Below are positions 1 to 47,141 of a DNA stretch of 47,141 nt, piece after piece. The first letter of the stretch is position 1. Each line of letters starts with the position of its first letter. Below the pieces are notes generated by a model, which searched no databases, was not told the origin of the DNA, and saw only the letters and a list, made by a program, of their open reading frames with translations. The translations under genes were made by a program, and so were the position numbers. The stretch spans positions 1 through 47,141 of the forward strand of contig PBLA01000022.1 of the NCBI GenBank assembly GCA_002722245.1, in the 5' to 3' direction. The stretch is from Flavobacteriales bacterium. Lineage in GTDB: Bacteria > Bacteroidota > Bacteroidia > Flavobacteriales_C > GCA-002722245.

Positions 1-516
1 CTCATTCCAAAAATACACGTCAATCAATTCAACGCTATTGGAGGCGTACAAGTAGGCGTGAAATACAATGCGTTATCGGTAGACCATTTAGAAGTGGTTC
101 GCCTGGAAGATATTGAAGCGCTTAAAAACACCTCCACCATACCCGTGGCTTTACCCAATTGTTCTCATTTCTTAGGCATTCCTTTTACTCCGGTAAGAGC
201 CCTTATTGACGCAGGATTACCGCTGGCATTGGCTTCCGATTACAACCCCGGCTCAGCACCTTCGGGCAATATGAATCAGGTAGCCGCTTTAGGATGTATA
301 AAGATGAAGATGACACCGGAGGAAGCCATTAATGCAGCTACCCTCAACGGGGCTTATGCAATGGGACTGGAAAAAGAAGTGGGCAGTATTACTGTTGGGA
401 AGCGAGCGAACTTAATACTAACAAAAGAAATCAATTCGTATCCATACCTTTTTTATGCTTTCGGAACGAATCACATCGATAGTGTTTACATCAACGGCGA
501 AAAACAAAATGAATAA
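1..516 (+). CDS. hutI: imidazolonepropionase, C-terminal part (5' end outside window)
   Basis: Frame 1 is open from the first base to a TAA at 514-516, giving about 171 residues of a protein usually near 410 long. HutI hydrolyses 4-imidazolone-5-propionate to N-formimino-L-glutamate, the third step of histidine degradation, in the cytoplasm. The sequence keeps the metal-dependent amidohydrolase signatures: an early HVNQF (metal-binding His), SVDHLE (second His), and LASDYNPGSAPSGN, which corresponds to the conserved Asp-containing D-x-N-P-G-S segment. The end, with the T-V-G-K-R-A-N-L pattern, is the usual amidohydrolase C-terminal strand. hutG follows with an 8-base overlap, so the two are probably co-translated. 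The start lies outside the window. Confidence 0.93.
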   Translation, partial: LIPKIHVNQFNAIGGVQVGVKYNALSVDHLEVVRLEDIEALKNTSTIPVALPNCSHFLGIPFTPVRALIDAGLPLALASDYNPGSAPSGNMNQVAALGCIKMKMTPEEAINAATLNGAYAMGLEKEVGSITVGKRANLILTKEINSYPYLFYAFGTNHIDSVYINGEKQNE

Positions 517-1357
517 TTCAAAGGTGGTCATAATAGGATATGCCTGTGATGAAGGCGTAAGAAGGAACAACGGAAGAGTTGGTGCCAAATATGGGCCGGA
601 CGCCATACGAAAATGTATGGGTAAACTTCCTCCACGAGCTACAGATATGGGAAATATTACCTGTGAAGATGGGAACCTAGAAAAAACACAGAGAGAACTG
701 GGTGAAAGGGTGGAAAAGGAATTGAAGCAGGGCAATTTCCCACTAGTTATTGGAGGAGGGCACGATATTGCATACGGTCATTTTTTGGGAATAAACAACG
801 CAGTAAAAAGTACTGTTGGCATTATAAACCTGGATGCTCATTTTGATTTGAGGCCTTTCCACAATGGAGGAAACTCCGGAACTCCTTTCAATCAAATTAG
901 TGAGTTACTTAAAACACAAAACAATACATTTCACTACTTGCCCATTGGTATTCGAGAAAACTCCAATTCAGCGGAATTGTACCAAACAGCCAAAACATTA
1001 AACGTACCGTATATCCCTATGGAGGTATGCACTTTGGATAACATCCCTCAAATTAAAAAAACAATACAAGCATTTATGGATGAGGTAGATTGCATTTATC
1101 TCACCATTGATCTAGATGGATTTTCCTCAGAATATTGCCCGGGCGTTAGTGCGGCCTCTCCCATCGGCTTCCAACCAAAATTTGCCCTTGAGCTGATAAA
1201 CCACATTTTCAACAGTAAAAAAGTCATATCATGTGATATTGCTGAAATGAATCCTGTTTACGATATAAATCAAAGTACAGCGCTTTTAGCGGCGGATTTA
1301 ATCCATTCGATTTTTCCGTTGGTTTTCGATGATGACTTAAAACGGTATTTAAATTAA
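509..1357 (+). CDS. hutG: formimidoylglutamase (arginase/agmatinase family)
   Basis: A protein of 282 residues from the ATG at 509. The frame is open further upstream to 455, but that stretch only re-reads the end of hutI, and the family-like sequence begins at MNNSKVVIIGYACDEG. HutG hydrolyses N-formimino-L-glutamate to glutamate and formamide using a binuclear Mn site. The ureohydrolase motifs are all present: GGGHDIAYGH, LDAHFDLRP and TIDLDGF, with the metal-binding His and Asp residues, then a conserved CDIAEMNP near the end. It overlaps hutI by 8 bases and so belongs to the same histidine-utilisation operon. The identification rests on motifs plus neighbour; agmatinase or arginase would be the alternative, but linkage to hutI makes formimidoylglutamase much more likely. 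Confidence 0.9.
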   Translation: MNNSKVVIIGYACDEGVRRNNGRVGAKYGPDAIRKCMGKLPPRATDMGNITCEDGNLEKTQRELGERVEKELKQGNFPLVIGGGHDIAYGHFLGINNAVKSTVGIINLDAHFDLRPFHNGGNSGTPFNQISELLKTQNNTFHYLPIGIRENSNSAELYQTAKTLNVPYIPMEVCTLDNIPQIKKTIQAFMDEVDCIYLTIDLDGFSSEYCPGVSAASPIGFQPKFALELINHIFNSKKVISCDIAEMNPVYDINQSTALLAADLIHSIFPLVFDDDLKRYLN

Positions 1358-1402
1358 TTGCGTAAACATTACAAAACCACTTAGAAACATCTCATACATT
1401 AT

Positions 1403-1864
1403 TTACTTATTGTAAACAATCGTCTCATGGTGTTTAACTTTTAACTTTTTACCTCGAACGGTTGGAATTAAAAAGTAAACCTGGGTGGTAATTTTTTTTC
1501 TGCACTTATCGTTTGACCTGGCAAGGAGTTCATAAGCGACCTCTTTATTATTGCTTAAGTACTCATTAAGAAAAAAATTGGTTTTTCCACACCCTCCTCC
1601 ATGTGTACATTTGGCAAATAAAGTATCATTTCTTAAAATGATATTTACAAGTCCAAATTTTGCTTTAAATGCGTCTTTTTTCTTATTTTTTAAAACGGTT
1701 CCTTGTTTAGCTATTTTTAAGTTTGGAACAAATACAGCCTTTTTTTCTTGAATATTTGTGTTACTTACAGGTTGCTTAGTGGTGGGTTTTGTAGCATTAC
1801 ATGCGGATATAAAAATGGCCACGATAAAGAGTATTGCTATTTTCGAGGAAAGGATTTTTATCAT
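1403..1864 (-). CDS. small lipoprotein of unknown function
   Basis: 153 residues from the ATG at 1864. The frame extends further upstream, but that part overlaps the end of the protease gene. The chosen start gives a clean lipoprotein signal: MIKILSSKIAILF, a hydrophobic core, then the lipobox ISAC with the acylated Cys at about residue 22. The mature part begins with a Thr/Gln/Lys-rich linker, then a basic region and a CTHGGGCGK segment, a possible small metal or disulfide site. I recognise no family. It starts 4 bases after the stop of the trypsin-like protease gene, so the two are very probably co-transcribed. A role beside the protease, for example as inhibitor or partner, is only inference. 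Confidence 0.75.
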   Translation of the reverse strand: MIKILSSKIAILFIVAIFISACNATKPTTKQPVSNTNIQEKKAVFVPNLKIAKQGTVLKNKKKDAFKAKFGLVNIILRNDTLFAKCTHGGGCGKTNFFLNEYLSNNKEVAYELLARSNDKCRKKITTQVYFLIPTVRGKKLKVKHHETIVYNK

Positions 1865-1868
1865 TTTT

Positions 1869-3677
1869 TTATAGTTTAATAAACGTTCCTGTTTGAAGAC
1901 CTGAAACGTCATTGAATTTAACATGGTACGCGCCCGAATTTAATTTATCAATATTGATGTTTGTTTGTCCATCAAGCGTTCCTTTTAGTAAAACTGAACC
2001 TTGTGCCGAAATAATCTCATAACTTCCAATACTATTTCTTGGAACCATTATTTTATCGGTAGCTGGATTAGGGTAAATGATGAGTTCTTTTTGACTGTTC
2101 GTTAATTCTTTTGAAGATGTTAGGTTGTTCTCATTTGAGCAAACGCCTAAACTTATTGCAGGAAGTATATTCATCCCGTTAACTTTTTCATATGCAAAAA
2201 GATTATCATAATAGCCATAGGGTTTATATCGATCGTAATTAGAAAGATAAAAGCCATCAAAAAAGACATCATACCAATCTTCACCATCGGGGGAATCAAA
2301 ATACGTTGCCATTAAAAAGATAACTTCTCCTGAATCTCTGAGAATAACTTGTTTTTCTAGAGCACCGCAGTTTTTGCCTTTTTTTAAGTCTGAAAATAAC
2401 GCCGTACTGCCTATACTTGTCATATTTTCACCGTGATAAACATCAAAATAAGTGCTAATGTGAAGAGTACCACTGGGTGGTTGATCTTCAAATTCGCCAT
2501 TAAAGCATACAGAGTCCACAACCATTATTTTTGAGTCCTTTTGAAAGCTAAATCCAACATAATCTGTCCAATCCCAACTAAAAACTCGAAGATTATCTTC
2601 ATGAATTTGAGTTAAATTTTCATTATCAAACACATTGAGTTTTCCGCAAATTTCTGGTGCTTCTAAAACTTCAAAATCAAAAACTATGCTATCCACCGAA
2701 TTCACATTACGCACAGTTAAAGTCAATGCATACCAACCGGGTTCATTTAAAATTCCTGAGAAATTCTTTGTTGAATCGGATACTAATACGGTGCTGCTAT
2801 CTTTCTTACTAAGGTTCCATAAATAGCTAGTGGGGTTATTAAACGAACGATCTTCTGCTGTAAAGTGATCACCCGTAAGTATGGTTTTTTCCATGTTAAA
2901 AAATGCCGATACACGATCATTCATGATATTATCAATCCAATTCTCATAGGCAGAAACACGACAGTATATTCCATAATTAGTTCCACAGCCAAGACCATAG
3001 CTTACTAAACCAGTTAACTTTGTTACTCCATTATCCTCAATGGTTAATGGTCCACCACTATCACCGTAGCACGCGTCTTTTCCAATTCCTTTACCAGCAA
3101 CTACATGAGAGTGAATTAATTCTGGATAGTCACCAGCTTTTGCGGTATCATTAGCTACAATTTTTACTGCAACACCCATCAACGTATCCGGGTAATTTGC
3201 TCCTTCTTCGTCTAATGCTCCCCATCCGGAAACATAGGCATTTGTGCCATGATCTAACTTTCCTGCATTTTCTTCTACTTTAGTAAGTAAAGGAATAATT
3301 GCGACATTACTATTAAACGTGAAATTACCTTTAAGCTTCAACAGGGCAATGTCATTGATGTCGTCAACATAAACATGAGAATAGATGTCTTCTACCTCTA
3401 GGACTTGTCCAACATTTGATTCCGACAAGATGGATGCTCCTGCAAGGACTTGAATGGTTGCTGGATCAGTATTTTCAATACAGTGCGCTGCGGTAATAAC
3501 CCAATTATCTGCAATAATTGCTCCTCCACAAAAATGTTCATTGTCAGAAGAATATTGTAAGGAAACTTGAAATGGTCGTGTGGTAATTTCAATTGATTCG
3601 CCGCCTACGATTTCAGTTCCGGCATTTACCATGAAAACAGGCATTAATACAATTAAAATCAGGTAAATATTTTTCAT
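1869..3677 (-). CDS. secreted trypsin-like serine protease with T9SS C-terminal sorting domain
   Basis: 602 residues. Residues 1-19 form a signal peptide. The peptidase S1 domain spans about 23-250 and starts at a canonical IVGG, which implies zymogen-style activation. The catalytic triad is visible: His65 in ITAAHC, Asp109 in NDIALLKL and Ser207 in GDSGGPL. The residue six before the serine is Asp201, the position that gives trypsin its Arg/Lys preference. Residues 260-520 are beta-rich, including a PKD-like stretch. From about 530 the protein has the type A sorting-domain pattern (LIIYPNPATDKI at its start, a GxYHVKF-like strand, and an FIKL end), so it is predicted to be exported by the type IX system to the surface or medium. 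A lipoprotein gene follows after 4 bases. Confidence 0.9.
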   Translation of the reverse strand: MKNIYLILIVLMPVFMVNAGTEIVGGESIEITTRPFQVSLQYSSDNEHFCGGAIIADNWVITAAHCIENTDPATIQVLAGASILSESNVGQVLEVEDIYSHVYVDDINDIALLKLKGNFTFNSNVAIIPLLTKVEENAGKLDHGTNAYVSGWGALDEEGANYPDTLMGVAVKIVANDTAKAGDYPELIHSHVVAGKGIGKDACYGDSGGPLTIEDNGVTKLTGLVSYGLGCGTNYGIYCRVSAYENWIDNIMNDRVSAFFNMEKTILTGDHFTAEDRSFNNPTSYLWNLSKKDSSTVLVSDSTKNFSGILNEPGWYALTLTVRNVNSVDSIVFDFEVLEAPEICGKLNVFDNENLTQIHEDNLRVFSWDWTDYVGFSFQKDSKIMVVDSVCFNGEFEDQPPSGTLHISTYFDVYHGENMTSIGSTALFSDLKKGKNCGALEKQVILRDSGEVIFLMATYFDSPDGEDWYDVFFDGFYLSNYDRYKPYGYYDNLFAYEKVNGMNILPAISLGVCSNENNLTSSKELTNSQKELIIYPNPATDKIMVPRNSIGSYEIISAQGSVLLKGTLDGQTNINIDKLNSGAYHVKFNDVSGLQTGTFIKL

Positions 3678-3873
3678 TTTTTAAAATTTAAAGGCGTTTA
3701 TTTCTAACAAGGTAAACTGTAAAGTAATCATTTTCATTTTTTAATCGTTGTTTTTACGTGTTAAACTTTCGTTTTTTAACTCCATTTTTCTTCGAAATAA
3801 AAGCTATTGACAAGGGATATAGAAGCTAATATTATTTTTTTGGAATGTTTTATGACTAGGTCTGTGAAATAAA

Positions 3874-3897
3874 AAAGCCCAGCATAAGCTGAGCTTT
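3874..3897 (-). terminator. hairpin next to tRNA-like remnant
   Basis: AAAGC..AGC pairs with GCT..GCTTT around an ATAA loop, with A and T runs on the outer sides. On the minus strand it lies just after the decayed tRNA 3' fragment and resembles the terminator that follows the intact tRNA-Arg at 4037-4068. This suggests that a tRNA-plus-terminator unit was duplicated. Confidence 0.5.
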
Positions 3898-3955
3898 AGT
3901 GACCCCGGAGGGATTTTCTGCAAAGATCCTTAAAAGCTCCGAATTCCGAGAAAAA
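3898..3955 (-). pseudogene. decayed tRNA-Arg-like fragment (3' part)
   Basis: On the minus strand this ends in the same 3' arm as the intact tRNA-Arg upstream. A 20-base exact direct repeat is shared between 3896-3915 and 4072-4091 and covers the acceptor 3' strand and half of the T stem. Further in, a TTCGG(A)GC segment resembles the anticodon-loop region, but the T stem has no partner and the 5' half is missing, so it cannot fold as a tRNA. I read it as the remnant of a tandem tRNA copy. Confidence 0.55.
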
Positions 3956-4036
3956 AGTTTATTCTTTTGCAAAGAACTTGGACTTTTTCTATTTCAATCC
4001 CTCATTCAAATTGTATTTGATTCTGTCTTGAAACAG

Positions 4037-4068
4037 AAAAAGCCCACAGCAGAGCTGTAAGCTTTTTT
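4037..4068 (-). terminator. terminator after tRNA-Arg
   Basis: The stem pairs AAAAAGC-ACAGC with GCTGT-GCTTTTT around a short loop. It lies 8 bases past the 3' end of tRNA-Arg on the minus strand and ends in a T run on that strand. Confidence 0.6.
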
Positions 4069-4075
4069 CTCTTAG

Positions 4076-4149
4076 TGACCCCGGAGGGATTCAAACCCCC
4101 AACCCTCAGAGCCGAAATCTGATATTCTATTCAGTTGAACTACGGAGCC
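4076..4149 (-). tRNA. tRNA-Arg (anticodon UCG)
   Basis: A complete 74-nt cloverleaf on the minus strand. The acceptor GGCTCCG pairs with CGGGGTC (with G-U pairs), the discriminator is A, and the D stem is GTTC/GAAT. The anticodon stem TCAGA/TCTGA is perfect around loop TTTCGGC, giving anticodon TCG. The T stem is GGGGG/CCCTC. CCA is not encoded. Two near-invariant positions differ: the D loop reads CTGAATA where CTGGATA is usual (G19 to A), and the T loop reads TTTGAAT where TTCGAAT is usual (C56 to U). These two bases pair with each other in the tRNA elbow, so the changes are compensatory. All stems are intact, so I think it is functional despite decayed copies on both sides. Confidence 0.85.
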
Positions 4150-4205
4150 GGTTTTGGATTTGTAGAGCGACTAAATCCTAAATGGACAGTTGAACTACTC
4201 GGCCA
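4150..4205 (-). pseudogene. decayed tRNA-like fragment (5' part)
   Basis: Read on the minus strand this begins GGCCGAGTAGTTCAACTG, which resembles the 5' acceptor and D arm of the intact tRNA-Arg. The two share the exact 12-mer cagttgaactac at 4132-4143 and 4187-4198. It runs into a short 6-bp hairpin (GGATTT/AAATCC) and has no T arm or 3' acceptor strand. I infer a truncated tRNA copy directly upstream of the intact gene. Confidence 0.45.
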
Positions 4206-4254
4206 ATGTTTTTATAAACAGAAGCCAAAGATACGAGAAAGTATTTTTTTGGCA

Positions 4255-6594
4255 TTAGTTGATGAAAAGAATCTTAGCAACTTTTTTTTCAGTGCCTTCA
4301 TCGTTTACTGAGAAAACGATGTATACTCCTGTTTGTGCTCTTTTTCCGTTCAGTGATTTTCCATCCCATGTTGCTGTCCCTCCTTCGCTTATGGTTTCGT
4401 AAATTACATTTCCTGTAATATCCGTTATTTTAACTTCGGCATTTTCTACAAGTCCTCTAATTCCAATGGGTCCATCATAGTCTGGTCGGACGGGGTTAGG
4501 AAATGCGTATGTAGGCCCAGTATATTCCTCATTATCGGTAGCGTCGCCTATATATGAAACTAATCCTCTGTCTGTGGCAAAAAATACTTCTCCTGTGCTT
4601 CCAAATATTTCAATATCGAATATGGTGTTGGAGAGTAAAGCAGAGTTTTCTGCCGTGAAATGATGGATGGTTTCTTGCCCGTCTTCACTGAGTAAGTAAG
4701 CTCCTCCGCTTGCAGTGCCAATCCATTTTCTATTTCCGCCATCTACTTTTATGGTGTTTATAATTTCAGTTTCTAGAAGGTATTGAAATGAGCCGTCTTG
4801 TTCAATAATGATGCGTTCCGCTTTTACTCCTTCATCAAAAAGACCAAAAGTAGAGTTGATTACAGTGAGTCCTTCCTCTGTGCCTACCCAAACTTTTCCA
4901 TCTTTGTCTTGGGCTATGTCAAATACTGCTTTTGTAGGTAAGTTTCCTGAATTTTCTCCCGTGGTGATTAGTTTTATTCGATCATCGTCTTTATTGTTTA
5001 ATGTTCCGTTATCGTCGAATACAAATATTCCATTTTCCCTTGAGCTAAACCATTTATATCCATTTTCGTCTACAAAAGGTTCTCCTGTATTGGTTTTGTT
5101 TACTAAAAGATTGTTCATGTCATATTCGTACCAATTTGAACCATCGTATGCAACGAGTGGATAATTTACATTGGCACCTGGGGCACCTGAGCAGGTTACC
5201 CATAGAACCCCATTTTCATCAAAAGTTGACCCTCCAATTAAATGAGGTTTATAGTCAGGAAGGTTTAGGGATTGTATGGAGGAGTTAAATCTGTCAAATA
5301 CAGTGGTGATGATTCCATTTTTTGTTTCAATTAAGCCTCTACCCCATGAACCAAAATAAACTTGGTTCGGGTCATTTGGATTGATAGTTACAGTGGTGAT
5401 ATCATATAAGGAGTCATACCCCCCACCGTTATAGGATTCCCATTGATTATTAGCGTATTTATAAACTCCTTTTTTTTGATAGTTGTTCCCGAGCTGTGAA
5501 TTAAGTGATCCTGATGCAACCCAAAGGGCATTACCGTCATAATCCATTCGCCAGCATTCATAGTGCGCAGGACCTGCTGGAGCGAATACTTGATGATTCC
5601 AAGTTCCAGTTTTATGTACGAGTCCATATTTGTTGTCCGCAATCCAATAATTGTTATGGTCTCCTTTAACGAGTGCCCGAGGTTCAATACCAGAGAATTC
5701 CTCGCCATAGGTGTAAATTTTCTCACTGGTTAAGAAATTTTCTGATACAATAAAGGCATTGTAGTTGTGGCTAAATAGCCATTCGCCGTTTTCATATTGA
5801 ATATCAAAAACATCAGCATTTTCATATTCAGGAAATGTTAATGTATTCCAATTTAATCCATTATAGGAGTACAATGTGTCTTGTGTGAATGCTTCTGTTT
5901 TGATATTCAATACCATAACGGAGTCATTGGATGAAATTGTATTGATATTTTGATTTTGAAAACGATTTAAAGTGTTCCAGTTTTGAAAGTTAGAAAGGTT
6001 AGATGAATTGAGGTCAGCGGCATATATTCCATTTGGGGTAGCGGCGAATATAGAGTCATTGAAAAATGTAAGATCGTTCACAAAGATGTTTGATGCGTTG
6101 TCACCGATTAAAAAGGTTTCTTTTATCTCTTTTCTTTGGATGTCAAACTTTATGATACCAAAGCCAGTGCTTAAGTAGGCAAAGTTATCTTTGATGTAAA
6201 TGTTGTTAATTGATTTAAACCCTTGAATAATTGTTCGTTCTATATCAGGAACATTTATAATCTGGTTATTGATAATAACATCAATATTTCCGGTTTCATA
6301 TCCGATTATAACCGTTGAATATTTGCTAGAGTATGCTACTGTATTTATACCTAAGTCAGATAATTTATTGACTTTACTAAGTGTTTCGATGGAGTTGTCC
6401 TGCAGATTATAGGAAAAAAGTGTTTGTCCAGCACCTATGTATACTTTATCCCCTGCAACACATACTGTGTTACCCTGATTGTATGGGAGGTGATCATAAA
6501 ATTGACCGATACCCGTTGATTGACCGAATACAGAAAATGAGAGACTAATGAGCAATAGAGTGATTAGAATATTATTTATGCAATACTTCACCAT
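4255..6594 (-). CDS. porZ: type IX secretion system protein PorZ
   Basis: 779 residues, close to the roughly 776 of Porphyromonas gingivalis PorZ. A signal peptide covers about 1-24. The mature N-terminus reads GIGQFYDHLPYNQG, then VYIGAGQTLFSY and LSKVNKLSDLGI, the conserved opening of PorZ. Residues 25-680 are propeller-like WD/Kelch-type repeats (two beta-propellers in the known structure). The last 90 residues form the PorZ-type C-terminal domain, beginning YAFPNPVRPDYDGPIGIRG and ending in a VAKILFIN strand. In characterised species PorZ belongs to the outer-membrane attachment complex with PorU, PorV and PorQ, which cleaves sorting domains from cargo and attaches cargo to surface lipopolysaccharide. 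A candidate promoter -7 box lies at 6606-6613. The LuxR-type regulator upstream is in the same orientation with an 81-base gap. Confidence 0.92.
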   Translation of the reverse strand: MVKYCINNILITLLLISLSFSVFGQSTGIGQFYDHLPYNQGNTVCVAGDKVYIGAGQTLFSYNLQDNSIETLSKVNKLSDLGINTVAYSSKYSTVIIGYETGNIDVIINNQIINVPDIERTIIQGFKSINNIYIKDNFAYLSTGFGIIKFDIQRKEIKETFLIGDNASNIFVNDLTFFNDSIFAATPNGIYAADLNSSNLSNFQNWNTLNRFQNQNINTISSNDSVMVLNIKTEAFTQDTLYSYNGLNWNTLTFPEYENADVFDIQYENGEWLFSHNYNAFIVSENFLTSEKIYTYGEEFSGIEPRALVKGDHNNYWIADNKYGLVHKTGTWNHQVFAPAGPAHYECWRMDYDGNALWVASGSLNSQLGNNYQKKGVYKYANNQWESYNGGGYDSLYDITTVTINPNDPNQVYFGSWGRGLIETKNGIITTVFDRFNSSIQSLNLPDYKPHLIGGSTFDENGVLWVTCSGAPGANVNYPLVAYDGSNWYEYDMNNLLVNKTNTGEPFVDENGYKWFSSRENGIFVFDDNGTLNNKDDDRIKLITTGENSGNLPTKAVFDIAQDKDGKVWVGTEEGLTVINSTFGLFDEGVKAERIIIEQDGSFQYLLETEIINTIKVDGGNRKWIGTASGGAYLLSEDGQETIHHFTAENSALLSNTIFDIEIFGSTGEVFFATDRGLVSYIGDATDNEEYTGPTYAFPNPVRPDYDGPIGIRGLVENAEVKITDITGNVIYETISEGGTATWDGKSLNGKRAQTGVYIVFSVNDEGTEKKVAKILFIN

Positions 6595-6605
6595 AACGAG
6601 AGGAT

Positions 6606-6613
6606 CAAATTTA
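6606..6613 (-). promoter_or_regulatory. candidate -7 box for porZ
   Basis: TAAATTTG on the minus strand matches the Bacteroidota TAnnTTTG consensus exactly and ends 12 bases before the porZ ATG. I see no convincing TTG box about 20 bases further upstream, so this rests on the -7 element alone. Confidence 0.35.
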
Positions 6614-6675
6614 ACACATATTTTCTGTTAGTTGTTTAAACGTCGGTATTTACAATTTATTCCTTCTTCTTGATT

Positions 6676-9477
6676 TTATAATGTTCGAAGAAAATGGGTA
6701 AAACTGGTATCATTATCGAGATTCCATTTTTTCTTCAATCGATACTTACGTTTTTCAACGGCAGCTACAGATATATGGAGTAGATCGGCAATTTCTTTAT
6801 TTGATTTCCCCATTTTGACATAGGAACAAAATAAAAGATACGATTCGTTAAGCTTTCCATCTAATGAGTTTAGTTTTTGAAAGAAATTATCGTTTTTTTG
6901 ATCGAAATGGACTTGAAAATTTTCCCAATTACTTTCATCATCGATACTTGAGGAAATAGTTCTTTTAAGTGAGTTGAGTTTTGTCCTTTCGGAGTGTTCT
7001 AGTTCTTTGGAGAGAGCATCCAATTTATTTTCTAATGAAGACAACATGTCTTTTTTTTGTGTGTAAGAGAGGGCCATGTAGGCCATTTCATTTTCTTTGT
7101 TTTTAAGCTCTATTTCGAGTTTTTCGGCTTTGTGTAATTTTTCTTTTATTTGAAGTTCTCGTTCTTTTTCAGCCTTTAATTTATTGGCTTGTTTTTTAAA
7201 TCGTGCTCGAACAATAAATATGCCTGCAATGAGGGCAATCAAATAAATCATTTTAAATGCAGTGGTTCGATACCACGGAGGCAAAACGTTAAATGCGTAG
7301 CGCTCAGCACCTAAGATAGTATCTCCTTTTTTCGCTCGTACTGTAAAGGTATACTCGCCTTCTTTAAGATTGGTATATTCTCTAAAATTAACTTCTTTTA
7401 CGTTTTGCCAATTGTCTTGTTTGTTGTTATTCCTTAATAATTGTGTTTGGAAAATAATTTGATTGGTGATTCCAAATTCAGGTATGGAAAAAGTAAAACG
7501 TAAATTGTTGTTGGCGTAGGGTAAGTCAATTGCTTGTTTCGGTTTATTGTAGTAAAGGATTGAATCTCTTTCATCTCCGAGTAATTCTAGGTTTCTGATT
7601 AGGCATTGGGTGTTTGTGAATGTTGATTCTTTTGATGCTTGATATAAAACAAATCCCTCTTGTGTCCCCATTAAGTGGTATTCGGGAGATATGGTATAAA
7701 AAAATTCTGCAGATCCAATTAAACTGCTCCTTGAATGTGTTATAGAGGATGGTATAAGATTCCATTTGTTGTTTTCTTTTTTGAAGAGGTAGGCTTTGTC
7801 ATTGTATATACCATAAATGTGTTTTGAGTCATACTTTCGGATTCTTTTTGCAAAACGAAAAATTCCATCAAAAGAATGGTCCCTCACCAATGTGTCATTA
7901 TTGAGTTGATATACTCCTTTAAAGGTGGCTATATACAAGATGTTATTTAAGTAGAAAATATCATTGAAATCATCGGGCTCAAAGCCTTTTTTTTCTGCAT
8001 AATTAATTACTGAGATGGCTGAGTCTCGCTCATTATTTAATTCTACTCTATATAATCCCTTATTTCCTTGAATGGCCCAAATAATTCCTCGTTGATCAAT
8101 TTCCATGGAGCGAGAGGATTCCATGAATCCTTTAATGTGGCCTTTATGATTCCATTGATTATTATTGTATAAATATCGTTCAACTCCCTCGTATGTCCCT
8201 ACAAAACCCTCGTTTTTATTATAGTAGTTGGCTGTTTTCCACAGCCAAGAACCATACCATGCTCCATCTGAAATTCTTTGTGCTTTTTGGTTTTTCAAAG
8301 TGTAGGTTTCAGCAGATTGACAAATAATTAATTGTCCGTTCGCAATGGTTAAATAATTTATGGTACCATCGGGAATACCTTCTACCTTTGTGAAGTTTCC
8401 AATTTGTTCAAGTTCTTCTTTCCAGTTAGACATCATGTAAAGACCCGTTGAGGTTCCGATGTATAGATTATTCTCATAAACAAGACCAGCATAACCCATC
8501 CCATCAAATTTTTGGGAATGGGTGATATATTGAAGAGGTGATCCCCATTTCAATAGACCGATGCCATTATTGTAGGCAATCCAAATATTTCCAGAGTTAT
8601 CTTGAAAGAGATTTCGAACAAAATTATCTTTTAATCCATGTGAGGTGTTGAAGTTTCTCTTTAAATTTCCGTTGGAATCCATCAGAAATATCCCTGCATT
8701 TGTTGTGCCGATTAGAAATTCATGATCGTTCAATTTTAATGTTGTCGATACGTTTGATAAATCAAGATTTTTTGGAGTAGTATATTCATGATTGGGTTTT
8801 TGGAGCATTTTGATTCCAAATTTTCCAAATAGCGTATAATGATTGTTTATAAATTCAATACTGGTGACTGATCTTGTTTTGGTGTCTGAGTGGAAGATAT
8901 GGCTTTCAAGTCCTTTGATTTTTCCAAGCCCTTTTGCATTTTCCCAATAGAGCAGTTCTCCATTCACCAATTGAAAAGCGTCTATTAATGTGGAATCTGT
9001 AAATCCTTTAACGGATTCAATGGTATTGTTTTGATATCGAAATATGCCAATATTGCTGGCGAAATAAATGGCGTTATCATACCAAATGGTTTTAAAAATT
9101 TCATTGATTTCTTTTTTGGTTGGCATTAAATGTTTTAGCGATGAATAAACGGTTTTTTCTTGCGAATCTTTAGTTAAACAGCCAAAATCTGAAGAAGAGC
9201 CTATGTAAATTTTTCCATGAGAATCTTTGGCTAAACTAACGGCGCTTTTACCCGCAACTAATGGTATTTTTCGAAATGTTTGTCCATCGTATTCCAGCAC
9301 ACAATATGCATTTGCGATGTAAATTACACCACTGGTATCTTGAATACAATCATAATTGATAGAGTGTGCATTGTAATCTTTAGTGGTATAATTAATAATA
9401 TCGGGAACGGAGGCAGATAAAAAAACGTTGAGAAAATGAGTAAAAAAGAAAGTGGGAATTTCAAGTTCATGATTCAT
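6676..9477 (-). CDS. membrane-anchored propeller / triple-tyrosine / LuxR-type HTH regulator
   Basis: 933 residues. A hydrophobic N-terminus (signal or anchor) precedes many two-component-regulator propeller repeats, up to about residue 650, with patterns such as DNSGNIWIAYNNGIGLL. A Y_Y_Y-type Ig-like domain covers about 655-725. One transmembrane helix lies near 737-757 (IYLIALIAGIFIV). A long charged coiled coil spans about 760-870, and a LuxR-family helix-turn-helix about 875-930 (SNKEIADLLHISVAAVEKRKYRL). There is no histidine-kinase or receiver domain, so signal sensing outside and DNA binding inside reside in one chain. The ligand is unknown; in this family propellers often sense glycans or envelope state. 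It lies upstream of porZ on the same strand. Whether it regulates porZ is inference. Confidence 0.85.
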   Translation of the reverse strand: MNHELEIPTFFFTHFLNVFLSASVPDIINYTTKDYNAHSINYDCIQDTSGVIYIANAYCVLEYDGQTFRKIPLVAGKSAVSLAKDSHGKIYIGSSSDFGCLTKDSQEKTVYSSLKHLMPTKKEINEIFKTIWYDNAIYFASNIGIFRYQNNTIESVKGFTDSTLIDAFQLVNGELLYWENAKGLGKIKGLESHIFHSDTKTRSVTSIEFINNHYTLFGKFGIKMLQKPNHEYTTPKNLDLSNVSTTLKLNDHEFLIGTTNAGIFLMDSNGNLKRNFNTSHGLKDNFVRNLFQDNSGNIWIAYNNGIGLLKWGSPLQYITHSQKFDGMGYAGLVYENNLYIGTSTGLYMMSNWKEELEQIGNFTKVEGIPDGTINYLTIANGQLIICQSAETYTLKNQKAQRISDGAWYGSWLWKTANYYNKNEGFVGTYEGVERYLYNNNQWNHKGHIKGFMESSRSMEIDQRGIIWAIQGNKGLYRVELNNERDSAISVINYAEKKGFEPDDFNDIFYLNNILYIATFKGVYQLNNDTLVRDHSFDGIFRFAKRIRKYDSKHIYGIYNDKAYLFKKENNKWNLIPSSITHSRSSLIGSAEFFYTISPEYHLMGTQEGFVLYQASKESTFTNTQCLIRNLELLGDERDSILYYNKPKQAIDLPYANNNLRFTFSIPEFGITNQIIFQTQLLRNNNKQDNWQNVKEVNFREYTNLKEGEYTFTVRAKKGDTILGAERYAFNVLPPWYRTTAFKMIYLIALIAGIFIVRARFKKQANKLKAEKERELQIKEKLHKAEKLEIELKNKENEMAYMALSYTQKKDMLSSLENKLDALSKELEHSERTKLNSLKRTISSSIDDESNWENFQVHFDQKNDNFFQKLNSLDGKLNESYLLFCSYVKMGKSNKEIADLLHISVAAVEKRKYRLKKKWNLDNDTSFTHFLRTL

Positions 9478-9636
9478 CAGTTTTTCTTCGCATAAGATAA
9501 TGAATATCCATATCGGAGAGACTAAAATAATCTTTTGTCCGGAGTTTGTCCTTGTAAAAACAATATTTACTCCACTCAGAAAGGGCTTTGAGTGTAAATT
9601 TAAGTGGTATAATTTAATGCTTTGACGCCTTGTTAC

Positions 9637-9644
9637 TATATTTG
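9637..9644 (+). promoter_or_regulatory. candidate -7 box for the polysaccharide operon
   Basis: TATATTTG, an exact TAnnTTTG match, ends 21 bases before the ATG at 9666. It supports 9666 over the in-frame upstream start at 9630, which would place the promoter inside the gene. A TTG lies upstream but closer than the usual spacing. Confidence 0.4.
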
Positions 9645-9665
9645 TTCACTATTAAACCATTTAGT

Positions 9666-11810
9666 ATGAAGCAGCTTATTCAATCCTATAAAACAGGAGA
9701 GTTGGGAGTTTTTGAAGTTCCAGCGCCTGTGTGTGGAGAAAACGGAGTTTTAGTTAAGACAAAAACATCCCTTGTATCAGCAGGTACAGAGAAAATGATT
9801 GTTGATTTAGCTAAGAAATCTCTGGTTGGAAAAGCGAAGGCAAGACCAGATTTAGTAAAGCAAGTGGTAAACAAAATGAAACAAGAGGGTGTTATGAATA
9901 CTCTTGAAAAAGTGTTTACAAAATTGGATACTCCAATACCTCTTGGATATTCTTGTGTAGGAGAAGTGGTACAGGTAGGGTCTAAGGTTTCTGGTGTTTC
10001 AGTAGGTGATAGGGTAGCTTGTGGTGGTGCTGGTTATGCGAATCATAGTGAAATAAATTATGTTCCTCGAAACTTATTTGTAAAGGTTCCTGAAAATGTA
10101 AGTGATGCTGATGCCTCATTTGTTACTGTGGGTTCTATTGCTTTGCAGGGAATTCGACAGACTGCACCCACGCTTGGAGAAAAAATTGTAGTCATGGGAC
10201 TAGGTCTTTTAGGACAAATAACCGTTCAACTACTTAAAGCAAATGGGTGCAAGGTCTTGGGAACGGATTTTGATCCTCGAAAGTTGGAACTTGCAAAAAA
10301 ATTGGGTGCTGATGAGGTTTGTGCTCCTAATGAAGTCATTGAAAAAGCGAATTTATTTACAAATGGAAATGGTGCTGATGCTGTAGTTATTGCTGCAAGT
10401 ACATCAAGTAATCAACCCATTATGGATGCCGGTGAAATTGCCCGTATGAAGGCAAGAGTGGTTGTAGTTGGTTTAGTGGGTATGGACATTCCAAGAAATG
10501 AATACTACAAAAAGGAACTAGAGCTTAAACTTTCCATGGCGTATGGCCCAGGTCGGTATGATCCAAAATACGAGGAACAGGGAATAGATTATCCTTTTGC
10601 GCATGTTCGATGGACCGAACAAAGGAATTTTGAAGCATTTTTAGATTTAGTAGAGGAAGGAAAAATTACTCCTTCTGAGATGGTAACGCATGAATACGAT
10701 TTTGAAAAAGCGTTATCGGCCTATGATTTACTTGAAGGGAAAATTCAGGAAGATTATTTAGGAATTCTATTAAAATACAAGGATAATGTTGAATTGAAAT
10801 CGGAATTGGTCAAGATTTCGGATGCTGTTGTGAAATCGGATGCACTAAATATCGGCTTAATTGGTGCAGGAAACTTTACAAAGTCTGTCATTATTCCAAA
10901 TCTTAAAAAAGTTGGAAACACCAATTTTGTTGGACTTTGTACTGCAACAGGTGTAAGTGCGCACTCTACGGGTAATAAACATGACTTTAAGTACATCACT
11001 ACTGATTACCTAGAGCTGTTGAACAATAATGAGATTAATACCGTTTTTATTACTACACGTCATAATGATCACGGAGAAAAGGTTTTAAATGCTCTTAAAG
11101 CAGGTAAGCATGTTTTTGTAGAAAAGCCATTGGCTATTCATGAACAAGAGCTAGAGCAAATTAAGGAGTTTTATCAAAGTGATGTATCAAAACCTGTTCT
11201 TCAGGTTGGATATAATAGAAGGTTTGCACCGTTGGTGGAGGAGATGAAAAAAGCGGTGGGTGATCTTCCTATGAGCATTAATTATCGCGTGAATGCTGGA
11301 GTAATACCACAAGATGTTTGGGTTCAAGACCCGCAAGTTGGTGGAGGACGAATTTTAGGGGAGGTTTGTCATTTTATTGATACTTGTACCTACCTTACAG
11401 GTTCTATTCCTGAATCAGTTCATGCCACTTGTGTAACAAAGCCCGATCAAAGTATTCCGGATGAGGATAATGTGAGCATTGTTGTAAAATACAAAAATGG
11501 CTCAACCGCTGTAATTAATTATTATGCCTACGGGAATAATCAGCTTTCAAAAGAATATATTGAACTTTTTGCGCCTGATATCGCGATGAGAATGGATAAT
11601 TTTAGAATCTTAGAAATTTTTAAGGGTGCAAAATCAAGTAAGTTTAAAAATGCAAATCAGGACAAAGGATTTAAAGGAGAGTTTAAATCTCTTGTGTCTG
11701 CTGTGAAAAATGGGGATTTAGCCATTAGTTTTGAGGAACTATATACAACATCAAAGGTGACTTTTGCTGTGCTAGAATCACTTAAGTCAGGTGAATTACA
11801 AAAGCTATAA
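9666..11810 (+). CDS. bi-domain oxidoreductase (zinc-type alcohol dehydrogenase fused to Gfo/Idh/MocA)
   Basis: 714 residues. Residues 1 to about 385 resemble a medium-chain dehydrogenase: a GroES-like part with PIPLGYSCVGEV and VGDRVACGG, then a Rossmann nucleotide fold at VVMGLGLLGQITVQL. Residues 400-714 are a Gfo/Idh/MocA-type NAD(P) oxidoreductase, with NIGLIGAGNFTKSV at the dinucleotide site and the EKPLA motif (GKHVFVEKPLA) typical of this superfamily. Such fusions occur in polysaccharide clusters beside heparinase-like genes, as here; the substrate is presumably a nucleotide sugar or glycan intermediate but is not known. The stop shares one base with the next ATG, so the pair is coupled. 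The longer in-frame start at 9630 adds 12 residues with no support. Confidence 0.88.
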   Translation: MKQLIQSYKTGELGVFEVPAPVCGENGVLVKTKTSLVSAGTEKMIVDLAKKSLVGKAKARPDLVKQVVNKMKQEGVMNTLEKVFTKLDTPIPLGYSCVGEVVQVGSKVSGVSVGDRVACGGAGYANHSEINYVPRNLFVKVPENVSDADASFVTVGSIALQGIRQTAPTLGEKIVVMGLGLLGQITVQLLKANGCKVLGTDFDPRKLELAKKLGADEVCAPNEVIEKANLFTNGNGADAVVIAASTSSNQPIMDAGEIARMKARVVVVGLVGMDIPRNEYYKKELELKLSMAYGPGRYDPKYEEQGIDYPFAHVRWTEQRNFEAFLDLVEEGKITPSEMVTHEYDFEKALSAYDLLEGKIQEDYLGILLKYKDNVELKSELVKISDAVVKSDALNIGLIGAGNFTKSVIIPNLKKVGNTNFVGLCTATGVSAHSTGNKHDFKYITTDYLELLNNNEINTVFITTRHNDHGEKVLNALKAGKHVFVEKPLAIHEQELEQIKEFYQSDVSKPVLQVGYNRRFAPLVEEMKKAVGDLPMSINYRVNAGVIPQDVWVQDPQVGGGRILGEVCHFIDTCTYLTGSIPESVHATCVTKPDQSIPDEDNVSIVVKYKNGSTAVINYYAYGNNQLSKEYIELFAPDIAMRMDNFRILEIFKGAKSSKFKNANQDKGFKGEFKSLVSAVKNGDLAISFEELYTTSKVTFAVLESLKSGELQKL

Positions 11811-13405
11811 TGGATAATTTTTTCCTTTTTCTAAGAACGGTAAGGCATTTAAAGTGGAAGCAAATTATTTTCAGGGTGCTTTATGCCCTAAGAGCGAAAT
11901 ATAGGAGTTTTGTAAGATTCAAATACAAATATAATCTGTATCGTAAAGGTAAACCCCTCACCTTTACTTCGCTCATTCCTTCAAGAAAATCATATGATTC
12001 CAATACCTTTACTTTTTTAAATCAGTCGATTACTTTTTCTAACGGGATTGATTGGGATTATATGGATCATGGAAAATTATGGGCATACAATCTTAATTAC
12101 TTTGACTACCTCAATCAACAAGATTTACCTAAAGAGATTGGACAGGCTTTAATGTACCTATTTATTGATCAAATTAAGGAGCTAAAAAATGCCAATGAAC
12201 CCTACCCAACGTCCTTAAGAGGGATTAATTGGGTGAAATTTTTATCTCGTCATCATATTGAGAAAAAGTCATTTGATCGTTATTTGTATAGTCAATACAG
12301 AATTCTTTTAGATCACTTGGAATACCATATATTGGGGAATCATTTATTGGAGAATGGATTTTCATTATTATTTGGTGGGTATTATTTCAAAGGGAATGAA
12401 TTATTCGAAAAAGGGAAAGAAATTATGTTGGTTGAGTTGAGAGAGCAAATACTAGATGATGGTGCTCATTTTGAACTCAGCCCAATGTACCATAAAATAA
12501 TTTTACATCGTTTATTGGATGCGTATAATTTAGTGATCAATAATCGTGATGTTTATGAGGATGTGGAGTTTGAAAAATTTCTGCTTCAAGTAGCCGAAAA
12601 AATGCTTGGTTGGTTGTCTTCGGTTACTTTTGTAGATGGAACAACACCTCGGGTAAATGACTCTACTGAAGGAATCGCACCTGAATCTGATGAACTGTTT
12701 ACCTATGCGGATCGTTTAGGTATAAAATGGTCGAGAACTAATTTGTCCGATTCTGGATATAGAATGTTTAAGGATCAAGGGGTTGAATTATTTGTGGATT
12801 ATGGAGAAATAGGCCCAAGTTATATTCCAGGTCATGCACATTCAGACACTTTTAATTTTGTGTTGAATTGTTTTGGAAGACCTGTTATTGTTGATCCTGG
12901 CATATCAACTTACAACAAAGGATACCGTCGTCAAAGAGAACGAAGTACTTCTAGTCATAATACTGTTCGATATGGTAAATTAGATCAATCTGAGGTTTGG
13001 GGAGCATTTAGAGTGGGAAGAAGAGCCTCTGCTGTTATTACAGAGGAGTCAGAGGCAGGAATTAAAGGGTACCATTCTGGATACAAGCGTTTTGGGATTT
13101 ATCATCAAAGGATTTTTGATTTCAATAATGAAGCTATTACCATATGTGATAATATGGTCGCTAAGAGCCAACTTTTGGCAAAAAGTTCAGCGTATTTTCA
13201 CTTTCACCCAAATATTCAACTAAGTATACATGATAATCAGGTAACAACAAATGACTGTGTGTTGAATTTTTCGGGAAATAAAGAAATGAGGGTGAAAGAG
13301 TATACTTATGCTCATGGATACAATCATACTGAAAAAGCAAAATTGGTTGAGGTTTTGTTTGATGAACATTTAACCACTAAAATCACCTTTAAGGAGGAAG
13401 GATAA
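11810..13405 (+). CDS. heparinase II/III-like protein of polysaccharide cluster
   Basis: 531 residues. The N-terminal half is helical, as in the alpha/alpha toroid of the heparinase II/III and alginate lyase families (INWVKFLSRH, LGNHLLENGFSLL). The C-terminal half is the beta-rich heparinase II/III-like domain, with the signature GHAHSDTFNF, VDPGISTYN and then RSTSSHNTV. There is no obvious secretion signal; the first 35 residues are basic and amphipathic. The partner gene upstream overlaps by one base and a glycosyltransferase follows 17 bases later. Members in such clusters are thought to cleave or edit uronate-containing glycans, but activity here cannot be read from sequence. The family call is firm; the role is inferred. 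Confidence 0.85.
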   Translation: MDNFFLFLRTVRHLKWKQIIFRVLYALRAKYRSFVRFKYKYNLYRKGKPLTFTSLIPSRKSYDSNTFTFLNQSITFSNGIDWDYMDHGKLWAYNLNYFDYLNQQDLPKEIGQALMYLFIDQIKELKNANEPYPTSLRGINWVKFLSRHHIEKKSFDRYLYSQYRILLDHLEYHILGNHLLENGFSLLFGGYYFKGNELFEKGKEIMLVELREQILDDGAHFELSPMYHKIILHRLLDAYNLVINNRDVYEDVEFEKFLLQVAEKMLGWLSSVTFVDGTTPRVNDSTEGIAPESDELFTYADRLGIKWSRTNLSDSGYRMFKDQGVELFVDYGEIGPSYIPGHAHSDTFNFVLNCFGRPVIVDPGISTYNKGYRRQRERSTSSHNTVRYGKLDQSEVWGAFRVGRRASAVITEESEAGIKGYHSGYKRFGIYHQRIFDFNNEAITICDNMVAKSQLLAKSSAYFHFHPNIQLSIHDNQVTTNDCVLNFSGNKEMRVKEYTYAHGYNHTEKAKLVEVLFDEHLTTKITFKEEG

Positions 13406-13422
13406 AAAATTGAATTAAACGA

Positions 13423-14637
13423 ATGAGAATTTTATTTATCACCGATAATTTCCCTCCTGAGGTTAATGCACCCGCCACAAGAACATTTGAACACTGTAAA
13501 GAGTGGGTAAAAAAAGGAGATCAGGTTACTGTGATAACGTGTGCACCTAACTTTCCTAAAGGCAGAGTATATGAAGGGTATAAAAACAAGTTGTATTATA
13601 AGGAGGAAATAGAAGGAATTCGGGTGATTCGAGTGTGGTCTTATATTTCAGCTAATGAAGGATTTGCAAAGCGAATTATTGACTTTATGAGTTTTGCATT
13701 TATGGCTTTTTGGGCAGGGTTGTTTCAAAAGGCAGATATTATTGTAGGTACGTCACCACAATTCTTTACAACTTGGACAGCGGAAACGCTCTCTTTTTTT
13801 AAGCGAAAGCCATGGGTTTTCGAATTGAGGGATATATGGCCAGAGTCTATTCGTGCAGTGGGTGCAATTGATGGTGACAGTAGGATTTTCAAGATTCTGG
13901 AAAAAATTGAACTGAGATTGTATCGTCGATCAACACGCGTAATTTCGGTGACGCATTCTTTTAAAAAGAATCTTGTTGATCGAGGCGTTAACGCGGATAA
14001 AATTAAAGTAGTAAGAAATGGAGCTAATTTGGATCGCTTTTCTAAAAGAGATCGCGACCAAGTTCTTGAGAAGAGGTTAGGTTTAGTTGGAAAGTTTGTC
14101 GTAGGTTATGTAGGGACTCATGGTATGGCACATAAACTTGATTTTATCCTTGATGCGTGGCCAAAGGAGAGAGAGGATTTGCACCTAATTTTAATGGGCG
14201 ACGGTGCAGAGAAGAAAAATTTGGAACAACAAGCTAAGCGATTAAAAATTGAAAACATCACTTTTTTGGATAGTGTCTCAAAGGAAGAGGTGCCTGATGT
14301 TTTATCACTTATGGATGTGTCATTGGTTCCATTAAAAAAGAGTGATTTATTCAAAACGGTTATTCCTTCAAAAATTTTCGAAAACTCAGCCATGCAAATT
14401 CCTGTTCTTTTAGGCGTAGAGGGAGAAAGTGCCGATATTGTGAAAGAGTATGGAGCAGGTTTATGTTTTGAGCCAGAAAATAAAACAGATTTTATTGATA
14501 AATTATTTTTACTTCGTAATGATCAAGTAGTTTTTCAAAGTTGTCAAACGGGGTGTTTATCGTTAGCTAAAGCGTTTGATCGAAAAAAGATGGCCTCCAC
14601 CATGCGTAATTATCTTTTGGAGGCAGTAAATAACTAG
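13423..14637 (+). CDS. glycosyltransferase family 4, WbuB-like
   Basis: 404 residues with two Rossmann-like halves (GT-B fold). The N-terminus reads MRILFITDNFPPEVNAPATR, and residues 130-145 contain FELRDIWPESIRAVGAI, the pattern of WbuB/WcaI-type transferases. The C-terminal half has VGYVGTHGMAHKLD, then the donor-nucleotide E-x7-E region near KIFENSAMQIPVLLGVEGE. WbuB homologues transfer an acetamido sugar to the growing lipid-linked O-unit; the exact sugar here is unknown. Located 17 bases after the heparinase-like gene, it is probably the last gene of that transcript. A gap of 75 bases with its own -7 box separates it from the WecA-like gene. Confidence 0.88.
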   Translation: MRILFITDNFPPEVNAPATRTFEHCKEWVKKGDQVTVITCAPNFPKGRVYEGYKNKLYYKEEIEGIRVIRVWSYISANEGFAKRIIDFMSFAFMAFWAGLFQKADIIVGTSPQFFTTWTAETLSFFKRKPWVFELRDIWPESIRAVGAIDGDSRIFKILEKIELRLYRRSTRVISVTHSFKKNLVDRGVNADKIKVVRNGANLDRFSKRDRDQVLEKRLGLVGKFVVGYVGTHGMAHKLDFILDAWPKEREDLHLILMGDGAEKKNLEQQAKRLKIENITFLDSVSKEEVPDVLSLMDVSLVPLKKSDLFKTVIPSKIFENSAMQIPVLLGVEGESADIVKEYGAGLCFEPENKTDFIDKLFLLRNDQVVFQSCQTGCLSLAKAFDRKKMASTMRNYLLEAVNN

Positions 14638-14689
14638 GCAAATTCCTCCTTTTGAGCCAAATGCTCTAAACGCCTGCCAATAAAAACAG

Positions 14690-14697
14690 TATATTTG
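14690..14697 (+). promoter_or_regulatory. candidate -7 box for the wecA-like/wzi operon
   Basis: TATATTTG followed by C, an exact TAnnTTTG match, ends 15 bases before the ATG at 14713. This implies a short leader of about 9 nt. No clear upstream TTG box is visible. Confidence 0.45.
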
Positions 14698-14712
14698 CTG
14701 CAGTGAATTAAC

Positions 14713-15813
14713 ATGATCGAACTTTTAATTGCGTTTATATCAAGTTTGGTAATTGTTATTATTGCAATTCCTTCCGTTATTCGAGTATCCTACTTGAAGC
14801 ACTTGTATGATGTGCCAGATGAAAGAAAATCCCACGAAAAAATTGTTCCAACTCTTGGTGGACTGGCTATTTTCGCTGGATTCATGATTAGTTCAAGTTT
14901 AACCATTCATGCTGAAAATTTCAATTATAATTATTTAGTTGGTGCTTTAATGATAGTGTTCTTTATTGGAATAAAAGACGATATTTTAATAACAGCTCCG
15001 ATAAAAAAACTGATTGGACAATTATTAGCGGCAGGGATTCTTGTGGTATTAGGCGGAGTTCGAATTTCGAGTATGCATGGATTTATGGGGATTGAAGAAC
15101 TTGCACCAGAAGTATCTACTTCACTAACCATATTTACCCTTGTAGTCATTATGAATGGATTCAACTTGATTGATGGGATTAATTGGCTTTCTTCAGGAGT
15201 TTCTGTAGTTGTCTCTTCGTTTTTTGGATACTGGTTTTGGCAATCAGGATATACAGATTTATCTGTTTTGTCAGCCTCTCTCATAGGTTCTTTGATAGGG
15301 TTTATGTGGTTTAATAAAACTCCTGCTAAAATATTTATGGGGGATACAGGTTCACTTATTTTAGGGTTAATTATTGGGGTACAAACCATTTATTTTATTA
15401 GTTTGAGTTCTTCTTCTCCTTGGCAAATTAATTCAGCTCCGATAATGGCTTTTGGCGTTTTAATTGTTCCTTTATTTGATACATTAAGAGTGTTTATTTT
15501 TAGAGCATTGAAGGGAAAGAGTCCATTACATCCCGACAAGAATCATATTCATCATCGATTATTAGAATTGAATTTTTCTCACATCAATGCTTCTTTAGTG
15601 ATCATGCTATTTAACGTATTCTTCATAGTAATGATTTATCTTTTTAAAGACATTGGTAGTTTTAATTTATTTTGTTTGGAAATTTTGATAGCGGGATTGT
15701 TTTCTGCAATTCCGTCATTAATATTACGTTCAAAAAACAGCAAAAAGGCACTGAAGATTGTTCATCCTGAGCCGGTGAAAAACACCAAAAAGCGAAAAAG
15801 TGTTGCGAATTAA
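14713..15813 (+). CDS. WecA/MraY-family undecaprenyl-phosphate sugar-1-phosphate transferase
   Basis: 366 residues with about ten or eleven hydrophobic segments. Family motifs run in order: VPDERKSHEKIVPTLGG near residue 35, IGIKDDIL (catalytic Asp pair), MNGFNLIDGINWL (the NxxNxxDGxDGL-type motif), FMGDTGS, and HPDKNHIHHRL in the last cytoplasmic loop, the His motif of the WecA branch. The enzyme transfers a sugar-1-phosphate from a UDP-sugar to undecaprenyl phosphate in the inner membrane and so starts assembly of a surface polysaccharide unit. It overlaps the next gene, a Wzi-like barrel, by 14 bases. The sugar is not predictable; GlcNAc or a related acetamido sugar is usual. Confidence 0.9.
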   Translation: MIELLIAFISSLVIVIIAIPSVIRVSYLKHLYDVPDERKSHEKIVPTLGGLAIFAGFMISSSLTIHAENFNYNYLVGALMIVFFIGIKDDILITAPIKKLIGQLLAAGILVVLGGVRISSMHGFMGIEELAPEVSTSLTIFTLVVIMNGFNLIDGINWLSSGVSVVVSSFFGYWFWQSGYTDLSVLSASLIGSLIGFMWFNKTPAKIFMGDTGSLILGLIIGVQTIYFISLSSSSPWQINSAPIMAFGVLIVPLFDTLRVFIFRALKGKSPLHPDKNHIHHRLLELNFSHINASLVIMLFNVFFIVMIYLFKDIGSFNLFCLEILIAGLFSAIPSLILRSKNSKKALKIVHPEPVKNTKKRKSVAN

Positions 15814-17356
15814 ATTCGTTATAATAGTTTCAATTTTAGTTCTGTTTTCTCCAAAAGGAATTGCTCAACTTAATTGGGTAAATCATGAGATTGAGTGGAT
15901 GTTTAATGATGAATTATCGTTAGGAGACACTGTATTAAATTCTAATAATTCCAGTATTAATGCTCATTTTGTTTTTGAAATGTTGTCCTCAGACACCATT
16001 CAATTTGGGATAAATAATAGGTGGGGCGATTGGTTGTTTAATCAAAACACTCTTCATGTTGAAAACGATTCATATACCTTTATTTTAAGGCCAATTTTCA
16101 ATCTTCAATCAGGCACTAGTAAATACTTAAGTACGCGAAGAGGAGGTTTTGCTACGGGTACAATTGGGGAAAAATTCAAATGGGTTTCTTCCTTTTATGA
16201 AAATTATCAAAAGTTTGATCCAAGAATCCGTAATAAGGTAAATCGTACAAACGTTTCTCCAGGTGAATCAGAAGTAAAGATTTTGGATGAATCTTACGAT
16301 TATTCTGTATCAACAGGAGGATTTTCGTACGAACCAAGTACGTTTTATAAAGTAACTGCGGGGTATGGTAAAAATTTTATTGGAAATGGATATCGCAGTT
16401 TGCTTCTCTCGGATGCCGCAGGTAATTATCCATTTTTAAGAAATGATATTACGATTGGTAGAGTAAAATATACGTCTATAATTGGCGAGTTTTTAGATTT
16501 CACGAATACTATGTCGAGTGATGGCCTGAAACGAAAAAAATATGGTAGTTTTCATTACCTCGATGTTTTAGCCTCAAAGCGTTTAAAGCTGGCTTTTTTC
16601 GAAGCTGTGGTCTGGGAAGCAGATTCTGCTGCTCGTTTGGATCTGGAGGTTAATTACCTTAATCCTTTTGTATTGTTTCGTCCAGTGGAATTTAATATTG
16701 GATCTCCTGATAATATGTTGATTGGATTAAATGGGAGTTGGGCGGCTCATTCTTCGGTTTTATTATATGGACAGGTAATACTCGATGAGTTGCATTCTAG
16801 TAATTTACTTAATCAACCCACCTGGTGGGGCAATAAATATGGTTTTCAAATGGGGGTTAAATTCCATCGATTACCAATAAAAAATTTGGTTGTACTGGGA
16901 GAGCATAACTTAGTACGACCGTTTACATATTCCCATAAAACTTCTGGGAAAAATTACGGCCATAATTTCAATTCACTTGCCCATCCTTACGGTGCAAACT
17001 TTAGAGATTATGTAGGAGTTATTAATTATCGTATTCGAAGAATAAATTTTAATTCTAGAATGGTATATCTGATTGGTGGAGAGGAGTCTTCTTCGGATGT
17101 ATCGAATGGCACAGACATATTTAAACCTTACACAAATAGAGAATTTGAGCAGGGATATAAAATAGGGTATGGAGAAGGTTATCAGCAACTTTTTCTCGAC
17201 GCAAAATGTGGATATATCTTAAATCCAAAGTATATGTTGATGCTGGAAATAGGATATCAATCTAGAACAGAATGGTTCAAGGATACTAAAGAAAATCATC
17301 ATTACCTTTACGGGGGTATAAGAACATCGTTATTTAACCTTTACTATGATTATTAA
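15800..17356 (+). CDS. Wzi-like capsule-assembly outer-membrane barrel, first paralogue
   Basis: 518 residues from a GTG at 15800 (a TTG one codon later is the alternative; there is no ATG before the signal peptide). The signal peptide ends near residue 22 (KGIAQLN). The rest is alternating beta strands of a large barrel, with the family motif GKNFIGNGYRSLLLSDAAGNYP near residues 190-212 and a conserved NPFVLFRPVEFN. Wzi in E. coli is an outer-membrane lectin that holds capsule on the surface; Bacteroidota versions probably bind or assist export of the cluster's glycan. The gene overlaps the WecA-like gene by 14 bases and the next Wzi-like gene by 11. It shares the same motif set with that neighbour. 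Confidence 0.85.
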   Translation: MLRIKFVIIVSILVLFSPKGIAQLNWVNHEIEWMFNDELSLGDTVLNSNNSSINAHFVFEMLSSDTIQFGINNRWGDWLFNQNTLHVENDSYTFILRPIFNLQSGTSKYLSTRRGGFATGTIGEKFKWVSSFYENYQKFDPRIRNKVNRTNVSPGESEVKILDESYDYSVSTGGFSYEPSTFYKVTAGYGKNFIGNGYRSLLLSDAAGNYPFLRNDITIGRVKYTSIIGEFLDFTNTMSSDGLKRKKYGSFHYLDVLASKRLKLAFFEAVVWEADSAARLDLEVNYLNPFVLFRPVEFNIGSPDNMLIGLNGSWAAHSSVLLYGQVILDELHSSNLLNQPTWWGNKYGFQMGVKFHRLPIKNLVVLGEHNLVRPFTYSHKTSGKNYGHNFNSLAHPYGANFRDYVGVINYRIRRINFNSRMVYLIGGEESSSDVSNGTDIFKPYTNREFEQGYKIGYGEGYQQLFLDAKCGYILNPKYMLMLEIGYQSRTEWFKDTKENHHYLYGGIRTSLFNLYYDY

Positions 17357-18998
17357 AAAATATTTTCTTTTTGTCTTTATCATTACTGTTTTCTTTTGCC
17401 GGGGACAGCAGTTGTACTTTCCTATGTATCATGATGAGAATGCATTCGTGGAGATGTATCTAAATAAGGTGAATTCAAAGGTACATACCTCCATTAAACC
17501 ATTTTTTTACAACGATGTAATTGCTGAAATCAATATAGACTCGATTGATTCTGCAGTAACCGATACGAATCGTCTTTATCTCCTTCCATCCTCTTATTTC
17601 GCAAAATTTATGCGTTGGTCTGAAAATAAATTGATGGATGAAGATTTAGTGTATATTGATTCAGATGGACTAAAATTAAGAGCAAATTTGCTCCTTGGCC
17701 TTCAAATAGGAAGGGAGGGGAATCAGGAAGAAAATTATTGGCAAAATACCAGAGGGTATTGGTTATCGGGGCAAGTAGGTGAAAAAGCTTTTTTTGAGTC
17801 GGCATTTTATGAGACACAGTCTAAACTACTTCCTTTTGTCAATGCATATGCAAGACAAGGATTTGTTTTACCGGGTCAAGGAAGATTTAAGCCGTTCAAA
17901 CAAAATGTTGGTGCTGATTGGGCCTTTGCAACAGGCGCTTTTGGTTATCGAGCCAACAAATATTTTACAGCCTATGTGGGCCATGGTAAAAATTTTATAG
18001 GTGATGGTTACCGATCACTTTTACTCAGCGATAATGCATTTAATTATCCTTATTTTAAATTAGAGACCACTGTGTGGAATATTAAGTATACGAACATATG
18101 GGCCCAACTCAGTCACATTGGCTTTTTTCCGGGAGCCGCAAGCGATCGGAATTGGACACAAAAATTCATCGCTGTTCATCATTTAAGTTGGAATGCGACA
18201 AAAAGGTTAAATATTGGATTGTATGAATCCACTTCGTGGTTGAAAGAAGGTAGAGGATTTGATTGGCAATATATGAATCCCGTTATTTTTATGCGACCTG
18301 TAGAATGGCAAAATGGATCAGCAGATAATATTCTACTTGGAGCCAACACGAAATTCAAAATCAATGATCATTATACGTTATATGGTCAATTTGTCCTTGA
18401 TGATTTAAATTTGGCTAAATTACAGGAAACTTCCGGATATTGGGGGAATAAATATGGCGGACAATTAGGAGTAAAAGCCTGTAATATTGCGAACGTGTAT
18501 GGCTTAAGTGCTCAATTGGAATACAATGTAGCTCGACCTTTTACGTATACACATTTTGATAGCGCGAATGCCCATACTCACATGAATGAACCACTTGCTC
18601 ACCCACTTGGTGCTAATTTTCAGGAAGCGGTTGCTATGGTTCGATATAAGTATAAACGACATAAATTATCTGCCAAAATGATTTGGTCCGAGGCAGGAAA
18701 AGATACATTAAATGTAAATCATGGCGGAAATATTTTTTTGAGTTATAATACAAATAAGATAGACCCCAATGGCAACGGTGAATTTACCGGAAATACAATA
18801 GGCCAAGGTGATTTGAATAAATTAAACTTATTTGATATTCGATATGCTTTTTTAATTAATCCTCGAGCAAGGCTCTATTTGGAATTGGGGTATTTAGATC
18901 GAATTTTGACATCTAAAACAGCCGAAAGAAGCGAGACACAATTTATTTTTGTAGGTTTACGGACAACACTCAATAATTTCTATTATGACTACTTTTAA
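17346..18998 (+). CDS. Wzi-like capsule-assembly outer-membrane barrel, second paralogue
   Basis: 550 residues. A signal peptide of about 20 residues ends at CRGQQ. The barrel contains GHGKNFIGDGYRSLLLSDNAFNYP and NPVIFMRPVEWQNGSADN, parallel to GKNFIGNGYRSLLLSD and NPFVLFRPVEF in the gene before it. The two are diverged tandem paralogues. Its ATG lies inside the last codons of the first copy (11-base overlap), and its own end overlaps the M20 hydrolase gene by 14 bases. Predicted to sit in the outer membrane with a role in surface display of the polysaccharide. Tandem Wzi pairs might handle two glycans or form a heteromer; this cannot be decided here. Confidence 0.85.
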   Translation: MIIKKYFLFVFIITVFFCRGQQLYFPMYHDENAFVEMYLNKVNSKVHTSIKPFFYNDVIAEINIDSIDSAVTDTNRLYLLPSSYFAKFMRWSENKLMDEDLVYIDSDGLKLRANLLLGLQIGREGNQEENYWQNTRGYWLSGQVGEKAFFESAFYETQSKLLPFVNAYARQGFVLPGQGRFKPFKQNVGADWAFATGAFGYRANKYFTAYVGHGKNFIGDGYRSLLLSDNAFNYPYFKLETTVWNIKYTNIWAQLSHIGFFPGAASDRNWTQKFIAVHHLSWNATKRLNIGLYESTSWLKEGRGFDWQYMNPVIFMRPVEWQNGSADNILLGANTKFKINDHYTLYGQFVLDDLNLAKLQETSGYWGNKYGGQLGVKACNIANVYGLSAQLEYNVARPFTYTHFDSANAHTHMNEPLAHPLGANFQEAVAMVRYKYKRHKLSAKMIWSEAGKDTLNVNHGGNIFLSYNTNKIDPNGNGEFTGNTIGQGDLNKLNLFDIRYAFLINPRARLYLELGYLDRILTSKTAERSETQFIFVGLRTTLNNFYYDYF

Positions 18999-20052
18999 CC
19001 CTGTTGAACTTCTTTCAGGATTAATAAATATCCAATCCTTAAGTAAAGAGGAAGAGTTTGCCGCTGCTTATATTGCAGATATATTAAGAGAGAATGGAGT
19101 TGAGTTTAATCAGGATAAAAAAAATATTTGGGCAGTAAATAAACATTTTGAGGAAGGTAAATACACTATCCTTTTAAATTCTCATTTAGATACGGTCAAA
19201 CCAAATAGGGGATATACAAGAAACCCTTATAAATCAGAGATTGTTGACGGTAAATTATATGGACTCGGAAGTAATGACGCCGGCGGGGCTTTAATTGCTT
19301 TGCTTGGAACTTTTCTGCATTTTGTTGAAGAAGAAGAATTGCCTTTCAATCTTGTTTTTGCAGCATCTGCTGAAGAGGAAATTAGCGGGAAAGAAGGAAT
19401 GGAATATTTGTTTCCGCGCCTTCCAAAAATTGATTTTGCTATTGTTGGTGAACCCACTCTGTTAGATATATCTATTGCTGAAAGAGGCTTAATGGTGCTA
19501 GATTGTAAATCGTTGGGTAAATCTGGTCATGCAGCTCGAAAGGATGGTATTAATGCAATATCTAAGGCGATAGAAGACATAAATTGGTTCAACTCATATG
19601 AGTTTTCTAATCAATCAAAAGAATTAGGCTCAATAAGTATGAGTGTTACCCAGATTAAAGGAGGAATCCAACATAATGTTGTTCCATCGGAGTGTCATTT
19701 TGTTGTAGATGTTCGCGTAAATGATCAATACACCAATCAAGAAGTATTAGACCTCATTAAAACTCACGTCAATTGTGAAGTTACAGCACGGTCTTTGCGT
19801 TTAAATTCGAGTGGTGTAAATAAAGACCATCCTATCAGAACGGTTGCTGAAAAGCTGTTAATTCGTACCTATGGATCGCCTACCTTGTCTGATCAGTCAT
19901 TAATGCCTTGTGAAAGCATTAAAATGGGTCCTGGTGATTCTGTTCGATCGCATACAGCTGATGAATTCATTTATATCGATGAATTGGAACAAGCAATTCC
20001 TAAATATATTGCTGTGTTAACTCAGTTGGGTGAAGAGTTAATGGTTTCTTAA
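18985..20052 (+). CDS. M20-family metallohydrolase, probable acetylornithine/acetylcitrulline deacetylase-like
   Basis: 355 residues. The M20 zinc ligands and catalytic residues are visible: LLNSHLDTVKP (His, then the Asp two residues on), YGLGSNDAGGAL (bridging Asp), AASAEEEISGKEG (catalytic Glu pair), IVGEPT, and a C-terminal metal-binding His in RSHTADEFI. Length and motifs fit the Bacteroidota ArgE-like deacetylases of arginine synthesis, which act on N-acetylcitrulline or N-succinyl-/N-acetylornithine. The context is unusual: the start lies 14 bases inside the second Wzi-like gene, with no arginine gene beside it. It may therefore instead serve the polysaccharide cluster. The family is certain; the substrate is not. 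Confidence 0.8.
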   Translation: MTTFNPVELLSGLINIQSLSKEEEFAAAYIADILRENGVEFNQDKKNIWAVNKHFEEGKYTILLNSHLDTVKPNRGYTRNPYKSEIVDGKLYGLGSNDAGGALIALLGTFLHFVEEEELPFNLVFAASAEEEISGKEGMEYLFPRLPKIDFAIVGEPTLLDISIAERGLMVLDCKSLGKSGHAARKDGINAISKAIEDINWFNSYEFSNQSKELGSISMSVTQIKGGIQHNVVPSECHFVVDVRVNDQYTNQEVLDLIKTHVNCEVTARSLRLNSSGVNKDHPIRTVAEKLLIRTYGSPTLSDQSLMPCESIKMGPGDSVRSHTADEFIYIDELEQAIPKYIAVLTQLGEELMVS

Positions 20053-20113
20053 TGTAAAGAGTCATTATTTAGTGTTTAAAAGTTGCATCTTTAAATTGAA
20101 TTAATAATCTACT

Positions 20114-20176
20114 TCAGCGGGATGCTGAATCCCTTACAGGGAAAATTGATGGCCACGCGGGATGCGAGGCTTTTTT
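20114..20176 (-). repeat. candidate dispersed non-coding element
   Basis: GC-richer than its surroundings, with a GGGAT/ATCCC hairpin (loop GCTGA) and a T run at one end. Read on the minus strand it spells KASHPAWPSIFPVRDSASR and then a stop. I recall this conceptual peptide recurring in intergenic regions of Flavobacteriia, which would point to a dispersed repeat rather than a gene, but I could not check this. No start codon or leader supports translation. Confidence 0.35.
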
Positions 20177-20178
20177 GT

Positions 20179-20340
20179 TTATGTGTTTTCCCAAAAACGC
20201 ATTTCCAGAGAAACACGAGTTTTATCCTCTTTAAAATCTAATCCACCTCTGTGAATTAGATAAAGAGAAAAAACTATTACGTCGTTTTGTTTTATAATTG
20301 GGCGTATTAGTTTTGGTATTATTAGAATAATTAATCTGAA
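20179..20340 (-). pseudogene. remnant of a phytanoyl-CoA dioxygenase-like gene (C-terminal end)
   Basis: The minus strand reads an open stretch of about 50 codons with no start, ending at TAA (20179-20181). Its last 40 residues include QNDVIVF, LYLIHRGG, then DKTRVSLEMRFWENT. This matches the end of Fe(II)/2-oxoglutarate dioxygenases of the phytanoyl-CoA type: a GDVVFF-like strand, the distal metal-binding His, and about 12 residues later the Arg that binds 2-oxoglutarate. The first three quarters of such a protein are missing; upstream on that strand lies the end of the LytTR regulator gene. I read it as a gene stump left by deletion. Confidence 0.55.
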
Positions 20341-21096
20341 TCATTTATTAAAATAATTAAGCAATATTTCTTTTTTATTTGGACTAATACTTACAGTAGA
20401 ATCATCGCTCATTATAAGTTGTCCGCCTTTTCCTTTTATGTATTTTTTTATGTGTTGTCCGTTTACTAAATGGGATTTATGTACACGAATAAAGTCCATA
20501 TCACTTAAGGCCTCTTCATAAAATTTAAGAGATCGGCAAATCATCATTTTGGATCCATTGGTTAAATGAAATTCTGTAAAGTTGTCATTAGCCTCGCATC
20601 GAATGATATCTTTCACACGAACAACATCAAATCCAGTCATTGTTGGACATACTACTTTATGCAGCTGTTTGTTTTCAATTTGGATGTTTTCCAATAAAAC
20701 TTTAGTATGTGAAACGCCATTTCCCTTTTTTATATTTGCTTTTATTTTTTTTATTGCCTCTTCTAATTCATCAATATCAATTGGCTTTAGTAAATAGTAT
20801 GATGCGCTTGAGTTTAAAGCCTTTATTGCGTAATTGGCATATGCTGTAACAAAAACGGTTTCAAAATTAACCTCTTTTACTTTTTCTAATAGGTCAAAAC
20901 CATTGCCATAAGGCATTTCAATATCTAAAAACACAATATCTGGATTATGTTTTTCTACTGCTTTAAGCCCTTCTTCTATGTTTTCTGCTAAAGCTACAAC
21001 CTCAACATCTGTGGTATACTTTTTTATATATCCAGCAAGAATCTCTCTACTAGCTAATTCGTCCTCAACGATAATGGCGTTTAATTTATTATTCAT
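20341..21096 (-). CDS. LytTR-family response regulator
   Basis: 251 residues. The receiver domain spans 5-125: acidic pair in VEDE, phospho-acceptor Asp58 in VFLDIEMP, VTAYANYA and the conserved Lys in YLLKPID. A LytTR DNA-binding domain covers about 150-250, with the usual pattern DIIRCEANDNFTEFHL, RSLKFYEEAL, FIRVHKSHLVN and a closing SISPNKKEILL. LytTR proteins bind two 9-bp direct repeats about two helical turns apart. Such a site exists at 23177-23206, just beyond the kinase gene. The ATG overlaps the kinase stop by 4 bases, so kinase and regulator are translationally coupled. Confidence 0.93.
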   Translation of the reverse strand: MNNKLNAIIVEDELASREILAGYIKKYTTDVEVVALAENIEEGLKAVEKHNPDIVFLDIEMPYGNGFDLLEKVKEVNFETVFVTAYANYAIKALNSSASYYLLKPIDIDELEEAIKKIKANIKKGNGVSHTKVLLENIQIENKQLHKVVCPTMTGFDVVRVKDIIRCEANDNFTEFHLTNGSKMMICRSLKFYEEALSDMDFIRVHKSHLVNGQHIKKYIKGKGGQLIMSDDSTVSISPNKKEILLNYFNK

Positions 21097-23063
21097 TTAA
21101 CTGGTATGTTTATGCACACCAATGTTCCACAATCTTCTTGTAAGGGATTGGCGTCATTAATTTCTACTTTAATATTGGTATTATTAAGATCATTTATAAT
21201 ATCAAGTCTTTGAGCTATGTTTTTCAACCCAGTTGACTCCTCTGATTGTTGGTTTTTCGTCTTAATAGCTTGAGATCTCAGTCTTCCTATTCCATTGTCT
21301 TCTATCGAGAAAACAATATTTTCACCAATTCGATTACAGGTTAGCTTTAGGAATCCTTTCTGTTTTTTATATCGCAACCCATGCCATACTGCATTTTCAA
21401 TATAAGGTTGAATAAGCATAGGAGGGATTTCTACTTCATCTGGTTTTAAATCACTTCCCACTTCAAAATCATAACTAAATTTTTCTTTGAATCTAAAATG
21501 TTCAAGATGTAAGTACAGTTTAATGATTGCCAATTCTGTTTCTAATGGTACTAAATCGTGTTTAGAATTTTCCAAAACAGCACGCATTAATTTAGAGAAG
21601 TCAGCCAAATACTTGTTGGCCATTCTTTCATCATTTGATGCAATAAAAGTGTTTACAGAGTTAAGAGCATTAAATATAAAGTGAGGATTCATTTGAGTTC
21701 TCAACGATTTTAGGGCTAGAAGTTGGTTGGCTATTTTCTTTTGCTTTGCAGATTTATAAATTAGAATAGAGGTTGTAATTAATATTAAGAGTAGGGCGAT
21801 TAATAGGTAATTGAGTAAAGATTGTTGAGCTATGGTTTTTTGTTGTAACTCTTCATTTTTTTCATAAACTTCTAATTGTCTCTCATTTAACTCAGCTTCT
21901 TTTTTTAGAGCTGCTATTCGTTTTTGTTTTTCATTAATTGTTTGATAGAAAGCTATTTTTTCAAAAAGTAACCGTTCTTTTTGAATATTTAAAGAGTCAA
22001 CCGTTTTACTATATTTTTCAAATGTCCTAAGTGCTTTTTCTTTTTCTCCAGTTTTAGTGTAAACCTTACTCAATGTTTTATAACCCTCAGATAGTTTTTC
22101 AAGATCATTTATTTCTTGGGCAATCGTAATATTGTCATTGATTGACTTAATTGCTTCGTCCCATTTTTCATTTTGAACGTAAATGTTGGACAATTCATTT
22201 CCTTCAATTAAAATACCAATAGTGTCTTTAGCATTTAATGAATTGAGGACTTCGTTTTTCTGAAATTCAACAAGCTCTTCAACACCGTAATCATTCTTGT
22301 AAATATTTCTAAGTTCATAATTGGAATTTAGATATTCTTTTGAATTTAGTTTTGTGTTTGATTTCGCCCTATTAAAATACTCTATAGCTTCTTCAGGTTT
22401 ATTTTCTTGTGTTGAAATTTGACCTAAACTATTTGAGGTAAAGGCATACCCTTTTTTATCATTATTTTCTTTTTGAAGTTTTAAATTATCAATGTTTAAT
22501 TTCCTTGCTTTTTTCAACTTTCTTTGTCTTTGAAAAACCCTTGCCATACCACTATTCGCATAAATTAACCCTAAAGTGTCTTTTCTTGAAATAGATCGAT
22601 TTGCAAATTTTTTATAATGTTCTAGTGCCATCCCATTTTCCTTAAGTAGCTCATAGATGTAGGCAAGAGGTTTGTTCACCAAATAGTTTTCCTGGCTTGA
22701 TTCATCAAAATAAGTTCGAGCTTTTGAAATATAATTTGCAGCTTCCTCATAGGACTTAAGATTTATATTAATTAATCCAGTAATGTAATAGCAATGTCCA
22801 TGAATGCTTTTATTGTATTTTATTTGTTTCGACAGTTCAGTTAAGACTTCTTCTACAAACGTTAGGGATTTCAAAGGATTTAATTCAAGGTACTTATAGG
22901 AAGAGTCTAGTTTAGGAAGAGAGAATAAAGGGTTTTCCAACCTCTTAAATATAATTTTTGGTGTAATAGTCTCAGGACTTTTATACTTCCCTTGAATTGC
23001 AATGGTATCTATGCTACTTAATAAGCAGAATGCCCAAACTAGTATTTGTAACCAACGACACAT
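21093..23063 (-). CDS. LytS/His_kinase-type sensor kinase with TPR sensor region
   Basis: 656 residues from the ATG at 23063, which gives a signal peptide (MCRWLQILVWAFCLLSSIDT). The frame continues upstream to 23183, but that part runs across the direct repeats at 23177-23206 and adds no recognisable sequence. Residues 60-385 are helical TPR-like repeats, probably periplasmic; a transmembrane helix lies near 415-437, with a coiled coil just before it. The kinase core has QMNPHFIFNALNS with the phospho-accepting His461, then PPMLIQPYIENAVWHG (N box) and FSIEDNGIG (G box), as in the LytS/YehU branch. It should phosphorylate the LytTR regulator encoded with a 4-base overlap. The signal is unknown. 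The vWA operon is divergent. Confidence 0.9.
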   Translation of the reverse strand: MCRWLQILVWAFCLLSSIDTIAIQGKYKSPETITPKIIFKRLENPLFSLPKLDSSYKYLELNPLKSLTFVEEVLTELSKQIKYNKSIHGHCYYITGLININLKSYEEAANYISKARTYFDESSQENYLVNKPLAYIYELLKENGMALEHYKKFANRSISRKDTLGLIYANSGMARVFQRQRKLKKARKLNIDNLKLQKENNDKKGYAFTSNSLGQISTQENKPEEAIEYFNRAKSNTKLNSKEYLNSNYELRNIYKNDYGVEELVEFQKNEVLNSLNAKDTIGILIEGNELSNIYVQNEKWDEAIKSINDNITIAQEINDLEKLSEGYKTLSKVYTKTGEKEKALRTFEKYSKTVDSLNIQKERLLFEKIAFYQTINEKQKRIAALKKEAELNERQLEVYEKNEELQQKTIAQQSLLNYLLIALLLILITTSILIYKSAKQKKIANQLLALKSLRTQMNPHFIFNALNSVNTFIASNDERMANKYLADFSKLMRAVLENSKHDLVPLETELAIIKLYLHLEHFRFKEKFSYDFEVGSDLKPDEVEIPPMLIQPYIENAVWHGLRYKKQKGFLKLTCNRIGENIVFSIEDNGIGRLRSQAIKTKNQQSEESTGLKNIAQRLDIINDLNNTNIKVEINDANPLQEDCGTLVCINIPVK

Positions 23064-23176
23064 AGTAACGAACTTAACTACAATTTTTATTAATACAAAG
23101 TCAGTCCCAACAGAAGTGTTTGGTTTCACAAAAAACAAGAATACATAAATCGTATTAATCAATTTAAAAAAGGGTT

Positions 23177-23206
23177 TTACCAAGTCAAGTTACTGGGTTA
23201 CCAAGT
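23177..23206 (+). promoter_or_regulatory. predicted LytTR operator: perfect direct repeat 9-12-9
   Basis: TTACCAAGT occurs at 23177-23185 and again at 23198-23206, separated by 12 bases (21 bp start to start). LytTR regulators such as AgrA, AlgR and ComE bind 9-bp direct repeats with this spacing. It lies between a LytS/LytTR operon and the divergent vWA gene. A near-consensus -7 box TATGTTTA (23235-23242) would place the repeats at about -70 and -45 relative to the start of transcription, an activator position. Confidence 0.65.
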
Positions 23207-23234
23207 GTGCATTTTTTTTCGATTTTTTTGATGA

Positions 23235-23242
23235 TATGTTTA
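23235..23242 (+). promoter_or_regulatory. candidate -7 box of the vWA operon
   Basis: TATGTTTA matches TAnnTTTG in all but the last base and lies 21 bases before the ATG at 23264. The poor upstream box would fit a promoter that needs the predicted activator at 23177-23206. Confidence 0.35.
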
Positions 23243-23263
23243 TAGAAATCAAATTAAAGAAAC

Positions 23264-24382
23264 ATGAAAAAGAAATTTATCAATGTGCTTATCGGAGCTA
23301 CTTTATTTATGAGTCCAGTAATTTTCGCACAAACAGAAGCTACATCTAAATCTATAAAATTGGGATTATTACTTGATACAAGCAGTAGCATGGATGGATT
23401 AATCGACCAAGCCAAATCTCAGCTTTGGAAAATTATAAATAAAATGACTTCTGCAACGTATAATGGGACATCCCCAAATATTATGATTGCCTTATATGAG
23501 TATGGAAACAGTGGTTTACCACAAGAATCAGGATATATTCGTAAGGTAACGGATTTGACCAGTGATTTAGATATTTTAAGTAGAGACCTATTCAGCTTAA
23601 AAACCAATGGAGGAAGTGAGTTTTGCGGACAGGTTATTCAAACAGCATTTAATGATCTCGACTGGAGCACATCTACAAATGATTTACAAATGATTTTCAT
23701 TGCGGGAAACGAGCCATTTAATCAAGGAAAGGTGGATTTTAAACCTGTATGTCAAAAAGTAAAGAATAATGATATCACAATAAATACGATATTTTGCGGC
23801 GCTTACCAAGAAGGAGTAAATACACTATGGAAAAAAGGAGCTGAACTGGGAGAGGGAGAATATTTTAATATCGACCAAAACGAAGTAACCGTTTACATTG
23901 ATAATCCTTACGATAAAGTAATCGATTCCTTAAGCACCCAACTAAATCAAACCTATGTTTTTTATGGAAAAAATGGGAAAAGAATGCATTTGAACCAGTA
24001 CGAGCAAGATAGGAATGCAAAAAGTTATGGTATCGCTAACAATTCTTTACGAGCAATAAGCAAGAGCTCTTGGGTGTACGATAATTCATCTTGGGATTTA
24101 ATTGATGCAATGAATCAAAAAGGATTCGATTTTGATAAAATAGATAAGAAAACTCTCCCGGACTCCCTAAAAACATTAACTAACGAGGCGATTAAAAAAG
24201 AACTCGAAGCTAAAGCTGCTAAACGAGCATTTTTACAAGCAAAAATTAAAAAGCTAGCTACAAAAAGAGAGGAATATATCGCTAAGGAGAGAGTGATTCA
24301 ATCTTCAAAAGGAAACTTAGATAATGCCATCCTGGTCACTATTGAAAAGCAAGGTAGAAGCAAGGGGTTTGAATTTAAATGA
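23264..24382 (+). CDS. secreted von Willebrand factor type A domain protein
   Basis: 372 residues with a signal peptide (cleavage near FAQ, residue 23). The vWA domain covers about 31-225 and has an intact metal-ion-dependent adhesion site: Asp38, Ser40 and Ser42 in LLLDTSSSMDG, a later TNGGSEFCG that may supply the Thr, and a second strand ending FIAGNEPFNQG. Residues 300-372 are a Lys/Glu/Ala-rich helical tail, likely a coiled coil. No transmembrane helix follows, so it should be periplasmic or exported. It is the first gene of a unit with the SIMPL lipoprotein (37-base gap) and carries the predicted LytTR operator upstream. Its ligand is not evident. Confidence 0.85.
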   Translation: MKKKFINVLIGATLFMSPVIFAQTEATSKSIKLGLLLDTSSSMDGLIDQAKSQLWKIINKMTSATYNGTSPNIMIALYEYGNSGLPQESGYIRKVTDLTSDLDILSRDLFSLKTNGGSEFCGQVIQTAFNDLDWSTSTNDLQMIFIAGNEPFNQGKVDFKPVCQKVKNNDITINTIFCGAYQEGVNTLWKKGAELGEGEYFNIDQNEVTVYIDNPYDKVIDSLSTQLNQTYVFYGKNGKRMHLNQYEQDRNAKSYGIANNSLRAISKSSWVYDNSSWDLIDAMNQKGFDFDKIDKKTLPDSLKTLTNEAIKKELEAKAAKRAFLQAKIKKLATKREEYIAKERVIQSSKGNLDNAILVTIEKQGRSKGFEFK

Positions 24383-24419
24383 TTACAATAAAGTACTAAA
24401 AACTATTAAATCAAAAAAC

Positions 24420-25136
24420 ATGAAAAATTTAATTTTCGGAGTAGTTATGTCCATTTTTGTAACTGGATGTAGTAAGGCGCAAGAAGGAAAGAATGAGTTA
24501 AGGTTTATTGAAGTTAACGGGAGTTCTGAGATGAACGTTGAACCAGATGAAATCCGATTTCAAATAGGCATTGAAGAATACTGGAAAGAAGAATATCAAA
24601 AAGGGAAAACCCATCGTGATTTTGTTACAAAGATCCCATTGGAAGAAATCGAAAAAAATTTAATTGCTGCACTAACTGAAATTGGAATAGTAAAGAATCA
24701 AATAATTATCCACAGAGTAGGACAATATTGGAGTGGCTCAGGAAGTAATTTTAAAAAGAACAAAGTTGTTGAACTAATCCTAACGGACTTTAGTTTGGTG
24801 GATACGATACTGCAAAAAGTTAAAGTTAGAGGTGTTAACTCCATGAAAATCTCTGAATTAAAAAATAAAGATTTAACCAAGTTCAGAAAAGAAGTTAAAA
24901 TTGAGGCCATAAAGGCAGCGAGGAGAAAAGCTGTTTATTTATTAGAGAGCGTTGATGAGCATTTAGGAGGACTAATTTCTGTTTTTGAATTGGATAATAA
25001 TTCAAATTATTTTTGGAGACCACAAGATATGCACTCTAACTATATTTTATCCTCAAACAGTGAGGATTCTAAAGATGTAAATATGCGTAAAATAAAACTG
25101 AGATATGAAATCAAGGTGCGATTTGAAATTCAATAA
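24420..25136 (+). CDS. SIMPL-domain (DUF541) lipoprotein
   Basis: 238 residues from the ATG at 24420. Earlier in-frame starts lie inside the vWA gene and would bury the signal. The lipobox VTGC puts the acylated Cys near residue 17. The mature part has the SIMPL opening FIEVNGSSEMNVEPDEIRFQIGIEE, matching the family's V-x-G-x-G-x-x-x-V-x-P-D pattern, then the helical KFRKEVKIEAIKAARRKAVYLL and a last strand ending IKVRFEI. SIMPL proteins are envelope proteins of poorly defined, sometimes stress-related, function. The position directly after the vWA gene suggests the two act together in the periplasm. Confidence 0.85.
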   Translation: MKNLIFGVVMSIFVTGCSKAQEGKNELRFIEVNGSSEMNVEPDEIRFQIGIEEYWKEEYQKGKTHRDFVTKIPLEEIEKNLIAALTEIGIVKNQIIIHRVGQYWSGSGSNFKKNKVVELILTDFSLVDTILQKVKVRGVNSMKISELKNKDLTKFRKEVKIEAIKAARRKAVYLLESVDEHLGGLISVFELDNNSNYFWRPQDMHSNYILSSNSEDSKDVNMRKIKLRYEIKVRFEIQ

Positions 25137-25188
25137 CAGTTACGAAGAAAATAGTTTGTGGTAAATCGATGCATTTTGACACAAAATC

Positions 25189-25218
25189 TTACCAGATCAA
25201 CACCAACCTTACCAAGAT
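25189..25218 (+). promoter_or_regulatory. second, imperfect LytTR-like direct repeat
   Basis: TTACCAGAT at 25189-25197 and TTACCAAGAT at 25209-25218. The right halves (AGAT) are 21 bases apart, while the left halves (TTACCA) are 20 apart, as if one A were lost from the first. It resembles the perfect site at 23177-23206 and lies in the 272-base gap upstream of the secreted protein at 25409. Otherwise this gap holds nothing I can name. Confidence 0.45.
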
Positions 25219-25408
25219 ATTGACCCCTTGATTTTGCTTTACGATAGTTAAAAGCAGATTTAGCTTAATTTTTTTGATTTTGTTATTTTTAATTGAAACT
25301 TGTCTTTATTTTAGATCTCTTCCTACAATTCAGTTTTTTCTATTTAAGAAATCGACTAGAATTATTACAAATAACAAGCATTATTCTATTGATCCTAGTT
25401 TTGTTCGC

Positions 25409-26077
25409 ATGAATAAAATATTTACACTAACTCTGCTTGTTTTAACTTTATTAAGTAATGCACAGAGTTTAAATTTGGACACTCTTCTAATGTATCCGAG
25501 GTTGGATAGTACAAACTGGAGAAATGATATGAATACGCTTAATTCCGTATATTCAATGGTAGCAAACCGTTATCAAACTTGTGTTTCTGAGAATAATGAC
25601 TCTTCATATCATAAATTCTGTTTTAACACATCTTTAGGTCATGTAAAAATGGATTCCTCTTTGTTTAATTTCAAGGAAGAATCACTTATCGGAAAGTGGA
25701 AAGTTATTAAATATGGAAAAATTGAAGTGAAAGATAGGATTATTCCAGATTCAGCAACCTATGGAAGGTCTTTGGATATATTACAAGAACAAGATGGGAA
25801 TTTGGGATTTATTTCATTTACAGATAAGCGAATCAATACCCATTTAATTAACCTTGATGAAATACCAAAGAGAAAAAAAAAGTATAAAATACTAGAAGGA
25901 AGACATTTGGCAATTAAGTCTGGATTCTCATATTCGGGAGCTTCTTATATAGGTTTAACAAAAGATGAAAAATTGATATTAGACGATTTAACTTATAGAA
26001 CTGATATACTCTACCAAAATCACATTGATTACACGACAACTATAAGGAGGCTAATTCTAACTAAGGTTTTAGAATAG
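25409..26077 (+). CDS. secreted protein of unknown function, lipocalin-like pattern
   Basis: 222 residues from the ATG at 25409, which begins a good signal peptide (MNKIFTLTLLVLTLLSNAQS). The frame is open back to a TTG at 25274, but those 45 residues look unlike a protein start. The mature part has a Cys pair around residues 55-70 and then SLIGKWKVIKYGKIEV, the G-x-W start seen in lipocalin-like folds, followed by alternating strands up to the end. The similarity is only a pattern. A LytTR-like site lies about 190 bases upstream, which suggests shared control with the vWA operon. Confidence 0.65.
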   Translation: MNKIFTLTLLVLTLLSNAQSLNLDTLLMYPRLDSTNWRNDMNTLNSVYSMVANRYQTCVSENNDSSYHKFCFNTSLGHVKMDSSLFNFKEESLIGKWKVIKYGKIEVKDRIIPDSATYGRSLDILQEQDGNLGFISFTDKRINTHLINLDEIPKRKKKYKILEGRHLAIKSGFSYSGASYIGLTKDEKLILDDLTYRTDILYQNHIDYTTTIRRLILTKVLE

Positions 26078-26108
26078 ATAAATATTAAAAAACTTTACCA
26101 AGGGACAT

Positions 26109-26143
26109 AAAAAAAGAGCTACATTTCTGTATCTCTTTTTTTT
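26109..26143. terminator. bidirectional terminator between 25409 gene and tRNA-Asn
   Basis: AGAG-TACA pairs with TGTA-CTCT with an A run on the left and a T run on the right, so it can act on both strands: after the plus-strand secreted-protein gene and after the minus-strand tRNA-Asn. Confidence 0.7.
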
Positions 26144-26147
26144 AGTG

Positions 26148-26221
26148 CTCCCTCTCCTGGGCTCGAACCAGGGACCCTCTGATTAACAGTCAGATGCTCT
26201 AACCAACTGAGCTAAGAAGGA
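26148..26221 (-). tRNA. tRNA-Asn (anticodon GUU)
   Basis: A 74-nt cloverleaf on the minus strand: acceptor TCCTTCT/AGAGGGA with discriminator G, D arm GCTC-AGTTGGTTA-GAGC with the normal GG, anticodon stem TCTGA/TCAGA around CTGTTAA (anticodon GTT), and T arm CCTGG-TTCGAGC-CCAGG. CCA is not encoded. Unlike the tRNA-Arg at 4076, it keeps the usual G19 and C56. Confidence 0.95.
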
Positions 26222-26313
26222 ATATGTAATCCCAAAAAATTTGGGAGTGCAATATTAACCCTATTTTACTGAATAAACAATATCTTTAACTAAAAATTTT
26301 TAAAAAAGTTAAA

Positions 26314-27255
26314 ATGAGTTTAGTAATTATAGGTACTGTAGCTTTTGATGCGATTGAAACACCGTTTGGTAAAACAGATAAAATTATCGGTGGATCAGCT
26401 ACTTATGTTGGTTATTCGGCATCTAAATTAGGGGTTAATCCTAAGTTGGTAGCAGTAGTTGGAGGGGATTTTCCTCAAGAGACGATTAGCGATTTAAAAA
26501 GTGTTGGTTTTGATTTAGAGGGATTGCAAATTAAAGAGGGAGAAAAAACATTCTTTTGGAGCGGTCGTTACCATAATGATATGAACTCAAGAGATACTTT
26601 GGCGACCGAGTTAAATGTATTGGAAAATTTTGATCCCGTAATTCCAGAATCCTATCAAGATTGTTCATACTTAATGTTAGGGAACTTAGCACCTGCTGTT
26701 CAGCAGCAAGTGATTAATGGGATGAAGAATCGTCCTAAATTAATCGCTATGGATACGATGAATTTTTGGATGGATATTAGCATGGACGACTTGAAAAAAA
26801 CAATCTCAATGGTTGATGTGTTAACAATAAATGACGAGGAAGCTCGTCAGTTATCGGGTGAATATTCATTAATTACTGCGGCTGAAAAAATTCAGGCAAT
26901 GGGTCCAACATATTTGATTATAAAGAAAGGAGAACATGGGGCTCTATTATTTCATGGAAAAGACATGTTTTATGCGCCAGCATTGCCACTTCCAAAAGTA
27001 ACGGATCCCACAGGGGCTGGAGATACTTTTGCAGGTGGTTTTATGGGCTACCTTGCGCGAACGGATGATACATCTTTTGAAAATATGAAAAGAGCAGTTA
27101 TTTATGGTTCTGCTTTAGCATCTTTTACAGTTCAGGAGTTTGGAACAGATAGGATTAAATCGGTTACTAATGAGGAATTAGAATTGAGAATAGCTAAATT
27201 TAAAGCACTAATGAGTTTCTCTGAAAGTAGAGTATTAAATGAAATCAAAAATTAA
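26314..27255 (+). CDS. PfkB-family carbohydrate/nucleoside kinase
   Basis: 313 residues, a normal length for the ribokinase family. The N-terminal part has GGSATYVGYSASKLG, which resembles the first PfkB signature. The second signature is complete: DPTGAGDTFAGGFMGYL, with the anion-hole Gly run and the catalytic Asp (GAGD). Soluble and cytoplasmic, it transfers phosphate from ATP to a sugar or nucleoside; the substrate cannot be told. It is followed without a gap by a lipoprotein gene, whose ATG abuts this stop codon. Confidence 0.88.
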   Translation: MSLVIIGTVAFDAIETPFGKTDKIIGGSATYVGYSASKLGVNPKLVAVVGGDFPQETISDLKSVGFDLEGLQIKEGEKTFFWSGRYHNDMNSRDTLATELNVLENFDPVIPESYQDCSYLMLGNLAPAVQQQVINGMKNRPKLIAMDTMNFWMDISMDDLKKTISMVDVLTINDEEARQLSGEYSLITAAEKIQAMGPTYLIIKKGEHGALLFHGKDMFYAPALPLPKVTDPTGAGDTFAGGFMGYLARTDDTSFENMKRAVIYGSALASFTVQEFGTDRIKSVTNEELELRIAKFKALMSFSESRVLNEIKN

Positions 27256-27777
27256 ATGAAAAACGCAATTCAAGCTCTTTTTCTTTTGGTATTAATTTTT
27301 TCAAGATGTACATCAGAAAAGCTTGATGCTGCTTCTGCCGAAAAAGAGTCTCTTGAACTTTCAAGTTTTAACATGCCTATTACGCTAAATGTTTTAAAAG
27401 GCGCAAAGGCTTCAGAAGGTGCTGAGCCAGAAGATATGCTGGGTATGTATACTATTTTTTCTACACGGATTTTTGCGTCGGAACATTTTTCCTTAGAGGT
27501 AACGGCAACAACAATTCCAGGATCAACACTCGATGAGGTTTTAGCAGAAAAAAAAGGGGAGTTACAAACTGAATCAGGTTTCAGTAAAATATTAGCGGAA
27601 AAAAATGACGGATTTCTCTATGAAACGAAAGAGATTAATGGGGAGTTAAATTATTCATTTTTAAAAGTATTCATTACTGAAAACGCTTATTTTATTGTTA
27701 CGCCTCAACCAAAAACAGACGGTAATACTTCAAAGGATGAGGCTTTTTTTATGTTCAATATTTTAAATGCCAAATAA
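27256..27777 (+). CDS. lipoprotein of unknown function
   Basis: 173 residues. A signal MKNAIQALFLLVLIFSRC ends in a lipobox-like FSRC with the Cys at residue 18. The mature part is acidic with alternating strands and short helices (a TTIPGSTLDEVLAEKKGEL helix, then a FLKVFITENAYFIV strand pair), the sort of small alpha/beta fold seen in PsbP-like lipoproteins. I do not recognise a family. It sits directly on the stop of the PfkB gene and 26 bases before the TlpA-like gene, so it is probably part of that transcript. Confidence 0.75.
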   Translation: MKNAIQALFLLVLIFSRCTSEKLDAASAEKESLELSSFNMPITLNVLKGAKASEGAEPEDMLGMYTIFSTRIFASEHFSLEVTATTIPGSTLDEVLAEKKGELQTESGFSKILAEKNDGFLYETKEINGELNYSFLKVFITENAYFIVTPQPKTDGNTSKDEAFFMFNILNAK

Positions 27778-27803
27778 TGGCTTAATTTTTGATTTATTCG
27801 CGT

Positions 27804-28289
27804 ATGAGAAAATGTATAATTCTTGTTTTAATTACGATATTGAATTTATCGTTTATTGGAGGAGGTAATCAGGGCAAAATACTACCTAGTGTGGAATTTA
27901 AAATGTTAGACGGAACAGTCTTCAATAGTAAAAAAATCAAAAGACCTGCTGTCCTTACTTTTTGGAGTACAACCTGTGTCCCTTGTATCAAAGAGCTAAT
28001 GGCTATAAATAGTAAGTATTCCGAGTGGAAAAAATCAACAGATTTTGAAGTATATGCTATAAGTACGGATGATGAACGTTATGCCACTAGAGTTCCATTA
28101 ATTGTAGAGCGAAAGGGGTGGCAGTTTCCGATATTGAGAGATAAGGAACGTTTGATGTTTAAGGCCTTAGGCGTTTCGAATAACCCCTATACAGTTGTAG
28201 TGGATCAAAAAGGCAAAATAGTATATGAACATACATCTTACAAAGAGGGGGATGAAGATCGACTTATAGAAATCATCAAAGAACTTTAG
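27804..28289 (+). CDS. TlpA-like thioredoxin-fold protein
   Basis: 161 residues from the ATG at 27804 (a TTG five codons earlier, at 27789, is possible). Residues 1-20 form a signal or anchor. The thioredoxin fold has the redox centre WSTTCVPC (Cys58 and Cys61), then VYAISTDDE and the cis-Pro region near NNPYTVVVD. This matches the TlpA/ResA/AhpC-TSA group, which reduces or handles disulfides in the periplasm. It lies between a lipoprotein and a small barrel gene (4-base gap). The cysteine-rich adhesin at 40105 is a conceivable client of periplasmic disulfide chemistry, but no link is shown. Confidence 0.85.
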   Translation: MRKCIILVLITILNLSFIGGGNQGKILPSVEFKMLDGTVFNSKKIKRPAVLTFWSTTCVPCIKELMAINSKYSEWKKSTDFEVYAISTDDERYATRVPLIVERKGWQFPILRDKERLMFKALGVSNNPYTVVVDQKGKIVYEHTSYKEGDEDRLIEIIKEL

Positions 28290-28293
28290 AGGC

Positions 28294-28935
28294 TTGAGGA
28301 ACTTAATAATCGTCCTTTTTATTTTTTCATCTAGTTTGATGGCTCAAAATCGCTTCATCAACAGTGTTCATATTGATTTTTTTGGAAATCAAGTGGATGG
28401 AGATGGCTATGGGGGCTATAACCATATAGGACTTCATGGCGGTATAGGAACATTATATAAGTTCAATAATGCTAAGGGTGCTTTAGGTTTTGAAATTAAT
28501 TATGCTCAAAAAGGCGCTCGATTGTGGGCGCGACCAAATCAAGGAATTTATCAGGATTTTAAATTCAAATTAAATTATATAGAGGTTCCTATTTATTATG
28601 TTTTTGAATCTTGGGGATTGCCTTTTGAGGCAGGGCCAACCTTTAGCTATTTATTAGATGCAAAAAGAGAATTTAATGGAATTTCAAGTGCGCCAACTTC
28701 CCCTTACAGAGAGTTTGAGTTGGGTTGTGTTTTTTCAATGACGTATCCGATTTCTCAACGATTATTTTTTAAGTTTAGAATTACCAATTCCATTTCGCCA
28801 ATATTGGATGTGGAAAATGGACCTTTTGCGAATTGGTCTGCAGGTTCATGGCACAGAGGAGCTGGTTTGAACATAACGTATTTTTTTCAGCCTCCCAATT
28901 TTAAGTTTAAGAAACCCTCTCAAAACGAGGAGTAA
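28294..28935 (+). CDS. small outer-membrane beta-barrel protein
   Basis: 213 residues from a TTG at 28294. The next in-frame ATG would cut off the signal peptide (LIIVLFIFSSSLMAQ), so TTG is preferred. The mature part has about eight to ten amphipathic strands ending in aromatic residues, as in PorT-like or OmpA-like small barrels (for example LGFEINYAQKGARL, YIEVPIYYVFES, and AGLNITYFFQPPNF near the end). The function is unknown. It starts 4 bases after the TlpA-like gene and ends the PfkB-lipoprotein-TlpA-barrel group. Confidence 0.7.
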   Translation: MRNLIIVLFIFSSSLMAQNRFINSVHIDFFGNQVDGDGYGGYNHIGLHGGIGTLYKFNNAKGALGFEINYAQKGARLWARPNQGIYQDFKFKLNYIEVPIYYVFESWGLPFEAGPTFSYLLDAKREFNGISSAPTSPYREFELGCVFSMTYPISQRLFFKFRITNSISPILDVENGPFANWSAGSWHRGAGLNITYFFQPPNFKFKKPSQNEE

Positions 28936-29030
28936 TCTTTTAAGTTGCTAACATTCTTACGTGGGTAGATAACCATAATTAAGTAACTTCTGTATGAAGG
29001 TTTAGATATTTTTATGATGAAGTTTCATCT

Positions 29031-30455
29031 TTGATAAAGCCTTTTAAAATAGCAGTGTTATTGATCGTGATTCAAGTATGCTTACTTGCACTGGTTTTTA
29101 CCTTCCCTAAAGATGGTATTCCTTTAGGTGATGTCGTTATTCAGTTTTCAAATCCCAAAGATTTTTATCAAGAGAAGAAAAGAGAGCTTAAAATTATCCA
29201 GGAAGTTTCTGAAAATTACACGTTTGCTGAGTTGCAGGAAGATTCTCTTTTAGCTTCAGGGATAGATTCTGCGTTACTTAATGAGCAACTTGTTCTGGAT
29301 GAAACAGAGCGAATAATTCATCCATCAGATTTTGAAAACGGATTATATTCTTTTTATAAAAAACTTTCAAGTGTAAAGGATTTAAATCAACCATTGAGGA
29401 TTATGCATTTTGGTGATTCACAATTAGAGGGGGATCGGATAAGTGGTGTGATTAGAGAGAATTTACAAACCTTATTTGGTGGATGTGGAGTGGGATTTAT
29501 ACCCATTTCTGAAACGAATACAGGTCGTTTAAATGTAATTAAAGAGGAAAAAGGTTGGGAACGATATCAAATGTTTGGAAAAGGTCGAAAGGGCCTACAT
29601 TCACGTTATGGCTTTTTGGGCTACTATTACAAAGTAGGAGATGATACTACAATAAAAAATAAGGCTGAGATAGCATTTCGTAGAAATCGAAGATATTTTA
29701 ATAAGGCTCAAAATTTTGAACAAATGAGTTTATTGTATTCAGGAGCAAAAGAAGCTGTAAAATATGAGTTAAAAACAGATACTGGATTGATTAGCAGAGG
29801 GAATTTGAGGACTTCAAAAAATGTAGAGAGGAGAATTTGGCAAATGAATGGTTTTAGCACGGGTAAAATTTCGCTATCACTGGAGGCGATAAATAGCCCT
29901 GATATTTACGGCATTTCCTTAGATTGTAAGAAGGGAGTTGCTGTGGATAATATCGCATTAAGAGGATCTAGTGGTACAGAGTTTACTCAAATGGATAAGG
30001 AGTATTTGAAACAACAATTGAAGGGTTTAAATGTGGGGTTAATTATTTTTCAATTTGGATTAAATGTTGTTCCTGCAGAATTAAACAGTTATCGATATTA
30101 TGAGCAAAAGATTTTGAAGCAACTGAAGCTTTTTAAGGAAATCCTTCCGGATGCATCTATTCTCGTTATTAGTGTATCGGATGCATGTAAAAATGAGGAA
30201 GAAAGTTTTGCAAATATTGATAAAGTACGAGATGCTCAAAGGGAGGCTGCTCGCAAGGCCAGTTGCTCTTTTTGGGATTTATATGAGGTTATGGGTGGTG
30301 AATTAAGCATGCCGAGTTGGGTAAATGCAGATCCTTCGCTTGCTGAAAAAGATTTTAAACATTTCAATTCCAGAGGAGCTAAAGTAATTGGAAATAAACT
30401 GTTCAATGCAATCATAGCGGACTATAATGATTTTAAAAGCACAAGTATTCAATGA
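29031..30455 (+). CDS. membrane-anchored SGNH/GDSL hydrolase-like protein
   Basis: 474 residues from a TTG at 29031. Nearby ATGs are in another frame and meet a stop, and the first in-frame ATG is residue 125. An uncleaved anchor or signal covers about 7-25. A linker of some 90 residues leads to the SGNH domain with MHFGDSQLEGDR (nucleophile Ser130), a QFGLNVV block in place of the usual GxND, and DFKHFNSRG with Asp441 and His444, so the catalytic Ser-Asp-His set is present. Its stop overlaps the start of the SGNH-MBOAT fusion gene by 4 bases. Likely an acetyl- or acyl-esterase or transferase partner acting on glycans outside the inner membrane. Confidence 0.82.
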   Translation: MIKPFKIAVLLIVIQVCLLALVFTFPKDGIPLGDVVIQFSNPKDFYQEKKRELKIIQEVSENYTFAELQEDSLLASGIDSALLNEQLVLDETERIIHPSDFENGLYSFYKKLSSVKDLNQPLRIMHFGDSQLEGDRISGVIRENLQTLFGGCGVGFIPISETNTGRLNVIKEEKGWERYQMFGKGRKGLHSRYGFLGYYYKVGDDTTIKNKAEIAFRRNRRYFNKAQNFEQMSLLYSGAKEAVKYELKTDTGLISRGNLRTSKNVERRIWQMNGFSTGKISLSLEAINSPDIYGISLDCKKGVAVDNIALRGSSGTEFTQMDKEYLKQQLKGLNVGLIIFQFGLNVVPAELNSYRYYEQKILKQLKLFKEILPDASILVISVSDACKNEEESFANIDKVRDAQREAARKASCSFWDLYEVMGGELSMPSWVNADPSLAEKDFKHFNSRGAKVIGNKLFNAIIADYNDFKSTSIQ

Positions 30456-33253
30456 TGAAAAGAGTGTGTTTCATACTGATTTTTTTGTTTGTTGTTTTAC
30501 TTCCTGTAAGGGCACAACTTTTTGAATTGGATACGCTACCCCAATTTGATTTTATACGGTATGATTTAAATAAACTATCAGTAAAGGATACCAGTACGTT
30601 AGGTGCATTCTTTGATAAAATGTGGACATTTGAATCAACCCAAAAAGGGAAGGTGAAAATTCTTCATATTGGAGATTCACACATACAGGCGGGTTATTTT
30701 TCAGGAAAGGTAAGAGAGTGTTTACACAAGGGGTTGGGATGCGGAACACGAGAGCGAGGGTTTGTATTTCCTTTTGGATTAGCCCATACAAATGGTCCTA
30801 TGAATTATGCCGCTAAATATTCAGGCAATTGGCAGGGCTTTAAAAGCGCTTCAAACAATGTATATGCCGATTGGGGAATTTCAGGAATTACTGCCGCTAC
30901 TAAAGATGACTCTACAACGTTAAAGATTTATTCAAACAACCATACCTTTGATGCTTACACGTTTAAAAAGGTGAAGTTTTTTTACCAAGATGAAAACAAC
31001 GCTTTTGATATTCAATTAAAGACAGATAGAACGGATTCGATTTATTCAGCATTTGACGAATATGGATGTTACAAAGTGTTTAGTTTTCCAACCTCTGTTG
31101 ATACGCTGTATTTTACATTTATTAAAGATTCCATGGATACGGAATCTGAACTTTCAATTCAAGGAATAGAACTACAAAGTGATTATCCAGGAATAACCTA
31201 CAGTGAGGTGGGAGTGAATGGGGCAAAAGTCAAATCATTTTTAAGATGTAATGATTTTAATAGCCAGTTAGCCACATTAAATCCTGATTTAGTAGTTATT
31301 TCATTAGGGGTGAATGATGCTTATAATCTTAATTTCGATCCCGAGGTGTTTTATAATCATTATGATAGTCTTCTTCGAATGGTAAAAACTACTCTTCCGT
31401 TCGCTAATGTGTTATTAACGACACCAGGTGATGGAAAGCGTCACAAGAAAACTCCGTTAAGAGAGAACTTATATATTCGGAATGTAATTTTAAAATTAGC
31501 TAAAAACTATAATGCTGCAGTTTGGGACTTTTTTAAAATAATGGGGGGATTAACTTCTGTGAACAAATGGCACGAAGCTGATTTAGTGTCTTTTGATTTT
31601 TTACATTTCAATGAGCGAGGGTACCATTTACAGGGGGAATTATTATATACGGCACTTGCTTCATCTTATAACCAATATACACATCCTAGAAGAGTTCGAC
31701 CATTGATAATTCGTGATGGAGTGAATTATGAAAATTTTTTCACGAATATTTTCTTGTACAATTCAAATGATCCAATGTTTTTTAGTCATTATTTGTTTTG
31801 GACATTTTTTTCAATCTTCTTTTTATTTTATGCATTACTCTACCGAAAAAAATATCTAAGGAGTTTATACTTATTCATAATTAGTTTGTTTTTCTACTAT
31901 AAGGCTGGAGGGGTATATTTTGTGTTGCTTATCGTATCAACGATTTTTGACTTTTTTATTGGAAAGAAGATATTTAAATCACAAGGATCCATTCATCGAA
32001 AACAATGGTTGATTCTTTCAGTAACATTGAATCTGCTACTTTTATTTTTCTTTAAATATTCTATGTTTTTTATCGGATTGGTGAATTCCATTTTAGGTAC
32101 TCATCTTGAGGTTTTCAATGTTTTTGCTGGTTTAGGGAATTTATTCTCTCAGGGGTCATTTGATATTCATGAGATTATTTTACCTGTAGGAATTAGCTTT
32201 TACACTTTTCAAACCATCTCTTACACAGTTGATCTTTATCGTAAAAAACTTAAGCCCGTAGATAATATCATTGATTTTGGATTTTACGTTAGTTTTTTTC
32301 CGCAATTGGTGGCTGGTCCAATAGTAAGAGCAAGTGAATTCATTCCGCAATTAAAACAGGAATATAAGTTGAGCTATCAAACGTTTTCGCGTGCAGGATT
32401 ATTAATTATTGGTGGATTATTCAAAAAAATGGTGATATCTGACTATATATCCTCAAATTTTGTTGATCGAGTATTTGAGGCTCCATTAAAGTATTCTGGA
32501 TTTGAAAATCTATTAGGCGCATATGGTTATGCGATACAAATATATTGTGATTTTTCTGCTTACAGTGATATTGCAATTGGCTTGGCGCTATTAATGGGAT
32601 TTAAATTACCTCAAAATTTTAATCAACCTTACCTAAGTACGAGTATTACCGATTTTTGGAGGAGATGGCATATGAGTTTAAGCAATTGGTTAAAAGATTA
32701 TTTGTACGTTCCATTGGGGGGAAATCGTAAAGGAAAAATACGGACATATATTAATTTATTTATTACAATGCTGTTGGGAGGGCTATGGCATGGCGCCAAT
32801 ATTAAATTTGTAATCTGGGGCGGCTTACATGGTTTAGCACTGGGAATACATAAGTTCAGTAAATCTCTAATTCCTAGCCATAGTAATAAACCAAGAATAT
32901 TCATGAAATTAATCGGGTGGTTAATCACTTTCCATTTCGTCGTTTTTTGCTGGTTATTTTTTAGGGCTCCAGACTACGAAACAATATCGTTGATGCTTGC
33001 TCAGATAGGAACGAATTTTGGACTTGAACATGCGTTTGAATATCTATTTGCACCAGATTACTCTCCAATATTTCTGTTGATGTTAATGGGATTTTTACTG
33101 CATTTGATTCCTGATAAATATGAGTTGAAAATTCAACATGTTTTTGCAAATAGATGGTGGCCAGCATTAGGTATTACAGCAATCTTAATGGTAGTGGTCA
33201 TCTATCAATTTAAATCGTCAGAGATACAGCCCTTTATTTATTTTCAATTTTAG
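30452..33253 (+). CDS. SGNH hydrolase-MBOAT O-acyltransferase fusion
   Basis: 933 residues. A signal peptide (1-21) is followed by an SGNH domain: HIGDSHIQAG with Ser76, SLGVNDAY (intact GxND block), and DFLHFNERG with Asp382 and His385. From about residue 440 there are many transmembrane helices and the MBOAT (AlgI/DltB-like) motifs: PVGISFYTFQTISYTVDLYR, FPQLVAGPI, YCDFSAYSDIAIG, FWRRWHMSLSNWLKDYLY, and GGLWHGANIKF with the conserved catalytic His780. In alginate and peptidoglycan O-acetylation the membrane MBOAT passes acyl groups to a separate periplasmic SGNH enzyme; here both are in one chain, and a second SGNH protein is encoded with a 4-base overlap. The target glycan is unknown. Confidence 0.88.
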   Translation: MMKRVCFILIFLFVVLLPVRAQLFELDTLPQFDFIRYDLNKLSVKDTSTLGAFFDKMWTFESTQKGKVKILHIGDSHIQAGYFSGKVRECLHKGLGCGTRERGFVFPFGLAHTNGPMNYAAKYSGNWQGFKSASNNVYADWGISGITAATKDDSTTLKIYSNNHTFDAYTFKKVKFFYQDENNAFDIQLKTDRTDSIYSAFDEYGCYKVFSFPTSVDTLYFTFIKDSMDTESELSIQGIELQSDYPGITYSEVGVNGAKVKSFLRCNDFNSQLATLNPDLVVISLGVNDAYNLNFDPEVFYNHYDSLLRMVKTTLPFANVLLTTPGDGKRHKKTPLRENLYIRNVILKLAKNYNAAVWDFFKIMGGLTSVNKWHEADLVSFDFLHFNERGYHLQGELLYTALASSYNQYTHPRRVRPLIIRDGVNYENFFTNIFLYNSNDPMFFSHYLFWTFFSIFFLFYALLYRKKYLRSLYLFIISLFFYYKAGGVYFVLLIVSTIFDFFIGKKIFKSQGSIHRKQWLILSVTLNLLLLFFFKYSMFFIGLVNSILGTHLEVFNVFAGLGNLFSQGSFDIHEIILPVGISFYTFQTISYTVDLYRKKLKPVDNIIDFGFYVSFFPQLVAGPIVRASEFIPQLKQEYKLSYQTFSRAGLLIIGGLFKKMVISDYISSNFVDRVFEAPLKYSGFENLLGAYGYAIQIYCDFSAYSDIAIGLALLMGFKLPQNFNQPYLSTSITDFWRRWHMSLSNWLKDYLYVPLGGNRKGKIRTYINLFITMLLGGLWHGANIKFVIWGGLHGLALGIHKFSKSLIPSHSNKPRIFMKLIGWLITFHFVVFCWLFFRAPDYETISLMLAQIGTNFGLEHAFEYLFAPDYSPIFLLMLMGFLLHLIPDKYELKIQHVFANRWWPALGITAILMVVVIYQFKSSEIQPFIYFQF

Positions 33254-33556
33254 AAAGTGGAGTTTTCGTTCAAACGCGATAAAAAATAATACGTGCTTAT
33301 TTCGTTATTAACAGGACACGTTGGTTAAAATTTAAGATTTTGTTGTAAAATTCATCGACTAATGATCGACTTTTATAGGGAGTTTTAATTGATTTGTATT
33401 ACTAGAGTATTTTATCATAAAACATAATAGATTGTTTTTCAATGGGTTTAAATCTAAAAATAGTAAAAACACGTATTTTTTAAGTAAAAAAGCGTAACTG
33501 TTTTTATGTCTTTGCCGTTTATTGTTTTGAGTATTGAAAAATAGGTAAGAATTAGT
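33254..33556. other. intergenic region, no gene seen
   Basis: 303 bases, very AT-rich, between the SGNH-MBOAT gene and the MORN-type gene. I find no open frame with a credible start, no tRNA and no strong terminator. It presumably holds the promoter of the gene at 33557, but no exact TAnnTTTG box is visible. Confidence 0.5.
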
Positions 33557-34468
33557 ATGTTGTTAAAGAGATTTAAAATAACTTATATTTTCATAGTGTT
33601 TGTTCTTTGGAGCACATACTCTATCGCAAATGAGGCGCTCAATTATACCGATGATAATAATCAAAAACAAGGGCATTGGGTGTTCACCAATAAAGTCAAA
33701 AAATTACCTAATTATAGAGAAGATCAAATTGTAGAGGAGGGAGATTATCTAAACAATAAAAAAAATGGGAAATGGTTGTTTTATTACAACAATGATAAGG
33801 TTAAACATATTTTAACGTTTTCGAATAATCGCCCAGATGGATATGCTATTTTTTATTATAAAAATGGACAAAAGCGTGAGGAAGGCGTATGGAAAAACAA
33901 TAAATGGGTAGGAGATTACAAATATTATTATGAAAATGGAAATGTTCGGTTTGAGTGGCAATATAATCAAAACGGTCAGCGGACTGGGATTCAAAAATAC
34001 TATCATTTAAATGGTCAGTTAATGATTGAAGGAGAGTGGAATAACGGCAAGGAATCTGGTACTATTATCGAATATTATGAAGATGGATCGATTAAATCCG
34101 AGCGTATTTTTAATAATGGTCAGTTGGACTTAGAATCAACAAAAAACTTCAAGCCCCAAGAAAAGGTAGTGGTTAAAACTAATGAGGTTTCGGATAATCA
34201 GCCCTTATCAAAAGAGTTAAAGAATGATAGTATAACGGAACTTACAGTTTTACCAACTGAAGTAAAGAAAGTAAAGGCTCCTTGGAATGGAACAGGTGAT
34301 CATCAATTTTTTAATAAGAAAGGTCAATTGGTTAGAGAAGGGTATTTCATTAAGGGGTATTTAATGGATGGTAATGTTTACATGTATAATGTTAAAGGAG
34401 AAAAAATAAGGACAACAGTGTTCAAAGGTGGAAGGCTCATTCAAGATATTAATCACGCCAAGAATTAA
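33557..34468 (+). CDS. secreted MORN-2/YwqK-type repeat protein
   Basis: 303 residues with a signal peptide of about 24 residues. Residues 45-195 contain at least five repeats of the MORN-2 type, each with a Y-Y/F-x-N-G-x-x-x-x-E-G-x-W core (for example FYYKNGQKREEGVWKNNK and KYYHLNGQLMIEGEWNNGK). A Lys/Glu/Val-rich linker follows (200-245), then one more pair of repeats near the end. Databases often label such proteins as 'YwqK family antitoxin', but nothing here suggests a toxin-antitoxin pair; a secreted structural or binding role is more likely. It is monocistronic as far as can be seen. Confidence 0.8.
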   Translation: MLLKRFKITYIFIVFVLWSTYSIANEALNYTDDNNQKQGHWVFTNKVKKLPNYREDQIVEEGDYLNNKKNGKWLFYYNNDKVKHILTFSNNRPDGYAIFYYKNGQKREEGVWKNNKWVGDYKYYYENGNVRFEWQYNQNGQRTGIQKYYHLNGQLMIEGEWNNGKESGTIIEYYEDGSIKSERIFNNGQLDLESTKNFKPQEKVVVKTNEVSDNQPLSKELKNDSITELTVLPTEVKKVKAPWNGTGDHQFFNKKGQLVREGYFIKGYLMDGNVYMYNVKGEKIRTTVFKGGRLIQDINHAKN

Positions 34469-34694
34469 GCATAGTTCATAAAAATCTTTCGCATTTAAAA
34501 AATTCCTAACGGATTCATTAATCGCAATTTTACAACAAATTCCATTTATTTTCTGAATTATTCAAGTTGGCATGTAGTTTGAACTGGCTTTGAAATACAA
34601 GTTTTGAAAAGGGGTTCAACTTCATTAGCAATTTGTCCAACTTATCGTTGATAAAACGCGTATTTAAATACTACACTCAACAATCTAATGTGTT

Positions 34695-34943
34695 ATGGAA
34701 AAGATTAAATTAAATTATAGGTACAGATATCCTCGAGTAAAATTTAGAAATGGAGAAACAAAATATGGTATGTTGTATGGGATTTACAACAAATCAATTC
34801 AAAAACTTGAGTATTATTTTGCGGAGTCTAATCAAATAAGGAAGGTTAATGTTCTGCATAAGAATGTCCAGATGAATTGGGTCAAAAAGGATCAAAACAG
34901 GATACATCCATCAGATATTCTGAAGGTAGAATATTTTAATTAG
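34695..34943 (+). CDS. small hypothetical protein
   Basis: 82 residues, basic, no signal peptide. It looks like a small strand-rich protein (YPRVKFRNGETKYGMLYGIY, KLEYYFAES) with an SH3-like feel, and ends FN. I recognise no family. It has an ATG start, a codon style like its neighbours and 226 bases of upstream non-coding DNA, so it is probably real. Its last 8 bases overlap the end of the convergent S41 protease gene. Confidence 0.55.
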   Translation: MEKIKLNYRYRYPRVKFRNGETKYGMLYGIYNKSIQKLEYYFAESNQIRKVNVLHKNVQMNWVKKDQNRIHPSDILKVEYFN

Positions 34944-36534
34944 TGAATGAGAGAAAGTTTAATGCGCGTTGTATGTCTGAGTCGTCTTCTGCTATTTTTT
35001 GGTAAAGACCGTTATTACCAAGTTTTACGCGTAGTATATAGGCTTTTAATCGGTTCATAATATAAGCTTTTGAGATTTTCCAGTCGGACTCTATCCAATC
35101 TATTTCTTTTTCAATACAATATTTTTTGAATGATTGTTCTAAAGAAAATTTAGTAAGTGAAAGAGTACAATCTTTGAAATCTATGCCTTGAATTTTCTTA
35201 GGTGTAAAATACTGAATGGCAAAACTGCTAATTAAATTTTTCTCGGTAATATCATACAGTAATTTTGAATTCATTGTAGTGTCTAGAGGTACAAATTCAT
35301 CAGGAATAACACCACCACCACCATATACTATTCTTCCTTTAACTGTTTTATAAAGCGTAGTGTCCAGTATTTTCATGCTGTCTTTGTGATACAGTTCACC
35401 ATTTTCCCAACGATATCTCTCATCATTGCGATACCCAACGATATCATCCTTTTCAAATGGTTTTTGAATACATCTACCCGATGGAATGTAATAGCGAGCT
35501 ATTGTTAAGTGGATGCGTGAATGATCTTTTAAATTTAAAACGGATTGCACTAAACCCTTACCAAAAGTCCTTCTTCCAAATATGGTTGCTCGGTCATTAT
35601 CTTGGAGAGCACCAGCCAGTATCTCGCTCGCGCTTGCGCTGTTCTGATTAATTAGAACAGCAAAAGGAATTGCAGAAAAATCGCCGTCATATCGAGAATT
35701 ATAGGATTCTTGTTCGTTTTCTCCTTTTGTATAAACGATATTCCGACCTTCAGGCAATAGCTCTTCACAAATATTAACTACTGCATTTAAAGAGCCGCCT
35801 GGGTTATTCCTTACATCCAATATGATTTTTTTAGCTCCTTTTTTTATAATTGTTTTCGCAGCTTTTTTAAATTCAGCATGAGTTTGATATGAAAATCGAT
35901 TGATTTTAATGTAGCCAATTGAATCCGATAATAGGAATGCTGCGTCAATACTGAAGATTGGAATTTCACTTCGAATAACAGGGATATTGATGTGTCCATT
36001 ATCAAAAGGTCGGAAAATCATTAAATTAATTTCACTTCCTTTTTTTCCACGTAACAGAGTTACTAAACTATCTGTTGTGAGTTTTCCAAGCGCAATGGAT
36101 TCATTATTTAATCCAATTATACGATCTCCGGGTAAAACACCCGCTCTCTCTGAGGGACCTCCATGAATGGAATTGATAACCATTAAGGTATCTTCAATGA
36201 TTCTAAATTCAATCCCTATTCCTTCAAATTTTCCACTCATTCTTTCTTTTTCTGTTTTTACTTCCTGAGGAGGAATGTAGGTAGAATGAGGATCTAAGTG
36301 ATTTAAAAGGTGGTTTATTGTATATTCTGTAATTTCATTCTCATCAATGGGATCAACATAATTTTTTACTACTTTTTCAATGACTTCATCTACTTTTCCA
36401 CTACTGTTATTCGAGAAATAGAGGGATGTAGAATTTCCATTTTGGTACAAAAATTTTCCTAGGATTAATCCCAGAATCAGGAAGATAGCTCCGAAAATTG
36501 GCAGGAAATTATAGAACGGGTTTTTAGTATTCAT
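34936..36534 (-). CDS. S41-family C-terminal processing peptidase (CtpA-like)
   Basis: 532 residues from the ATG at 36534 (a TTG three codons earlier is possible). An N-terminal membrane anchor covers about 8-30. The PDZ domain spans about 90-185 (GIGIEFRI, GVLPGDRIIGLN), followed by the S41 protease core with LDVRNNPGGSL, the catalytic Ser in NQNSASASEILAGALQD and the catalytic Lys in GRRTFGKGLVQ. It cleaves C-termini of envelope or periplasmic proteins. A tail of about 150 residues follows the core, as in Bacteroidota members. The start overlaps the end of the dCMP deaminase gene by 11 bases, a pairing I believe is common in this phylum. Confidence 0.92.
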   Translation of the reverse strand: MNTKNPFYNFLPIFGAIFLILGLILGKFLYQNGNSTSLYFSNNSSGKVDEVIEKVVKNYVDPIDENEITEYTINHLLNHLDPHSTYIPPQEVKTEKERMSGKFEGIGIEFRIIEDTLMVINSIHGGPSERAGVLPGDRIIGLNNESIALGKLTTDSLVTLLRGKKGSEINLMIFRPFDNGHINIPVIRSEIPIFSIDAAFLLSDSIGYIKINRFSYQTHAEFKKAAKTIIKKGAKKIILDVRNNPGGSLNAVVNICEELLPEGRNIVYTKGENEQESYNSRYDGDFSAIPFAVLINQNSASASEILAGALQDNDRATIFGRRTFGKGLVQSVLNLKDHSRIHLTIARYYIPSGRCIQKPFEKDDIVGYRNDERYRWENGELYHKDSMKILDTTLYKTVKGRIVYGGGGVIPDEFVPLDTTMNSKLLYDITEKNLISSFAIQYFTPKKIQGIDFKDCTLSLTKFSLEQSFKKYCIEKEIDWIESDWKISKAYIMNRLKAYILRVKLGNNGLYQKIAEDDSDIQRALNFLSFTN

Positions 36535-36988
36535 CGTTTTCAAAGGGGTGTTCTATTTGAACAATTTCTATGCCTGCTTGTTGTAAAAAATTGATACCTG
36601 TTTGATCTTTATAGCCTTTTATAAATACAACTCTTTTTATGCCTGCTTGGAGGATTAATTTACTGCAGTCTTTACAAGGAGAAAGTGTAATATAAAGCGT
36701 AGAGTTTTGCCCCCTGTTATTTGAACGCGCTAATTTTAAAATCGCATTTGCTTCAGCATGTAATACATACCAGTGAGTATTTCCAGTATGATCTTCACAA
36801 CAATTCTCAAAACCAGATGGAGTTCCATTGTACCCATCAGCAATGATGATATTATCCTTAACAATTATAGCACCTACTTGTTTTCGTTTACAATGACTTA
36901 GTTTAGCCCACTCGGTTGCCATTCTCAGATAGGCTCTGTCGTATCTTGATTGCTTTTTAATGCTTTCAGAAGTTTTTATTGAGCTCAT
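36524..36988 (-). CDS. dCMP deaminase / ComE-type cytidine deaminase
   Basis: 154 residues from the ATG at 36988. A start three codons earlier (36997) lies within an exact -7 promoter box and is therefore unlikely. The zinc site is complete: HAEANAI (His ligand and catalytic Glu) and SPCKDC (two Cys ligands). The N-terminal part has RKQVGAIIVKDNIIIADGYNGTP, and the CCEDH segment fits the extra zinc region of dCMP deaminases. It converts dCMP to dUMP for thymidylate synthesis. The downstream S41 gene overlaps by 11 bases. Confidence 0.9.
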   Translation of the reverse strand: MSSIKTSESIKKQSRYDRAYLRMATEWAKLSHCKRKQVGAIIVKDNIIIADGYNGTPSGFENCCEDHTGNTHWYVLHAEANAILKLARSNNRGQNSTLYITLSPCKDCSKLILQAGIKRVVFIKGYKDQTGINFLQQAGIEIVQIEHPFENDEY

Positions 36989-36994
36989 TAAGTG

Positions 36995-37002
36995 CAAATT
37001 TA
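36995..37002 (-). promoter_or_regulatory. candidate -7 box of the dCMP deaminase gene
   Basis: TAAATTTG followed by C on the minus strand is an exact TAnnTTTG match and ends only 6 bases before the ATG at 36988. The transcript would begin at or next to the start codon, that is, be leaderless or nearly so. Confidence 0.4.
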
Positions 37003-37110
37003 GTCTAAAATAAACATTTATGTTCTGTTTCTATTTCCACATACATTTTCATCGAGCGTTCGATTAAAAGTAATCTCGGGCGTTTTATTGACAAGAGTGC
37101 GAAATACAAA

Positions 37111-37138
37111 AAAAAACCACCTTGTAAGGTGGTTTTTG
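37111..37138 (-). terminator. terminator of PEP carboxylase gene
   Basis: A perfect stem ACCACCTT/AAGGTGGT around a GT centre, extended by A5/T5 on the outside, 16 bases after the ppc stop. It could also work on the plus strand. Confidence 0.85.
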
Positions 37139-37154
37139 TAGAGCATATTTTATT

Positions 37155-39758
37155 TTATGCAGCATTTCTGGATGCATTTATACTTCCAAAGAATGCACGA
37201 ATAATCATTTTCTCATAAGCATCTTTCCATTTTTCTCCTTTTCGATCTCCCTTCTCAATTGCTTTAACTTGCATTAAAGCATACTGCTGAATGGTAATTA
37301 ATGGAAGTATTATATTTTCTCTGAGTTGTATTGATGCCTTAATATTTGGTGATTTTTCTAAAAGTTCTTTTTGTCCTGAAATTTCAAGAAGTAGTCTTTT
37401 AGTTTGCTCGTATTCTTTATAAATACCTTTCCAAAATTTACCGAATTTTTTGTCCTTTTCAAGGTAGGAAGTTAATGGGAAGTAGGTTTTACAAATGGAC
37501 TGCATAGAATTGTCGATTAACGTTCTGAAGAATAAAGATTTCTTATAAAAATCCTTTACTTCTTCAAGCCTGCCATCATCTTCATATTTTTTTAATGCCG
37601 CTCCTACACCATAAAATCCAGGTACATTCTGTTTCATTTGTGTCCAAGCTCCTACAAAGGGTATTGCTCTTAAGTCACTCAAAGAAAGTTTTGCAGCGGA
37701 TTTACGTTTTGAAGGACGAGAACCAATATTTGTTTTTCCATAATACTGTAAAACAGAAACATCTTCTAGATAATCGATAAATTTAGGGTCTTCTTTAAAA
37801 TCAGTGTATGCTTTAAAACCAAGCTCCGCTAAATCGTTCATGATTTCTCTTTGCTTATCATTTAATTTAGCGACATCACCTTTGAATACGAAATTTTCCA
37901 ACCCTGCACAGAAAAATTGCTCAAGATTATATTGTGATGAATTTAGTGTTCCAAAGTTTGATGAAATGGTTTGTCCCTGTATAGTCAATTGAATTTCATT
38001 GTCTTCAATTTTATCTCCTAAAGAAGAGTAAAATTTATTTGTGTTTCCTCCTCCTCTTGCAGGGGGACCACCACGCCCATCAAAAAAGACAATTTTAATC
38101 CTATTTTTCTTTGAAATTCCAGATAAGATTTCTTTCGCAGTAAATATGGACCAATTAGCTTTTAAATACCCACCATCTTTAGTACCGTCTGAGAAGCCTA
38201 ACATAACGTATTGACGTTTTCCTCTGGCTTTAAGGTGTTCGGCATAAATAGGATGATCATACATAAAGCCTAAAATTTCCTCACCGTTTGCTAAATCTTC
38301 TACTGTTTCAAGCAGGGGCACAATATCAAAAGTCATTTCGTCTTTTTTCCATCCGCACATTCTTGCTAATGCATATACTTCGAAAAGATTTCTTTGTGAT
38401 TGAGTATTGGAAATTATATAACGATGACAGCCTGTCTCTCCATTTTCCTCTTGTACGGTTTTCATAACGTAAAACGATTTAAGTGTTTCACGAACGATTT
38501 CTGTCTCAAACAGCTCTGGATCAACACTTCCTTCAAGTTGAGTAAGCACATCAATTTGCTTTGTCATGGAAAGTTTATCATAATTTTTAGGAATTTTCCC
38601 TTTAAGTGTTTCACCTAATTTTCCATCATGAGCTGCCTGAAAAACTTCTGCAATTACTTGTCCATGAATTCTTGAATCCTGACGAATATCCATATTAGTA
38701 AAATGGAATCCGAAGAGTTTTACTTTAACAATAAAATCATCCACTACATCTACAAACAGCCCTTGATGATTTTTTATGACGTATTTCTTAATCGCCTCTA
38801 AATCATTGATTATTTCTTGAGCAGTTTGATACCTTCTACCTTTCGTATTAAAAATGGTAGCAGACAGTTTATTATATACTTTTTCTGCTAACTGATCTAC
38901 GCCAGTAAACGTCATTCGTTTTCGAAGTTTTTTAGCATCTCTGAAATAACAAATGAAAATTTTATGTCGTAATTGACGAGCGGTTTCTAGTGTAATTTCG
39001 GACGTTACAAAAGGATTCCCGTCTCGATCTCCACAAGGCCAAAAACCAATATTGATAATGTCTTTATCATAATCAGTAACTCCTTGCTTAGCCAATTCCC
39101 TTCTTACTCGAGCATGAACGTTACCCACAGAGTGGTAAAATACATTTTCTAAATACCACATTAATCGTATTGCCTCATCATAAGGCGTTGGCTTTTCTTT
39201 CGAGACAAACGCCGTTCGACCAAGTTGCTGTAGGAGTTCATTTATTTTCTGTAGATTAGAATTTCTAATGGCTTCCTCTAATTCACCAATGATGGATAAT
39301 ACTCTCCCAGGATAGAACTGTGTAGGATGCGCTGTAAGGACAATTCTAACTTTAAAATCCTCCAGTTTCTTTATTAATTTATCCACTTTTTGTTGTGATA
39401 CAGCACGATTAAAGACATAACGTACAGTTCCGTTTCCGTTTAAATCATTTATTTGTTCAAAGGCTGCGTCTTCTACGGCATCAAAAAGAACCACCTGTCG
39501 TTCAATATACTGTATAAACTTAAAGAGTAAATCTATTTTTTCGCTTTCTTTTTTTACCCCTGCGTGTTTTTTGAAAAAAGTATCTACAATCTGTGTAGGA
39601 TCCATCTTATCGTTAAAACCTTCTTGACATTCTTTAAAGAGAACTGGGAGTAATACACCTGTATTGGTAATCTCCTCAAAAGGCAATGTTAAAAATAAGC
39701 TATTGTAAATCTGGTACTTAGCAGCTACTTTATTATTGAACTTCGAACTTAAATCCAT
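37155..39758 (-). CDS. ppc: phosphoenolpyruvate carboxylase
   Basis: 867 residues, close to the 883 of E. coli PEPC. Hallmarks run in order: VLTAHPTQFYPGR (catalytic His), GFWPCGDRDGNPFVT (usually GGDRDGNP, here CGDRDGNP), a central MLGFSDGTKDGGYL, and the flexible-loop active-site motif FFDGRGGPPARGGG. It fixes bicarbonate onto PEP to form oxaloacetate, feeding the TCA cycle. The last residues read NASRNAA where many PEPCs end in NTG, which may weaken allosteric C-terminal contacts. It is monocistronic with its own terminator and a candidate -7 box. Confidence 0.95.
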   Translation of the reverse strand: MDLSSKFNNKVAAKYQIYNSLFLTLPFEEITNTGVLLPVLFKECQEGFNDKMDPTQIVDTFFKKHAGVKKESEKIDLLFKFIQYIERQVVLFDAVEDAAFEQINDLNGNGTVRYVFNRAVSQQKVDKLIKKLEDFKVRIVLTAHPTQFYPGRVLSIIGELEEAIRNSNLQKINELLQQLGRTAFVSKEKPTPYDEAIRLMWYLENVFYHSVGNVHARVRRELAKQGVTDYDKDIINIGFWPCGDRDGNPFVTSEITLETARQLRHKIFICYFRDAKKLRKRMTFTGVDQLAEKVYNKLSATIFNTKGRRYQTAQEIINDLEAIKKYVIKNHQGLFVDVVDDFIVKVKLFGFHFTNMDIRQDSRIHGQVIAEVFQAAHDGKLGETLKGKIPKNYDKLSMTKQIDVLTQLEGSVDPELFETEIVRETLKSFYVMKTVQEENGETGCHRYIISNTQSQRNLFEVYALARMCGWKKDEMTFDIVPLLETVEDLANGEEILGFMYDHPIYAEHLKARGKRQYVMLGFSDGTKDGGYLKANWSIFTAKEILSGISKKNRIKIVFFDGRGGPPARGGGNTNKFYSSLGDKIEDNEIQLTIQGQTISSNFGTLNSSQYNLEQFFCAGLENFVFKGDVAKLNDKQREIMNDLAELGFKAYTDFKEDPKFIDYLEDVSVLQYYGKTNIGSRPSKRKSAAKLSLSDLRAIPFVGAWTQMKQNVPGFYGVGAALKKYEDDGRLEEVKDFYKKSLFFRTLIDNSMQSICKTYFPLTSYLEKDKKFGKFWKGIYKEYEQTKRLLLEISGQKELLEKSPNIKASIQLRENIILPLITIQQYALMQVKAIEKGDRKGEKWKDAYEKMIIRAFFGSINASRNAA

Positions 39759-39791
39759 ATTTTATTACTATCAGAGGTTTAATGTTGTTAA

Positions 39792-39799
39792 CAAATGTA
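39792..39799 (-). promoter_or_regulatory. candidate -7 box of ppc
   Basis: TACATTTG on the minus strand, an exact TAnnTTTG match, 33 bases before the ppc ATG. It implies a leader of about 27 nt. No clear upstream TTG box. Confidence 0.45.
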
Positions 39800-39863
39800 G
39801 TTAAAATGTTGAAAAGTATAGTCTTTCGTTTATAATAGAACATAAATTAAAATCGGAAGGTTA

Positions 39864-39929
39864 TCCTTCTCCAGAAGGAAATTAAAAACATGTTTTTTTA
39901 AGGGATAACATTTCCTTTATTAAGGAAAT
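39864..39929 (+). other. two hairpins in the leader region of the giant adhesin gene
   Basis: The 346-base gap between ppc and the adhesin gene holds TCCTTCT/AGAAGGA (39864-39879, minimal loop), then an AAAAACATGTTTTT palindrome, then ATTTCCTT/AAGGAAAT with a TATT loop (39910-39929). None has the run of T expected right after a terminator stem. They could shape an mRNA leader or be old terminator pieces. Nothing else is evident in the gap apart from the ppc -7 box. Confidence 0.35.
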
Positions 39930-40104
39930 CACAATGTCGTATTTTAATTGATTTGAAAAAAGAGTGGAGCGAAAAAATTATTAACAATAAAAACTTCGAT
40001 TTATTCGACGTTTAGGAAACCCTTTGTTAATTTCGTCGTACAATTTAAAGTCAAGCTTTTGTCAATTTATTGGCATTCAGTAAGATAGAATTAAATACTA
40101 CGAG

Positions 40105-43100
40105 TTGAGAGCTGTTGAGAAAATTACGAGAGAGTTAATCTTAATCGCTTTATTTTTTATTAACACGTCCTTGATTGCTCAAAAATATTGGGTTTCAGGG
40201 AATGGAAAATGGAGTGATTCAAGTCATTGGTCTTTGACCAGTGGTGGTTCCGGTGGTGCTTCTGTACCTACAATGGATGAAGATGTAATTGTTGATCTAA
40301 ATTCCGGATTTACTGACGGAGATTCAATTATTATTACTTCTGGAGCTCAAGTTCAAAATCTAGATTTCTCTAAAAATTTTGTGCCAATAAATTTCGTTGG
40401 AGATTCGCAATCTAATTTTTTGCTTTCGGGAAAAATTTTTTTCGGGAATAAAGTTGAGAACAAGTTTGAAGGAAAAGTCATTATGTCAGGGACATCTTCT
40501 GATTTTGGCATGAAGATTTATAACTCAGGAGAGTTTTATGGATTGCAAACTTTTGATGCTGTTTACAAAAATAAAATAAAAAACACATTACAAACGCTTT
40601 CGGTTACGAGTTTAAGTGTAACAGCGAATGATGCGACATGTGGTTGTAATGGTTCTATTACTGTTAGTCCTAATGATGGGACAGGTCCTTTTGGATATAG
40701 TTGGGATGTTACTGCAGCAGAAGATCCTGATGGATTAGGCACCCCTAATTTAACTAATGTTTGTCCTGGTTTGTACACTATTCAGGTTTATGACTCAGCT
40801 GATGGACCTAATCCATTACCATATTTTTATCCTGTTCCAATTATAATTAATGGTCCTGCTCCTATTACAATTGTATTAGCTAGTAATGATAGTGTAAGTT
40901 GCAATGGAGGATCAGATGGCCAGATTCAGACCAATGTCTACTTTGGAGCAGGGGGATATGATTATGAGTGGAGAGATGATTCAGGGCCTATTGGTCAAAC
41001 CGCCGCTACAGCAGTGGGTCTTTCAGCTGGAAATTATACTTTACATGTAACTGATATTGATGGGTGTACTGCTGAGAGTGAGGTTTATACTGTTTTAGAA
41101 CCAAATCTACTTACGACTTCTATAACTTCTTCTACAAACGTAGCATGTTATTCAGAATGTACTGGGAGTGCGACTGTGACACCTTCAGAAGGGACTCCTG
41201 GATATAGTTATGATTGGTACGATGCTGGAAATCAAACAGCAAGTACTGCAGTGAATCTGTGTGATGGGACTTATCATGTTGAGGTAACGGACAATAAGGG
41301 ATGTACTGATACGAGCCAAATAACAATTACAGAACCTACAGAACTAAAAGTTTCGATTGCTTCATTTACAAATGAGCAATGTTTTAATGCGAGTGATGGA
41401 CTAGCTACTGCACAAGCTGAAGGAGGTGTAGAAGATTATACATGGGATTGGTACGATAAACCAGGAGGTTCAACTGTTCCAAATTCAACAGGTTTTCCTG
41501 ACGGAACCTATCATGTAGAAGTTACGGACGATAATGGTTGTAAAGATACCGCTCAGGTTACGATTACCGGTCCGTCTTTATTAACATCTTCTATTATAGA
41601 TACGGTACATATTTTATGTCATGGAGACGCTACTGGTGAAGCTCAAGTCAGTGCTTCAGGAGGTACGCCGGGAATGGGGTATTCGTATTTGTGGAATGAT
41701 CCAGGCGGTGAAACATTACCTAGGCTTACAAATGTTGTTGCAGGAACCTACAAGGTTATAATAACTGATGCAAACGATTGTTTAGATTCTTCACAAGTTA
41801 CAATTACTCAGCCTTCATCACCCCTTAGTTCATCAATTACTGATGTTACTCATGCCTCATGCAATGGAGATTGTAATGGTGGGGCAATTGTAACACCCTC
41901 TGGAGGAGTTGGCAATTACACATACAATTGGTATGATGCTCCAGGTGGAATTACCGATTCAAGTATTACTGACTTGTGTCCAAGCACCTACAATGTTCGA
42001 ATTACAGATGGTAATGGCTGTCAGGATATTTCCACTGTTGAAATCAATCAGCCTTTTGGATTGGAATCATCGGCCATTATAACAAACGCCAATTGTAAAA
42101 GTGTGTGTGATGGAGCCATTGACCTTACTCCAATTGGTGGTACAGCTGGATATAATTTTGATTGGTATGATGTTCCAGGTACTCCAACGACGGAAGATTT
42201 AACAAATGTATGCGCGGGTACTTACCATGTTGAAATTGAGGATGTAAATGGGTGTCTTGACACTTCCGTTTACACAGTAACCGAACCAGACACATTGGTT
42301 GGTGGTATCTTAACTTCTACAAATGTGCTATGTCATGGAGATTCTACTGGTTCTGCCGTAGTAAATGAAACTGGAGGAGTAAGTCCCTATGTATATACTT
42401 GGTATGATATTCCAAATGCTCCTGGATCAGGAGTTGTTCAAAATGATCTTCCTAGTGGTATTTTTAATATTGAAATAGAAGACGCACAGGGGTGTAAGGA
42501 TACTGTAGAGTTGTCCATCACAGAACCAGCCTTACCGTTATCATCAATAATATCTGATACCGTTCATGTCTTGTGTAAAAATGTGTGTGAGGGAGAAGCT
42601 GAAGTTACTGCCTCTGGAGGGGTGCCTGACTACAACTATGATTGGTATGATGTCCCTGGAACTCCAACAACAAACAGAGCTACAAATTTATGCGATGGTA
42701 CTTATCATGTTGAAATCACCGATTTAAATGGTTGTTTGGATACGTCAGAGGTAATTATTGTTGAACCTGCCACAGAGGTTTCCATAGATGTTACAGATTC
42801 CAGCAATTTAAAATGTAACAATGTTTGTGAGGGAGAGGCTTTTGCAGTGTATACAGGAGGTACGGGTGTTTTGACTCTTGATTGGTATTCCGCAGGGAAT
42901 CAAATAACGGATACGGCTTTTAATTTATGTGCTGGTCCACATTATGTTGAGGTAACCGATGATAATGGTTGTAAGGATACTGCTCATGTTGTTTTAACAG
43001 AACCCACAAAACTAGACGTCTCCATAACAGCATTTACTAATGAGAAATGTTTTAGTGCGAGTGATGGAACGGCAACTGCTGAGGCAACTGGGGGAACAGC

Positions 43101-46100
43101 TCCATATACATGGGATTGGTATGATAAACCTGGTGGATCAACCGAACCAAATGCAACAGGTTTTGCACCAGGAACATATCATGTAGAGGTGACTGATTCA
43201 CTTGGATGCACCGATACTGCCGAGGTTATAATAACAGGTCCTACATTGCTTACCTCATCTATAATAGATACTGTGCATATTCTTTGTTTCGGAGTTGCTT
43301 CGGGGGAAGCGGAGGTGAGTGCATCAGGCGGGACAATTGGCTTAGGTTATACGTATCTCTGGAATGATCCTTCTGGTGAAACACTTCCTCGTTTAACAAA
43401 TGTTCCTGCTGGGGATTATAAAGTGTATATAACGGATTCAAATAATTGTGTTGATTCATCGGAAGTGACCATTACTGAACCTGCTGAGGCGGTAAATTCC
43501 TCTATAACGGATACAACACATGCGTTGTGTAAGGGTGATTGTAATGGTGGCGCAATTGTTACTCCCTCAGGTGGTGTTGGTAATTATACTTATGACTGGT
43601 ACGACGCTCCAGGTGGAATAACCGATTCAACCATTATTAATCTTTGCCCGGGAACCTATAATGTTCGTACAACAGATGGTAATGGTTGCGAGCATATATC
43701 AACAGTTATCTTAACGGAACCAGATGAGTTAACAGGATCCACAAATTTAACGATGGCAAAATGTAAAAGTGTTTGTGATGGGGCAATTGATCTTACTCCA
43801 ATAGGAGGGACACCTGGTTACTCCTTTGATTGGTATGATTTCCCTGGCACGCCTTCTACGGAGGATTTGGTTGATGTTTGTGCTGGAGTATACAATGTGG
43901 AAATTGAGGATGGAAACAACTGTTTGGATACCATAGAAGTAACAATTACGGAACCTGATTCACTTGTAGGAAACGTGTTAACTTCCACCAATGTTTTATG
44001 TCATGGAGATTCAACCGCGTCGGCAACCATTAGTCAATCGGGAGGTGTTGATCCATTTAATTATTCTTGGTATGATATACCGAATGCACCTGGAACGGGA
44101 CCGACTCAAAATGATTTGCCAAGTGGGATTTTTAATATTCAAGTTGAAGATGCAAATGGTTGTAAAGATACTGTTACACTAACTGTTACTGAACCTGATC
44201 AATTAACTTCCTCTATTTCTGACACTGTTCACGTATTGTGTAAAAATACGTGTAGTGGAGAAGCTGAGGTAGCAGTGCTTGGTGGAGTACCTGATTATTC
44301 GTTTGATTGGTATGATGTTCCGGAATCGCCATCAACAGCAAGAGTTAGCGGGTTGTGTGATGGAACATACCATGTTGCGGTTACGGATTTAAATGGTTGT
44401 TTGGACACCTCAGAGGTTACGATAACTGAACCATTAACGTCAATTTCTGTTGATATTATTGATTCAGTTAACTTACGTTGTAATGGACTATGCGAGGGAA
44501 AAGCGTTTGCAATTTATTCTGGTGGTACTGGAGCCATCGTGTTGGATTGGTATTCTGCCGGTAATCAAATTACTGATACTGCTTTTAATTTATGTGCGGG
44601 AGCAAACTACGTTGAGGCCACCGATGAGAACAGTTGTAAGGATACAGCAGAAGTGTTTTTATCTGAACCGGATGTAATTGTGATTAATTCAAATCCTCCC
44701 GTAATGCCTACTTGTTATGGGCTTTGCGATGGAGCCTTGAGTGTTTCTCCAATTGGGGGAACTCCACCATATCAATATAATTGGTTTGATGCCGTTGGAA
44801 CACCTACTACACCTTTTGCAGAAAATCAATGTTCTGGAACCTTTAATGTGAGAGTAGAAGATTCTTTAGGATGTGTGGATACATTGTTTTTAATTTTACC
44901 GCAACCAGACTCATTGTATTACGATGTTGATACAGTGGTTAATCTCTTATGTAAAGACATATGCGATGGTTCAACATCCATTACGCCTGTTGGAGGAACT
45001 CCGCCTTTTAATATTGTTTGGTACGATCTTCCAAGTGCACCGACAGGTCCAAGTCAAGATAATTTATGTGGAGGCACTTGGAACTTTGAAATTACAGACA
45101 ACAATGGGTGTTTGGATTCAGGCTTAATAAATGTGGTTGAGCCAGCTCTTGAGTTGTCCTCATCAATTAGCGACACTACTCATAATTTATGTTTTGGAGA
45201 ATGTACTGGCGATGCGACGGTATCCGCAAATGGAGGAACAGGTGCCTTCCAATATGATTGGTATAATACCCCCAATAAGGATACAGTAGCAACCGCTGAA
45301 AATTTATGTGCCGGAACTTATCATGTTGAGATTACAGATGAAAATGGTTGTTTGGATACCTCATCAGTAACCATTTCGGAACCTTCGAATATTCTAATTG
45401 ATACTTATGTTGACAATTCAGAATGTGGTAGTATTGATACAGCAAAGGCTAGTGTATCTGTTTCTGGCGGTGTTGGTCCCTATACCTATGATTGGTATGA
45501 TGCGGGCAATCAAACGAATGACACGGCTTTCGGACTTTCGGTTGGTACATATCATTGTGAGATCATGGATGCAAACGGATGTTTAGATACCGCGGAGATA
45601 ATTGTTTCCTCACCAGTAAGTTTGAATGTTGGAATAAGAAATGATACCATTCATGTTGATTGTTATAGCAACTGCAATGGTGTTGCAGTTGGTGAAATAT
45701 CAGGTGGAACCTTGCCATTTATCTATAATTGGTATGATGTTCCCGGCTCACCCAGTGACTCTGTTGCCGAGGACTTGTGTAAAGGTATTTACCATCTCGA
45801 GGTGATTGATAATTTAGGATGTAGGGATACCACGGAGTTTGAAATACGAGAGCCTGATTCTCTTATTTTGTCGACCGACTCTGTCGAAGCATCTTGTTTT
45901 GGAATTTGTGACGGTCAAGCATCGATAGCTTACTCTGGCGGAACTGCGCCATATTTTGTTGATTGGTTAAATGCAGGTAATCAATCTACTGATACAGTCA
46001 TTAATTTATGTGCAGGATCATACAATATTGAAGTTACCGATAATAATGGTTGTAAGGATACAATTACAGGAGTGGTTACCGCCCCTATGGTTGTTTCTTC

Positions 46101-47141
46101 TTCAATCACAGATACGACTCATTTAAATTGTTACAATGATTGTAACGGATCAGCTATTGTGACACCTGTTGGAGGAGTTAGACCATATACCTATGATTGG
46201 TTTAATGCGCCAATGCTAGATCTTGATAGTACAGGAAATAATCTATGTTTTGGAACATATTATGTGGAAGTATCAGATGCAAATGGTTGTAAGGATACCT
46301 CAGAGGTGATGATTACCTCTCTTTCTCCTCAAATAACAGCGGATATGGATTCAATACTTACAAAATGTATTGCCTCTTCAGATGGTGCAGCAATAATTAA
46401 CGTTTCTGGAGGTATACCAGGTTATGATTTGGATTGGTTCAATGCTGGTAGTCAAACTTCTGATACAGCAGTTGGGTTACCAAAAGGGAATTACAGCGTT
46501 GAGGTTTCGGATAATTTAGGCTGTTTAGATACATTTTCTGTGGATGTCACTGAGCCCGATACATTAAAAGCACTAATTTCAAGTACAGTTCATATTGAGT
46601 GTCATGGGAATTCTACTGGAGAAGCGGTTACTTCACCTATTGGTGGATATGCCCCTTATACATATAATTGGTTCGATGCTCCAATGGGTGGAAATGATTC
46701 TATCGTTACTAATTTACCCTCGGGAGTTTATAATGTGGAGGTTGTTGATTCAAATGGTTGTATTGATACCGGTCAGGCTGTTATAAATCAGATGCCTGAT
46801 GTGCTTATTTTTACCGATTCAATCCCTGCAACCTGTACTGGAAAATGCACAGGTTCTGCGATTATTAGTGTAATAGGGGGCTTATTACCTTATAATTATA
46901 ACTGGTATGAAAATGACAGTCTAAATAATGATACTCTAGGTAATGTTTGTGCAGGATTTTATAACGTTGAGGTAACCGATGGACTAGGTTGTTTGGATAC
47001 TGCGACTGTTGAGGTTACAGAACCCATAACGATATCAGCTGCAGCTGTTGATTCATCCGGGGTAACGTGTTATGACGGCAATGATGGATGGGCAGTAGTA
47101 AGTGGTTCAGGAGGAACATTGCCCTATTCATATTGGTGGGA
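40105..47141 (+). CDS. giant SprB-repeat adhesin (3' end outside window)
   Basis: The frame opens after a stop at 40081-40083 and stays open to the window end. A TTG at 40105 gives a signal peptide ending LIALFFINTSLIAQ; the first in-frame ATG would lose it. At least 2345 residues. The start of the mature part reads KYWVSGNGKWSDSSHW, as in other large Bacteroidota surface proteins. From about residue 170 there are 27 complete SprB-type modules and a 28th cut by the window end, each about 79 residues with C-x-G-x-x-x-G core, GG-T-x-P-Y-x-Y-x-W-Y-D, G-T-Y-H-V-E-V-T-D and N-G-C-x-D-T. In gliding Flavobacteriia, SprB is a T9SS-exported, moving cell-surface adhesin. The C-terminal sorting domain is not in view. 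Confidence 0.93.
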   Translation, partial: MRAVEKITRELILIALFFINTSLIAQKYWVSGNGKWSDSSHWSLTSGGSGGASVPTMDEDVIVDLNSGFTDGDSIIITSGAQVQNLDFSKNFVPINFVGDSQSNFLLSGKIFFGNKVENKFEGKVIMSGTSSDFGMKIYNSGEFYGLQTFDAVYKNKIKNTLQTLSVTSLSVTANDATCGCNGSITVSPNDGTGPFGYSWDVTAAEDPDGLGTPNLTNVCPGLYTIQVYDSADGPNPLPYFYPVPIIINGPAPITIVLASNDSVSCNGGSDGQIQTNVYFGAGGYDYEWRDDSGPIGQTAATAVGLSAGNYTLHVTDIDGCTAESEVYTVLEPNLLTTSITSSTNVACYSECTGSATVTPSEGTPGYSYDWYDAGNQTASTAVNLCDGTYHVEVTDNKGCTDTSQITITEPTELKVSIASFTNEQCFNASDGLATAQAEGGVEDYTWDWYDKPGGSTVPNSTGFPDGTYHVEVTDDNGCKDTAQVTITGPSLLTSSIIDTVHILCHGDATGEAQVSASGGTPGMGYSYLWNDPGGETLPRLTNVVAGTYKVIITDANDCLDSSQVTITQPSSPLSSSITDVTHASCNGDCNGGAIVTPSGGVGNYTYNWYDAPGGITDSSITDLCPSTYNVRITDGNGCQDISTVEINQPFGLESSAIITNANCKSVCDGAIDLTPIGGTAGYNFDWYDVPGTPTTEDLTNVCAGTYHVEIEDVNGCLDTSVYTVTEPDTLVGGILTSTNVLCHGDSTGSAVVNETGGVSPYVYTWYDIPNAPGSGVVQNDLPSGIFNIEIEDAQGCKDTVELSITEPALPLSSIISDTVHVLCKNVCEGEAEVTASGGVPDYNYDWYDVPGTPTTNRATNLCDGTYHVEITDLNGCLDTSEVIIVEPATEVSIDVTDSSNLKCNNVCEGEAFAVYTGGTGVLTLDWYSAGNQITDTAFNLCAGPHYVEVTDDNGCKDTAHVVLTEPTKLDVSITAFTNEKCFSASDGTATAEATGGTAPYTWDWYDKPGGSTEPNATGFAPGTYHVEVTDSLGCTDTAEVIITGPTLLTSSIIDTVHILCFGVASGEAEVSASGGTIGLGYTYLWNDPSGETLPRLTNVPAGDYKVYITDSNNCVDSSEVTITEPAEAVNSSITDTTHALCKGDCNGGAIVTPSGGVGNYTYDWYDAPGGITDSTIINLCPGTYNVRTTDGNGCEHISTVILTEPDELTGSTNLTMAKCKSVCDGAIDLTPIGGTPGYSFDWYDFPGTPSTEDLVDVCAGVYNVEIEDGNNCLDTIEVTITEPDSLVGNVLTSTNVLCHGDSTASATISQSGGVDPFNYSWYDIPNAPGTGPTQNDLPSGIFNIQVEDANGCKDTVTLTVTEPDQLTSSISDTVHVLCKNTCSGEAEVAVLGGVPDYSFDWYDVPESPSTARVSGLCDGTYHVAVTDLNGCLDTSEVTITEPLTSISVDIIDSVNLRCNGLCEGKAFAIYSGGTGAIVLDWYSAGNQITDTAFNLCAGANYVEATDENSCKDTAEVFLSEPDVIVINSNPPVMPTCYGLCDGALSVSPIGGTPPYQYNWFDAVGTPTTPFAENQCSGTFNVRVEDSLGCVDTLFLILPQPDSLYYDVDTVVNLLCKDICDGSTSITPVGGTPPFNIVWYDLPSAPTGPSQDNLCGGTWNFEITDNNGCLDSGLINVVEPALELSSSISDTTHNLCFGECTGDATVSANGGTGAFQYDWYNTPNKDTVATAENLCAGTYHVEITDENGCLDTSSVTISEPSNILIDTYVDNSECGSIDTAKASVSVSGGVGPYTYDWYDAGNQTNDTAFGLSVGTYHCEIMDANGCLDTAEIIVSSPVSLNVGIRNDTIHVDCYSNCNGVAVGEISGGTLPFIYNWYDVPGSPSDSVAEDLCKGIYHLEVIDNLGCRDTTEFEIREPDSLILSTDSVEASCFGICDGQASIAYSGGTAPYFVDWLNAGNQSTDTVINLCAGSYNIEVTDNNGCKDTITGVVTAPMVVSSSITDTTHLNCYNDCNGSAIVTPVGGVRPYTYDWFNAPMLDLDSTGNNLCFGTYYVEVSDANGCKDTSEVMITSLSPQITADMDSILTKCIASSDGAAIINVSGGIPGYDLDWFNAGSQTSDTAVGLPKGNYSVEVSDNLGCLDTFSVDVTEPDTLKALISSTVHIECHGNSTGEAVTSPIGGYAPYTYNWFDAPMGGNDSIVTNLPSGVYNVEVVDSNGCIDTGQAVINQMPDVLIFTDSIPATCTGKCTGSAIISVIGGLLPYNYNWYENDSLNNDTLGNVCAGFYNVEVTDGLGCLDTATVEVTEPITISAAAVDSSGVTCYDGNDGWAVVSGSGGTLPYSYWW
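41344..43011 (+). repeat. higher-order repeat copy 1 (seven modules)
   Basis: Seven successive modules, 1668 bp (556 codons). Their order of subtype markers (TNEQCF with WYDKPGGS; IIDTVHILC with LWNDPGGETLPRLT; DCNGGAIVTPSGGVGNYTY; CKSVCDGAIDLTPIGGT; TSTNVLCHGDS with NDLPSGIFNI; SDTVHVLCKN; CEGEAFA with WYSAGNQITDTAFNLCAG) is repeated in the next block. Confidence 0.85.
43012..44676 (+). repeat. higher-order repeat copy 2 (seven modules)
   Basis: The same seven modules in the same order (TNEKCF with WYDKPGGS; IIDTVHILCFG with LWNDPSGETLPRLT; DCNGGAIVTPSGGVGNYTY; CKSVCDGAIDLTPIGGT; TSTNVLCHGDS with NDLPSGIFNI; SDTVHVLCKN; WYSAGNQITDTAFNLCAG), 1665 bp, directly abutting copy 1. It is clearly diverged from copy 1 at the DNA level, so the duplication is old. 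Confidence 0.85.

Follow-up and report, generated by a model that had tools for sequence, protein, structure and literature searches.

The SprB-type proteins, which rank with the largest known from bacteria, bear the force of gliding or attachment. Adhesins built from the SprB repeat (PF13573) are found in Bacteroidota as T9SS type B substrates, and the protein described here is like them in its modules, its sorting domain and its PorP/SprF neighbour. The PF13573 model spans 37 positions and stops before two of the four cysteine positions considered below (C' and D), so that the partners of the cysteines it contains fall outside the model. No description of a disulfide in SprB repeats, for either of the pairs discussed here, was found in the literature searched, in which coverage of subscription papers is sparse, and the newness of these bonds is provisional. 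SprF of F. johnsoniae is linked to GldK by disulfides through its twin-cysteine tail (PMC12635249). The closest solved structure is that of GhpA, the grappling hook protein of Aureispira (PDB 9FLP, 9FLW and others; profile E 2.7e-12, fold E 2.6e-6), which is likewise giant, consists of Ig-like domains in tandem, contains C-x-G and NGC motifs and shows about 25% identity in the fold alignment. Giant Ig-like adhesins of Gram-positive bacteria, such as the Mobiluncus adhesin, carry cross-links inside single domains (PMC10619420). In that adhesin and in Spy0128 the cross-links (isopeptide, ester or disulfide) join first and last strands and spare the domain core from load, as is proposed here, but each lies within one domain, whereas the bond proposed below would join neighbouring domains via cysteines.

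The adhesin gene and its modules

The window (the whole 47,141-nt stretch of DNA analysed, from contig C23) ends within a reading frame that exits the contig end. The encoded protein begins with an export-signal-like N terminus and a non-repeat domain extending to about residue 165, followed by modules 1–28, which match the SprB repeat PF13573 in 17 stretches (E 4e-126, 410.8 bits against a gathering cutoff of 28). Tandem Repeats Finder detected no repeats at the DNA level across the gene, because the module copies are too diverged. Cysteines are named by their columns in a 79-position module profile: A, early and constant (column 15); B, four residues after A and variable (column 19); C', in the N-L-C-x-G motif and variable (column 53); and D, in the final GC-x-D (column 67). 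The features are listed with window coordinates, strand and cysteine residue numbers.

40105..47141, +, ORF of the SprB-repeat adhesin; covers its N-terminal 2345 aa and is cut off by the contig end
40639..40764, +, module 1: A Cys179, B Cys181, C' Cys220, no D; expected N-terminal end cap
40900..41067, +, module 2: A266, D321, no B/C'
41146..41304, +, module 3: A348, B352, C'386, D400
41380..41541, +, module 4: A426, D479, no B/C'
41617..41781, +, module 5: A505, D559, no B/C'
41860..42021, +, module 6: A586, B590, C'625, D639
42094..42255, +, module 7: A664, B668, C'703, D717
42331..42495, +, module 8: A743, D797, no B/C'
42574..42735, +, module 9: A824, B828, C'863, D877; structure modelled
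42814..42972, +, module 10: A904, B908, C'942, D956; structure modelled
43048..43209, +, module 11: A982, D1035, no B/C'; structure modelled
43285..43449, +, module 12: A1061, D1115, no B/C'
43528..43689, +, module 13: A1142, B1146, C'1181, D1195
43762..43923, +, module 14: A1220, B1224, C'1259, D1273
43999..44163, +, module 15: A1299, D1353, no B/C'
44239..44400, +, module 16: A1379, B1383, C'1418, D1432
44479..44637, +, module 17: A1459, B1463, C'1497, D1511
44713..44874, +, module 18: A1537, B1541, C'1576, D1590
44950..45111, +, module 19: A1616, B1620, C'1655, D1669
45190..45351, +, module 20: A1696, B1700, C'1735, D1749
45424..45582, +, module 21: A1774, D1826, no B/C'; extra lone Cys1818
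45661..45822, +, module 22: A1853, B1857, C'1892, D1906
45895..46053, +, module 23: A1931, B1935, C'1969, D1983
46129..46290, +, module 24: A2009, B2013, C'2048, D2062
46366..46524, +, module 25: A2088, D2140, no B/C'
46600..46761, +, module 26: A2166, D2219, no B/C'
46834..46992, +, module 27: A2244, B2248, C'2282, D2296
47068..47141, +, module 28: A2322; ends at contig end, very likely continues on C10

The start of contig C10 (L031) is an exact 41-nt copy of the end of C23 (window 47101–47141), lying within near-identical module sequence, and the adhesin gene was very likely split by the assembly between these two contigs. The join is inferred from this overlap inside repeats; if it holds, the full protein would comprise about 4,480 residues. 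The 2143 residues by which C10 extends the frame comprise about 24 further modules, one Ig_7-like domain and one final Ig-like domain. They also include a T9SS type B sorting domain (TIGR04131/CHU_C, 65.8 bits against a cutoff of 35), which belongs to the adhesin provided that the 41-nt join is correct. A PorP/SprF-family gene (TIGR03519, 268.9 bits) directly follows the continuation on C10 and the SprA translocon (TIGR04189) is encoded in the genome, so that both the carrier gene and the translocon of a T9SS type B substrate are present. The adjoining SprF-like carrier (L031:6450-7770) is a 441 aa protein with a long charged tail and zero cysteines. It has no twin-cysteine C-tail for GldK attachment, as goes with SprB in F. 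johnsoniae, and the SprF–GldK disulfide of that species is a different bond from those considered here.

A and D are constant in modules 2–27, as described in an earlier note on this DNA, although the residue preceding D is not always the Gly of GC-x-D (DC in module 5, NC in 12 and 14, SC in 17). The same note reported that the two variable cysteines appear and disappear together, and a script count over modules 2–27 gave the same figures: 16 modules have both, 10 have neither and none has just one, a full concordance whose chance probability at these margins is 1.9e-7. Collapsing a duplicated block (modules 4–10 versus 11–17) leaves 12, 7 and 0 (chance 2.0e-5). The two halves of this block share 69% DNA and 73% protein identity, consistent with a duplication that is genuine but old. 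With the C10 half included, 29 of 50 modules counted in the protein carry the pair, 21 are without it, and 0 have a single member.

Two lone cysteines occur at positions that are normally Val. One, at column 59, is the extra cysteine of module 21 (residue 1818, nt 45556–45558, 'YHC'), and the other is at column 25 of a C10 module (L031, 'NAVCEV'). No partner column was found for either. A bond between modules at these columns was considered and dropped, since they lack a partner column and couple with each other as core contacts; the two residues are probably buried free thiols.

The earlier note had further suggested that modules with and without the variable pair might alternate as stiff and flexible segments along the fibre, and this was not borne out. 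The order of types in the window, and likewise in C10, is indistinguishable from random, and in the 61 proteins that contain both types, modules of the same type cluster (lag-1 z = +7.4), in some cases as long blocks. Four loci (L094, L137, L117 and L065) show a long pair-less block followed by a pair-bearing block, as might be expected if bridge-bearing and bridge-less modules were laid out as a mechanical code. Against such a code stand the random order in the window and C10 and the position of the B–C' bridge, which would lie off the inferred load path once module junctions are stapled as proposed below, and we regard it as unlikely.

Constant cysteines and probable staples at module junctions

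Modules of other proteins were gathered from relatives and from a scan of a genome contig collection queried with a single module, giving a wide set of 1,959 distinct modules (score at least 30, no ambiguous base) from about 130 loci. The constancy of A and D in modules 2–27 could be taken to mean that they form a disulfide within each module, with B–C' as a second bridge, and the one-bridge and two-bridge modules of the earlier note follow this reading, though constancy alone cannot separate pairing within modules from pairing between them. Losses of A and D within one module are independent ([[1866,47],[47,2]], p = 0.35), whereas loss of A in module n is coupled to loss of D in module n+1 ([[1715,3],[7,11]], p = 1e-21). 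Of the ten discordant junctions, when read, two proved to have a longer loop holding D, four to include Ig_7-type domains and one to contain ambiguous bases; about three are left, each with an extra cysteine nearby. Looser counts of A in n against D in n+1 include more discordant junctions, mostly from contig-truncated modules and indels, and the stricter rules were fixed before the replication loci. In these new loci the coupling across the junction recurred ([[391,1],[1,14]], p = 7e-24; same-module p = 1); both discordant junctions are artefacts, and three of the 14 double losses are repeats, since L166 and L194 are one locus retrieved twice. About eight proteins account for the double losses. 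Several of these are internally duplicated or closely related (L133/L096, L194/L166/L207), so that the count of 25 junctions overstates the number of independent events.

Residue couplings point the same way as the losses. In DCA, the strongest of 6,231 inter-module couplings is that of column 15 in module n to column 67 in n+1 (z = 8.5), whereas 15–67 within a module gives no signal (z = 0.4, rank 2,543). Couplings 13–75, 12–76 and 16–77 locate A next to where strand G ends. D lies where that strand starts, about 8–10 residues away along it, and the two cysteines of one module are therefore expected at opposite ends of it. AlphaFold2 models of two modules (pLDDT 96.8, pTM 0.82) and three modules (97.1 and 0.78) have well-defined junctions. 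In arrays of L105, L194 and L207, modules lacking A but retaining D alternate with modules retaining A but lacking D; this would leave an unpaired cysteine in every module unless neighbours are bonded, and therefore favours a bond between modules. The alternation itself looks like stapling at every second junction. Taken with the losses, these features make an A–D disulfide within modules very improbable. A disulfide linking A of module n with D of the next module probably staples each junction, and since the constant pair would then join neighbours, a module would have zero or one internal bridge, not one or two.

Array ends were compared in the same terms. D is lost in 25 of 151 first modules versus 1 of 149 last modules (p = 3e-7), and A in 12 last modules versus 2 first modules (p = 0.006); the replication loci, a smaller sample, show the same direction and are not significant alone (p = 0.06 and 0.16). 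Most end modules keep both cysteines (124/152 first, 136/151 last), and at such ends the D or A may often simply stay, or pair with a neighbouring domain of another family. Over the 54 domains of the present protein the balance is exact, with A and D at 53 each and B and C' at 30 each, besides the two lone cysteines; the first domain (module 1) lacks D and the last lacks A. Module 1 was previously set apart as an exception. Its C-x-C spacing and missing final GC are as described, but it carries A and both variable cysteines, and given the exact balance and its missing D, it is read here as the cap to be expected at the N-terminal end when a chain is stapled. Two ORFs at L032 (contig C30; 2188 and 1144 aa) are subtilase-like and carry SprB trios, in which the first module is without D and the last without A.

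The variable cysteine pair

The coupling of B and C' holds in SprB-repeat proteins of other species, and modules with a single one were not seen in any number. In the wide set, 643 modules have both, none has B alone and three have C' alone. These three (L097, L109, L119) have a substitute cysteine in the loop after the Trp; B is replaced, C' is kept and a new cysteine lies beyond the Trp, an apparent switch of partner. Among 457 modules fetched independently and counted under unchanged rules, 54 have both, 0 B alone, 0 C' alone and 403 neither. Low-scoring modules with a lone B or C' were rejected, since they are either misregistered alignments of Ig_7-type domains or sequences with ambiguous bases. 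Mean-field DCA of 1,748 adjacent module pairs ranked 19–53 first of 11,781 couplings (z = 42).

The predicted structure of module 10 (mean pLDDT 96.8) has strands at 6–13, 23–30, 37–40, 50–54, 57–64 and 70–77, which places B in the loop ahead of strand B and C' in the turn following strand E. A rarer facultative pair, 24–48, occurs together in 18 modules (18 and 19 occurrences of the two cysteines) and shares with 19–53 the antiparallel sum of 72 (19+53, 24+48; B/E ladder), so B and C' would face each other in the B/E register. The pairs 58–72 and 56–74 have a common sum of 130 (F/G ladder). Such rare co-occurring pairs (24–48, 58–72, 5–71 and 56–74, for example in L133, L096 and L171) mostly fit the beta-ladder register. 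A disulfide gained and lost as a unit, as the earlier note proposed, agrees with both the coupling in other species and this common register, and an internal, facultative B–C' disulfide is well supported by the sequence data.

The pairing of B and C' might instead reflect descent from two lineages of modules, with no structural reason for it, and the alikeness in type of neighbouring modules (lag-1 z = 7.4) and the distinct residue preferences kept by each type would fit such a history. Repeated joint changes argue strongly against it. On a tree of the protein's own modules with the cysteine columns removed, 14 of 14 changes in B and C' coincide, and on a tree of 1,573 modules without the four cysteine columns, 225 changes coincide out of 227 and 226. 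The event number is approximate, as short modules make for a noisy tree, but noise does not account for the coincidence; changes in a single column are almost absent. Modules of opposite type are up to 79% identical, those with C' and no B have a substitute cysteine, and modules with a single variable cysteine are absent at appreciable frequency from two data sets, so that descent alone is barely tenable. Just as implausible is a metal site or redox-active set, for although A and B make a C-x3-C (or C-x-C) motif, B–C' occurs without A (11 modules of the wide set, and also on contig C30 of the same genome) and A–D without B–C' (1,254 modules), leaving no obligate set of four ligands, and the extra facultative pairs 24–48 and 58–72 behave alike on beta ladders.

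A proposed ladder model for the fibre

The internal B–C' disulfide and the junction staple can be combined in one model, in which we have good confidence: an Ig-like module with an optional internal B–C' disulfide, staples from A of module n to D of n+1, and a ladder of two rails. The pairings rest on statistics of co-occurrence and co-loss, and from these we infer oxidation of the bonds in the cell and their mechanical role. Each module would be an Ig-like beta sandwich with the four cysteine positions. The B–C' disulfide would pin the A–B loop to the E–F turn at the C-terminal end of the module; because either cysteine alone would be a free exposed thiol, the two would be gained and lost as a unit. 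D of module n+1 would stand at the top of that module and be bonded by A of module n. A rail would then run from D(n+1) through the G strand, the linker and the A strand of n+2 to Cys A, and across the staple to D(n+3). Two such covalent rails would form a ladder, with the module cores (columns 16–66) as its rungs.

The spacing from D of module n to A of n+1 is 25–27 residues (5th–95th percentile, 1,838 junctions). With rail segments of this length, a rail spanning two modules in the folded state would be nearly taut, and little stretching of the fibre is expected. Ig-like domains have a general pitch of about 40 Å. With a 40 Å pitch assumed, unfolding could not lengthen a stapled fibre beyond a limit of about 95–100 Å for two modules, set by one 25–27 residue rail segment plus a disulfide, compared with about 80 Å when folded. 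Load would thus bypass the module cores and leave the fibre nearly inextensible. Rather than determining how far the fibre can stretch, the B–C' bridge, in a rung off the load path, may brace the staple-bearing loop; alternatively, it may protect the module from unfolding and proteolysis. Alternating arrays of the L105, L194 and L207 type would retain one complete rail. The broader proposition, that SprB-repeat adhesins across Bacteroidota are covalent ladders with a disulfide at every junction or every second one, rails that bypass the cores and strictly paired optional internal disulfides, we hold to be reasonably likely, with less assurance than the model itself.

If stapled, such fibres would be a cysteine-based counterpart of the isopeptide-locked pilins. 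Stapling would account for the transmission of motion by the fibres, predicts sensitivity to reductants, and would correct the obvious assumption that the constant pair forms a bridge within one domain. Where an assembly is fragmented, it would also provide a rule for telling where an array ends and whether modules are missing. The strict pairing of B and C' offers a clean natural data set on the gain and loss of disulfides. In proteins composed mostly of bridge-bearing modules (L087, L115, L120, L126, L158 and others), the last module is often without the pair. The present adhesin alone would need more than 80 disulfides, despite the absence of any match to DsbA, DsbB, VKOR or Thioredoxin_4 in its 95%-complete draft genome. 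A DsbA-family match is present in 13 of the 21 genomes of the relatives search.
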